Assembly: GCA_947172415.1 (NCBI GenBank)
Contig: OX359193.1
Coordinates: 248,001 to 312,000, forward strand
From: Chondrosia reniformis
Taxonomy: Eukaryota; Porifera; Demospongiae; Chondrillida; Chondrillidae
Reading direction: 5' to 3'
DNA: 64,000 bases
Each line of letters starts with the position of its first letter. The stretch's first letter is position 1. The translations under genes were made by a program, and so were the position numbers. The notes under the pieces were generated by a model. It had not been told where the DNA came from. It was given only the letters and a program-made list of their open reading frames with translations, and searched no databases. Below, one piece after another: positions 1 through 64,000 of the stretch.

Positions 1-211
1 GCCTCTGAAAAAGGACTAGCAGTCAGTGAACAAGAATATAACACCTATCTTTTGAATGGTTCATCTTTCAACTGTTTGAGTGTCCAACTGCATCCTTGGA
101 TGCTAAGTGGAAAGATGAACATTCAAGGATGTACTAATTTCTTCAAGATTCACATCAATGTTTGTAAATGTCACATGACAATGATTACTTCCTCCTGTCC
201 TCTGACCTCAG

Positions 212-607
212 GTGGTATTGACCAATCAGATGACTTTGCAGCAGGGTCAGAAGGGGGAGGGGCTACAGAGGATGACCCCTGCACTAGGGGAATCTTGGGG
301 TCACGTTTGCACTATAAGAATAGTTCTGTATAGAGAAAAGGGGTCTCGCTATGCACTGCTCTACAAGTCACCATCCAAAAAAGAAATGTGTGTTACTTAT
401 AAGATCACTGTAAGTTTTTTTAATCATCTTTAATAATGTGATCAACTTGCTCTAATTGTTTGTCTTTAGGAGTTTGGCCTTAGAGATGTTGATTTTCCGG
501 ATCAAGAGGACTTGTTGACTGACTGTCCTTCTGAAGAATGCAGGCTGGACAATTCTGGGGAGTGCGAACCGCCCAAAAACAAAAAAGCCCATGTACAAAG
601 ACATTGA
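212..607 (+). CDS. RAD51C: RAD51C, last two exons (partial)
   Basis: C-terminal end of a RAD51 paralogue that acts in homologous recombination (BCDX2 and CX3 complexes in vertebrates). Exon 212-409 follows a CAG acceptor and encodes VVLTNQMT, then PALGESWGH and LYKSPSKKE, the conserved end of the RecA-like ATPase core that I recognise as RAD51C rather than RAD51B or XRCC3. Exon 470-607 follows TTTAG and adds a short acidic and basic tail ending in KNKKAHVQRH and TGA. Phase is continuous. The 5' exons lie outside the window; bases 1-211 look like intron and I see no exon there. The stop codon is only 57 bp before the NAA35 start codon on the same strand, and no AATAAA is visible in that gap, so the 3' UTR must overlap NAA35 or the two are co-transcribed. 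Identity is confident; boundaries are by hand. Confidence 0.9.
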
Positions 608-664
608 GTAATTACCTCATGAATCTAATTAGGTCTATGAATATTCTTAGATACATGCTGCAAA

Positions 665-2842
665 ATGGCGACCCACGTGGGTGACTCAGTCGAGTGCAGC
701 AGTGAAGTGGACAATGCAGATTCACCTGATGTCGACAACTCAAAAGATGAATGGATTGACATGACCGAGTCGTTTCTGCATTTATGTGGCAAACTAGACG
801 CTGGTGAACTCGTTTATGATTCCCTTTTCTCTCTCGGCGAAGCAATGTCGGCCGTGGAATTCCTGGATCCTAGAATGGATTTAAACGCTCGCTCCAACTG
901 GTATAAGGAAGGACTATTTACAGTCAAAGAAGCATTCGAGGATATTGTAGAATTGGAGTCCTTTGCAAGCGCCCAGATACTTGGTATTGTTGACGAATTG
1001 GTCTCCCTAATCGCCACCTGGCTGGGCGGGCACACCATAGCACAAACTGTCTACACGTGTATCTACCTCCACGATGTGTCCGCGGTGAAACACAGACCTC
1101 TCGGTAACATGCTGTCGGCCTTGACTTGCTGCGTCGAACTTATGAGAGAATCAATCTTTAGAGCGCGCGTGTACATCGAAGACGACCACCAATGCGTTAC
1201 TCTAGGATTGAATGCCACTTCGGTGGAGAACTCGGTGGACCAGATGGTAGCTTGCTTGAAGGAACAAGAAGACTGTGTTCAGCATTCCTTGAAGAAGACA
1301 CTCAAGCTGTCAAAGGAAGATGGCAAGACTGAAGAGAATTTGGATCTTGAACTGGCTTTGCAAAAAGCTTTACTGGCTCGCCTGAGATTGTGTCGACTTT
1401 TGCTTCAATTGTTTCACTATCTCAAAGCTCCCCAAGCACTTAAATCTATTCCTTTTACTGTAGATACAAAATTTTTGGCACAATTGATTGAACAATCTAG
1501 GTTGGTTTTGGAAGAAGTGGGTGAAACCCTCTCATTAAGTGCATCATGGGATGCTAAAGAAAGATTAAGATATGGGTTCCATGATGGAATCAACAACCTA
1601 ATTCTGCCGCCCTCCCCCAAGGATGTCGTCAAGCTGAGCCGCAGAGAGGGAGTGTCCTACATAAAGGAGGTACTGGAGGGCCTGTCAGAGGTAGCCAAAG
1701 TGCTGTCCGCAGACTCCTTCAAGGAGACCCAGCAGACACTGTATGCCTTGTGTAGTCCCTCGCAGCCCCCCAGCGTTGTGGTCAGGTCATATCTTAGAAA
1801 TCTCTTGGAGTACAAGCTTAACTCTAAATTAAATGATTCAACATTGCTAGAGTCCTACATTCGACAAGACATGCGGCATTTTAACAATCCTCCTTCACTG
1901 AACCCAAAATCTCAGCTATCTAGTGTTGAAGAGGCACAGAGTATTGTGTCCAAGTGCCTTGCTGCCTGTGCAGACCCAGTCCAGTCCAGCATCCTCCTCT
2001 ACTGCCAACACAGATCCTCCCATCAGCAGGCCATTGCCTCCTGTCTGGATGGCATGGGTGAGCTGCAGCTGGAAGTGGACAAGTACGACCAGCTCCTGGA
2101 CACCATTGCCAAGAAGACAGACCCACAGAGGAGACATAGCACCGTATTCAGCACATGGTTGCTGAGAAGAATCCTTTCTTTGATGATTGACTTCATTCAG
2201 GTGGCTCACCTTTACAAGTTGTACACCATCACAGAGGTCCATCAGTCCATCTGGTACCTAGACTACCTCTTTGGATGGCTGCAGACATGTCTGCAAAATG
2301 CTGAACATTTGCAGCAGCACGAAGTGTCTCTCACAGCAAAGACAGGCAAGCAGAAGGCCAAACGAAACAAAAATCCTCATCGGAAGGAGTTGGAGAGAGA
2401 CATTGCCATTACCAATTCTAAAAAGTTTCTGTGTTCTGGTTTGATGCGCTCACTGGAGGCATGTGCTGCGGATAACAAAGTGACCCTGGCAGATAACAAG
2501 TCTCCTGCCCTCTGCTTCAAGCACAGGTTTGCCCCCTTCTCCTCTATCACCACTCCCCAGCCTCTCTGTCACCAGGACTACCTGCGGACACTCGCCATGG
2601 CATCCTATTCTGGTAGGCAAGTTAACTTTTATGTTCAAGCTTCAAAAGCATTTTCAACAGCCAAGGCCGTCCTCGAAGGCCTTTCTTCACCAACTGAAGA
2701 AATTAAGCAACTTTTATCTGTGACCAAGTTGAACTTGGTCATTTGTAATATAGCAGCTTCGGGAGGTCACAAGAAGTTTGACAAACTCTTGTCATTAGAC
2801 TATTCGGTACATACATTGTTTCCTGTGATACGCCTGATGTAA
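665..2842 (+). CDS. NAA35: NAA35 / MAK10, NatC N-acetyltransferase auxiliary subunit, intronless
   Basis: Single 725-codon open frame matching the auxiliary subunit of the NatC N-terminal acetyltransferase, which acetylates Met-Leu/Ile/Phe-type N termini on ribosomes with NAA30 and NAA38. The diagnostic block is near the N terminus (residues about 30-80): WIDMTESF, GELVYDSLFSLGEAMSA and FLDPRMD. The middle and C-terminal parts are helical as in the family, with FSTWLLRRIL near residue 500. Length equals my recollection of the human protein. The start ATG at 665 is preceded by an in-frame stop region and lies just after the RAD51C stop. The gene has no intron although almost every neighbour has many, so it could be an old retrocopy that replaced the original, or it may simply have lost its introns. 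An AATAAA lies 36 bp after the stop. Confidence 0.93.
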   Translation: MATHVGDSVECSSEVDNADSPDVDNSKDEWIDMTESFLHLCGKLDAGELVYDSLFSLGEAMSAVEFLDPRMDLNARSNWYKEGLFTVKEAFEDIVELESFASAQILGIVDELVSLIATWLGGHTIAQTVYTCIYLHDVSAVKHRPLGNMLSALTCCVELMRESIFRARVYIEDDHQCVTLGLNATSVENSVDQMVACLKEQEDCVQHSLKKTLKLSKEDGKTEENLDLELALQKALLARLRLCRLLLQLFHYLKAPQALKSIPFTVDTKFLAQLIEQSRLVLEEVGETLSLSASWDAKERLRYGFHDGINNLILPPSPKDVVKLSRREGVSYIKEVLEGLSEVAKVLSADSFKETQQTLYALCSPSQPPSVVVRSYLRNLLEYKLNSKLNDSTLLESYIRQDMRHFNNPPSLNPKSQLSSVEEAQSIVSKCLAACADPVQSSILLYCQHRSSHQQAIASCLDGMGELQLEVDKYDQLLDTIAKKTDPQRRHSTVFSTWLLRRILSLMIDFIQVAHLYKLYTITEVHQSIWYLDYLFGWLQTCLQNAEHLQQHEVSLTAKTGKQKAKRNKNPHRKELERDIAITNSKKFLCSGLMRSLEACAADNKVTLADNKSPALCFKHRFAPFSSITTPQPLCHQDYLRTLAMASYSGRQVNFYVQASKAFSTAKAVLEGLSSPTEEIKQLLSVTKLNLVICNIAASGGHKKFDKLLSLDYSVHTLFPVIRLM

Positions 2843-2878
2843 TGTAATGTGATAAAGTTAAATTATGTGTAGATTTTT

Positions 2879-2884
2879 AATAAA
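2879..2884 (+). terminator. Poly(A) signal AATAAA of NAA35
   Basis: Canonical AATAAA 36 bp downstream of the NAA35 stop codon and 120 bp before the RAD51D start codon. It is the only plausible 3'-end signal between the two same-strand genes. Confidence 0.6.
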
Positions 2885-3004
2885 ATATTTGCATGGAAAT
2901 GAATCCATATTTAATCTGCTACATGAGGCTTGTATATATGTACCCAGGTATACGTAGTGCCATTCAACCTATGTATGCTAGTCTCAACCACGCCCACGAA
3001 GAAT

Positions 3005-4618
3005 ATGGCGGCGCTGCGGGAGAGTGTGAGCTCGGATCAAATGGAGGCGTTGAAACGGGTTGGTATTTATACTAGTAAGCATTAGACATAAATGCGCTGA
3101 CGTAGAGCTACATAATTTCTTTATATTCGTTCGTAGCTGCTGCATTTTTAACTGCTGAAAACTCCCACCTCCAGTCAACTGGACTAACACTAGAGGTACC
3201 GCAATACGCTACTTAGCTGTTCCTAATGCAGTAAGATTTGAACGTGTTGTTTTGCAGAAGATCTCTGAAATGAAGGCAGAACTGTTGAAGAGTGCTTCTG
3301 TTGCCATATTGGAGAAGTCCACTTCTGCTGCAGCTCTATGGAGGCGTTTCTCCTCCTCTCCCAGCAAGCTGACAACAGGTTAGCAATCCGTAATGCACTG
3401 AGGTATTGTTATCATACATATGGCTCGCATAGTTTGATGGGAGGGCTGTGGTCCATATTATAGTGTGGAATATAAAACGTATACCCTTCTGACATGGTGG
3501 TACCTCCTTTGTCTCACAGGCTGTCACAGGTGTGTTGAATGGATATGGCACTTTGTTACATGACTCCTACATTGTGTGTCTGCAGTATTGACCAGGTCCT
3601 TCAAGGAGGCTTCCACTGTAGAGAAATTACTGAGATATTTGGGCCTTCGCTGTCAGGGAAGACTCAGGTATGCCACGCTGTTGGGCCTTGCCTGTGTTGT
3701 GGTTTAGTGTACTTTATGAGTAGCTCTGTATGAATTGCGGCTTGGCAACAGCAGAGGTTTCTGATTGGTCAGTGGTTGTCATGGATACCACTACATCAGT
3801 TAGTACAGAGAGAATATTAGAAGTTCTTCAGAGGAGAGGAATGTCAGATCAGGTAAGTAAAGAACTTGAGAAATGCATTGAGTTGGTGACTCATTTATTT
3901 TGTAAATCTTTTTTTGTTTATAGAATACTTTACCTATTCTTGAAAGAATCAGATATTACCAAGTTTATAATATTTTTGATGCCTTCTCAATACTGTTTAC
4001 TCTTTCTGAAGATAGATCTGTGAAACTTCTAATAATAGACTCAGTATATGACCTCATCTCATCCATTTTGGGCGGCCATCTTTCTGAAGGTTGGGCTGTC
4101 CCAGCTTTACCCACATTCCTGATCTATCTATCTCCATCTCCAATCTCCCCAGGTCACTCTCTCATGACCCAGTTTGGACAAACCCTATCTCAATTAGCAC
4201 AACAGAATAATATGGCCGTTGTGGTATGGGCTGGCCCCTTGCACCACTACACCCCGCCCCCAGTTCCTATACTTTTTGATTATTAGGTAACCAATGGTGT
4301 TGTCTTGGGTAGGGATCAACCTCCCAGACCAGCCCTGGGAAAAACATGGAGTCATATTGCAGATACAAGATTGCAACTGACAATTGACCTCATTTCTAAA
4401 CAGAAAATGATAGAAGTTGTCAAATCTAAACAAATAGTAAATGTCTGCATATCATTAGTATATTAATGTATTCAAATGTCTTTAGTCATGATAATGAACT
4501 CATAGTCTAGCTTCACCCATCTGAGACTCTGCTACAGTGTATAGTTCTATTTCTCTTTCATGTTTAGCCATCTAGTGTGAAGGTAACTTTCAACATAACA
4601 GACTATGGAATCCAATAG
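3005..4618 (+). CDS. RAD51D: RAD51D, ten exons including a 10-nt microexon
   Basis: RecA-family recombination mediator (BCDX2 complex). Exons: 3005-3074, 3137-3195, 3258-3378, 3520-3529, 3586-3667, 3724-3852, 3924-4089, 4153-4223, 4287-4436, 4568-4618; total 909 nt, 302 residues, slightly shorter than vertebrate RAD51D. The N-terminal helical domain reads KRVGIYTTAAFL. Walker A is GPSLSGKTQ and Walker B LLIIDSV; NNMAVVVTN and RPALGKTWSHIADTRL match the C-terminal ATPase core. The 10-nt exon GCTGTCACAG restores frame between KLTTG and SIDQVL (STGIGSLD in human by memory); without it exon 3 cannot join exon 5 in frame. The stop is 42 bp from the convergent SPRING1 stop. Exon boundaries fit GT-AG and phase throughout. 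Confidence 0.9.
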
Positions 4619-4660
4619 TGCTCTCCGCAATCTTGCTTTGCTTGATTAATACACACAAAC

Positions 4661-6475
4661 TCAACTTTGTAATTGGTTATTCATCTCGTTGGGATCCTGT
4701 CCATAGCAGTACTTTGCATCAGGATATCGATATATGTTCTCATGTACAACACTCTGCAAGGATAACCACTAATCATTAAATATAATATTCTATACAACCT
4801 AAAATCATTCATTTTGTTGTAAAGTAAGTGGGTGGATATATACAAGCAGACAGTTAAGCAATACAAATGGGATATGTAAGGCAAGGTGTTCAATACATAA
4901 TGGAAATCAATGTTATAAAGTATGTATAACATTTCTAGTTCACTATAGCTATATAAAGTAGTATATCTACAAATTCTCAGTCAAAATTCTAAGAGATCAG
5001 ATAACTCATATATAGACTGATAATGATTAGCTCAAATTGGTTGAACACACAGATAATCTCAGGGAAAATTATGTCTTATTAAATCCAGTATATGTAATGT
5101 GCTGTATTAAAGGTGTACCTTAGATGATGTTCTGCATTTGGTCAAGCAGAGCTCAAACTGATCCTTTAAGGAACTGTACAGTAGATTGCGGCTCTCAGTA
5201 GTTCTCCTTAAGACACTTATCAGAAGTGGTATCTACACAGGAATAGAACAGCTGTGACTGACCTGTAGACCAGGAAATGGAGTCTTGTCATACTTGTCCT
5301 CAGACGGCTAACCTTGTCAGGATGGAGACAGCAGGAGACGCAGTTCTCATATATAGAGCAACATCCATTATCCTTACACGTTGTGCAGTTGAATCGACTG
5401 GTCCTTTCTGTGCCAACGTGACAGCATTTTGATGCTCTTATGGCTTCCCGAGGGCACATGTAACCTGCCACACATGCACAGAGAGAAAATAAAAATAATC
5501 AAGTACAAATATGCAAACAAATAAGTATTTTCTATAACCTCCATCAGTCACTGAAGGAGATCCAGGGTCATTCGTAAGAAACAAACTGTGCCTCTAGACG
5601 CTCAAAAGACTAAAATGAACCATCTCAAGAACAAAAGCAAATTACTTGAATATTCCAAGTGTTTGTGTGTTTAGAATAATATCTCTACTGCACCAGAAAA
5701 TTGGCTATGGTGTGTCCAGGCAAGGTATGGCTCTGTAGGACCTTCCTCAATGGATGATTGAGCATGCTTCTCTTCCATTAATACAACAGTTGGGAAGAAA
5801 GGTCTTTCATCCAAATTATATATATATATAATATATTGTGAAGATACCTCATCTCTAGTTTAAACTAATCAAGTCTCAACCAGCTGCCATTTTGCATATT
5901 TTAATGCTCCAAATGCGAACCCATTATATTAAGTCCATTTCATTGGGAGCCCATAAATTACCTCAACATTCTTATTGATAACAGAAATCACTGTAATGCT
6001 CTGGTTAATTGAGGCAGACATCCTTGACATGACAGGAAGTCAGGTAGTGCAAAATATTTTTATTCATATCTTCCTTTCAGTCAAGGGTCTCTTGCACACA
6101 CTAAATTCCTTTCTTACTGCATATCCATGTTTACTTCCCACTATATTAAAACGCAACCTAATAGGCTTACACAGCATTAATATTAATATGGAGCGACTCT
6201 CTTACCATAATAATTACCGAGTATTTCTGTATGCCTTAAAGGCTTGTCTAATGAACAATCGACCTACCCAATTCATCCGTCAAGTAATCAACTCCTTGAG
6301 CAGAGTTGCGACAAGACTCCAAAGAAGTGATATTGAACAATGGACGCCATTTAAAAAGTCTTTTGTCCTCCAAGCGACTCCCGTCGTCAAAAGTGTACAT
6401 GTAGATTAAACTCAATATAAATAGAGCCGAGAAGACGTAGAGAACGTACCGAATTCTCACCCTCCTGACCGCCAT
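4661..6475 (-). CDS. SPRING1: SPRING1 (C12orf49), Golgi regulator of SREBP processing
   Basis: Single-pass Golgi protein which in mammals is needed for S1P (MBTPS1) maturation and SREBP activation. Exons on the minus strand: 6475-6268, 5464-5313, 5232-5119, 4753-4661; 567 nt, 188 residues. Residues 1-30 hold a basic start ([10 protein letters not shown]) and one membrane segment ([17 protein letters not shown]), giving type II topology. The lumenal part is cysteine-rich and keeps the family blocks [49 protein letters not shown] and HENIYR...AKYCYG. Introns are phases 1, 0 and 0. The 803-bp first intron contains a short TA run near 5820 and no other gene. The start lies 519 bp from the divergent RNFT start. 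Confidence 0.92.
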
Positions 6476-6994
6476 TTTGTTTGCTTAATGTATTTTGTCT
6501 CAAGAGAATGTTTACAATGTGGATTTAAGCACTTTGACCAGTCACTTTATTAAACGTTTAACTTTAGCCTAAATAGCGTAAGATTTGTGTTTCAAGTGCA
6601 GTATGAAACATCAGTATAACTGTTTACATAACAGTGATCAATCATTCAGTAAGTGGGAGGGCGCTCAAGCATTTATATGGGATAAAACGTGTGATGTTAG
6701 TATTAAAACAAATGGTGCGATAGTCACCTGACAGTGCAAACATTCGGGGGAACAATGAGCGTTTTGTGATGAAACGAGACATTTACAGGTGACGAACAAG
6801 AAGGTAAACAGAAGAGAACTTTAATAATTTGTAATTATTAATTCTCTTTCAAATACATTTCTTCTTTTATTTACTTAGAAGTTGAAGAAGTCTGAGTGAA
6901 TTTGAAGCACACGGCGCGCCGCGATTGTCGTTCTTCCCAAACCAATCTCATCTTGGAAGAGGAAAAGACGTCTAAAGTAGGTACTACAGTTGTA
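6476..6994. promoter_or_regulatory. Divergent promoter region between SPRING1 and RNFT
   Basis: 519 bp between two start codons on opposite strands. It must contain both promoters and 5' UTRs. No TATA box or clear element stands out; the sequence is AT-rich. An in-frame stop at 6893 precedes the chosen RNFT ATG, and TTACTTAG at 6881-6888 could be a 3' splice site of a 5' UTR intron. Confidence 0.5.
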
Positions 6995-9429
6995 ATGCGG
7001 GCAGATAGACCTTCTAAAATGGCAGAACGTCGCCAAAACCTCCTCAACGAAGCTCGACGACTTCGAGGGCACAACAGATCTTCGAGTTGGTCGTTTAACA
7101 GAAGAAGCGGCAGCAGCGGCGATTTGAGCACACTACTGGCCGGTTCTGCCATGACAATGCTGAGAGAAGTACTTCCAGTGTCTCTGACTGAAGAAGAGGT
7201 ACCAGAAGCTTCCTCCTACGAAGGAGCGCACCTGAGAACGCGAGGCGTCACCACCTTAGGCCAAAGCTTGGTCGGGCCGCCACAGAGAATGGTCTCTATG
7301 AGCGATATTGTGGGAGAAGGAGAACCGTTAGCCGCCCATCAGGTTCCCTCTGAGAACGGGGAGGAGGGGAGTAACTTATCAGTGTCTGAACGGTGGGCTG
7401 AAGGCAGGCTCCCGGCCCCCGGTCCACTCCCCAGGGGAGAGGGGGAAGCCCCTGAGAATGAAGGCAATGAGATGGTATCTTGGCTGGAGCAGAATGCTTT
7501 ATTTATTGTCGTCATCTTACTTAAGATTGGATGGAGTTACAAATTCAGTGAGTTATGCAGGCTCAATTGGTTGTAGCTCAGCACTAGTTAGTGAGTGCGG
7601 CGAGCATATATTTATGTAACTAATGTGTGATATTGCTCCTTACAGCTTTGTCGGTGTTGATTGGTTTGGGAGTTGCCTTTCTACATGGAGATACAATCAT
7701 TCGGAAGCAAGTCGCAAATGGAGTAAGTAACCTTGTATCAGCTACACCCATCCATGTCCATCAGAGCCACGCCCATCCATGTCCATCAGAGCCATGTCCA
7801 TCAGAGCCACGCCCATCCATGTCCATCAGAGCCACGCCCATCCATGTCCATCAGAGCCACACCCATCCATGTCCATCAGAGCCACGCCCATCCATGTCCA
7901 TCAGAGCCATGCCCATCCATGTCCATCAGAGCCACGCCCATCCATGTCCATCAGAACCATGTCCATCAGAACCATGTCCATCAGAACCACGCCCATCCAT
8001 GTCCATCAGAACCACCCCCATCCATGTCCATCAGAGAATAGTCCTATTCCTAGTGCAGTTACTGGTACTATTTTAGTCTGCTATTGTGCTGAGTAGTTCT
8101 AATTAATGCACCCCTCTCCCTCTCCTCTGCGATGCAGGATAATCGATCTTCTGTATCTTTGTTATATGTTGTACTGTTTCTGAGTGGAAATGTGTCCTGT
8201 GTATACTACGCAATGCGGGACAGTCACTTACACAACTGGTAGGTCACTGTAGCTGTTACACAAGACTCTCAATAGTAATCCAGTGTCTTGTTTCTGTTCC
8301 TTTCAGCCTAATCTTACAGCCTCCCTTAGTAACTCCTACGCTCATCAACACTATCTGGTGTATATCTGTTACAGGTATGTTCTACCTATTAGACACCTTT
8401 GTATGACTAATTATGCATTATCAGGAGTGTCCTTGTGAAGTAATGTGGTTGTTACTTCCTATGTCAAGTCCACTTGATTCACTATTCAATGTTTACTTCC
8501 CCCTTAATTGTGTAACATTATTAACTTGTGTTTTCTCATTTTTTTAGATTTTATTATTAGATTTGGTGCAATGACCTTGAAGGCCCTTCTGTGTCTCATC
8601 CCTTCTTGTGTCCTCCCCAGCCGCTGTAAGGGAAAGTTTTACATGTTGATTGAGCACGTCAGCCTGTTCTACCGCAGCATCATGGTAGCACCTCTCTGGG
8701 TCCGGTATCTATGTACTATCTACTCGGACGAGGATGGAGCCGATCAGGAGAACAAGACGGTTGCTTGGGTGTTTGCTGTAGTAGTCACCGCTCTCTATCT
8801 CATGGTTAAGGTAGGTCTACATGTGTAGTTTGATATTTAGACAGGCAATGGGAATTTTGTGCTCAAACTACATCTATAATGATGTTGATATGGAAGAGTA
8901 AGTTTATTTTGTGAAGTACTGTGAATGTTGTCAATTCATATTTGAGTTGAATTGAGCTATTGAAGAAGCTTTAAGTTGGTTATAAGTTAACTTTCATTCA
9001 CTTTAGGGAGCCAGTCTCTTTGTGAGATTAAAAGATCTGATAAAAGCACTAATTGCATTTGTTCGACAGAAGGTTAGTCTCCACCCTACAGCTAGTGTGG
9101 CAGCCATTTTATCCCACCTCTCCTGCAGCCCTATGGCGTCAAACCCAATGAAGAGCAGCTAAAGAGTTTGGGAGAACACTGTCCAATTTGTCAAGATGAC
9201 TACACGTCTCCACTCATGCTGCATTGCAAGGTACACAACAATCAGTGCTCTCAGCCTACAGTTGGATATGCTCATCTGTTTTTTTTTGTTGATTCAGCAC
9301 ATTTTCTGTGAGAATTGTGTGCTCATGTGGTTTGACAGAGAGAGAACCTGTCCAATGTGTAGAGCTGTCATTGCAACCACTCCAAAATGGAGGAACGGGG
9401 CAACCTCTTTCATTGTCCAGTTATTTTAA
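6995..9429 (+). CDS. RNFT1/RNFT2-like membrane RING E3 ubiquitin ligase
   Basis: Multi-pass ER membrane E3 ligase of the RNFT (TMEM118) family. Exons: 6995-7547, 7646-7722, 8138-8238, 8307-8374, 8548-8810, 9007-9072, 9129-9230, 9298-9429; 1362 nt, 453 residues, the usual family length. The first ~165 residues are polar and disordered (RRSGSSGD, PAPGPLPRGEGEAPE). Then about five to six membrane segments follow (ALFIVVILLKIGW, LSVLIGLGVAFLHG, VSLLYVVLFLSG, VAWVFAVVVTALYLMV). The C-terminal C3HC4 RING is complete: CPIC, HCKHIFCENC, CPMC, followed by PKWRNGATS as in RNFT proteins. Start ATG chosen because the frame is closed upstream by a TGA at 6893. Intron 2 carries a 25-bp minisatellite. Which of RNFT1 or RNFT2 it represents cannot be told; probably the pre-duplication gene. 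Confidence 0.9.
7740..8038. repeat. 25-bp minisatellite in RNFT intron 2
   Basis: About twelve tandem copies of a unit like CCCATCCATGTCCATCAGAG plus CCACG (25 bp), with some shorter 15-bp variants lacking CCCATCCATG-type sequence. It lies inside the 415-bp intron 7723-8137. Open frames across it are only repeat translations. Confidence 0.95.
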
Positions 9430-9639
9430 CATAATATTATCATGTGATGCGCTGTCATCATATGCTGTATGTTGCTACATTTGAATGGTCCATGTACACT
9501 TTACTGATTTTTAAGGAAAATGCTGAGCAACTTGTATTTGTGTTAAATTTTAATTTGTTTAATTTAATTATCTCACACACCAAAAAATAGAATTTAATTG
9601 CAAAATTAACAACAGATTGTTGTACATGCTAGAAGCATA

Positions 9640-9699
9640 CAGTTATCAACTCTGGTCCTTGGGTGATACACCATTTCGGACACAGAGTATCATAAACTG
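9640..9699 (-). promoter_or_regulatory. SECIS element (form 2) in the SELENOM 3' UTR
   Basis: Read on the minus strand: lower stem CAGTT pairing with AACTG, then the ATGA quartet (9693-9690) opposed by TGAT, a helix CTCTG-T-GTCC with GGACCAGAG (nine pairs with one bulged T), an unpaired AAA thirteen bases after ATGA, and a small extra stem GGTG-TAT-CACC on top. This is the layout of a form 2 SECIS. It begins 35 nt after the SELENOM stop codon, as expected for Sec insertion. I folded it by eye; a SECIS search program would be decisive. Confidence 0.85.
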
Positions 9700-9734
9700 C
9701 TCAAAACTGGTACAACAAACTGCTTTTATGACTT

Positions 9735-10285
9735 TTATAGTTCATCGTTCTCCTGAAAAGTGTCCTCCTTCTTGGAGAAACCTCTCTCCTGAAGGAGCTT
9801 GTCTATTTCATCCTCATCCAACTCAATGACACTAACTCTCTCAACTTCCGTATCATCAGCTGCTAGAAACACCATTTCAGGATCGGCTCCTCCAATGTAT
9901 TTAATGCTGACTTGGCTGTCATCGCTAAATACAAGTTAAGGAGTACGTGTGTGTGGGCGTAACTATTGACCACTGTACGTGTCTCGTACCTAATGACATT
10001 TAGTGCTCATTTAGAGGTAATGATATATAGATTCAAAAGGATACTACAATGGAAGAACTTCATTGATCCATTTCTTCACTTTAGGAAGTCTATTCAAACG
10101 TCATCCACCGCAAGTCTAGGAATGACGAGAATAGCAATTGAAATTGTCACAATATACTCAGATTGGTCCAGTTTACTCACATCAAGTCTAGCTTTGACGA
10201 TTTCTTCACCCTCAACTGGTTTGTAGAACAAACTGACCAAAAGGCTTAGGGCTAATGTGGCGCTCAAAGCCTTTATGATCGCCAT
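9735..10285 (-). CDS. SELENOM: Selenoprotein M with in-frame Sec (TGA) codon
   Basis: Thioredoxin-like ER selenoprotein of the SELENOM/SELENOF family. Exons: 10285-10181, 10115-10045, 9924-9735; 366 nt, 121 residues. A signal peptide (MAIIKALSATLALSLLVSLF) starts the protein. Exon 2 begins TCGGU-RLNRL, where U is the TGA at 10103-10101 (residue 40); human SELENOM has CGGUQLNRL. Further matches are KKWINEVLPLY and YIGGADPE followed by a GF-containing C terminus. It ends in NDEL, an ER-retention type signal. Splicing keeps phase 0 and then 2 across the TGA, and a SECIS lies just downstream. Ordinary gene finders would stop at the TGA or skip the gene. The start codon lies 76 bp from the divergent ABHD11 start. 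Confidence 0.93.
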
Positions 10286-10361
10286 TTTATCTCGGAATTA
10301 AAATGGCGGAACAAAGCGGTTTCAATATATTCATTGCTGCATGAGTATTTTCCTGCTGTAA
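10286..10361. promoter_or_regulatory. Very short divergent promoter, SELENOM / ABHD11
   Basis: Only 76 bp separate the two start codons, so both transcripts must initiate within or across this stretch, or overlap. It contains ATGAGTATTTTCC upstream of the ABHD11 start and the motif AAAATGGCGG just before the SELENOM start on the other strand; no TATA box at a useful distance. Confidence 0.6.
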
Positions 10362-11355
10362 ATGAGTGTTAAACTGGCTTACAGTGCGTTTGGTTCATCC
10401 ATTGTTTCAAAGTTACCTCCACTGATAATCTTACACGGAATATTTGGGCAAAAGAGAAACTGGAAAACGATAGCAGAGAGACTAGTAACGCGTTCCCAGA
10501 GACAGGTGCATTCAGAATATCCGTTAATTCATCATTAATCACGTTAAATAGCATTTCCGTATTTCGTGATGTAGGTATATGTCCTGGATGCTCGTAACCA
10601 TGGTGATAGCCCCCATACTGATCGGATGACCTATTTTGACATGAGTAATGATGTAGTCACATTTCTCAGTGAGCATTATTTAGAACAATGTGCTTTACTA
10701 GGTCATAGCATGGGTGGCAAGGTAGCCATGGCAACTGCCCTTCAACATCCTGAAATTGTGGAAAAGCTGATAGTAGTGGACGTGTCTCCTACCAGGGCTC
10801 CAGGGACCAGCCAGCTTCTTGACTATATTACAGTACTCCAGGAACTGGATTTAAGTTTAATTAAATCAAAATCGGAAGCTGATCGAGCAATTTCAAAAGT
10901 GATAGCAGTTAGTCAGTGTACGTGTTCTGTTCACTTGTGTGCTGTGATCAAGTATGCAACATCTTTTAGAACTACAGTGTTAGACAGTTTTTACTTACTA
11001 ATTTGGTCAAATCTGCCAAATCTGGTTCCTATGAGTGGAGAGTTAATCTTTCTGGTATTGCCGGCAATCTACAGCAGGTAAAATCATTTCCAGTGTTTAG
11101 CCGACCATTTGGAAAGCCCAGTCTGTTTATTGGTGGAGCTAACTCCAACTATATCACGTGAGTTATCTTGAAATGCAGTGGTGTCACAGTCTTGTGATCC
11201 ATTGTGTGTGTTTCTATAGGTCCTCAGATGTCAGTGAAATATTGAGGGGTTTCCCCCAGGCAGACATCCAGCATATTCCAGATGCCGGGCACTGGGTTCA
11301 TATAGATCAACCTGAACGTTTTCTACATTCAGTTGCTACCTACTTGAGCTCCTAA
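10362..11355 (+). CDS. ABHD11: ABHD11-like alpha/beta hydrolase
   Basis: Mitochondrial serine hydrolase family; in mammals ABHD11 protects the lipoylated oxoglutarate dehydrogenase complex. Exons: 10362-10505, 10575-10915, 10984-11157, 11220-11355; 795 nt, 264 residues. Visible family blocks: LIILHGIFGQKRNW (oxyanion region), DARNHGDSPH, nucleophile elbow GHSMGGK, VVDVSP, FLLTNLV, YEWRVNL and the catalytic histidine in DAGHWVH. Exon 2 is taken to end at CA|GTGTAC because only that donor joins in frame to QFLLTNLV. The N terminus is short with no clear mitochondrial presequence; an earlier ATG at 10341 would not add an obvious one. Ends 480 bp from the convergent 14-3-3 gene. Confidence 0.9.
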
Positions 11356-11835
11356 GCCTGCCAGTATATCTCTCAATGTTGTGTATAATGTGTGTATGAT
11401 GTCAACTGGTTGTCACTGTATTATTGTAATTGTTATAATGAAGTACATCCAAGTTCATTTATAATGTATACCAAATCTTTTAAAGCTAATATACTACTGA
11501 ATATATTACATGAAAGTCCTATATATTAGTACAATATTATAAAGAACTAGATGAATTCGCCTCAGACTTGTTCTGTGTCCTCTGCATAAGGAAATGAAAA
11601 TAACATGTTGCTTTCTTGTACAGGAGTAATCATGTGCTATATATGTATAGTAACATTAGCTTTCTCTAGGAGAATGGGCTCTTTGGTAACTGAACTCATG
11701 TATAATATAGTATAGTATAGAGAGTGTCTCAGTACATACATTAGATATACAAGACATTTTAAGCTAAAATGTATACTTGTGCAGTTAAGTCTCTTTCCTA
11801 TGGACTGATAGGAAATATTCTGCACAACTATTCAA
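11356..11835. other. Intergenic region between convergent ABHD11 and 14-3-3
   Basis: 480 bp of AT-rich sequence holding both 3' UTRs. I see no gene, only short TATAGTATAG runs near 11704. Confidence 0.6.
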
Positions 11836-13295
11836 TCACAATCTACCTTCATCTGATTCTGATTTCTGCGTCCAAAGTGCCAAGTTGTCTCTTAGCAACT
11901 GCATGATGAAGGTACTATCTCTCTTATATTCTTCCTCTAGCTTGTCCATCTCCTCTATTGCAGCTTCAAAGGCTTGCTTTGCTAGTTGGCATGCTTTCTC
12001 CTTATCAGACATGATTTCAAAATAGAAGACTGAAAAGTTCAGTGCCAAACCAAGTCGGACATGGTGACAGACAGGAATGTCCTCTTCAGCCGCTTTCCAG
12101 GCATCTTCGTAAGCCTCTTTAGACTTGGTCTTGTACTCCTTATTATCTGTGAATACTTCAGCCAGATATCTGTAGTAGTCTCCTTTCCTACATTTATACA
12201 TGGAAACAAGTGTGACATGAAAATATGTAAGCCATGGGTGATGAAAATGTGGGCATTAACTTAATAACTCACAAGCTGTTAATACCTACATCCACTGGCA
12301 CATACATAGCTAAATACTTTGTTACTAATTATTACATATATAAATGACATAGGTACACATGTGGAATGAGAAGTAGAGAAGTATACATCAGTGATTATAG
12401 ATTTGGTGACTGTTTGGGAGGCTATTGTGTATATAGCAACTTGTTTGTTATAATAACTATCTGTATATTTCATGTGTTAATGTATACTACTTACATTTTT
12501 AGATAAAAGACTTTTGCTTCGACCAACTGAGCCTCTGGAATAAGTTTATCTGTCAAAATGTCCAGAATTTCTTGACTTATGTCTCTGAATTCATCTCTTA
12601 CTTTTTTGATGTAGTCTTCGCAAATTTTTAGCTTAAGATCATTTGAGGTTGTTCTGGCATTCTCTCTGAGATGATTGAATATTCTAATTGCTGTCCTGCG
12701 TGAACCTGCCACATTCTTGTAGGCGACAGAGAGGTAGTTTCTCTCTTCTTCATCCATTTTCACATCACTATCAATGACCTCCTTCATAATACTTCTTAAG
12801 TCTGTAAAGTATATAGGAATGTTACTTTGGAAACAAAATCATTCATTTGTATAATAAAAACATTCAAAAATGAAGATAGAAGTAGGGATGGCAGTGCTGC
12901 AAAAGTGACTATATAGCATATCTAGAAAGAGTAATAAAAAGGACAGGGATTGTGTGGCAAGGCTAACCATACAGAAGTGGCATACTGAAATTTAAATGAC
13001 TTAACCACCCCTATAGAAACTACTATGTATGGCCCAGTGGAAGAGAAGAATATAGAAAACCTGTTGTATCCTCATCCAAAGCTCTCAATTGGATTAGTTC
13101 CCTATAGGCCTCTTACTGTAGAATAGACATAGTATATGTAGGTAAATGTAATAGGAGACAGAGTTTACTCTTCTTCTCTAAATAGTCTGTAGAATGGACA
13201 CAATTACTCAATATCTTATCTTTATATTCACCATCAAATCTCTCAGCCTGTTCAGCTAGTTTAGCTCTGAATATAAGGGTCTCCTTCTCTCCCAT
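11836..13295 (-). CDS. 14-3-3 protein
   Basis: Dimeric phosphoserine/phosphothreonine-binding adaptor. Exons: 13295-13232, 12801-12495, 12187-11836; 723 nt, 240 residues, normal length. The N-terminal dimer helix reads [12 protein letters not shown], followed by the family signature [11 protein letters not shown]. The binding-pocket residues are present (K and R in KNVAGSRR, R and Y in DYYRYLAE), and so are [14 protein letters not shown] and [16 protein letters not shown]. The tail after this is short ([10 protein letters not shown]). The usual PTHPIRLG segment is VCHHVRLG here, a mild divergence. Isoform cannot be assigned. Introns are phases 1 and 2. Intron 1 contains a copy of a dispersed repeat around 13040-13115. 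Confidence 0.95.
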
Positions 13296-13826
13296 GTTCT
13301 CCAGTTTTTAATATAAAAATTGATCCTCTCAGGAAAATTACAAAAAGAAATCCACTTTTCCCAGCTAGAAGAGAAGGCTAGAGGTATGTGTGTCACTCTG
13401 ACAACTATGAAGCCATCAGGTATGCCCAAGGCATCCTGACAAATTCTGCTAAAATATGCACTTTAACACCCAATCAAATTCCTACACTTCTCATAATTAT
13501 GCAAGAATATAGTGTCTACCACAGACCACTTCCTGTTACTAATCAACTGAACATGAAACACTTCCTGAATCTGTATAATACTCATTAGAGGGCATGATAT
13601 AAAGTTGTATGTGGTGTGAAATTTTGTATATTCTAAAAATCTGTTTATAAAGTGATGTGGTTGTTGTACAATCGTTAAACTTTGGATTCACTTAGCTCAC
13701 TTGTCTCCTACTAATCAAATGAACATGAAATATTAAATAAATAATAGAGTGTAACAGTAAGTAGTATGTACTGTACATGTTCAAACTGTTCTTTTCTGAA
13801 GGGACCAAACAATATTGTACACACTA

Positions 13827-15326
13827 TTAGTAGTCCTTTATGTAAATCTCTTCCTCTCTTCCTTCCTGTTTGGCTGCATACCTGGCTGCCACAAAGAGGT
13901 AGTCACTCAGTCTGTTGACATACTTGTAGACTGCCTGGTCTAGATTGCCTTCTCTGTACAATGGGACAACCCTGTGGTGGAGTAAGAGCACAGTCATCAG
14001 GGGAGAGGGGGAGGAGTGAGTGAGTACCTCCTCTCAGCTTCTCTGCAGAATGATCTTGCTACATGAAGCAGTGTGGCTGCCTTGCCTCCGCTCTGCAAGT
14101 AAGAAACAGACTTGTACTCATGCACCTATCCACTATTCAATGCATGCTGGATGGCAATTGGTTCATAGAACACTTACAGGCAGAACAAAGTTCTTTAATG
14201 GCGGAAGTAGGTTGTCCAATTCATCAATCCATTTTTCCAGTTCTTCGACAATCTTGGGATCAATGGTAGTCCTTTCTACAGTACACACACGTTTTAGTAC
14301 TAAATCAATAATTAGGGGGATTATGAACCTTGTTTGGTAAGAGAAGCCTTGGAGGGAGGTGTGGCAATATGGCTGCCAATGTCTTGTAACACACATTGGA
14401 TCTGTATACAATACAATCTGGCATCACCAGTGATACACAGACATTCCTATCCATTCAGTGCTTGACCAGTATAGGCTTTAATAAACAATATGCTACATAG
14501 AGCTAAGAGGTGTTCCATATACCTGAAGTTAGGAATGTTTTAAGTTAGTAAGCTTCAATAATTATTAAACTAGGAACAGTATATATATAAAAAGGTAAAA
14601 GGACATTTTCACTTTTTACCTATAAAATACTATCTTAAAGTCATAAGGTTGTATATAGATATGACATAAGTATTAGTGTGAATTAAACTCACCTTTTTCA
14701 ATTGTTGCGGAAGTGGAACAACTCCATCATTACAGAACTCCCGCACATGCCTACCATGCGACAATAAGCTAGTCACATGATCATCACATGATTCTTACCT
14801 CACCCTAAGGTTGATGACAGCAAGTCTGTGGATCCAAGGGCCTGAAATATGGAATCATCTTTTGGCAACCTCTGGCCACTGAAAGTACTAGTAACACCTA
14901 ACATTAGAAAAACACCCTGAACAACTAGATATACATCACTATTGCTGGAAATATATAGTCTGATGAAATCTGGAGCAATTATTGCGTAAGTATAGGGTCT
15001 GATTTCACCAGACTAGGATATAGTGTAAGTACATACAGAAAAACTTTTTTATGTGTAAACTCGTGCATATAACAAAAGAGGTTACCTTTATCTCCTGTTT
15101 TTGTATAGATCTTCAGTCGACCGCTGCTCCTTTCAGATTCATTCCTCTTAAACACAATTGTAGGAATTATACATTAAAGTCCGATCCAGAATATATTATA
15201 CTACTCAGAGCAATCTAGCTAGATCCGTATTTACTAAAACAGAAGCTTTACTTTAATAGTCAGCAGTTGACTGGAGACTCGAAATCGAGACTTCAAGAAG
15301 GACAAGCTAGAGCTGTTTTTCAGCAT
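13827..15326 (-). CDS. MMAB: MMAB, cob(I)alamin adenosyltransferase, mitochondrial
   Basis: Transfers adenosyl from ATP to cob(I)alamin to make AdoCbl for methylmalonyl-CoA mutase. Exons: 15326-15252, 15146-15086, 14897-14804, 14750-14693, 14401-14329, 14275-14178, 14092-14028, 13971-13827; 669 nt, 222 residues. The first exon encodes a mitochondrial presequence (MLKNSSSLSFLKSRFRVSSQ). The ATP-binding N-terminal motif KIYTKTGDKG is followed by GQRLPKDD, LGSTDLLSS, IQCVLQDIGSHIATP, LPPLKNFVLPSGG, ARSFCREAERRV and VNRLSDYLFVAARY, all PduO-type ACA signatures. The exon 3 acceptor at 14898 was chosen because it alone keeps phase. The start lies 87 bp downstream of the NSRP1 stop on the same strand. 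Confidence 0.92.
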
Positions 15327-15413
15327 TTAGAATTGCGCAACCAATAATCATGAATTTCGTTAAGAATAGATAAGCATGCCATGCACAAATTAAAATGTAC
15401 AATACAAATGATA

Positions 15414-16743
15414 TCAATTTAACTTTGTTTTCTTTCTGGCCAAGTATCTCTCTCTTGCTGCTTTAACCAAGCTGTCATCATTTCTCTTTTCAGCTTGTCT
15501 CTTTCTCTTAAGTGCTGGTGGACTGTTCTGCTGATGAGAGTCTAAAGGGAGACTAGAAGGGATTTCACAATCTTCTTCCTTGTCCTCATCTCCGGTGGGG
15601 ATTTCCCTGTTCTCTTGGGTATTTTCTTTCTCAATGGGGATTTCCCTGTGTTCTTGATTGCCGTCCTTATCTGTCTCACTCAAGTTCAAGTGCTCAGTAC
15701 CTACTTCAGTAGGGCTAGCATTATCAGATATTTCTCCCTCTTTTGACTGAGATTTGTGGTCTGTCGAGCTCTCTGTTGAAAGGGTGGCTGCAGGTCTTGT
15801 TGAAAGGGTGGCTGCAGGTCTTGTTGAGAGGGTGGCTGCAGGTCTTGTTGAGAGGGGGAGACTGGTTGACTGGCCCAATCTACTACTCAACAAGTTACGA
15901 TAGAATAGATTCATGTCCCGGTTCTCCACTGAAGCTAGAGGGAGAGGAGGAGGAAAGGTTTAATCTCAGAGACAAATAAGGAGACAATAGGGTATTATGG
16001 TAGAATTATGTGGCAGGCAACGTAGGGTAGAGTAGGGGTGGAGAAGGGACTGTCATAGGGCAAGGGGCAATGGTGATACAGATGAATAATAACTACTATA
16101 CACCTTCAAGTTCATCTTTCTTCCTTAAACGTTCTTCTTCAGCTTTTCTTTCTTCAAGTACTTTGCGATAACTTGGAGTTACAAAGGCATCCTTGTCTTC
16201 AAAGAGATTCTTATCCTGGTCTACCTCCTTCTTCATTTTGCGCTCAAAAATAATCTCTTGTTCCTTTTTTCGCTGCTCTGCAGATTTCTTTAGACTAGCT
16301 ATATATTTGGGTTTCCTGTCAACCTGATTTTTAACCTTTGGATCCGCAGATATCTTTGCAATACTCATATCATCATAAATAGCATCGTACTCAAATACGT
16401 TTGGATCCTCTGTCAGCGCCTTATTGATGGCATCCCGCGTCTGTGGAACATACACGCATACAAACAGTGCAAGGTTTACCTTCAGGAACACATTGACCCA
16501 CCTCTTTTGTGGTCCAACTGTTGGAAGACTTTGCCAAGGAAGAATTGACTTTCTGGATAGAGTCTTCTTCATCACTTGAATCGTTTCCAAAGACATTTGA
16601 TTGCTTCAGAGATGATTGCTTCTTTCCTGACGATAGAAGTAGACCATATCTAGGAAGTATTGAGTGGGACATGAAAGAGATTCAAACCTCTTTAGCGGAG
16701 CCACTAGTAGTAAATTAAAGCAAACTCACCTTTTGTTAGCCAT
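15414..16743 (-). CDS. NSRP1: NSRP1 (CCDC55), nuclear speckle splicing regulatory protein
   Basis: Nuclear speckle protein that affects alternative splice-site choice. Exons: 16743-16730 (only 14 coding nt), 16649-16502, 16440-16104, 15934-15414; 1020 nt, 339 residues, shorter than the vertebrate protein, which has a long RS/KE-rich insert. Conserved parts: MANKRYGLLL, SNVFGNDSSDEED, ALTEDPNVFEYDAIYD, DRKPKYIASLKKSAEQRKKEQE, DKDAFVTPSYRK, then RDMNLFYRNLL and the C-terminal ARERYLARKK. The middle is coiled-coil-like and charged. Residues encoded near 15778-15855 form three copies of STRPAATL, a 24-bp coding tandem repeat. Tandem with MMAB downstream (87 bp gap). Confidence 0.88.
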
Positions 16744-17220
16744 CTTAAATATTACGAAATGAATGGCGTCGAAAAAATGGCTGAACTACTTTCTAGCTGC
16801 ATAGTCTCCAGACCCATCTTCCGCGGCGTCAGCCATTTTTGCGGAAGTTTGGGCTGGGTACGAGACTACCTTCTAGGATACCTGTCCTTGCTATAGGGTC
16901 AATTTCATTTTGCTCTAATAACTATCATTCATCAATTTGTTAGAAGAATACAAAAAGACTGTCTTCAATCTAAAGTTTATCACAATTACAATGAACAGAA
17001 GATTGCAAATTATCTACAAAGAAAACATTAAAATTAATGAGTAAACTGGGGGTCTCTTTAGTCAAGACTGCATACCACAGATGTGAGAATATTTCACACT
17101 TTGTATTAGAAGTCATTGGAGAGCCAGTATTGTCTTACAAGTGTGATATTCTCTGTAGTATTCTGGGCAGACCCAGGGAATCTCCTGTGTGGCAGATTGT
17201 CAGCTCAGTAGTTGCTTGGA
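16744..17220. other. Intergenic region upstream of NSRP1
   Basis: AT-rich and without a supported gene; it includes the NSRP1 promoter. The short open frame at 17037-17243 has no recognisable similarity and runs into the repeat. Confidence 0.5.
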
Positions 17221-17945
17221 GGGAGATAATCCTCCTATCCTAATAGCTGCTAACAGTCAAGTGCACATTAAGATCCTAGAAATGATGTAACCATTTAAGC
17301 ACCAAGACACTGTAGTTCTATCAGAGAGGGCAAGGAGGGCCAAGTTTACCAATAGCTAATAGCTGCTAACAGTCAAGTGCAAGTTAAGAAAGAGCACTTT
17401 CCAATCGTAAGAGATTTCCTATCCCAATAGCTGCTAACAAGTTAAGAAAGAGCACTTTCCAATCGTAAGAGATTTCCTATCCCAATAGCTGCTAACAAGT
17501 TAAGAAAGAGCACTTTCCAATCCTAAGAGATTTCCTATCCCAATAGCTGTTAACAGTCAAGTGCACATTAAGATCCTAGAAATGATGTAACCATTTAAGC
17601 ACCAAGACACTGTAGTTCTATCAGAGAGGGCAAGGAGGGCCAAGTTTACCAATAGCTAATAGCTGCTAACAGTCAAGTGCAAGTTAAGAAAGAGCACTTT
17701 CCAATCGTAAGAGATTTCCTATCCCAATAGCTGCTAACAAGTTAAGAAAGAGCACTTTCCAATCGTAAGAGATTTCCTATCCCAATAGCTGCTAACAAGT
17801 TAAGAAAGAGCACTTTCCAATCCTAAGAGATTTCCTATCCCAATAGCTGTTAACAGTCAAGTGCACATTAAGATCCTAGAAATGATGTAACCATTTAAGC
17901 ATCAAGACACTGTAGTTCTATCAGAGAGGGCGAGGAGGGCCAAGT
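17221..17945. repeat. Nested tandem repeat: 300-bp unit with ~58-bp subrepeats
   Basis: Positions 17221, 17521 and 17821 begin the same text (CCTATCC...AATAGCTG...TAACAGTCAAGTGCAC), giving an exact 300-bp period repeated twice plus a partial third copy ending near 17945. Within each unit a ~58-bp block (AAGTTAAGAAAGAGCACTTT, then CCAATCGTAAGAGATTTCC) occurs three times. Copies differ by only a few substitutions, so amplification is recent. Confidence 0.95.
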
Positions 17946-18276
17946 TTAACAATGGCTCGCGTAGTATCTGCAATGCAATGTCACTTCACTCACAGAGTGA
18001 ACATAATAGACTTTGATAAACGATTAGGGTTACAGTAGAAGGAAGGAAGTCCAAAGTCGGCCCCAATCTCAGGAGATAAAACGTCTTTTCGGCGCCAGAG
18101 GATGGATCATAAGGCCGCCTCTTTTGTAGTATCTTTGTTAAACTGTTGCTAAAATTGTTCTCAATAGTTCCCCTAAACTACGAAGAAATTTGTTCTCACG
18201 TCTGTTCAATTTTAACAAGTAGCGTGCTTCGTCAGCCATTTTGTATTTCTACACGTCAGGAAACTATAATTAAGGC

Positions 18277-18353
18277 TGACGTCATTAAAACACGTGACCT
18301 TAATTCCTAATTTGGAGTTTGCGCGGGAAAATTGGAATGCAGCCATATAAAAG
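18277..18353 (+). promoter_or_regulatory. Strong-looking core promoter: CRE, E-box, E2F site, TATA box
   Basis: In 77 bp: palindromic CRE TGACGTCA (18277-18284), E-box CACGTGAC (18291-18298), E2F-type TTTGCGCGGGAAA (18318-18330) and TATAAAAG (18346-18353). Spacing and order suit a Pol II start near 18375-18385 on the plus strand. No open frame longer than 60 codons follows for 800 bp on this strand, so the transcript would be non-coding or begin with a non-coding exon. Factor binding is inferred from motif only. Confidence 0.6.
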
Positions 18354-18375
18354 ATGGCGAGGTGTGAAAATTTTC

Positions 18376-19010
18376 ACTTTACCCCCAGTGGCTTACTTGA
18401 CGCGTGAGATTGCTAAAGTTTCTGTGCCTGACGGTGGTCTTTCCTTATCCCGAGTAGTCCTGTTCGGAGCGCTAGACAAGTAGACCCAGGATTCCCCTCG
18501 GCTCCGCCAGCGAGCTGAGAATGCGGCCTGGTGTCACGTTGGATATGCAATCTGATCAGGACTCAGTGGGAGGGTTGGTGCTTGGGATTGGTCCTCACTA
18601 GCTCTGGCTTCGGCTGGGGTCTGACGGCACGGAGATTGAGGTAATCACGTAACTATGTAAGTTGAAGTCGGTTGTCGACACCTGATTTGGGCAGTTGTTT
18701 CGCCAGTCCCCACTTCAAGGACGTCATCCGATCCTGAGGAGTTAAAGGTGTGGCAACACACTGATTCTCATCGGGGCAGTTTGCGGTTCGGGAGGGTCGG
18801 ACTTGGCATAGGCTGAAAGTGAGGCTAACGCTGATCGATTCCTATGTCATGGCTAGTAACTCCATGAGTGCAGATTACTGCGCAGTTACAGCTTCTGTTA
18901 CACAATAGTTAGTGTCAACGCTGTGGGGTGGGGCACGATGTACTTTCACCTCCTCGTGGTGTGCCCTGGGGCAACTCTACTTGAGTTGTGCTGAGAGAAG
19001 TACATACTAT
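18376..19010 (+). ncRNA. Candidate structured non-coding RNA, family unknown
   Basis: About 635 nt of GC-richer sequence downstream of the promoter, with no coding potential but many local stems: CTCGGCTC/GAGCTGAG (around 18497-18519); a C(TTCG)G tetraloop stem with G-U pairs in CTCTGGC-TTCG-GCTGGGG (around 18601-18618); TTGAAGT/ACTTCAA (around 18662 and 18711); TCATGG/CCATGA and GCAG/CTGC near 18846-18880. At the end an 8-bp stem ATGTACTT (18938-18945) / AAGTACAT (18998-19005) encloses three hairpins: CACC/GGTG, GCC/GGC and CAACTC/GAGTTG. I could not match it to RNase P, MRP, 7SK, SRP, U snRNAs or a TTAGGG telomerase template. Ends are guesses. Confidence 0.4.
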
Positions 19011-19296
19011 ACCAACTGTCAAGATTTCTTATTCTCGAGTTAAGTGACTTATGTAACAAAGTTCCTAATATTATATGCTAGTAATTCAATTGTTGCACCT
19101 GAAGGATATTAGCATTATTATATTTCACATATAGTTATTCCTTCTGTAGGTTATGGAGGAGCTGACACGACACATGTTGTGTGCCACAAGTTATTTTGTG
19201 AAAGGTAGATTATGTGGTATACAGAGACTGTTTTATGCATGAGACATTAAAGCATCAAAAATAAAAGACATGTTTTTATAAGAGTCTATACTCCAG

Positions 19297-21781
19297 TTAC
19301 ATCTCTTGAGTGATGAATGTGGTTGACTTATTTCTGTCATCATGGTGATTAATGTATAGGTCACTGCCAGCTGCATTGACAATAGTCTTTGTGTGGCCAC
19401 AATAGGCTGTGCTATACACTCCATGTTGTAGGGGGCCAAGCTGTCCGACAACCTCATCTGTCTCCGTGGTGATGACAAAGCTCATGTTTCTCAGACTACC
19501 GCCCACGAGGACTTCTCTGTGAGACAGCCACTTGCAGCAGTAAACCTAGCCAAAATAATCAATTACCTTTTGATACCTGACATATTGCAGCACTTTCTAG
19601 CTATATGGGTATCTGTCTGTCAAAAGTAACCTTCCTTACACATAGTATGAAGCCAGTATGATAGAGATTAGATAGATGGATGTGATGTTGATACAGCAAA
19701 GAGCTTAAGAATCTAAAAGTATTCAATTTGAAACTAACACACAAAACGTGCATCTCACCTTTGAGTCCAAAGTTGTTGGTTGCAAAGTCTTGAGTAGCTT
19801 TCCAGTAGCGTAATCCCATATCTGTTATACATTAGACATTATATACACTCTACATATATTGGTCACATGCATGTACATATATTGGTCACATGCATGTACA
19901 TATATTGGTCACATGCATGTACATATATCTGACACAACAGTAGTAACAGTATATAAGAATGAAATTGGGAGTTAATTGTACAGTGCTTTTAAAAAAGGCT
20001 GTGATGCAAAAATTTTTGCTGATTATTCCTATTACAAGATAACACTTAACTCATTTCTCCCTCAACACATGTTTACAAAGATGTACCTACAGCCCTGTGT
20101 GATGCATATGGGCTGGAAGGTGTGGCAGGAGGGTAAAGTGACACACCTCCACTTGTGACTGAAGCCTCCATGATCCTGTCAGAATGCTGAGAGTGTAAGG
20201 CTCTATGTCCAGGGCCTCCCCACAGACATGTGGTCCAATGATCTTCCTGAAGGAGAGAGCAGTATGAGAGTGTGGAATGTGGCTAGCATGTCAAAAACAA
20301 GTTCCTTGCAGGTACATATACTGCATGGACTAAATGCAAAGCAATAATGAAGTCTGCAGTAATTGTGTCACAACTAAGAGATAGAGCAGTTCTAAGCCAC
20401 TGAAGGTCAGCTTGACTCTACCTGGTAGAGTGCCTCTGTCTAATGTCCCAAAACTGCACTGTATCATCCCAGCCAGCTGTTAAGAGGATCCTGTGGTCAC
20501 TGGGATGGAACTGCAGGCCAAATACTCTACTCATATGACCATCCATCACTGTATGATCCATACTACATACGTTAAGAGATACAACTTTACATCCTCTTGT
20601 ACCCCCTCCACCCTACACCACACCCCTCTCTACCCCCTCTAACCTGCACCATGCCCCTCTCTACCCCCTCCACCCTGCACCATGCCCCTCTCTACCCCCT
20701 CCACCCTGCACCATGCCCCTCTCTACCCCCCTCCACCCTGCACCATGCCCCTCTCTACCCCCTCCACCCTGCACCATGCCCCTCTCTACCCCTCCACCCT
20801 GCACCATGCCCCTCTCTACCCCCTCCACCCTGCACCACACCCCTCTCTACCCCTCCACCCTGCACCACGCCCCTCTCTACCCCCTCCACCCTGCACCACG
20901 CCCCTCTCTACCCCCTCCACCCTGCACCACGCCCCTCTCTACCCCTCCACCCTGCACCACGCCCCTCTCTACCCCCTCCACCCTGCACCACACCCCTCTC
21001 CAAATGTATAAGCACCTTGGCTCCAATTTACTTGCAATTTGGTTTGTCTCATCGCTGTAAACCAAGACTGCTCTGTCAGATCCAACTGATGCAAAATACT
21101 TACAATCATGTGCATAAGCAGCATTGAGGGTCTGACGCTCCTCAATCAAAGTAGTCAAGCACTTTTGTGAGGTAAAGTGCCACACACAAATGCATCCATA
21201 AGAATCTACACCAATGAGGACATAGATGACCATTTTGAGATAGTACAGACTTCTAGCAAGACATTGGCTACATGCTGCAAAGACTCTAATGTGCCAAAAA
21301 CATAATACAAAGGTGATATTTAGCAAGATAAATAACCATACACATTCCACATTAAAAAGGACGGGTGGTATTTAATTGGCTTACAAGATGCAAGAAGAAG
21401 GTTCGTGATTGGATCATCATTTTTGAACTTGACTGAAGTTACAGGAAGATGCTGGAACTGTGGATCGTGTAATCTGTACAGCAACTTTCCTGATTCAGCA
21501 AGATAAATGTCGACTGTACCACCTGAATCTCCGCACGCTATCCACTTTCCGTCCTTGCTAATGTCACAACACATGTTCTCAGTTCCTTTGCTTGAAGAAC
21601 TAAAAGAAAAAGGAAAGACGAGAGAGCGTACATGTCGCGCGGATGAGCGCGCAGGGAGAACCACACCAGCGCTCTCACAATCTAACTACCAGAAGCTAAG
21701 CTAAGCCTCTGTAATCTCTCACCAAATAAGAGGACTTTCCAGAAGTCCATAGCTTTGAAAGCGATCGGAAGTAGTCATCAT
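19297..21781 (-). CDS. WD40-repeat protein, seven exons, function unassigned
   Basis: Exons: 21781-21723, 21599-21385, 21205-21016, 20562-20422, 20246-20147, 19821-19759, 19545-19297; 1017 nt, 338 residues. WD-type blades are visible as GKWIACGDSGGTVDIY, ASYSYGCICVWH, YFASVGSDRAVLVY, HRILLTAGWDDTVQFWD, LSILTGSWRLQSQVEIWD and a less regular last blade (LVGGSLRNMSFV). This would make one seven-bladed propeller with little else; the protein is probably a scaffold. I do not recognise a named orthologue. The N terminus (MMTTSDRFQSYGLL) is short. The exon 3 donor (CCAAG|GTGCTT) is the only one that keeps frame into exon 4 and is weak. Intron 3 contains a 31-bp minisatellite. CPD lies 432 bp upstream on the same strand. 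Confidence 0.85.
19855..19926. repeat. 23-bp tandem repeat, three copies
   Basis: Three copies of ACATGCATGTACATATATTGGTC-type sequence inside an intron of the WD40 gene. Confidence 0.9.
20590..21002. repeat. 31-bp minisatellite in WD40-gene intron
   Basis: About thirteen copies of a C-rich unit, CCTCCACCCTGCACCATGCC followed by CCTCTCTACCC, with 30-32 bp length variants and CCATG/CCACG/CCACA variants. It fills the intron 20563-21015 and ends 13 bp from the exon at 21016. Long Pro/His/Leu open frames here are repeat translations. Confidence 0.95.
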
Positions 21782-22213
21782 TTTTAGCTAGCCTTCGCAA
21801 TTGATACAGGGGGTTGTCTTTATCGGCTGTGGTTCAGAGTTCAACTGTTACTCTTGCTTTACTGGCCCGCTCCTCCCTTGCATGCATCCCAACGCAGTGT
21901 TCTCGGATTACAGGAGGCGGGTCTAGTGTTGAAAATTTACAATTTCCGGTATTCTTAGACTCTGATCATGAAGTGACCATAATTCCAGCATTCAAAACTG
22001 CATGAGATGATCGAAGATCATGCACATTTCATCACAGCTAAAGTGAATATCTATTTATAGAAAATCATACTTAATTTCGCTACACGACCACAACTCTGTT
22101 GTTACAAATCTGTTTTTGATGGGAACTTCAATCTTATTTGCATCACAACTAAATTCACATGTTACTTTTACTAAAACAAAATCAAAACAATATAGGCATC
22201 CCAAAATCTAAAT
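21782..22213. other. Intergenic region between CPD and the WD40 gene
   Basis: 432 bp on the same transcription unit direction (minus). It holds the WD40 promoter and the CPD 3' UTR. I see no gene and no striking repeat. Confidence 0.5.
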
Positions 22214-25114
22214 CTAAATGTCATCTTCTGAAGATTCCAAGACTGGATTTGCTCCAAAAGTAACATTCTTAGTCTTTTTAGAACGAAAACCTGGAAGCTT
22301 TAGAATACTGCTCTTAGCATTGGACGGTATTATGGGTAGTTCACTAAACTCAAGGTCTTGCTCAATATCATCACTTGGAAGGCGACTGAATCCTCTGTGT
22401 TGCACAATGCGCCTCCTGCAGCTGTTGTAACAGAGAAACGGCAACATTACCACAACTCCCACACAGACCAAAATCGTCATGACAACAAGCACTATGGCAA
22501 TGGTCATCAAAAGATGCTGTTTATTCACTCCTTCATGGAGCTCTGATAAAGGAACAGAAGTGTTGTCTGGTCGCTTAGTAACATCCCCATTTGATGTATG
22601 GGGTTCCTCGATAATCTCAGTGGTACTAGTAGTACTGTCAGCAAGAGTTGGAGAGGGATTTCCCCCGGCATTCTCAGTGGTGTCAGTAGTGTCATCAATA
22701 TCTTGGGTCTTTACTTGAGAAGTATGCACTGCACTGCTTGTTCCATTTGACAGTGTAAAGTTGACAGCAAGAGGCATCTCTTTCCCAACAGCTATCTCCA
22801 TGGTAACTGGGTGGTATCCACTAGCTGATACAGTAACACTATAGGTTCCGGGAAGCAATAACCTCCAATATTCCCCCGTCTCTGTGGATCTTATGGAATG
22901 GTGCCGACCGTCAATGTTTATAAAAGCATTTTTGATGGGACTCTGAAGATGATCCAGTACAAATCCCTTGATGCCGATATGTACCTGATTAATAAATTCC
23001 AAAAGTGGATTCCTGTTTTCATTCCAGATTCGAGGTAGTTCTCTTGCAAGAGGAAATTTAGTACAACCTTGCTCAATTGTAACCTCAAAGCAGTTTGTCT
23101 CCACATAATTGTAGTCCTGCATGCCTCCAGTAACACTGTACCACGCTGCTCCGTTTGTGATACCATCTCTAAACCCATCGCTATCTCCCGGGCATCTCTC
23201 TCCCTTCCACATGGTGGAGTGGGACTGGGAGTAGGCCAAGGAGAGAGCTACAAAAACATCGTCATCTGGTGAGGCCGTATACACAGTTCTTCCTGAGGGA
23301 GAGTTGTCATAAGGATAGTTCACTACAAGGGCTCCATTGTGAAGGTTAGCAGACAATACAAAAGGGTACTCCTTCAACCACTTTATCACTAATTTGGTCT
23401 CTTTTTGCATGTTCAGCTTTCTGTTTCCCAATCGATCTGGAAAATCTCTATTTAAATCATAATTGTTAGCATTTCCACGTCCAACTATACCGGATACATC
23501 TCCTTCTTGAGCCTTGGCGTAGCCATCAGGATTCATGGTGGGCATTATATGGATTCGAGTAGAATCAACTAGTTTGGTAACATTAGGATCAACTTTGTAG
23601 TTTTCACAGAGGTACTGGATCAAAATTAGCAGGGTTTCCCTCCCAGTGACTTCATTACCATGCATATTTCCAATGTACTTGAACTCTGGCTCTAGCGCTT
23701 CATGCTGACCCGGATTATCTGACACTTCCATTACCCAGAGAGTCCGTCCCTTGATAGATTTGCCAATACTATATAATCTGGTTATACTTGGATATCTTAT
23801 AGCCAGATCCCTCAACACTGTCTCCATCTCCTCCTGGTTGTGATGCTTGTACAAGGCAGGCTCCCAAGACCCATTAGTTCTCATAGTAAAGTTGAGGTAA
23901 ACTGGCATGTCATCTGGTACAGGTATGAAATATATACTCTCATTTAGGTATCCATCAGCGGACACAGTCACATTATAAGTACCAGGAACCAGGAGTCTCC
24001 AGTACTCTCCGTGCTCTGTTGACCGGATGGAATGGTCTATACCTTCCACATGAACACGTGCTCCAGGAACTGCTTTACCGCTCTCATCACTGACAAACCC
24101 TCTAATACCTTTGTGCACCTCCAGCATGTAGGACAACAAGGCGTTCTTGTTCCTCTCCCACTCAACTGGAAGTTGGGACGCTGGTGGGTACTTGCAACAT
24201 GACAGCTCCAAGGTTATCTCAAAGCAGTTGCTATGGAGATAGTTAAAGTCTTGCATACCTCCCGGCACATTATACCAGTGCGCTCCGTTAGTGATACCTC
24301 CTGGAAAATCATCTCCTCCATCACAGTGGATATTAGTATGCATGGTAGCATGGTTGGTGGAATACACTTGAGCCAAATGCCTGAATACAGCATCATCGGG
24401 AGATTTGCTGTATGTACCAGTCCAGGTGCGTCGGGCAGAGCTATCAAATGGATAGCTTGCCACGACTGAACCGCCATGCAAGTTGGCCGAGAGGACGAAA
24501 GGGTTGTCCACGATCCATTTCATCAACACTTCCGTTTCTGGTTGCCTAGGTCGCGGCCTGGGTGTCACGTCAAACTGGTCTGGAAAGTCACGGTTCAAAT
24601 CCACCGAGTTGGCGTTCTCCCTCCCGTGACCACGCTCACTGTCACAAGCGCCCTCCTCCGCCACCTCAAACCCGTCGGGGTTCATTGTAGGCACTATGTA
24701 TATATCTGTACTATCGATAAGTTTGGTAACAGTGTCATTTCGACCGTACTGTTCGCAGAGATAGCGAATCAATTTAACCAACATTTCTCGTCCAACCGTT
24801 TCATCTCCGTGCATGTTTCCGACATACTTGAACATAGGACGACCGAGTGGACGTGGGTCCCGCGCTCCACTCGTAATTCTCATCACCCAAATCTGTCTCT
24901 TCTTCACCGACTTCCCGATTGGGAAAGGCTTGGCAATTTCAGGATAACTAGCTCCGTAATCCGACATTAACTGAACAAGGTCGTCGTAGTTGGTGTACCT
25001 GAAACTCTGTCCTGAATGTCCATTCTGATCGCTGGCTACTGATAAAGTTATTAGAAGTACAATGACTAAAGGATAATTCGTAAATTCCATTTTTTTGTTT
25101 TCACAACTATACAC
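22214..25114 (-). CDS. Carboxypeptidase D-like, two M14 domains, single exon
   Basis: Metallocarboxypeptidase of the N/E (regulatory) subfamily that trims C-terminal Lys/Arg from processed peptides in the trans-Golgi. One 966-codon frame; the signal peptide favours the second Met at 25090 (MEFTNYPLVIVLLITLSVAS). Domain 1 (about residues 38-335) has zinc motif HGDE (H102, E105), DLNRDFPDQF and the catalytic glutamate in FEITLELSCCKYP. Domain 2 (about 430-740) has HGNE, DLNRDFPDRL and FEVTIEQGCTKFP, so both look active. Each is followed by a transthyretin-like fold (GEYWRLLVPGTYNVTVSADGY and its counterpart). A Thr/Ser-rich stalk, one membrane helix and a ~70-residue cytosolic tail finish the protein. 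Vertebrate and fly CPD have three domains, the third inactive; here only two exist. It is intronless among intron-rich neighbours. Confidence 0.92.
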   Translation of the reverse strand: MYSCENKKMEFTNYPLVIVLLITLSVASDQNGHSGQSFRYTNYDDLVQLMSDYGASYPEIAKPFPIGKSVKKRQIWVMRITSGARDPRPLGRPMFKYVGNMHGDETVGREMLVKLIRYLCEQYGRNDTVTKLIDSTDIYIVPTMNPDGFEVAEEGACDSERGHGRENANSVDLNRDFPDQFDVTPRPRPRQPETEVLMKWIVDNPFVLSANLHGGSVVASYPFDSSARRTWTGTYSKSPDDAVFRHLAQVYSTNHATMHTNIHCDGGDDFPGGITNGAHWYNVPGGMQDFNYLHSNCFEITLELSCCKYPPASQLPVEWERNKNALLSYMLEVHKGIRGFVSDESGKAVPGARVHVEGIDHSIRSTEHGEYWRLLVPGTYNVTVSADGYLNESIYFIPVPDDMPVYLNFTMRTNGSWEPALYKHHNQEEMETVLRDLAIRYPSITRLYSIGKSIKGRTLWVMEVSDNPGQHEALEPEFKYIGNMHGNEVTGRETLLILIQYLCENYKVDPNVTKLVDSTRIHIMPTMNPDGYAKAQEGDVSGIVGRGNANNYDLNRDFPDRLGNRKLNMQKETKLVIKWLKEYPFVLSANLHNGALVVNYPYDNSPSGRTVYTASPDDDVFVALSLAYSQSHSTMWKGERCPGDSDGFRDGITNGAAWYSVTGGMQDYNYVETNCFEVTIEQGCTKFPLARELPRIWNENRNPLLEFINQVHIGIKGFVLDHLQSPIKNAFINIDGRHHSIRSTETGEYWRLLLPGTYSVTVSASGYHPVTMEIAVGKEMPLAVNFTLSNGTSSAVHTSQVKTQDIDDTTDTTENAGGNPSPTLADSTTSTTEIIEEPHTSNGDVTKRPDNTSVPLSELHEGVNKQHLLMTIAIVLVVMTILVCVGVVVMLPFLCYNSCRRRIVQHRGFSRLPSDDIEQDLEFSELPIIPSNAKSSILKLPGFRSKKTKNVTFGANPVLESSEDDI

Positions 25115-25300
25115 TATTAATTTATATATGAATCTAGCCGTTAAAATAATATAAATTCCACTAATTATTACCTATAGGTAACTAATATTATTGTTCTATT
25201 GTCCTGTAAACGAAGTTGGCACTTGATTGGAAAAGGAAATAGCGCTAGAGAATGTTATACTACCTCTCAGGGAGAAGGTGAAAGAAGCCCAAAGTCAGTA

Positions 25301-28300
25301 ATGACCACACAGAGAGCGGTAGATGTTCTAGAAAAGTGCAAGATTGAGGTAAGTTACTTGAGAGCGAGGTAACTGTTTGATCTGTAAGCGAAATGGGCAA
25401 GGTACGCCCGCTTCCTGGGTTTTACCTTTTGATCTATTTCGCGCTCTTTGCAAAAGTCCTAATTTTGGTCGCAAATTGCTAATTAACAATAAGACTAAAC
25501 AACATACTAGCGTAGCGCTTACGGTTTGTTTAATGTGTGTAGGCGAAGCGTCTGGTCGGGTACAGTACAGCAGTAAGAAGACTTCACTGGTCGCACTCCT
25601 GCGTCGTCTCTTTCTGTGGTAAGCGAAACTGATCATGAACTACCTGAAAATGTACTTTTAGCATATACATATATTTAGCGAATGATTTTGTTATTTTTAT
25701 AATTTCACTTGTGACAACACATTACTGCTATTTCACGATCACTGATATGCACCTGTATCCACTGTATACTTAACTACCTTCTGGCATATCATACTATCCG
25801 GTGGCCTAGTTTTCTAATTAAGGAGCATAAGTCAGTTCAACCAATTGTGTGATCTAGTTGTCTTTCCCACGCTCTTCTTCATGCTTCATGCAAGTACTGT
25901 TGAGCTAGAGATGAATTTAATGTGTTGATGCAACCTCTTCCTGGATTAGTGAAAGAGGTTATGTATAACTTGGCATCTTGGAATTACTGCTTTGACTATA
26001 TAGAGCATGTATTGAGCTGATTGACCAACTGTTATAGGACACAAACTGGAAGAGACGGAGCCATTTTTGCAAAATAGTTTGTTATAAATCAGTGGATACG
26101 CATTATTAGCATGTGAAAGTGAATATACAGAGTATTTATACATTAAAATTAGTTTATTTTTAAATTATAGATGTGTGAGAAATATAACAGTCAGTCATTC
26201 AATGCATCTCAAAATACTAAGATATTCAGTTTGAAATTGTCACATAGAAACAGCTACTTCCAAACTAATACTCTTTCAAATCACAGATATATACCTTGTC
26301 TAATTACACAAAATTGAAAAGATATACCTCTTTAAGGCCATTGCAGCTCTTTATTGTTTCATCAGTGGCTCAAGGATCCTGGTATCTACTCTCAAATAGT
26401 TGGAGTTTAGCTATATACAAAGGGTTTGCTGTATACTACTCAAGTTGTGTACTAATTTTTGAGTTGGAAGTGCTGTCCAATGAACCAATGAACTTAAAAT
26501 CAAACGAGTCACTGAACAGTAACACTGGAAAATGAAAGTGGCAAATCTTCCATCTCATCTTTGACACTCTCTACTCATGAAATTGAATTACCTTGACCAC
26601 AGATCATGAAGTAATATGTGTGTCAGTAATTGTTGACTTTTCATATATACACTGTACATATGGATGGAGATGTCTACCTGACTTGATTTTGTACATTCTA
26701 ACAAGTAGTCACTTGGAGGTGGAAACACACTTGAGTGTGTAGATTCAGTAGGGGTGGAAAACTGAAGTATCAATCTACATAGTTTCACTGTTGAAGTAAT
26801 GGATGGATGGAGAGAGCTCCCTTCATTAAATCACCTTCAATTCAGGTCAATGTGTATACACACTGGTCACTTGAAGGAGTTCCTAATTACTGTGAATTCA
26901 GGATATTGTCTTTATGATGCAATTGACTAGATATGTAATTCTACATAATCATAAAATGCTAGGTCTGCTAGTCTGTGCCAATGTGTACAAGTGTCAGATT
27001 AGGTCTGTTTGTATATAAATGTATACTATATACAGTATACTAATCTCCACGTCTTGCGCAATGACACACCAATCTAGTTCTTTACTGCTTATTGTAATTC
27101 TCTTTTGAGACACCTAAAGGGAGTCCTGTGAAACATAATTACATGCGCACAACAGTCAGTGGTTGGCTGTGTGAGTGAACACAGAGCTCTAGTAGAGCAA
27201 CCCTTTAAAGATATAACCATCAATTCAACCATGAAATAAAGAGTTGAATTCATATGAAATGTTGTCATCACTTGTGTAGAATGGCAAATGCATGCCATGT
27301 GTTGAGTTGTTGATTGAATATGTCATCTTTTCCTTTCTTCAGCTGCAGTTGAGGAAGTAGTTTCATTTGGTGTCAGGAAGAAGTTCCAGACCTCGTTGCC
27401 GTCCTGGTTGGGCAGCCCCCAACCTCCTTCTGTTTTGATCCTCAAGCACTTGGCACTCGAGCAACACAATGAACTAGCTAGCAAATTGTGGAAGAAGGCA
27501 GCTGAAGAAAGTAAGAAGTTGAGAGACCATAACGAGTCTGATAACGGCAAGGGTTCACATCCAGCTCAGCTGGTCTTGGAGGAGAAGATCATCTGGGTCA
27601 AAGTGGCATTGTTGGAGAGAATTCTTTTGGACTATATAGAGTTGCTAGCATTGCAACAAAGGTAAGTGGCTCTTGAAAAGGGGACATTCCTGTTAATTAA
27701 CTAATTATGCTAATAATTAATTACACATTTCCCTTTTATTGTAATTTTCCTTGCTCCTGCTGCTTTAATTGACATTAGTTGACAGACATACAATGAAATA
27801 TTTCCACACACACTGTATCTCAATGTACACATACGTCTGCTTTCAGGACGTTCTATACCAGCAGCTCCATAATCGGTGACCCTGTTCAATCAGACATCTT
27901 TCAGAACCTCCTGGCCGGACCCATGGTTATCAGGATCACTAAAGTGAAGACGGCAGATGCCTCCTTCATGAGCCCCTCCCCCTACGAGCTGGTTCACAGA
28001 CATAGGTTAGCTGCTATTACCTTACACATCTCTATCAGAACATTGTGTGCATTTAGATTAACTGATTTTCTTCATAAAAATTGTCTAAAGGATAAAATAT
28101 GTACTTTACTGTAGTGCTTTTGACAAGAAGAAGAAAGCTCCAGGTACCAGGTACCCGGACCTAGACCTGAATGATGAGATGGATCTGTGGAGTCACGTCA
28201 AATCATTGTATCAGACTTCAAATGCTACCTGTCTCTTTGGAAAGAACAATATATTAATGAAATTGGTGAGGATTAGTGTACTAGTGAATGTGAAATATTT

Positions 28301-28321
28301 GGCTCTATATACATAATACAG

Positions 28322-28359
<38 letters not shown>

Positions 28360-31300
28360 TAGACAGACAGACAGATAGATAGATGGACAGACAGATAGAC
28401 AGACAGATAGATAGATAGACAGACAGATAGATAGACAGACAGATAGATAGACAGACAGATAGACAGACAGACAGATAGACAGACAGATAGACAGACAGAC
28501 AGATAGATATTTTAGTTAATGTTACAGTTGCCATTAAACTGTCTCTGCTTGCGGTACCTCCCTCCTTATCCTCCCCTCTCAGACCAGTCCTAGCCACCCC
28601 AGATTCACGCCAGGCTATCTCTCACTGCACAAGACCTACCTAGATGGTGTTGAACTGAAGTGGATTCCGGTGGACATGCTCAACTCCACACAAGATGACC
28701 CTTCAATGGAGCCAGCCATCAGGTCTGTTTAAAGAGAAGTTGCCATAGCAACTTGTCATTGGTGTATTCAAAGAGCTATCTTTTGATGCAGGGAGTCTTT
28801 AAAGTATGTGATGACTATCAAATTGGAGAAGGAGATTGTTCACATTCATTGTCACAGATCTTCAGGTGGGCCAACATGTAGTTGGGAATGCTGAAGATGA
28901 CCTTTGACCTTTGACCTCTCTAGAAAGCCAATACTTTATGATATTCGTGGGCTTTGATGGGATTGCAAAACCTCCTCTAATATTTCATCATCAGAGTACT
29001 CTACTTAATCTGCTGGAGTGTATTGACAATGGTCTCCTTCCCCAAGGCTGCCTGGAGCCTCCTGTGTGGTTCCTAAAGAATCAGATTGGAGGTACTGTGT
29101 GTGACAGTTGACATTTTATTGCTATACAATTGCTTTCGTATATCTCATAAGTGTGTATGTACTGTAAAACCCTTAATAATAACGTCCATTAAATTTAGCA
29201 TTTTGTTGTAAATACTTGCTCCACACTACTGCACATGCGTAATATTAAACATTTTAACGACCATAAATGTTAGCGAATGATATCGCATCGCTAATTATGC
29301 TAATATTAATGGCGCACTAATATTAAGGGTTTTACAGTATGTGGCGTTGTCCAGTGAAACTGCTGTATAGCTGTGTCATTATGATTCCAGTTTACCCTCA
29401 GATACTTATATAGTTGCTAGGTGACATGGTAAGGTTGCTAGGTGACATGGTAAGGTTGCTAGGTGATTATTGATCCTGCCATTTAGTGTCTCCAGTGGAT
29501 GGACCTGAGGGGGAGGAGCTTAAGGAGCCATGGAACCAAGTCTTTCACATCCGTACAGTCTACAAGCAACTACAGGATGAACCACTTTTAAACTCCAACT
29601 ACAAAAGTATGACTCCAAATGGCCTCCATTGCTAGTACCTCTGTATCATCACTTCAGTTGTTGTTGAAAGTATATATTTAGAGAGTGAGTGTGTTCTATT
29701 TTAAAGGTCTAGAGATGACTGAAGAAGATTTGGAGTCCATTAAGAGGGTTGGTATGCAAGATTGGAAAGCTGACAGCGAAAGTGAGGAAGATGCTCCACA
29801 CCCAACTACCCCAGAGCGGCCGCACATACAAGCCATGCTAAAGGCTAAAAGAGCTGTCAACAGGTAGCTAATAGACTTTGGGTGTGATACTACTCTTCAG
29901 CCCTCCATTTTGTACTGTTCTAGAGAGAGACTGGTGGACTTTCAAAACAAAGTTTCAAAACCTCTGATTGCGACTTATTTTTATAACTGTAAGTACAATT
30001 TATATGTACAAACTGTTTGTAGTACTAATGAAGATTCTGTTTGAGTGAGTGTGTACTATATTCATCATCTAAAGGGCTCTCCTATTGTCGACACATTTCA
30101 AAGGCTAGAAGTAGGGTCACACACATGCTTAATCCAGACTTGACCCCGCCCCTGCCAGTTGAAGGGGCACGCCCACTTTCTAAGGAAGAATGGGGGGAAG
30201 TCAAGATCAGTACCAATGTGAGTGCATACATATAGTGGTTGTTTAATGTGGTATTTTAACAGGAGAGTGTTGCCACACTCCCTTAGGAAGCTGACTGGAG
30301 AGAGTTACATGAAAAGATCTATTTGGGAGGAGTGGATGAAGATATCAGGAGAGAGGTAACTGTGATCCATTCCATTCCTTTGGCTCCACCTTCTGCCACG
30401 CCCCCATTTGGCTCCACCCCGGTCACACCCCCTTTGGCCGTCTCCTATCTCATCTCCCCTGATCATCACTTTTTCATTCCTTAATTGATGGGCTGTGTTC
30501 CCTTTGTAGGTGTGGCCGTACCTCTTGGGCGTGTACCCTCATGGTTGTGGGGATACTGTTAAGGAGGAGATGAAACGGGAATGCTCGGAGACATTTGAGA
30601 AGCAGCTCTCATCATGGCAAGTCTTAGAAACGGTTCACTTGAAACTGAAGGAGCTCTTGAGGAAGAGAACAGAAATCTCAGCAAGCACTGAAAGTACTGA
30701 CGGAGGTTCCTCCAGTACCCTGTACGACCAATCAGTTAATGGTAGACCTCATTTAGAGATCTCCGATAGAACAGATGGAGTAACTGGGAGCGGAAGCTAC
30801 ATTACTAATGGAAATGGCACAGTCACCATGGGAGACCATTTTGTGACTAATGGAATCCATGATGTCATTGATGGTGAAGGGGATTCCCCTATAAAAGACC
30901 AGCTGTGTACTCAAGACAACCACCTAATGGAGAGCAATGGAAGTGTGAAAACAGGGATGGTGCAAAGTATTCAATCTCACAAAGAAGAAATGGCTGCTTC
31001 TAAGAAGAAGGAGAAAGAAACAAAATTTAGAGCTGAGATTTGTACACTATTTGAAGAGTTGCCTGTTGAGCTGCAGTCTGTCCTGAAGTGTGAAGAGGAT
31101 AATGGAGGCCTGTGGAATTTTCAAAAGTTTTTTGATGTAAGCTAAATTTGTTGGCCTGTTCTGTGGTTCAAGCTGCCAGTCTTGTTGTTCAGCTTCCAGC
31201 TGTTCAGTATCTAATGGCTCAGCTAACCAACATTGATAAAGATGTCCGAAGGTGTGACAGGGACTTTCCCTACTTTCAAAAGGAGGAAAATCTCACTAAA

Positions 31301-32442
31301 GTTCGAAACATAGTTGCAACGTAAGAGGATCTTTGTAGTCAATTCCGTGTTCTTCTTGTGAATGTCTCTTATCTTATGCACGTAGCTATTGCTGGGTGTA
31401 TCAGGACCTTGGTGGCTACGTCCAGGGAATGTGTGACATACTGTCACCACTCTTAGTGACAATGGATGACTGTATGTGATATACATATTGTCACTTTTTG
31501 TCATTCTTGCATTGTATGAAATGTGAACCCTCTTCATATAGGTTGCTTAACATACAAGTGCTTTGCGGTAGTGATGGATCGAATGAAAGACCACTTTCCT
31601 CCAAATCTTGGTGTAACTGACAAAATGAGAAATTTGAGGGCTTTAGCAGAAGTAAGCATTTGTGTTTCATATCTGACATTAAAAGTTAGTGAGACTAGAC
31701 ACTGTTATGTCTCCTTTATGGATAGGTACTGGAACCAGAGTTCTTTCAGCACTTGAGCCAGTTCACTGCTGGGGAAGATTTCCTCTTTGTCTACCGATGG
31801 TTTCTGCTGGACTTTAAAAGAGGTAGTTGTCATTAAAAGCTGTTTTGATACAGAATTTCAAAGCACTGGTGGTGATTTCTGTAGAGTTCAATTATTGTGA
31901 TCTCTTCCGACTTTGGGAGACTATCTGGTCTGCTGGATATTGTGCAACAAGTCTATTTCAAGAATTCCTAGCTCTTGCACTCATCAAACATTACATGTAA
32001 GCTATTATCACATGACAGTCATGTGCTGGTCACATGACACATTTGCCTGTATACATTTAGGGCTGTAATACTAAGCAGTCAAATGGATATGAATGAGATG
32101 CTGCAGCTGTTTAACAGTGAGTATTTGAGATGGCTCATTTTACAGAATTCAAATGTTAGATATACCATGCGTCAATTACAATTCTTGTTTTTATGAAACT
32201 AGTCACTGTTATTTTTTAGCATAAAAGTTAGTTAATTTAGAACCTTGGGTTAATTTGATTGTATCTGAGTTTCTATATAAATTATAAAACAAATATATTT
32301 GTTGTTATTCACATTACAAATGTACCCTCCTGTTTGTTCAGATTTGGCTAACAAGGGACACGAAGGAAATATGCTGGTGATTTTGAAGCAGACACAATCT
32401 CTCATCCGCGATGTGTTTGTCAAGTTTGTAAAAAAAGATTAA
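25301..32442 (+). CDS. SGSM1/2-type RUN and TBC domain protein (Rab GAP)
   Basis: Small G protein signalling modulator; vertebrate members bind RAP and RAB proteins and have Rab GAP activity. Exons: 25301-25348, 25543-25618, 27343-27661, 27847-28005, 28115-28265, 28583-28722, 28792-28865, 28924-29091, 29487-29606, 29707-29863, 29924-29988, 30075-30217, 30287-30355, 30510-31136, 31208-31320 (or from 31193), 31386-31471, 31542-31651, 31726-31822, 31885-31996, 32061-32116, 32342-32442; about 996 residues. RUN part: VVSFCAAVEEVV and [11 protein letters not shown]. Rab-binding part: [28 protein letters not shown] part: FYNWLSYCRH, the arginine finger in [18 protein letters not shown] with the glutamine finger, and [11 protein letters not shown]. 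Exon 2 was found by phase and the SFCAAVE junction. The start codon is 186 bp from the divergent CPD frame. Confidence 0.9.
28321..28507. repeat. GACA/GATA tetranucleotide microsatellite
   Basis: About 185 bp of interspersed GACA and GATA units in an SGSM intron, some 75 bp upstream of the exon at 28583. Confidence 0.97.
29160..29339. mobile_element. MITE-like element with CTGTAAAACCCTTAATA terminal inverted repeats
   Basis: Inverted termini CTGTAAAACCCTTAATA and TATTAAGGGTTTTACAG flanked on both sides by TA, consistent with a TA target-site duplication (Tc1/mariner-like). Interior 140 bp is non-coding and partly self-complementary. It sits in an SGSM intron. Confidence 0.8.
29411..29466. 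repeat. 21-bp tandem repeat in SGSM intron
   Basis: Two and a half copies of TTGCTAGGTGACATGGTAAGG just before the exon at 29487. Confidence 0.85.
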
Positions 32443-32508
32443 ATTTTCTAAAATTTACTTTCAATTGGTCATGAATTTCTGTAAATGTATGTATATATGG
32501 ATAATAAT

Positions 32509-33786
32509 TTATTCATCTTCATTCAATTTTTCATTAATGTTATCTGAGATGGTCTGAAAGTACTTCATTTTTGCTAAAATGTCATTTGCATGTTCATACT
32601 GGTTTTCCTGGAACGCACGTGAAAGCTCCATCTCTAATTCCTCAATTGCCTCTACAATTGAAATGATAAAATTAAGTGTGTTACAATAACTTGTACATAT
32701 GTATATACATACCAGTTAATTTATATGCAAGCAACAGGTTGTAACTGTTCAAATAATTAGGAAGAGATGCATGAAAAATCTAAGATACCATTTTCCTACA
32801 TGCTATATGCCTATTCTGTAAAAGAGCCTATAGGGCAACTAAACCTGAAGAGAGCTTTGGATGAGGATACAGGAGTCTTTCCTTCCTTCCTTCTTCTCCA
32901 TTATTATCTATTATTACATGGTATTTCAGTGTAATACTAGTACTGACTTGTATTGTCTTCTTTCATCTGATGCAGTCTCTCTCTGTCATCAGTTATGTCA
33001 ATATCTTCGTTGATTTGCATGACAGTTGCCAGAAAGTTGTGATCACAATCTCCCCCATGTGACATCTTCACAGCCACTCCTTCCAGTTGAAGCTGAAGGG
33101 TGCAAGCAGTTATTCAATTGAGGTAGACGGTGAATGACAGTGCAGCAATGCAGCTGAACTTATTGCATAACTCTGTAACTCACCAAGTACAAGGCTCGCG
33201 CATAAGGCTTCCTTAAAGTAGTGAAAGCTTTGTTTATTAACGAAGACTGCTCAGCAGCAAACTGCAGTTCCTTCTAGATTGAGCAACAAAGATGGCTCAT
33301 ATACATTTAACCCCGCCCCCTCACGACCAACTGCAGTGACTATATACAAAAATTTAATATAAATCGTCCATAACGGTTCTGTAACGTACGTTAGATTTCT
33401 GTGCGTACTTGTCAGGATGTAAGAGAGATTGCAACTTGAGAAATGTCTGTTTTAGTGGCTTTCCATCGATATGAAAGCTTCTGGAGCTAGTAAGAACAAA
33501 AGTGACACGATCAGTCCTAGTTACGTCTGTCCTATAGTGCATACCAGCCTAGGACTTGAAAGTAGTCACGTCCGGAAGGAGGCAAAACAACTCGCTCCTC
33601 GCAATCGCAGAAGAATTGGTCGCTTGTGGTTTTGTCGACATTCAACAGTTCTCTACTGCATTTCCAGCATACCGCATTCGAATGCCCTCTCAGTTGCGTG
33701 CATTTGAAGTTTCTCATGCTGGTATTCCGAGCTATTCTAGTGAAGCTACCAATGGCCAGGCCCATTGTCAATCCACTGGCGGCCAT
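32509..33786 (-). CDS. HSCB: HSCB, mitochondrial Fe-S cluster J-domain co-chaperone
   Basis: Brings ISCU to the HSPA9 chaperone in iron-sulphur cluster transfer. Exons: 33786-33545, 33486-33390, 33273-33184, 33092-32948, 32651-32509; 717 nt, 238 residues. The N terminus resembles a mitochondrial presequence (MAASGLTMGLAIGSFTRIAR) and is followed by the zinc-binding cysteines of animal HSCB: CWKC and, unusually, CDC rather than CxxC. The J domain contains RDYFQVLGCSRSF and the essential HPD (LLHPDKYAQKS). The C-terminal three-helix ISCU-binding domain includes LRKPYARALYLLQLEG, FLATVMQINEDI and AKMKYFQTI. The stop is 66 bp from the convergent SGSM stop. Confidence 0.92.
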
Positions 33787-33922
33787 TTTTTCAAAGGCGT
33801 CTTAATGCCAAATATGGTATGTAGATTTTATTAAATACATAGTTCAGTGCGGAAATTGAAAAAAAAAGTTTCCATGGTGAAATGAATGAAATAAGCACCT
33901 TTGGCCTATGAATCAAACTACA

Positions 33923-35467
33923 CTAGGAATCTTGTATATTGATGTGATGAATTTGGTGTGAGTCTACATCTGGGTGGTTATCTAGAACAGGAACATTTTG
34001 AAGTATAACTTCTCTATAGGACCTTCTCCTTTCCAAATGCCTCGCCCACTGTGACACAGAGCTCTCTGGCTCTACTTTGTTTCCATGGAAACAAGATTTA
34101 ATACGTGATTTCACAGAGTACAGTTTGAAGAGGAAGGTCATTATGACGACTGCCAGCAAAGCAAATCCAATCACACTGAGAGCTAATGGCACTGTATACA
34201 AGTGTAATGTATGGCTGCTCCAGTCCTCTGAACAGGGTACTATAAACAAAAGATTAAGTCATTGCTTACAACACCAAACTACTATAAACTATTATTTGTA
34301 TGAGATTAAGGGTTAAGCTGTACCTTGGAAGTCAACTTGAAGGAGCACACTTCTACCAACTGGTTCACCATCTTGTATAACTTGGACTTGCATGCTCTTA
34401 AGGCACAATCTATAAATGCTAACATTTCCCATAAAAACTGCACTTTGACCTGTGTCTCCCTGGTAATAGTCATTCCGGGAGAATATCTTTAAGATTTGTG
34501 AATGATTGTCATTATAGTTTCCTAAACTCTCTCCATTTTTAGAGTGTGTAGAAGTGAAGACTACGCACTGTGGTCTAGCTATGCTACATGACACTGTACA
34601 ATCTACTGAATAAACTCCATTGCCAATATATGCAACATCAGCTGACGTTATACCTGGTACACCTACGTAGATATATAATACATGAAACATGTCAACTATA
34701 CACAGTTACAGGTAAACAAACAATCTACTATTCATCTGTGCAATATGTGATAAAACTGTTTATATACTAACTTCATTTTACTAAATTATGTATACTCTAG
34801 CCGGACACTGAACATTTTCAGTGTCCGGCTAGAGTAGTTTCAGTAAAGTGAAGTTATTATGGAACCTAGCCACTCAAGTGTTTTCATGTTTATCTACTAT
34901 ATTCGCCCTTCATCCTTCACTTTACTCCATCAAGGCATGCAACAACCCATTTCTCCATTATTTATTCACTCTTACCAATTTGCACTTGAATATAGGTCTG
35001 TCATCAAATATTTTATAATTGTACTGTAAATGTATAAACTCACCGGATAGTGTGGTCTTCTTCGCGATTGCCCAGGGGTCAAATGCGGGTCCACCTCCCT
35101 TCCAGGAGCAAGCAACTGTCACTGAGCAAGGTAGTCGAGTGCCGTCAGGAAAACTCAGCAGTGTCTCTAGTCCGTTAGTTGTAATCGTCCCATTATAGCG
35201 ACTCACTTGCAATACTTCAGATACTTCTTCTTTGTCAAATGCTTTAAGTGTCCATCTCCAGCGTCCGATCTCTCCTCCTTTCGGCCTCAAACAAAGGATA
35301 TTAACTCGCACGCCTTCTCTGTAACTCTTCAATGTTATCTCACTAAAGCACGCTGTAGTTCCGATTAGTGCGCTCAAGAGGGATAGGTGGAGTACTCGGC
35401 GTGTCCACATGAGCGCTGCCCCGGCTGGTAATGCGATATACACGATGCTATAACATTTCCTTGCCAC
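33923..35467 (-). CDS. Unidentified type I single-pass membrane protein
   Basis: Exons: 35467-35044, 34662-34324, 34239-33923; 1080 nt, 359 residues from the first Met, or 340 from the Met at 35410, which begins a better signal peptide (MWTRRVLHLSLLSALIGTTA). The lumenal or extracellular part (about 270 residues) is cysteine-containing with RWRWTLKAFD, TVACSWKGGG, VDCTVSCSIARPQC and several N-glycosylation sequons (NGT, NVS). One membrane helix follows (VPLALSVIGFALLAVVIMTFLF), then a basic ~70-residue cytosolic tail (LERRRSYREVIL). I do not recognise the family. Introns are phase 1 and phase 1. The stop is 136 bp upstream of the HSCB start on the same strand. Splicing is supported by phase and a shared frame only. 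Confidence 0.7.
34769..34855. mobile_element. Foldback (palindromic) MITE-like element
   Basis: Near-perfect 87-bp palindrome: AACTTCATTTTACT ... CTCTAGCCGGACACTGAA, CATT loop, TTCAGTGTCCGGCTAGAG ... AGTAAAGTGAAGTT. It lies in intron 1 of the membrane protein gene and would form a long hairpin in RNA or DNA. Confidence 0.85.
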
Positions 35468-36007
35468 TAAGCACTTCTAAGGTTCTCTGGCAGCCAGGTG
35501 ACTTAATTAAATCAACAGATTAATATACAATAGCGAATGGCAACACGATCAAGTTTTGACATTGAAAGCAAGGAATAATATTTTGCATTACGTCTATTAG
35601 CGGACAAATGCTATACAACTTGTACGCAAATATTGACATAATGTAAATAAAAACGCCCTTGAATCGGGGCTTATCAAGTGGAAAATGTGTTAATGTCTGT
35701 GATTGGTATAATTAGAAGAGTATTGTGTCTGAACTGGGCCTTGCTTGGCTGCCATGTTTGCGTTCACCAGAAATGGACCGCTCGCTGTCTGCACAACTCC
35801 ATACCCTTCTCCTGGCTACGGGACACAGGCATAACACATTACCTTTAGTGAATGAGATTCTGAGGCTAGACACACATGCATGTATAAAACTACCAACTCT
35901 AGGGATCAACTCCAGGGGGATCAACTCTAGAGATCAACTCTAGGGGGATTTCCCTGGGCTCTGTGTATGAGCACATTCTACAGGCAACATCTGTCTATAA
36001 TGTGCTA
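35468..36007. other. Intergenic region between membrane-protein gene and LRRC9
   Basis: 540 bp without a supported gene. Around 35901-35950 a short run repeats GGGATCAACTC and its near-palindrome AGAGATCAACTCTAGGGGG three times. Confidence 0.55.
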
Positions 36008-39000
36008 TCATTTATTGTTCACCTCCTGGTCTTGGATCATTGCTCGGATTCTGTGTCTCTCTTCCTCAGTTACAGGTACACCGTCCAAGGCTAACAAATT
36101 GGGCAATCGACACAGAACTTGTGTCCGATAGTGCAATCTCCTAGCAACAGGATTACTGATAAAGGACACCTCGTTCAAAGAACTGAGATGGTGTAGCTCG
36201 TCCAAGTCAGAAAACTCCTAATATGGTAATGTAGATATCAGTAACTAGTCATTTGTGAAGTTTGCAAGAATTTCATCTCACAAGCATTTTCACACGTACA
36301 TATATGGTATGTGGATGTTCCTAATATGGAAATATGGTAATTTGATGAACTTGGAGCACCAACATACTTGTATTCGGTTCATGCCAAGGAAAAGCTTCTC
36401 CAAGCCGGTCAGCCAACCAATATTAGCCAGGTCCCTCAGACGATTCTCTTCCATGTGAAGTACCCGTAGGTCCCTCAGTGAAGTGAAGGACTGCTCTCCT
36501 ATACTCTAGAATGTGACAATGATCATATTTGCTAGCTTGTTGTTGCTGCTAGCTACATATACCTACTCTAATCTTATTGTGGTCCAACACCAACTCTGAC
36601 AGGTTCTTGAGGCCAAACAGTCCATCAGCAGACATCAACTGGTTTCCTTTGGAAAAGAACAGAACATATTCTCAAGCATCATCAAAAGTGACAGATGTGG
36701 AGTACCATGCAGAAAGAGTGCCCGCAGTGTGGGTATCCTGTACAGCTCCAGGGGCACCAGACTGCTGAGCTGATTGAAACCCAGATGGAGCACTTGAAGA
36801 GATGGGAACACAGGCTGGTGTGATCCAGAAGAAGAAGTGACCAGTCCTTCAACACGATTGTGGTTTAGACAGAGAACCCTTAGATTCAGTAGCTGGGATA
36901 GTCCACTCATACTGGTGAGGTTGTTATGCTCCAAGTTGAGGCTACAGGATCATATACACAGCAACACATCCACAAAGATGGCCGCCAGTGTGCAGTAAAA
37001 GGATGTAACTGGTGGATATGACTCACCTTCGTAAATTGCTAAATTCACTTGGAGGTTGCAGTTCCACCATTCTTATTCCAGAATGTGGAAAATCCGCTTG
37101 AATGAGCTGGTTGAACTGGCTGTGTCCTTGCTTCTCCGAGATGAACTCACTGTTCAGTCTTCCTCCAAACACCTCCTTAGCTTGTGCATACTCCTCAGAC
37201 AGCTGTTGAGGGGAATAGTTGGCAGTACCACATGACACCACTGGACCTCAGATGCACCAGATACACTCCCTACTCACCAGTGGCTCTCCATTGAAGACTT
37301 TCAGATTGGAGAGGTGAAATGCAGAATACAGCTTACACATTCCAGCATCCTCTGCAATTGGGTTGCCATGGATATCAACAATCAACAAAGACGACAGCTT
37401 CTACAGTTAGAGGAGGTGGGTGAGGTGGAAGGGGAGATGGGTGTGGTGGAAGGGGAGATGGGTGTGGTGGAAGGGGAGATGGGTGTGGTGGAAGGGGAGA
37501 TGGGTGTGGTGGAAGGGAGATGGGTGTGGTGGAAGGGGAGATGGGTGTGGTGGAAGGGGAGGTGGGTGTGGTGGAAGGGGAGGTGGGTGTGGTGGAAGGT
37601 CCTGTGTGTCACACCTGAGTCACCAACCTTGAGTGGCAGGACACCTCTCATGGAAGTGAGCCTGTTGCCGCTGCAGTACAACTCAAGGAGACCGCTGCAC
37701 TTGTCTATTCCTTCCAAAGATGTCAGCAAGTTGTTGCTAACATCAAGAGTTTGAAGACTCACCAGGGAAGCATTCTGCAGAGGCAGCAGAGAGGAGATTA
37801 AGTTGTTGCGAAGTGACAGTTTCACCAAATGTTTTAAAGGACATAAACCTACAAGGGAGAGGCGGCAGGACTTCTAAGGTAGAGAGTACATAGGAATACC
37901 TAATTCAACATACTGTCAATTTGTCTGATCCAGTTTTTATCCAGGGATAGTTCCTCCAGTTGACTGCACTCATCCAAACCAACAGCACTCTGCAGACGAT
38001 TACTAGCAAAAGATGCCCATTTCAGGTTAGAGCATTTCCCAATAGCTTTAATTTGAGTAAGACCCTGTTTATTTGCACATATACTGGTCACATTCTGCCA
38101 CCAATCAGATTGGTCAGTGCTCAGCTGTGTCACGCGCATACTATAAAAAGGACAAGTCAATTAATTCACTTTAATTAGCCATTAGGATTTAGATTCATAG
38201 TAAATATATTTACTATGAATCTACGTAAATCTAAATCCTAATGGTGTGTGTGCAAATCTCATAAAAGGATTGTTATGAACAAGGAAATTATTAACCGTTT
38301 ATATTATAGAGTTTTCTGAGTTTTAGGTTTGACGTTTTAAATGTGTTTCAGCCAATCCTTTGTTGAGAGATAAAGAATTGGTAGCTTGGTTACTCTAAAG
38401 AATTGCTACCCAGTGCTACTGATGAGGAGTGGTATTCTCCGAAAAGGCCTTATAGCACAGCGGTAAACTTGAGTTTTCTGACGATTTTTACTATCTCATA
38501 AAAGGATTGTTAAGCTGTGTATGATCTGATAACAGTTTAACCTGCACAAAATTTGTCATGTGATGTAAATTGCAATACTTTGGTAACTGAACAAGAAGTT
38601 AACTCTTACAACTCCACCTACACTCGTACCTGCTGTTAGTATCAAGATAGTCTGCTGTTGACTGAAGACACAAGATTGGAGGTAGTGTCTGGTTGGTGCG
38701 AGCTTTTGACATGATGGTTGCTAGGGAGAGGTGTGAAGCAACCACTTCCCCGAGGGCGTGTTCACTCTCCTCATTGCTAACTTCAGTTCTATTTAAAGTT
38801 CTAAGCATTTTTAGTTGGCCAATAACATAGTGGCGTAAGGAGGCGGAGTCTAACTCCTCCTGCCAGGGATTTCCCCTTATATCCAGACTAATTAAGCTAG
38901 AAACAGTCTTCCTCAAAACTGCAGTTGTTTCACTGAAGCTCTTTATCATATTCCAACTGACATCTAATACTTGTAGTTTGGGAAGCCCCTACAAATGATG

Positions 39001-42000
39001 AATAATCTCACACACCATTATTCAACATGCTACATCTACTTTAGAGTAAATTACTTTAAATCCTTCAATTTTGTGGATCCAATTGGAACTCAGGTCCAAA
39101 GAGACTAGATTTGGCTGCAAGGAAGACTTTGTGAACATTCACTAACCTAAAGCCACCTCAATAACAAACACTAACCAGATCTTGAAAGAAAGAGGTCGAT
39201 GTAATCTTATTTGATGACAAGTTAATGACAGTAGTGTTGGTCAGACTTGAGTGGAGGGAGGGAGAGAGTTGCATAACTCCAGCACACATGAGGACCACCT
39301 CCTTAAGAGACTACAGACATACGTGTGTAATAACAATGTTACAGTTGTCAGATTCGGAAGTTACTTACTTCATCACAAGTTGTTTGACAATGAATTGACA
39401 AGGATTCAACATTTAATTCTTCAATTGAAGACTGATTTTCCTCCATTTTGCTAAAGGTCACATCTTCATCATTTTCTGGCAAGTCTCCCAACAGAGAAGA
39501 AACTGACTAAACACATTCAAAGGAACATTTCTGTAATAATGTGAGGCTGTCGTGGTCTGTCACTGATGGGGCCCCACCTGAGGCTTGGAGTGCAGGACAA
39601 TAAGGTATTCTGGTATTAAGCGATCTTGATCTTTAACAAAATACTTGTGGTTGCCCTGCTTGATAACGTCATCAGACCTTCCCTCCACCTGATCCATGTT
39701 GACGTGGCACATTATCAGGTCTATAGAGGAACAACCCTCAGCCATGAGGATAGGCTTTAAGGCATGCTCAACATTATCAACTAGCAGAATCGGTTCCTGC
39801 TAATGAGAGGGAAAGATGGTCAATCTACGTATGAGTATAGTTGTGAAATATGTCAGACATCACTAAACTGATACAGCATGAGCTAAGAGATGATCATTAG
39901 AGGGACTACTGGGATAACGGATCTGGTCTATGGTATTAGCATACACAGTTGTAATGTCATTCGAATGTGCACTTCTTTAAAGTTTGTCACTAAACGTACA
40001 TCTCTTTTAAACACATTTCTCTCGACAATCTCTTCAACAGTGACGCCATCTTGTGGCACAACAAAGAGGTAATCAAAATCCTCCTTCTGCTGGACATTCC
40101 TGTAGAGCAACAATAACAAAACAGTAATACATAGGTGTACCAACCCTACTTACGTATTAATATTGGTAGACACCAGTATGTGTTGGTTGGACCCACTAAA
40201 TCATCATAATTGTATTTACTGCTACAAGTACATAGTATCTGCCTATCAACATCATGCTGGGTTCAAAGGTCTATGATTTACAGGGACTTACTCATTAAGG
40301 GTCCCCTTTTCAATTTGCCTCTTTTGAACTGCTTCATTGAACCTCAGTCTACTGCTCCTATTGATAACCTTGTACACCTCTGTTACCATGGCAACATCAA
40401 ATCCTAGGGACTGAAGAAGAGACAAATCACAATGACATTTGAATTTAATGCTAAAGGATCTAAGGACTCAAAGAAGAGAGAGATCCTGGATCTCAGATAG
40501 TCCGATGAAGGTGGTATTCCCAGAACAGCTATCTGACCCAGTGCAGCAGAAGAATAAAAAGAGAAGACTCTTGTATCCTCACCCAAAGCCCTCACTAGGT
40601 TTAGTCCCCTATAGGTCTGAATGGATGTAGTATGTAGGTAAATGGTGTTTTAGATTATTCATGTAAAAGCAGTCTCAAGTAGTTAGTACCTGGAGGCCCT
40701 TCTGTGACAACCTCTGCTGGACCAGCTCAACGACAGCACTGTACCAAGCTACTGGTGGAGATCCCTTCACTAGAGACACATTGCCTCCGGTCTTCAGTTC
40801 AACCTCTAGCCACTTCTTTTGACGCTTAAACTGCAAAAACTCACTTTGTTTTTGACCTCGGTAACGATCAGTCACACTATGCACACATACGTACGTACAT
40901 CATAATTGTAATCTCCTTTAACTTCATTTAACTCGGTAGCTTTGTGTAATTAAATACCATTGAATGACATGTTCAATCTGTTTGATCCTGTCCATCACCA
41001 TGGCAACCTGTTCACTGTCTAACTGGTTTGTTCCTTTCAAGATTTGATTCAGTTTTGCCAGTCGTGTGCTCAGAGGTGCTACATCAGACTGTAGCTTCTG
41101 TTTCAAGTGCGACCACCTCTTCTCCAGGACAGCCTCCAAATATTTCAGCTTCACCATGTAAAACTGCTTCTTACGAAATACAACCAACTGTGAAATATAT
41201 AAACATTTGAACTACGTGTACAAAATTTCTAAAACTTGTTAAAAATGTTTCGTACATGTCTGAATATTATATATACAGTGGCAACCGCTTAATATACAGT
41301 ACGTACGTATATATCACTGTTTATTATGCCAAACCAACAAATAGGCCAACTGCTGGCATATTAAGTGGTTGCCACTGTATATTAAATACACTGCTAAATA
41401 AGTTACCTGAATAACATTCCTGAGGTGAGGGTGTGTCATGTCACGCCCATCCAGCCGCTTGAGGTGTGGCAGGTGGAAGAGGATGTATGTGGAGTAGTTG
41501 CAGAGCTGACTGGCTGGGTTGGGGCCGTGGGCGGGGTCAGAGAGAGAGAAGTCTTGCAGAGATTGCAGGGAAAATACAGGAACGATATCCTTTGAACAAA
41601 AACAAATAGTGTATTTACGTACATACGTAGATCAGTACAATGTAGACATGCTGTATATAATATACAATACAGTATGCAACAGTACTAATACAACAGTGTA
41701 CCTCTATGTATAAATACCAATTCTTACTCACTTCTATATATCTAATATTATTGGCTGACAAATTTAGGATTTCCAGGTTGTTTAATTCCTTTAACCCATT
41801 TCCTATCTCCTTGATTTTGTTATCTGCTAAATTGAGATCCTTCAATTTTCTCAAATTACTCAACCCCTACAAATAATACATTAGTGACATGCTTTAGTAC
41901 TAGTCCATGTGACAGTCACGTGACAATCCTTTCCTTACCTTGATGCACCTGATAGAGTTGCTATTCAGCCACAAAACTTCCAATTCAGTCAAATCTTCAA

Positions 42001-42524
42001 ATCCCTTGATTTCTGTAATCTTATTTTGGTACAAAATCAGAGTTTTCAATTTCTGACAGCGGCTCAGACCTTCAATGCACTAAACACAGAAGAGGAAGAC
42101 TAAAGTTGGACAAGAGAAGACGAAAACGAACTCTCACCTCAATTTTGCATTCTGCAAACCATACCACTTCCAAATAAGGACAGCAGTCAAGTCCTTCAAT
42201 CTTACGTAAAGACTGGTTGACTATGCGCAGGGTTGTCAGGTTCGGAAAGAAATGCATTCCAAAGAGGTAGGGCACGCCGAAAAAGAACATTTCGATAGTC
42301 TTCACTTTCTCTCCCTTCCTCTCCTTGGTAACCAATGCGTCATAGTCTATACCATTATTCGCGCACTGCAACAGGCAAATACACATTATCAGACATAGTC
42401 AAAAATTTCACTCTCATCTTTACGGATTTATAAACAGCCAATAATGGTACCACCTAACACGCCAGACTATAGCAAAACCTACCAGTTCTCGCATGAGGAC
42501 TTCTTCGTTACTCTCTCGCGCCAT
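36008..42524 (-). CDS. LRRC9: LRRC9, leucine-rich repeat-containing protein 9
   Basis: Large leucine-rich-repeat protein of ciliated organisms; molecular role unclear. 23 exons (high-low): 42524-42483, 42365-42138, 42079-41939, 41866-41732, 41589-41407, 41187-40958, 40876-40690, 40410-40292, 40195-40154, 40099-40000, 39799-39578, 39506-39369, 39301-39176, 39114-39055, 38988-38630, 38140-37914, 37848-37628, 37400-37278, 37202-37027, 36941-36706, 36646-36567, 36505-36368, 36217-36008; 3723 nt, 1240 residues. N-terminal diagnostic block TIEMFFFGVP...FFPNLTTLRIV, then LRRs, a coiled middle (FYMVKLKYLEAVLEKRW), more LRRs (LKWASFASNRLQ, VFGGRLNSEFISEKQGHSQF, LQVLHLGFNQL) and an LRR cap with LPNLLALDGVPV. 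Vertebrate LRRC9 is longer (~1450). Every junction keeps phase. Confidence 0.9.
37421..37600. repeat. 21-bp minisatellite in LRRC9 intron
   Basis: About eight copies of GGTGTGGTGGAAGGGGAGATG-type units (21 bp) in the intron 37401-37627, ending about 20 bp from the next exon's acceptor side. Confidence 0.95.
38179..38244. mobile_element. Foldback MITE-like element
   Basis: 66-bp inverted repeat: CCATTAGGATTTAGATT at one end and its complement AATCTAAATCCTAATGG at the other, with inner arms CATAGTAAATA / TATTTACTATG. In an LRRC9 intron. Nearby, TCTCATAAAAGGATTGTTA occurs twice (near 38257 and 38495). Confidence 0.8.
40555..40645. repeat. Dispersed repeat copy (TATCCTCA...CCTATAGG family)
   Basis: Contains TTGTATCCTCACCCAAAGCC, then TCACTAGGTTTAGTCCCCTATAGG. 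Related copies: 13040-13115 (same strand), and complementary copies at 32815-32885, 46735-46870 and 47405-47465; the left end ACATGCTACATCTACTTTAGAGTAAA also occurs alone at 39025-39050. All lie in introns or next to genes. It is probably a short non-autonomous element; ends are not defined. Confidence 0.75.
41276..41377. mobile_element. 102-bp MITE with CAGTGGCAACC termini
   Basis: Terminal inverted repeats CAGTGGCAACCGCTTAATAT and ATATTAAGTGGTTGCCACTG (one mismatch), flanked by TA on both sides, fitting a Tc1/mariner-derived MITE. It lies in the LRRC9 intron between 41187 and 41407. Confidence 0.88.
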
Positions 42525-42880
42525 AGCCGCACTCGCAGAATATCATAAGAGTAGTGGATCTCTGGAAAGCAATGACGCGTGCGGATACAAGGAGCCCGCT
42601 GCCGGTCAGTTGCTTACAAAAGCGTCGTGCATTATGCGAGTAAACATGACGCCATTTTGTTTTCATTGCCTAGCAGCAAGTGCTTTCAATCGTCCTTCGG
42701 AATAGTGCGAAATATAAACCAACAAACTAGTTGTGTAACAGTTAACAGTGACAATTCTTACTATTTGAAATGATTAACTGAACACTTACTGCGTTATCCA
42801 GGTACAATTAAGAAAAGTAATAAAAGTAAAATACAAGTTTGCAACATTACCATATTTAGATCATCAATGTGTAGGCTAGC
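42525..42880. other. Intergenic region between LRRC9 start and SPT6 stop
   Basis: 356 bp on the minus strand; contains the LRRC9 promoter and SPT6 3' UTR. No further gene seen. Confidence 0.5.
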
Positions 42881-45800
42881 TCAGGATGGCTTCAAGTTAT
42901 ATTTGTAATTGAACATCTTTGGAGTGGGCGTTCCCCAGTGTGTGGGCTGTGAGGGTGTGTAGGGCTGGCTGGGGGAGGGCTGCAGCAGAGGGGAAATCAT
43001 CATTGGAGTACCACCAAAACTGGGAATGGACGGAGTAGGGATGCTCTGAGGTGTCTGATAAGAGTGCATGGATCTGTTATCTGGAGCCGGTCTGTCCTTG
43101 TAATGTTGTTTAAACCATTTAAGCAGAGCTTCCAGGGTGTCAAACACTCTCTTTCTGAACCTGTATCCATCTGGCACTGGAGTAAAGTACTCAGAAACAG
43201 CCTTTTTGTACGGCTGAAATGCCAAAATGAATTTTCCTGGAAACTGTGTGGAGGCACTGAAGCAATAAGGAATTCTGGAAGGGTTCTTTCTCTTCTCTTC
43301 CTCGAGGTGGGTGGAGAGTTTCAGGAGGTCTCCAGGATCTGTAGCTTTGTAGTATTTATGAATGCACACGTCCCTCACATTACTAGCAGCTGGTTGAATG
43401 AACCTGGCGAGTATCTCATCCAAGTCCTCATATTCCTGCAGCAGAGATCCAAATGACAGTAAATAAACTTACTAACTAGTCTTATACTCAACATGGCATT
43501 GTTAAATGGCAATATCATGAACCCTGACCTCTTCGCCAATTATCAATTTTCTACCCAAGGAAAACATGTCTGGTTTATCCTTCTCAATGATATCCACATG
43601 TTGGTAAATACCATCAGTCACCTTCCAAGTCACAGTCAGGTGATCTGGACCCTGCAGGAGATAGAAATGGATTTGCACTAGCAGGAGGACACTATAAACT
43701 ACTTTACAAGTCTAGCCATCCAAACGAGTCAATGTACCTTTGAGCTGGGTCTGAAAATGGCATCACCAGATTCACCATTGGCCAGGAGAGTCTCTGCCTT
43801 ACTGCTGTTGCAGCCATGGTAACAGGGGTGTCGAATGAGCCTCGTATTGACGGCTAAAAGGAGAGGATACACAACTTTGTATTGTGATATTTCACACTTT
43901 TCTTCTTAAACTGTCTCTTTGTGACAAAAGTCTCCACAAGTCCAAAGCACAAACTTACCATTCTTTGGTTTAGCTTTAGCTATTTTCTCTTGTGCATCGT
44001 CTCCCTCCTCTTGTTGGTAGTCATAATAGGTGTCCTTGGGGATACTACATACACACACATACGTACATACATACATACATACATACAGAAGTTGTACCAC
44101 TGGGAGACTGATATGATAAACTTACGTAAACTTTTTTTCTCTGTCTGCAAGATCTGAAGATCGAGATGTTAAATCGACTGAAAATTTCTCCAGATTAACT
44201 TTCAAGATTCGACAGTGAATGGTCATTCCAATCTACAGTCAGTAAAGAGCACTTCTACATTAAAAGCAGTAAAGGTGACTCTCTCATTATCACATGCTGT
44301 ACCTCAATACGCTCTTCCACATGTTTGATTGGCTTATCACTAATGTTCTTTATATGAATGAAACCGCTGATACCATTTTCCAGTCGAGTGCGGACACCAA
44401 TTCCTTGGCCTGGGCAGCTACCATTATCAATATGCTGCCATACCTTTGAAAAGAAAAGGAGGAGAAATGTTAAAAGTTGCACAATAGAGAAATTTGTCAT
44501 TACTGTTTATATTGTGGCAATGTAGGACCCTCTTAACAATAGAGCAAAAGAAGTGATTTAAGACAAATTGCATGAGAGTTAAAGGCAAGCTCACAGGACT
44601 CCCAGTCCACCTCACCTCTGCAATATTCTTGAATGTGCTCTTGAGGCAGAAGGGACACCCCCAGGAGTGTTCGTTCACCCTCTCTGGATTGACCTGGTCG
44701 ATCATGTCACTAGTTGGCCTTCGTCGGACTACCCCAACAACGGAACATGTGATCAGCTTCCCTTCATGCAGACTCTCTGGGGTTTCCCCTGTCAGTAGAA
44801 TAAACTTCTCAACTGGAGATAAGGAGTACTGTATTGTTCTTTTGTCTTTAAATGGACCATACAGTTCCTCTCTGATAGCATACAATGTCAACTTCTTGTT
44901 ACCATACCCCTATGAATATGTATCATGGATATAGCCCTATGAATACGTATCATGGATATACCCCTATGAATATGTATCATGGATATACCCCTATGAATAT
45001 GTATCATGGATATAGCCCTATGAATACGTATCATGGATATAGCCCTATGAATACGTATCATGGATATACCCCTATGAATATGTATCATGGATATACCCCT
45101 ATGAATATGTATCATGGATATAGCCCTATGAATACGTATCATGGATATAGCCCTATGAATACGTATCATGGATATAACCCTATGAATATGTACCATGTGG
45201 ATGTACAAGTATATACGTATGGCTAAGACTTATATGGTATATCTAAATCAATAGCAAGGTTATCATTACACCCAGAATACAATAAAACAGCTCAGCACCA
45301 GGTCACAGTATTCACAAACCTGTCTTTCTAGTTCTTCTGCAAATGCATCTAAATCTAAATCTCCCAGTTTCTCTGCCTTCTCTTGGCTCTCCAGAATCTC
45401 CTCCACTGCCACACTTGGGTTACTCTCGTCCACTGTCTGTGTAGTTCAATGCATGAATCTCAAACAACACACAAGTCTTCCACTGCCAGCACTTACCTCC
45501 TCATACTCCAGTGCATCAGTAGCCATTTTTCTAGCCCATTCATAAGTCTCAATGTGTATTCTGGTACTGTCCAACACTTCAATATACATACTGGCACTGC
45601 ATATAATATAATATATACATACTGGCACTGCATATAATATAATATATACATACTGGCACTGCATATAATATAATATATACATACTGGCACTGCATATATT
45701 ATTATATATACACGATACTGGTACTATACGTATATACTATACTATTAATAAAGGGATTCAAATGAATCTCAGCAACACAATTTTATCAAATTTGAACGTT

Positions 45801-48800
45801 TCAACCCGAAGGTCTTCATCAGCAAGCAATTTGAATCCCTTTATTAATATGATTGCAACAAATAATCCGTATCATTTCATACTCTACTATACATGTCATG
45901 TAAACTGACCTATCAGTAAAGGCTGATGTATCTATTCTGATAAATCCAGAGCAGTTTAGAAACACCTTTGGTCCGATCTTGCAAACGGTCACCAACTGCG
46001 ATCTGTTCTCTAAAAATATCTTTTCTTGCCGAAATGTCTACACAACAGAGTGTGAGGTACAACTTAACTTAAAACACTCTTTATACCCTATACATCTCAA
46101 ATAACGTTCAATACAGAAGAGCTCTATACAATAGACTGACTATTCAAGCGGCTACTAACATACTCTTAGGATGTAAGAGGCTTTCCTTGGGCCCAGCCCT
46201 GCGACAAACTGAAGGCTGGACGACCAAAAAGGACGCTCAATACAGCTTGTCACATCCACACCAGCCCTACATAGCTGAGACACGAGCTCCAACTCTATTG
46301 CTGTCGCGAGTACTTCAGATGGAATGCAGTTCTGCAACAAACAATTCTGAAACTTAAAAAGCACTTTAAAATATACAGTTCATTTCATACCTGTAAAGTG
46401 TGCAGTTTTAGTGACTGCTGTTCGCCAAAAGGAGATGCGTAGAGAGCAGTTATCTCTAAAAGTGGATCAATGCATCTGCGACCAAGTGAAATAGCCGCAG
46501 TCAACAATTCTGGATAATTGGGGAACTCCTCTCTTGACCGAGGAGATTTGGAATAAATGTCTGCCACATTCGTGTCCATAACCTCCACATTGACTGAGGT
46601 CATCTCATCCGTGAGAGAAAAGCTACCAGCCACTGCCTTCATGTCCTCCACTACTGTCATAGTATCCCTGTAGACCACACAAATCTATTCAACAAGCACT
46701 CATTCACTGGCACATGAATAATCTAACACACCATTTTTCAACATGCTACATCTACTTTAGAGTAAACAGCCTATAGGGAACTAAACCTAGTGAGAGCATT
46801 AGATGAGGATACAAGAGTTTTCTCCTTCTCCTTCTCTTCTTCTCCACTGGGCAAGACAGCTGTTTCTGGGAATTCCACCCTTCATCAGTGACTCTGGGAA
46901 TCTCTGTCTTCTTCTTGATCTTTCATGAGTCCTTGGCTACAGCCTATTCAACACAACAATGAATTACAACTGATGGGCCACACATAGCAAGCACCTTCCA
47001 TTTGCCCCAACAACAACAACTGCAGGTCTGGTCTTCCTTAAAAATTTCTTTAAGCTTTCAATATCCCTTTTCTGCACAAGGACAAGCACATACTCAATTA
47101 CCATATACAGTATACAGTATATTGATTAGACAAAAAAGAATTTGACTAACTTTATCTTCTTTTTCCTGTTCTATTCGACTGTTTTCTCTCTTCATGAAGT
47201 GACTGAGCTTGATAAAGTCTACATTCTCTCCCTCTCCATCCACAAGGGCGCAGTACATGGGAGCATTCCTATTCCATGAACAACAGAGCATCCAATACAA
47301 GTATAAACAAGGAGCAATATTAGCCTTATATGAAGAAGTCATTTTCCTATAGATATGCGTCAATATGAGGTTAAGAAATATACGTACAAATAGGATAGGC
47401 TGTTTTCTAGACCTATTACTTGGGGAAAACCTGTAGAGCTTTGGACGAGGATACAGTCTCATACCAACTTTTCCTCATTTCTCCACTCAACACAAGAACA
47501 AGATACTCCACACTCTACAGACTAGCACAGAAGAGTAGCTACATCGTGCTTACTTGTCAGGCAGAAAGGTACAGGCAAGGACAAGAGGACCACCCTCCTT
47601 TTCGGTGTAAGGAGTGTCGTCCCAGCTCTCAGCTGATGGCTCCACTTTGAAAGGAGCTACAGATAACCAAGACCTCAGCTTCTTCAAGTACATCTGTACA
47701 ACAACAGGGTACACTGTAGGGGCTCGTATATTACATTGTATTTCATTTTGTATTTCAATATTTCATAGAACTACCACTACAGTGAGGTAGGGCTGCCTAG
47801 CTTGCTTAAGCATATTAGTAAGTATGCAGTTAAAATTGTATTTAATAATGTACAGGCCATATTTGGGCAGTACGTATATATCCTTCTCCATGTTGCCTAG
47901 CAACCCAAATATAAGAAAAGAAAACAGCACAAGAGCAGATGAGCTAACTCACATGAAGAACACATTCTCTAGCCTCTTGAATCAGCTTTGTTCTCAACTC
48001 CTTCTCCATCTCGGGATAGAGAACTCGAAGGAGGGCATGGGACAGTGCCTGTCCTCTCTGGCTGTTCCACTTCTCAACAAGAAGACTGTACTCATCCTTT
48101 AAAGTGGATGAGGAGTAACAGTAATACAAAAGTAGTTGCAGCATTTTGATGTTAGCTTCGCCTAGCACATACCCGATAAAATAACTGTTTTATTTCTTCA
48201 AAATAAGGTGAGCCATAAGAGCCTTCCTTGTCAATGCGCAGTGAAGTGGTAAGTAGTCCGTCTTCTTCAGCTTGAGTGAGGTGAAGGAACTGGTCGTCTT
48301 TTAAAGTGTTGATGGGTTTGTTCTTCAAATACTTGTAAGTGAAACAAGGATGGTCCTCGTCAATCTCCTGCAAACACAATCACAAGTCTTTCAGAGCATG
48401 AGAGCACCATTCGTAAGCAGATAAATTCCATTATACTATCACAGTAAAGATCCTAATTTAGCTGATTTCTCTAGAAGATTAGCTAATAATGTACATTAAA
48501 GAAACTGACCTTTCTTCCCTTTTTTGTCAGTTTTACATGAAGGACAGCATTCTTACTAAAGGCCTGCCGAACTGCTTGACGTACCAATGGTTCATAGGCT
48601 ATCTCCATAGCAACCATATGTCTGGCACCGTGAAGAACAGCATCAATTGTAGAGAAATGACTAAAGAAAGAAACAGATGTCCACTTAGCCTCCTTCCAGC
48701 ATTACTCGAGCAGTTACTAGCAGTTTGACATGGTAGCAAAGTGTACAAAAGCTGGTGTCAAGGCCATAATTAAGAAGTGAATAATCACTCAAAGATAGTA

Positions 48801-51800
48801 TGTTGATCAGCTAAGTGACCACAGTCTCAATATTTTATAAAATGGCAACCAGTTTGCAGGTAGTGCTGGCCAGTGTTGATAGGAGTACTCACCCGTCCAC
48901 ACAGAGGTACTCTTCCGCTGCCACTTCTGGCTCCACTGGGTGCTGTTCCGGCTCGTGGCTCTTGTACCTGTCACGCAAGTTCTCACCAAACTGGTCCGGC
49001 ATCAGCCCAAACTTAACAGCCAGCCCAGACAGGCCATTCTCCTTACAAATGGTAAAGAAGTCCCTTCTGCACAAGAGGTGGAGTATAATGCAAAACCAGT
49101 ACTGAGGAACTTGAGTGGTAAAAATGAATTCTTCACATAATGTGAAACAAGTTACGCAAGACATGTCTTGTATTACCCAACCTGTATGCATGCTTCCATC
49201 CTTCAAATACACTGCTATCTCTGGTTGAAGAGTTTCTCCTTGACTTCTGAAGTTCCTCAATATCAGCTCCATAGTGAAGGAGAAAGTGCTTGTAAACATC
49301 ATTCAGCTCTTCAGCTGTCTCCACATTCATTAGTCTGCAAAGGAGACAGTAGACCAGCAAGAGGCAGTTGTTAGCGTGAGGACGACAGAGGGTAGAATTA
49401 TCACTTCTCGTCTATCTGTGTAACCCACGGATGAAGTGTACCTTTGAATGTCCTCATCTTGCAGGACCCTAATCTCATCAGTTAGGACAGTGTCCGGATT
49501 GTTCTTTATCTTCTCGTACTGGAACTCTTGCATTCTTGAGAACAACTTTTTCATGTTTGTCTTTCTATTTCTCAGCTGAGTCCACTACAGATAATTACAA
49601 CACTCTCACGCAAAATCATTCTTGGGGGGGGGGGGGGGGGCGGGGCAAATGTCCCCCTCTATGCAGCGATGATGTAGGAGAAATCTTTATTACAATTCTT
49701 TACCTTCTCGTCCCACTGCCAGATCTTCCACAAATCTTCTTCATCCAATTCTGGCTCAATATATTCTCTTCTATATGTTGCTATAAAGGGCACCTGGTTA
49801 GGCAGGAAAATGGCTGCCTCAAGAACAGGGCCAAAACCTCTAGTCATGTACTCACTTCAAAAGAAGCACTTTTAATAAACTCGAGTACAGCCTTTATCTT
49901 AGGGATGCAAGATCTTGGTTTGGCCGGTTCTTCATCCCACATGTCAACACTTGGTTGCTCTACATACGACTATGGAAATACACAGACACCCATAGCAACA
50001 GGCAGTAGTCTTATTTTGTATGCAGACACCAGTCTACCTGTCCTAGATGGACAAAACAAATCTACCTGTCCTAGATGGACAAAACAAGTCTACCTGTCCT
50101 AGACGAACAAAACAAATCTACCTGTCCTAGATGGACAAAACAAGTCTACCTGTCTTAGATGGACAAAACAAGTCTACCTGTCCTAGATGGACAAAACAAG
50201 TCTACCTGTCCTAGATGGACAAAACAAGTCTACCTGTCCTAGATGGACAAAACAAGTCTACCTGTCCTAGATGGACAAAACAAGTCTACCTGTCCTAGAT
50301 GGACAAAACAAGTCTACCTGTCCTAGATGGACAAAACAAGTCTACCTGTCCTAGATGGACAAAACACGTCTACCTGTCCTAGATGGACAAAACACGTCTA
50401 CCTGTCCTAGACGGACAAAATGAGTCTACCTGTCCTAGATGGACAAAACAAGTCTACCTGTCCTAGATGGATGATCACAGTCGATTACCTGTTGAGAGAC
50501 AGGTGTGGAACAAAAGGCATGATTATAGATCCAATCGGCCTCCTCTTCCCATTCCAGCTCATCTCCCTCCTGCACAGGACATACTCTCAACTGCACAGCA
50601 AAACAGCAATATGACTACAACTGCCTCTGTACAGCATGGCAGTGAAGGTGCACACAGACCTGAAATCTTTCTGGAAGGTCGGTCATCGCAATCACCTTGT
50701 CTCTATCAGTGAGGTGACCACGCTCAAGTTCAACTGGTTCAAATATCTGCACAACCAAGATACATTGCTCATTCCATGGGACAGCCAAACAGAAGACACA
50801 ACATAAAGATATTAAACTTAGTGTACTGTCAGAAGTGGTTACTGACATCTTGAACTGTTGCCTTTTTTCTTCTCCTCTTCCTTCTTATGGCCTTCATGTG
50901 CATCTGCTTCAGGTCTTGCTCTTCTTCATCTCCTTCCTAAAAGCATCGCACAAGAACAAGGGAGATGGTAGAGGAAAATTCCAAAAATGTCTAATTTCAA
51001 CAGACCACAAATTCCTCTAGTTCTTCATCTGTACTTTCCATTCCTTCGGCTGCCAGCTTCTCAAATGCCTCTGGATCAAAATCCAGTCCAAATATATCCT
51101 GCGCCTCCCTGATTGCACTAAAAGGGTATGTACCATACAATGTCAATGTCACATGACCGTCACATGACTGTCACACCACTGTCAGCTGATTACCACATGT
51201 TAAAAGATAAAATCAGTGATACTTACGAATCGGAATATTCATCATGTATTTTTCTTCTTTTAATTGGCTTTCCATAGTCATCCACAATAAAGTCATCTGA
51301 GAGGAACGGATCGTCACACAGAGCTGTACATGCAAGGGCCTACAATTATCAACACACCTTCTTCCTCAGAGTCCAGTATCTCCTCTGCCACTTCTCTGGG
51401 TTGTCCACTCATCTACACACAAATACATTGCACAAGCAGTACAACTTGTGCCACTTATATCAAACATACCATCACATTGTTCTCAAGGCTACCTATTTAC
51501 TGTAAGAGTGTCAATGTGTGGTGCAACATTTAGAGTCCATTACATGCTCTAACCATGTTAAATAAGGCTACAATGTACCACATACAGCAATATGGCTGCC
51601 ATCATACCAGACGGTGATAAGATGGCCGCCACTGAAGCACACACCTCATTATCATATCTTCCTTCCCAGACGTCGGTTCTCTCTTCTTCGAGTTCTTCAT
51701 CACTGGCACCAAACAAATCAGCTGCTACTTGACCATCACCATGGTGACCCTTTTCACCCTTTGAGACTTCTTCTTCATCGTCACTTTCAAAGTGAGCTCT

Positions 51801-52696
51801 GCGACCTTTCCTCTGAAAGTACACATCAAAACATTATCCTCCCGTAGTGCACTACTAACTTCATTCCATTTCTGTATACCACACCCTCAGTTCTGTATAC
51901 CACACCCTCAGTTCTGTATACTACACCCTCAGTTCTGTATACCACACCCTCAGTTCTGTATACCACACCCTCAGTTCTGTATACCACACCCTCAGTTCTG
52001 TATACTACACCCTCAGTTCTGTATACTACACCCTCAGTTCTGTATACCACATTCCCAGTTCTGTATACCACACCCTCAGTTCTGTATACCACATTCCCAG
52101 TTCTGTATACTACACCCTCAATTCTGTATACCACACCCTCAGTTCTGTATACTACATTCCCAGTTCTGTATACCACATTCCCAGTACTATCACAACACAT
52201 TTCCACTCACTGAGTCATACTCCAGACCTAAATTTTCAGCAATTAATTCTAAATCTTCTTCTTCTAATGCATCGAGAGATCCTTCAAACAGGAAACCGCA
52301 AAATGTAAACATGTTGTTCTGTTAACCTGCATAAGGTACCTCTTTTACGTCGTTTTGATTTCGTTTCTTGAACATCACCTCCCTCTTCTTCTTCTTCCAC
52401 TTCTTCATCATCTATATCATCATTGATGAAGCCTAAGAAGAGAAGATGCAAAAACAACGAATATTTTATTACATTTTGGAATATTTTCATTCGCGACTTT
52501 AAAATCCTTTTCTTTCAAGCTACAGACAGCTAGAGATATGTTGCCTTGAATGTTTTTACTTAGAGATTACTTTACCGTCTAAGTTATCTGTAGTCGCTCC
52601 TTCCTCTTCTTCTTCCTCTTCCTCGTCGCTGTCATTAACTTCTTTGTCCTCCTCTGATTCTTCGGCCTCGCTGTCAACATAACCTTCTTCTTCCAT
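42881..52696 (-). CDS. SUPT6H: SPT6 transcription elongation factor / histone chaperone, 33 exons
   Basis: Binds RNA polymerase II and nucleosomes during elongation. Exons: 52696-52576, 52432-52340, 52281-52211, 51812-51645, 51412-51358, 51323-51227, 51117-51009, 50936-50847, 50746-50660, 50590-50489, 49969-49856, 49793-49704, 49584-49442, 49334-49182, 49066-48893, 48660-48510, 48367-48173, 48096-47953, 47693-47554, 47268-47151, 47071-46995, 46667-46391, 46331-46164, 46037-45910, 45590-45497, 45436-45320, 44909-44616, 44443-44303, 44232-44126, 44044-43959, 43853-43738, 43651-43529, 43435-42881; 4698 nt, 1565 residues. Acidic N terminus ([17 protein letters not shown]); HtH/Tex-like core ([16 protein letters not shown]); YqgF fold ([11 protein letters not shown]); HhH (VAGLGPRKA); death-like DALEYEE; S1 domain ([16 protein letters not shown]); tandem SH2 (FRPSSK, TVTWKV). 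The C-terminal tail is short and Pro/Ser/Thr-rich. Confidence 0.93.
44911..45200. repeat. 27-bp minisatellite that contains the 3' splice site of an SPT6 intron
   Basis: About eleven copies of CCCCTATGAATATGTATCATGG + ATATA (27 bp), with an A-GCCC / A-CCCC variant in a regular pattern. It fills most of the intron 44910-45319. On the minus strand each unit contains CATATTCATAG|GG, the same text as the true acceptor at 44910, so the splice site has been copied along with the intron. Confidence 0.95.
45582..45697. repeat. 31-bp tandem repeat containing an SPT6 splice acceptor
   Basis: Four copies of TACATACTGGCACTGC separated by ATATAATATAATATA, period 31 bp. The first copy spans the start of the exon at 45590; on the minus strand each copy gives ATGCAGTGCCAG|TATGTATA, the true acceptor context. 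Confidence 0.93.
45743..45849. mobile_element. 107-bp MITE with TATTAATAAAGGGATTCAAAT termini
   Basis: Terminal inverted repeats TATTAATAAAGGGATTCAAAT and ATTTGAATCCCTTTATTAATA are perfect over 21 bp. Interior is short and non-coding. In the same SPT6 intron as the 31-bp repeat. Confidence 0.88.
46735..46870. repeat. Longest copy of the CCTATAGG...GATGAGGATAC dispersed repeat
   Basis: Runs from ACATGCTACATCTACTTTAG through CCTATAGGGAACTAAACC and GATGAGGATACAAGAG to TCTTCTCCACTGGGCAAGACAGC. The extra right part is shared, as complement, with 40500-40560. In an SPT6 intron. Confidence 0.75.
49624..49640. repeat. Poly-G run of 17
   Basis: Seventeen consecutive G on the plus strand inside an SPT6 intron (poly-C in the pre-mRNA). 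Exact length may be a sequencing estimate. Confidence 0.8.
50030..50472. repeat. 28-bp minisatellite in SPT6 intron
   Basis: About sixteen copies of GTCTACCTGTCCTAGATGG + ACAAAACAA (28 bp), nearly identical, in the intron 49970-50488. Confidence 0.95.
51875..52195. repeat. 21-bp minisatellite in SPT6 intron
   Basis: About fifteen copies of CTGTATACCACACCCTCAGTT, with CATTCCC and ACTACA variants, in the intron 51813-52210. Confidence 0.95.
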
Positions 52697-52919
52697 TTTT
52701 TAGTGGATAGATTCGGAATAAAAGGGTTTTCCTCCCAATGAGTATCGCAGAGACAGACCCCTGCCCTACGCCTCTGTTGTACTTGTTACGCAATAATTTA
52801 CAAGAAGTGATAAGAGGTTTTTGTTGCGTTCAAAAATATACTGAATGCATTATTTTCATGTAACAGGTTGTAAAAGTTAAGACACACTTTAACATAGATC
52901 TTTTTCTATCTCTGCTTAG

Positions 52920-54370
52920 TATGAATTCATCAAGTATATTACCTTCCTATCATGGAGGTCCAGCACTAAATGTACATTAAAATCTGGCATAATTTGATGA
53001 GAGAGAGAGAGTGCAAATGAAATACTTTAAAAACCTCATTGGCAATGTTCCATACATGCCTGTGAAGGCTGACATCAAGTTTTACCTTCATATTTTTACG
53101 GTTGATAGAGTTACGGCACTAAATGTACACTAAAATTCTGACATACGACGGTAATGCATGGTGAGATATAAGGCAAATTTTAAGTTCCATTAAAATTTCA
53201 AAACCTCATTGGACATACTCTATAGGTGTCTGTGAATGCTGACACAAAGTCACAGCTTCATGTTACAGCCCTCAATGTACATTAAATTCTGGTATACAAA
53301 TTTAATGTATGGTGAGTGATACGTATGTCCAATGAGTTTTTGAAATTTTGATGGAACTTAACCTATCTCTCACTATACATTAACTTTGTATACAAGGATT
53401 TTATGCACATTGAGGGCTGTCACTCTATCAAACAGAAAGATATGAAGCTAATACTTTGTGTCAACATTCACAGACACCTATAGAGTATGTCCAATTAGTT
53501 TTTGAAATTTTGATGGAACTTAAAATTTGCCCTATCTCTCTCGCCATACGTACATTAACTTTTATGCCTCTGAATGCTGTAAGAGAGTATATATAGTAGG
53601 TTTATATCTTTTCTTTTGAAAAAGGTACAGCCCTCAACGTACAATAAATTCTGTGAAAGATTTCTAAAAGAATTTTTGTGATTTTTATTTTTAGTCATAT
53701 TTGCCCTATCTCTCACCATATACAGAGTATATCCTACAATATATAATAATCATTTTTGGAGCTACAGTTGCTTTAAAAACATTCTATCCTGAGTTAGGAA
53801 CTAGACTAAGAGTCAGCCGGTCTAGTTAAAATATCGATCATAGACATTAATATCGTACAGGCGATAAATATCGGACGCACTATATCTAGTTTTCTGTATC
53901 ATGAAAAGTCGCTCTCCTCCCTCCACCAAGACACATACAGGCTTTTATCCATTTGCCACAGTGTTGAGATGTATTGGAAATACTGCGTATGCGTGTACAA
54001 TTGCTTGGAACGATTCACTGGTCTGGAATTAGAATGGAATAAATTGACGATTTCTCGAAAATAATTGGGATCAGAAAAGTCGTTCTCCTCGGCCCATCAA
54101 GACACTTACACGTACGTACGTAGGGTAAATTTTAAGTTCCATCAAAATTTCAAAAACTCATTGAACATACTCTATAGGTGTCTGTGAATACTGACACAAA
54201 GTCACAGCTTCATATCTTTCCATTCGATAGAGTTACAGTCCTCAATGTACATTCTGGTATACAAAGTTAATGTATGGTGAGAGATAGGGTAAATTTTAAG
54301 TTCCGTCAAAATTTCAAAAACTCATTAGACATACTCTATAGGTGTCTGTGAATGCTGACACCTATAGTGT
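52920..54370. repeat. Diverged satellite edge with an inverted segment
   Basis: Blocks related to the downstream 169-bp satellite (CTGTGAATGCTGACA, AATGTACATTA, TATGGTGAGAGATA) recur in degraded form. From about 53325 to 53560 the same blocks appear on the opposite strand (TTGAAATTTTGATGGAACTTA, CTATCTCTCACTATACATTA), then return to the original orientation after about 54120. Between 53760 and 54115 a non-satellite stretch intervenes. No gene is supported. Confidence 0.8.
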
Positions 54371-55400
54371 ATGGTGAGAGATACGTATGGTGAGATATAG
54401 GGCAAATATGAGTGAACATCAAAATTTGCAAAACTCTTTGGATATGTTTTATGGATGTCTGTGAATGCTGACAGCAAGTTTCAGCTTCACATCTTTCCAA
54501 TTGACAGAGTTACAGCACTAAATGTACATTAGATTCTGCTATACAAATTTAATGTATGGTGAGAGATAAGGCAAATATGAGTGAACATCAAAATTTGTAA
54601 AACTCCTTGGATATGCTTTAAGGATGTCTGTGAATGCTGACAGGAAGTTTCAGCTTCACATCTTTCCAATTGACAGAGTTACAGCACTAAATGTACAATA
54701 GATTCTTGTATACAAATTTAAAGTATGGTGAGATATAGGGCAAATATGAGTGAACATCAAAATTTGCAAAACTCTTTAGATATACTTTAAGGATAGCTGT
54801 GAATGCTGACAACAAGTTTCAGCTTCACATCTTTCCAATTGACAGAGTTACAGCACTAAATGTACATTAGATTCTGCTATACAAATTTAATGTATGGTGA
54901 GAGATAGGGCAAATATGAGTGAACATCAAAATTTGCAAAACTCTTTGGATATGCTTTATGTATGTCTGTGAATGCTGACAACAAGTTTCAGCTTCACATC
55001 TTTCCAATTGACAGAGTTACAGCACTAAATGTACATTAGATTCTTGTATACAAATTTAATGTATGGTGAGAGATAGGACAAATATGAGTGAACATCAAAA
55101 TTTGTAAAACTCTTTGGATATGTTTTATGGATGTCTGTGAATGCTGGCAACAAGTTTCAGCTTCACATCTTTCCAATTGACAGAGTTACAGCACTAAATG
55201 TACATTAGATTCTGCTATACAAATTTAATGTATGGTGAGATATAGGGCAAATATGAGTGAACATCAAAATTTGTAAAACTCTTTGGATATGCTTTATGTA
55301 TGTCTGTGAATGTTGACAAGAAGTTTCAGCTTCACATCTTTCCAATTGACAGAGTTATTGCACTAAATGTACATTAGATTCTTGTATAGAAATTTAATGT
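54371..55400. repeat. 169-bp satellite array, left block
   Basis: About six monomers of the same satellite that fills the right end of the window, slightly more diverged than there. Confidence 0.93.
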
Positions 55401-56065
55401 ACTGGAGTTTCGTAATAATATAAATGGCCGACCTAGAGAAGGGAATATTGAAAATACGGTACTTTTATATGTATATTTTGAATGACGAGAACGCTTTTAA
55501 AGATTTTAATACACATGGATATTCACTCTGTAATACTTGATTGTTTTGAAGTAGTATCTGTCCATATTATAATATATGGATGTCGCTAAAGTGAAAAATC
55601 GTCAATCGACTGCTAAAGAAACTCCAAAGGAAAAAAATTGGACCATACCGAACGCTACCATCCACGACGCTCAGAGGCCGGGATCGGTGGTAACGCTCTG
55701 CCGAGTTGAGCTTTGGGTGTCACTTGCGTGAGAAGAACCAGTTCTTCTCGATATGGCCGACTCATATGAATCCTAAGATATCAGATGCCAATCCCACATT
55801 ACGTGGAACCCCCCCGAAATCCGGATTATTGGTGAGCACGTCTCTATGGCACCAACCGATTAGGAGACAGCTTCAGAGTCTAAGCGCTACCAACCTCTAT
55901 GGGAACCGCAACCACCATAGAGATGTGTCCAGGTAGGCCTACTATTATAAGGTTTTATCTTCTATTTAAATAAAGTAATTGCCTATGAAAACGCTTGTGG
56001 TTGGCGAATCTTCAATACTTTAGAATAGGGTATTTTTCGATCTGCAGTAACTCGGGTATCCTTTT
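55401..56065. other. Non-satellite insertion inside the satellite array
   Basis: About 660 bp of unrelated, more GC-rich sequence interrupts the array. TGGAGTTTC at 55404 and its complement GAAACTCCA at 55617 could be the ends of a ~220-bp element. Further right there is a palindrome GAGAAGAACCAGTTCTTCTC (near 55730) and CTCTATGG...CCATAGAG. The 76-codon frame at 55706-55936 has no recognisable similarity. Confidence 0.5.
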
Positions 56066-59000
56066 TTGAAATTTTACAAAACTAGCAGGATATACTGTAT
56101 AGCTATATGTGCATACAGCCAAGAGGTTTCAGCTTCATATCTTTCCAATTGACAGAGTTACGGCACTAAATGTAGATTAGATTCTTGTATACAAATTTAA
56201 AGTATGGTGAGATATAGGGCAAATATGAGTGAACATCAAAATTTGTAAAACTCTTTGGATATGTTTTATGGATGTCTGTGAATGCTGACAACAAGTTTCA
56301 GCTTCACATCTTTCCAATTGACAGAGTTACAGCACTAAATGTACATTAGATTCTGCTATACAAATTTAATGTATGGTGAGATATAGGGCAAATATGAGTG
56401 AACATCAAAATTTGCAAAACTCTTTGGATATGCTTTAAGGATAGCTGTGAATGCTGACAGCAAGTTTCAGCTTCACATCTTTCCAATTGACAGAGTTACA
56501 GCACTAAATGTACATTAGATTCTTGTATACAAATTTAATGTATGGTGAGAGATAAGGCAAATATGAGTGAACATCAAAATTTTTAAAACTCTTTGGATAT
56601 GCTTTATGTATGTCTGTGAATGCTGACAGCAAGTTTCAGCTTCACATCTTTCCAATTGACAGAGTTACAGCACTAAATGTACATTAGATTCTTGTATACA
56701 AATTTAATGTATGGTGAGAGATAGGGCAAATATGAGTGAACATCAAAATTTGCAAAACTCTTTGGATATGTTTTATGGATGTCTGTGAATGCTGACAACA
56801 AGTTTCAACTTCACATCTTTCCAATTGACAGAGTTACAGCACTAAATGTATATTAGATTCTGCTATACAAATTTAATGTATGGTGAGAGATAAGGCAAAT
56901 ATGATAGAACATCAAAATTTGTAAAACTCTTTGGATATGCTTTAAGAATGTCTGTGAATGCTGACAACAAGTTTCAGCTTCACATCTTTCCAATTGACAG
57001 AGTTACAGCACTAAATGTACATTAGATTCTTGTATACAAATTTAATGTATGGTGAGATATAGGGCAAATATGAGTGAACATCAAAATTTGCAAAACTCTT
57101 TGGATATGTTTTATGGATGTCTGTGAATGCTGACAGCAAGTTTCAGCTTCACATCTTTCCAATTGACAGAGTTACAGCACTAAATGTACATTAGATTCTG
57201 CTATACAAATTTAATGTATGGTGAGATATAGGGCAAATATGAGTGAACATCAAAATTTGCAAAACTCTTTGGATATGCTTTAAGGATAGCTGTGAATGCT
57301 GACAGGAAGTTTCAGCTTCACATCTTTCCAATTGACAGAGTTACAGCACTAAATGTACATTAGATTCTTGTATACAAATTTAATGTATGGTGAGATATAG
57401 TGCAAATATGAGTGAACATCAAAATTTGCAAAACTCTTTGGATATGTTTTATGGATGTCTGTGAATGCTGACACCAAGTTTTAGCTTCACATCTTTCAAA
57501 TTGACAGAGTTACAGCACTAAATGTACATTAGATTCTTGTATACAAATTTAATGTATGGTGAGAGATAGAGCAAATATGAGTGAACATCAAAATTTGCAA
57601 AACTCTTTGGATATGTTTTATGGATGTCTGTGAATGCTGACAGGAAGTTTCAGTTTCACATCTTTCCAATTGACAGAGTTACAGCACTAAATGTACATTA
57701 GATTCTGCTATACAAATTTAATGTATGGTGAGAGATAGGGCAAATATGAGTGAACATCAAAATTTGCAAAACTCTTTGGATATGTTTTATGGATGTCTGT
57801 GAATGCTGACAGCAAGTTTCAGCTTCACATCTTTCCAATTGACAGAGTTACAGCACTAAATGTATATTAGATTCTGCTATACAAATTTAATGTATGGTGA
57901 GAGATAGGGCAAATATGAGTGAACATCAAAATTTGCAAAACTCTTTGGATATGCTTTAAGGATGTCTGTGAATGCTGACAGGAAGTTTCAGCTTCACATC
58001 TTTCCAATTGACAGAGTTACAGCACTAAATGTACATTAGATTCTTGTATACAAATTTAATGTATGGTGAGAGATAGGGCAAATATGAGTGAACATCAAAA
58101 TTTGCAAAACTCTTTGGATATGTTTTATGGATGTCTGTGAATGCTGACAGCAAGTTTCAGCTTCACATCTTTCCAATTGACAGAGTTACAGCACTAAATG
58201 TATATTAGATTTTGCTATACAAATTTAATGTATGGTGAGAGATAGGGCAAATATGAGTGAACATCAAAATTTGCAAAACTCTTTGGATATGCTTTAAGGA
58301 TAGCTGTGAATGCTGACAGGAAGTTTCAGCTTCACATCTTTCCAATTGACAGAGTTACAGCACTAAATGTACATTAGATTCTTGTATACAAATTTAATGT
58401 ATGGTGAGAGATAAGGCAAATATGAGTGAACATCAAAATTTGCAAAACTCTTTGGATATGTTTTATGGATGTCTGTGAATGCTGACAGCAAGTTTCAGCT
58501 TCACATCTTTCCAATTGACAGAGTTACAGCACTAAATGTACATTAGATTCTGCTATACAAATTTAATGTATGGTGAGAGATAAGGCAAATATGATAGAAC
58601 ATCAAAATTTGTAAAAGTCTTTGGATATGCTTTAAGGATGTCTGTGAATGCTGACAAGAAGTTTCAGCTTCACATCTTTCCAATTGACAGAGTTACAGCA
58701 CTAAATGTACATTAGATTCTTGTATACAAATTTAATGTATGGTGAGATATAGTGCAAATATGAGTGAACATCAAAATTTGCAAAACTCTTTGGATATGCT
58801 TTAAGGATAGCTGTGAATGCTGACAACAAGTTTCAGCTTCACATCTTTCCAATTGACAGAGTTACAGCACTAAATGTAGATTAGATTCTTGTATACAAAT
58901 TTAATGTATGGTGAGAGATAGGGCAAATATGAGTGAACATCAAAATTTGCAAAACTCTTTGGATATGTTTTATGGATGTCTGTGAGTGCTGACAGCAAGT

Positions 59001-62000
59001 TTCAGCTTCACATCTTTCCAATTGACAGAGTTACAGCACTAAATGTACATTAGATTCTGCTATACAAATTTAATGTATGGTGAGATATAGGGCAAATATG
59101 AGTGAACATCAAAATTTGCAAAACTCTTTGGATATGCTTTAAGGATAGCTGTGAATGCTGACAGGAAGTTTCAGCTTTACATCTTTCCAATTGACAGAGT
59201 TACAGCACTAAATGTACATTAGATTCTTGTATACAAATTTAATGTATGGTGAGAGATAGGGCAAATATGAGTGAACATCAAAATTTGCAAAACTCTTTGG
59301 ATATGTTTTATGGATGTCTGTGAATGCTGACAGCAAGTTTCAGCTTCACATCTTTCCAATTGACAGAGTTACAGCACTAAATGTACATTAGATTCTGCTA
59401 TACAAATTTAATGTATGGTGAGATATAGGGCAAATATGAGTGAACATCAAAATTTGCAAAACTCTTTGGATATGCTTTAAGGATAGCTGTGAATGCTGAC
59501 AGGAAGTTTCAGCTTCACATCTTTCCAATTGACAGAGTTACAGCACTAAATGTACATTAGATTCTTGTATACAAATTTAATGTATGGTGAGATATAGGGC
59601 AAATATGAGTGAACATCAAAATTTGCAAAACTCTTTGGATATGTTTTATGGATGTCTGTGAATGCTGACACCAAGTTTTAGCTTCACATCTTTCAAATTG
59701 ACAGAGTTACAGCACTAAATGTACATTAGATTCTTGTATACAAATTTAATGTATGGTGAGAGATAGAGCAAATATGAGTGAACATCAAAATTTGCAAAAC
59801 TCTTTGGATATGTTTTATGGATGTCTGTGAATGCTGACAGGAAGTTTCAGTTTCACATCTTTCCAATTGACAGAGTTACAGCACTAAATGTACATTAGAT
59901 TCTGCTATACAAATTTAATGTATGGTGAGAGATAGGGCAAATATGAGTGAACATCAAAATTTGCAAAACTCTTTGGATATGTTTTATGGATGTCTGTGAA
60001 TGCTGACAGCAAGTTTCAGCTTCACATCTTTCCAATTGACAGAGTTACAGCACTAAATGTATATTAGATTCTGCTATACAAATTTAATGTATGGTGAGAG
60101 ATAGGGCAAATATGAGTGAACATCAAAATTTGCAAAACTCTTTGGATATGCTTTAAGGATGTCTGTGAATGCTGACAGGAAGTTTCAGCTTCACATCTTT
60201 CCAATTGACAGAGTTACAGCACTAAATGTACATTAGATTCTTGTATACAAATTTAATGTATGGTGAGAGATAGGGCAAATATGAGTGAACATCAAAATTT
60301 GCAAAACTCTTTGGATATGTTTTATGGATGTCTGTGAATGCTGACAGCAAGTTTCAGCTTCACATCTTTCCAATTGACAGAGTTACAGCACTAAATGTAT
60401 ATTAGATTTTGCTATACAAATTTAATGTATGGTGAGATATAGGGCAAATATGAGTGAACATCAAAATTTGCAAAACTCTTTGGATATGCTTTAAGGATAG
60501 CTGTGAATGCTGACAGGAAGTTTCAGCTTCACATCTTTCCAATTGACAGAGTTACAGCACTAAATGTACATTAGATTCTTGTATACAAATTTAATGTATG
60601 GTGAGAGATAAGGCAAATATGAGTGAACATCAAAATTTGCAAAACTCTTTGGATATGTTTTATGGATGTCTGTGAATGCTGACACCAAGTTTCAGCTTCA
60701 CATCTTTCCAATTGACAGAGTTACAGCACTAAATGTACATTAGATTCTGCTATACAAATTTAATGTATGGTGAGAGATAAGGCAAATATGATAGAACATC
60801 AAAATTTGTAAAAGTCTTTGGATATGCTTTAAGGATGTCTGTGAATGCTGACAAGAAGTTTCAGCTTCACATCTTTCCAATTGACAGAGTTACAGCACTA
60901 AATGTACATTAGATTCTTGTATACAAATTTAATGTATGGTGAGATATAGTGCAAATATGAGTGAACATCAAAATTTGCAAAACTCTTTGGATATGCTTTA
61001 AGGATAGCTGTGAATGCTGACAACAAGTTTCAGCTTCACATCTTTCCAATTGACAGAGTTACAGCACTAAATGTAGATTAGATTCTTGTATACAAATTTA
61101 ATGTATGGTGAGAGATAGGGCAAATATGAGTGAACATCAAAATTTGCAAAACTCTTTGGATATGTTTTATGGATGTCTGTGAGTGCTGACAGCAAGTTTC
61201 AGCTTCACATCTTTCCAATTGACAGAGTTACAGCACTAAATGTACATTAGATTCTGCTATACAAATTTAATGTATGGTGAGATATAGGGCAAATATGAGT
61301 GAACATCAAAATTTGCAAAACTCTTTGGATATGCTTTAAGGATAGCTGTGAATGCTGACAGGAAGTTTCAGCTTTACATCTTTCCAATTGACAGAGTTAC
61401 AGCACTAAATGTACATTAGATTCTTGTATACAAATTTAATGTATGGTGAGAGATAGGGCAAATATGAGTGAACATCAAAATTTGCAAAACTCTTTGGATA
61501 TGTTTTATGGATGTCTGTGAATGCTGACAGCAAGTTTCAGCTTCACATCTTTCCAATTGACAGAGTTACAGCACTAAATGTACATTAGATTCTGCTATAC
61601 AAATTTAATGTATGGTGAGATACGTATAGGGCAAATATGAATGAACATCAAAATTTGTAAAACTCTTTGGATATGCTTTAAGGATGTCTGTGAATGCTGA
61701 CAAGAAGTTTCAGCTTCACATCTTTCCAATTGACAGAGCTACAGCACTAAATGTACATTAGATTCTGCTATACAAATTTAATGTATGGTGAGATATAGGG
61801 CAAATATGAGTGAACATCAAAATTTGCAAAACTCTTTGGATATGTTTTATGGATGTCTGTGAATGCTGACAGCAAGTTTCAGCTTCACATCTTTCCAATT
61901 GACAGAGTTACAGCACTAAATGTATATTAGATTTTGCTATACATAATTAATGTATGGTGAGATATAGGGCAAATATGAGTGAACATCAAAATTTGCAAAA

Positions 62001-64000
62001 CTCTTTGGATATGCTTTAAGGATAGCTGTGAATGCTGACAGGAAGTTTCAGCTTCACATCTTTCCAATTGACAGAGTTACAGCACTAAATGTACATTAGA
62101 TTCTTGTATACAAATTTAATGTATGGTGAGAGATAAGGCAAATATGAGTGAACATCAAAATTTGCAAAACTCTTTGGATATGTTTTATGGATGTCTGTGA
62201 ATGCTGACAGCAAGTTTCAGCTTCACATCTTTCCAATTGACAGAGTTACAGCACTAAATGTACATTAGATTCTTGTATACAAATTTAATGTATGGTGAGA
62301 GATAGGGCAAATATGAGTGAACATCAAAATTTGCAAAACTCTTTGGATATGTTTTATGGATGTCTGTGAATGCTGACAGCAAGTTTCAGCTTCACATCTT
62401 TCCAATTGACAGAGTTACAGCACTAAATGTACATTAGATTCTGCTATACAAATTTAATGTATGGTGAGATATAGGGCAAATATGAATGAACATCAAATTT
62501 GTAAAACTCTTTGGATATGCTTTAAGGATGTCTGTGAATGCTGACAGGAAGTTTCAGCTTCACATCTTTCCAATTGACAGAGCTACAGCACTAAATGTAC
62601 ATTAGATTCTTGTATACAAATTTAATGTATGGTGAGAGATAGGGCAAATATGAGTGAACATCAAAATTTGCAAAACTCTTTGGATATGTTTTATGGATGT
62701 CTGTGAATGCTGACAGCAAGTTTCAGCTTCACATCTTTCCAATTGACAGAGTTACAGCACTAAATGTACATTAGATTTTGCTATACAAATTTAATGTATG
62801 GTGAGATATAGGGCAAATATGAGTGAACATCAAAATTTGCAAAACTCTTTGGATATGCTTTAAGGATAGCTGTGAATGCTGACAGGAAGTTTCAGCCTCA
62901 CATCTTTCCAATTGACAGAGTTACAGCACTAAATGTACATTAGATTCTTGTATACAAATTTAATGTACGTATGGTGAGAGATAAGGCAAATATGAGTGAA
63001 CATCAAAATTTGCAAAACTCTTTGGATATGTTTTATGGATGTCTGTGAATGCTGACACCAAGTTTCAGCTTCACATCTTTCCAATTGACAGAGTTACAGC
63101 ACTAAATGTACATTAGATTCTGCTATACAAATTTAATGTATGGTGAGAGATAAGGCAAATATGATAGAACATCAAATTTGTAAAAGTCTTTGGATATGCT
63201 TTAAGGATGTCTGTGAATGCTGACAAGAAGTTTCAGCTTCACATCTTTCCAATTGACAGAGTTACAGCACTAAATGTACATTAGATTCTTGTATACAAAT
63301 TTAATGTATGGTGAGATACGTATAGTGCAAATATGAGTGAACATCAAAATTTGCAAAACTCTTTGGATATGCTTTAAGGATAGCTGTGAATGCTGACAAC
63401 AAGTTTCAGCTTCACATCTTTCCAATTGACAGAGTTACAGCACTAAATGTAGATTAGATTCTTGTATACAAATTTAATGTACGTATGGTGAGAGATAGGG
63501 CAAATATGAGTGAACATCAAAATTTGCAAAACTCTTTGGATATGTTTTATGGATGTCTGTGAGTGCTGACACCAAGTTTCAGCTTCACATCTTTCCAATT
63601 GACAGAGTTACAGCACTAAATGTACATTAGATTCTGCTATACAAATTTAATGTATGGTGAGATATAGGGCAAATATGAGTGAACATCAAAATTTGCAAAA
63701 CTCTTTGGATATGCTTTAAGGATAGCTGTGAATGCTGACAGGAAGTTTCAGCTTTACATCTTTCCAATTGACAGAGTTACAGCACTAAATGTACATTAGA
63801 TTCTTGTATACAAATTTAATGTATGGTGAGAGATAGGGCAAATATGAGTGAACATCAAAATTTGCAAAACTCTTTGGATATGTTTTATGGATGTCTGTGA
63901 ATGCTGACAGCAAGTTTCAGCTTCACATCTTTCCAATTGACAGAGTTACAGCACTAAATGTACATTAGATTCTGCTATACAAATTTAATGTATGGTGAGA
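56066..64000. repeat. 169-bp satellite DNA with higher-order structure, runs off the window
   Basis: Head-to-tail monomers of 169 bp: the landmark CAGAGTTACAGCAC occurs at 56322, 56491, 56660 and 56829, and so on, about 47 copies. Two monomer types tend to alternate: A with TTGTATAC and ATGTTTTATGGATGTCTG, B with GCTATAC and ATGCTTTAAGGATAGCTG, giving a 338-bp dimer. Rare variants (GCTTTACATC at 59174 and 61371; GTGAGTGCTGAC) recur exactly 2197 bp (13 monomers) apart, and again about 2380 bp later with several 4-bp CGTA insertions. There are no genes, and no long open frame. Confidence 0.97.

Follow-up and report, generated by a model that had tools for sequence, protein, structure and literature searches.

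Within a 64,000-nucleotide window of the Chondrosia reniformis genome (contig OX359193.1), we identified a minus-strand gene predicted to encode selenoprotein M (SELENOM). The gene has three exons, 120 codons followed by TAA, and GT-AG introns in phases 0 and 2. Coding exon 1 (10285-10181; 105 nt) opens with the start ATG and ends ...IVKARLD, with a GT donor after 10181 and intron 1 in phase 0. Coding exon 2 (10115-10048; 68 nt) reads TCGG-TGA-RLNRLPKVKKWINEVLP and is followed by intron 2 in phase 2, while coding exon 3 (9924-9735; 190 nt) carries the TAA stop and a C-terminal NDEL. Only one in-frame TGA is present in the gene (10103-10101, minus strand); it occupies codon 40 and would supply residue 40 of the product, the last position of a CGGU redox motif (TCGGU-RLNRL). 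Past this TGA the used frame is free of stops, and the two remaining frames contain 4 and 14. By sequence inspection and hydropathy, the product has a hydrophobic, signal-peptide-like N-terminus (11-residue windows that start at residues 6-12 average 1.6 to 2.3 on the Kyte-Doolittle scale). The original prediction, made from this DNA without database searches, had described an exon 2 with TCGG-TGA-RLNRL, splice phases that run across the TGA and an NDEL ending, all of which we found as described. Its 121-residue protein was one residue too long: the product has 120 residues including selenocysteine (Sec), and 121 is the number of codons with the TAA.

An alpha/beta hydrolase gene (10572-11081, plus strand) stands head to head with SELENOM, and its nearest Pfam-matched stretch begins ~290 bases from the SELENOM start. 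Just downstream of SELENOM, on the same strand, a RING-finger-like Cys/His pattern was noticed by eye (~9170-9420, minus strand); a Pfam search of 9000-9502 returned no match for this stretch.

The spliced product was then compared with known families and structures. Sep15_SelM (PF08806) was the sole Pfam family at E<=1 (4.1e-17; 62.4 bits against a cut-off of 26). The best solved-structure match was selenoprotein M 2A2P (8e-17; the alignment spans residues 29-111 and has identities in 33 of its 83 columns), in keeping with the SELENOM alignment that had been foreseen, and the Sep15 structure 2A4H came next at 3.7e-4, the closeness to SELENOM or SELENOF being judged here by pairwise scores and not by a tree. 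We take 2A2P to be the mouse protein and 2A4H the Drosophila protein. A ribosomal chain matching at 0.42 was taken as chance. In the 2A2P chain a cysteine stands opposite the TGA position, at a place where the family has Sec, as in the CGGU given in PMC10668967; the same paper describes SELENOM as thioredoxin-like and as carrying an ER signal peptide. By sequence, the protein is a new member of a known family, selenoprotein M, and we infer a thioredoxin-like fold for it from its homology to 2A2P. The sponge protein and mouse selenoprotein M have in common the CGGU motif, the Sep15_SelM domain, an N-terminal hydrophobic segment and a downstream SECIS element. The two differ at the C-terminus, where the sponge protein ends in NDEL, a KDEL-type ER-retrieval signal, whereas mammalian SelM has a tail other than NDEL.

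Downstream of the stop codon, folding and a core scan placed a form-2-like SECIS at 9700-9639 on the minus strand. Helix I (CAGTT/AACTG) is followed by the quartet ATGA (9693-9690)/TGAT, and helix II has 6 + 4 pairs, interrupted by a single bulged U; the apical loop contains an AAA, and an additional apical stem (GGTG-TAT-CACC) completes the hairpin. A layout with such a stem is what we understand by form 2. The outermost predicted pair begins ~35 nt past the stop, from which the ATGA quartet is separated by 41 nt. The first ATTAAA 3' of the SELENOM stop starts at 9598, past the SECIS, and we infer that the element sits within the transcribed 3' UTR. The fold was far more stable than those of shuffled sequences, at -24.7 kcal/mol vs -13.84 on average for the shuffles (z -3.95), and none of the 200 shuffles reached its stability. 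Because the core-scan thresholds were tuned on this very site, the scan is a measure of rarity and no independent detection: at the site's own helix energies it was the sole site in the window over both strands, picked up in two registers of its AA, while 40 sequences of 64 kb simulated with a first-order Markov model (2.56 Mb) gave 0 matches, and at 60% of those energies one further window site appeared (23655, minus strand), with 11 matches in the 40 simulated sequences. Fold and scan together bear out the hairpin that had been predicted, with its ATGA/TGAT quartet, its AAA, its apical stem and its start about 35 nt past the stop.

Other searches for the element gave less. A strict bulge-free SECIS scan missed the site and returned one unrelated weak site at 53653; it was replaced by the duplex-energy scan. 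A loose IUPAC SECIS pattern, applied genome-wide, gave 17,685 matches on one strand and 17,562 on the other vs 19,405 and 19,738 in its reversed control, and being rarer than that control the pattern was useless. With Rfam, no family matched at gathering score over the whole window, and no SECIS family matched at E<=10 over 9540-9760, where three weak snoRNA matches, far below their gathering scores, were taken as chance. The hairpin was thus recovered by our own core scan, which had been tuned on it, and missed by Rfam. Nor was the hairpin among the 7 genome-wide matches to SECIS_1 at E<=1. In a rough alignment of the SELENOM hairpin with these 7 SECIS_1 places, ATGA and two apical-loop A residues were invariant in 8/8 sequences, the 7 places having been found by a model that probably expects ATGA and the apical A.

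A gene of this kind had been expected to imply a working Sec system, and we searched the same genome (117,379,552 bases in 15 contigs) for the Sec machinery. The tRNA-Sec family gave 6 genome matches, two of which were read by ARAGORN. The best (76.8 bits; C12:1386063-1386148) was called tRNA-SeC with anticodon TCA, and the second (47.4 bits vs a cut-off of 47) was called tRNA-Ser(TGA); the family also matched in 14/14 control genomes and exceeded the cut-off in 5 of them. For SepSecS, four matches fell within 1 kb on C11 (best 1.5e-34), with 1 TAG inside two stretches, the stretches being read ignoring introns. eEFSec was represented by a PF21131 match on C7 (5.6e-8), a family found in 0/14 control genomes. 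For SECISBP2, the frame surrounding an L7Ae match at C9:2107824-2107952 matched SECISBP2 in 7ZJW (7ZJW_B; 1.5e-16), its sole PDB match at E<=0.01. This was the one L7Ae match out of 8 in the genome that was compared with PDB sequences; the other 7 are, judged by eye, presumably ribosomal or snoRNP proteins.

For selenophosphate synthetase, C4 carries three SelD-type matches, all short of the cut-off and one with an internal TAG, and the SelD family matched in 14/14 control genomes (over the cut-off in 2). An exon encoding GUGCKVPQEE, its U being TGA, sits upstream of the SelD-type exons and shares their strand, and we take GUGCK to be the Sec motif of SEPHS2. We read these exons together as a putative SEPHS2, the weakest of the five machinery genes. 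The SelD exons are below the cut-off in a family that also matches in the controls, so the reading rests on the collinear exons and the GUGCK motif. By sequence matches, the genome appears to hold tRNA-Sec(UCA), SEPSECS, EEFSEC and SECISBP2 as single exons or domains and not as whole gene models; with the SelD-type exons, these matches agree with the working Sec system of the original prediction.

We also inspected the DNA upstream of the 7 genome-wide SECIS_1 matches, 2 of which (L034 and L035) were above the gathering score. Three of the seven could be assigned. L038 follows a glutathione peroxidase with VASQUGL (PF00255 at 1.5e-18 and 1.1e-10 in two stretches), L039 follows a thioredoxin-reductase-like end with CUG (PF02852, a general domain, at 2e-15), which we assume to be a thioredoxin reductase C-terminus, and L036 follows a selenoprotein N-like SCUGSGRTLRE, a motif that we attribute to SelN. 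At L039 (G000:C8 near 2237594) the C-terminus reads SKSECUG, so that Glu replaces the Gly before Cys-Sec of the usual thioredoxin reductase end, GCUG, and the SECIS match lies downstream. Upstream of the remaining four (L034, L035, L037 and L040) no known selenoprotein was recognised in the ~2.9 kb scanned up to each match. Pfam found a PUB domain plus, below the cut-off, ABHD16_N upstream of L034, TTI1 domains and two sub-cut-off repeat matches upstream of L035, and nothing upstream of L037 and L040; these four may be chance matches or genes not yet resolved.

Genome-wide, PF08806 gave one match, which lies inside SELENOM exon 3, and it gave none in the 14 control genomes (0/14); the SELENOM gene is apparently single-copy. 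A 72-residue Drosophila Sep15 fragment, searched against the genome for SELENOF, gave a single weak match (E 0.128) that contains stops. Neither PF08806 nor the Drosophila fragment revealed a clear SELENOF gene genome-wide, and short exons could hide one: both searches ran exon by exon, and PF08806 caught only one SELENOM exon. The idea that SELENOM, held in the ER by NDEL, is the only Sep15/SelM protein here and so stands in for an absent SELENOF as well is one that we consider improbable.

We asked in addition whether splicing could avoid the TGA. As exon 2 is 68 nt long (68 mod 3 = 2), its skipping breaks the reading frame. Exon 2 contains four AG dinucleotides, which end at offsets 26, 37, 42 and 58, and only the one at 42 is in frame; an acceptor there would drop the first 14 exon-2 residues, including the CGGU motif. 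A functional Sec-less isoform through splicing is unlikely, because skipping shifts the frame and the sole in-frame acceptor deletes the redox motif.

We consider it nearly certain that this is an ordinary demosponge SELENOM gene whose TGA is read as selenocysteine. In the standard code TGA is a stop, and on that account the TGA could truly terminate translation, the gene being either a SELENOM pseudogene in decay or a Cys form that has acquired a nonsense change. Against this, the frame, the splice sites and the family residues are intact on either side of the TGA, the TGA falls exactly at the Sec position with a SECIS downstream, and parts of the Sec machinery are present in the genome; we regard such decay as very improbable, and the gene as functional with little room for doubt. 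Still less probable in our view is that the SECIS-like hairpin folds by chance and that translation proceeds free of Sec, for example with the TGA spliced out. Rfam did miss the hairpin, as a chance fold would lead one to expect, but the scan and fold controls speak against it, as do the frame shift on exon 2 skipping and the loss of the redox motif at the alternative in-frame acceptor.

Equally remote is that the gene is SELENOF (Sep15) and not SELENOM. The two share a Pfam family, and the match to the Sep15 structure 2A4H is detectable (3.7e-4), but it is weaker by far than the match to SelM 2A2P (8e-17). The sponge protein has a four-residue CGGU where the Drosophila Sep15 chain 2A4H has C-T-C, with a one-residue gap. 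Sep15 has an extra Cys-rich N-terminal domain, for which the 120 residues of the sponge product leave no room. As for the motif of selenoprotein F in general, it is of the CXU type in PMC9304195, vs CGGU here.

Under the SELENOM reading, and by analogy with known eukaryotic biology, codon 40 of the spliced SELENOM mRNA would be UGA, SECISBP2 on the 3' UTR SECIS would recruit eEFSec with Sec-tRNA(UCA), and the UGA would then be decoded as selenocysteine. The product would presumably enter the ER via its N-terminal signal peptide and be retained there by NDEL, where it may act as a small oxidoreductase of thioredoxin fold whose centre is Cys-Gly-Gly-Sec.

The genome paper for Chondrosia reniformis (PMC12181767) reports an assembly of 117.37 Mb with 14 chromosomes and a mitochondrion of 17.45 kb, and its main text contains no word beginning with 'selen'. 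A literature search for Chondrosia selenoproteins returned no paper on the subject, its one result being PMC3997428, on sponge element content; PMC9925728 treats peroxide-removing enzymes from sponges to mammals. A 2012 survey tabulates 22 selenoproteins of the sponge Amphimedon queenslandica, one of them a SelM (PMC3473315), so that a SelM gene is ordinary for sponge genomics. As far as our searches show, the Chondrosia SELENOM was unreported before, and neither its family nor the kind of animal is new.

PMC3473315 also states that regular annotation programs mis-annotate or lose selenoproteins owing to the double meaning of TGA, and that the selenoproteome of even early-branching animals resembles the human one in range. 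The SELENOM gene described here matters mostly for annotation. It also extends by one the sponges whose genomes contain parts of the Sec machinery, in agreement with the view of early-branching animals given in PMC3473315.
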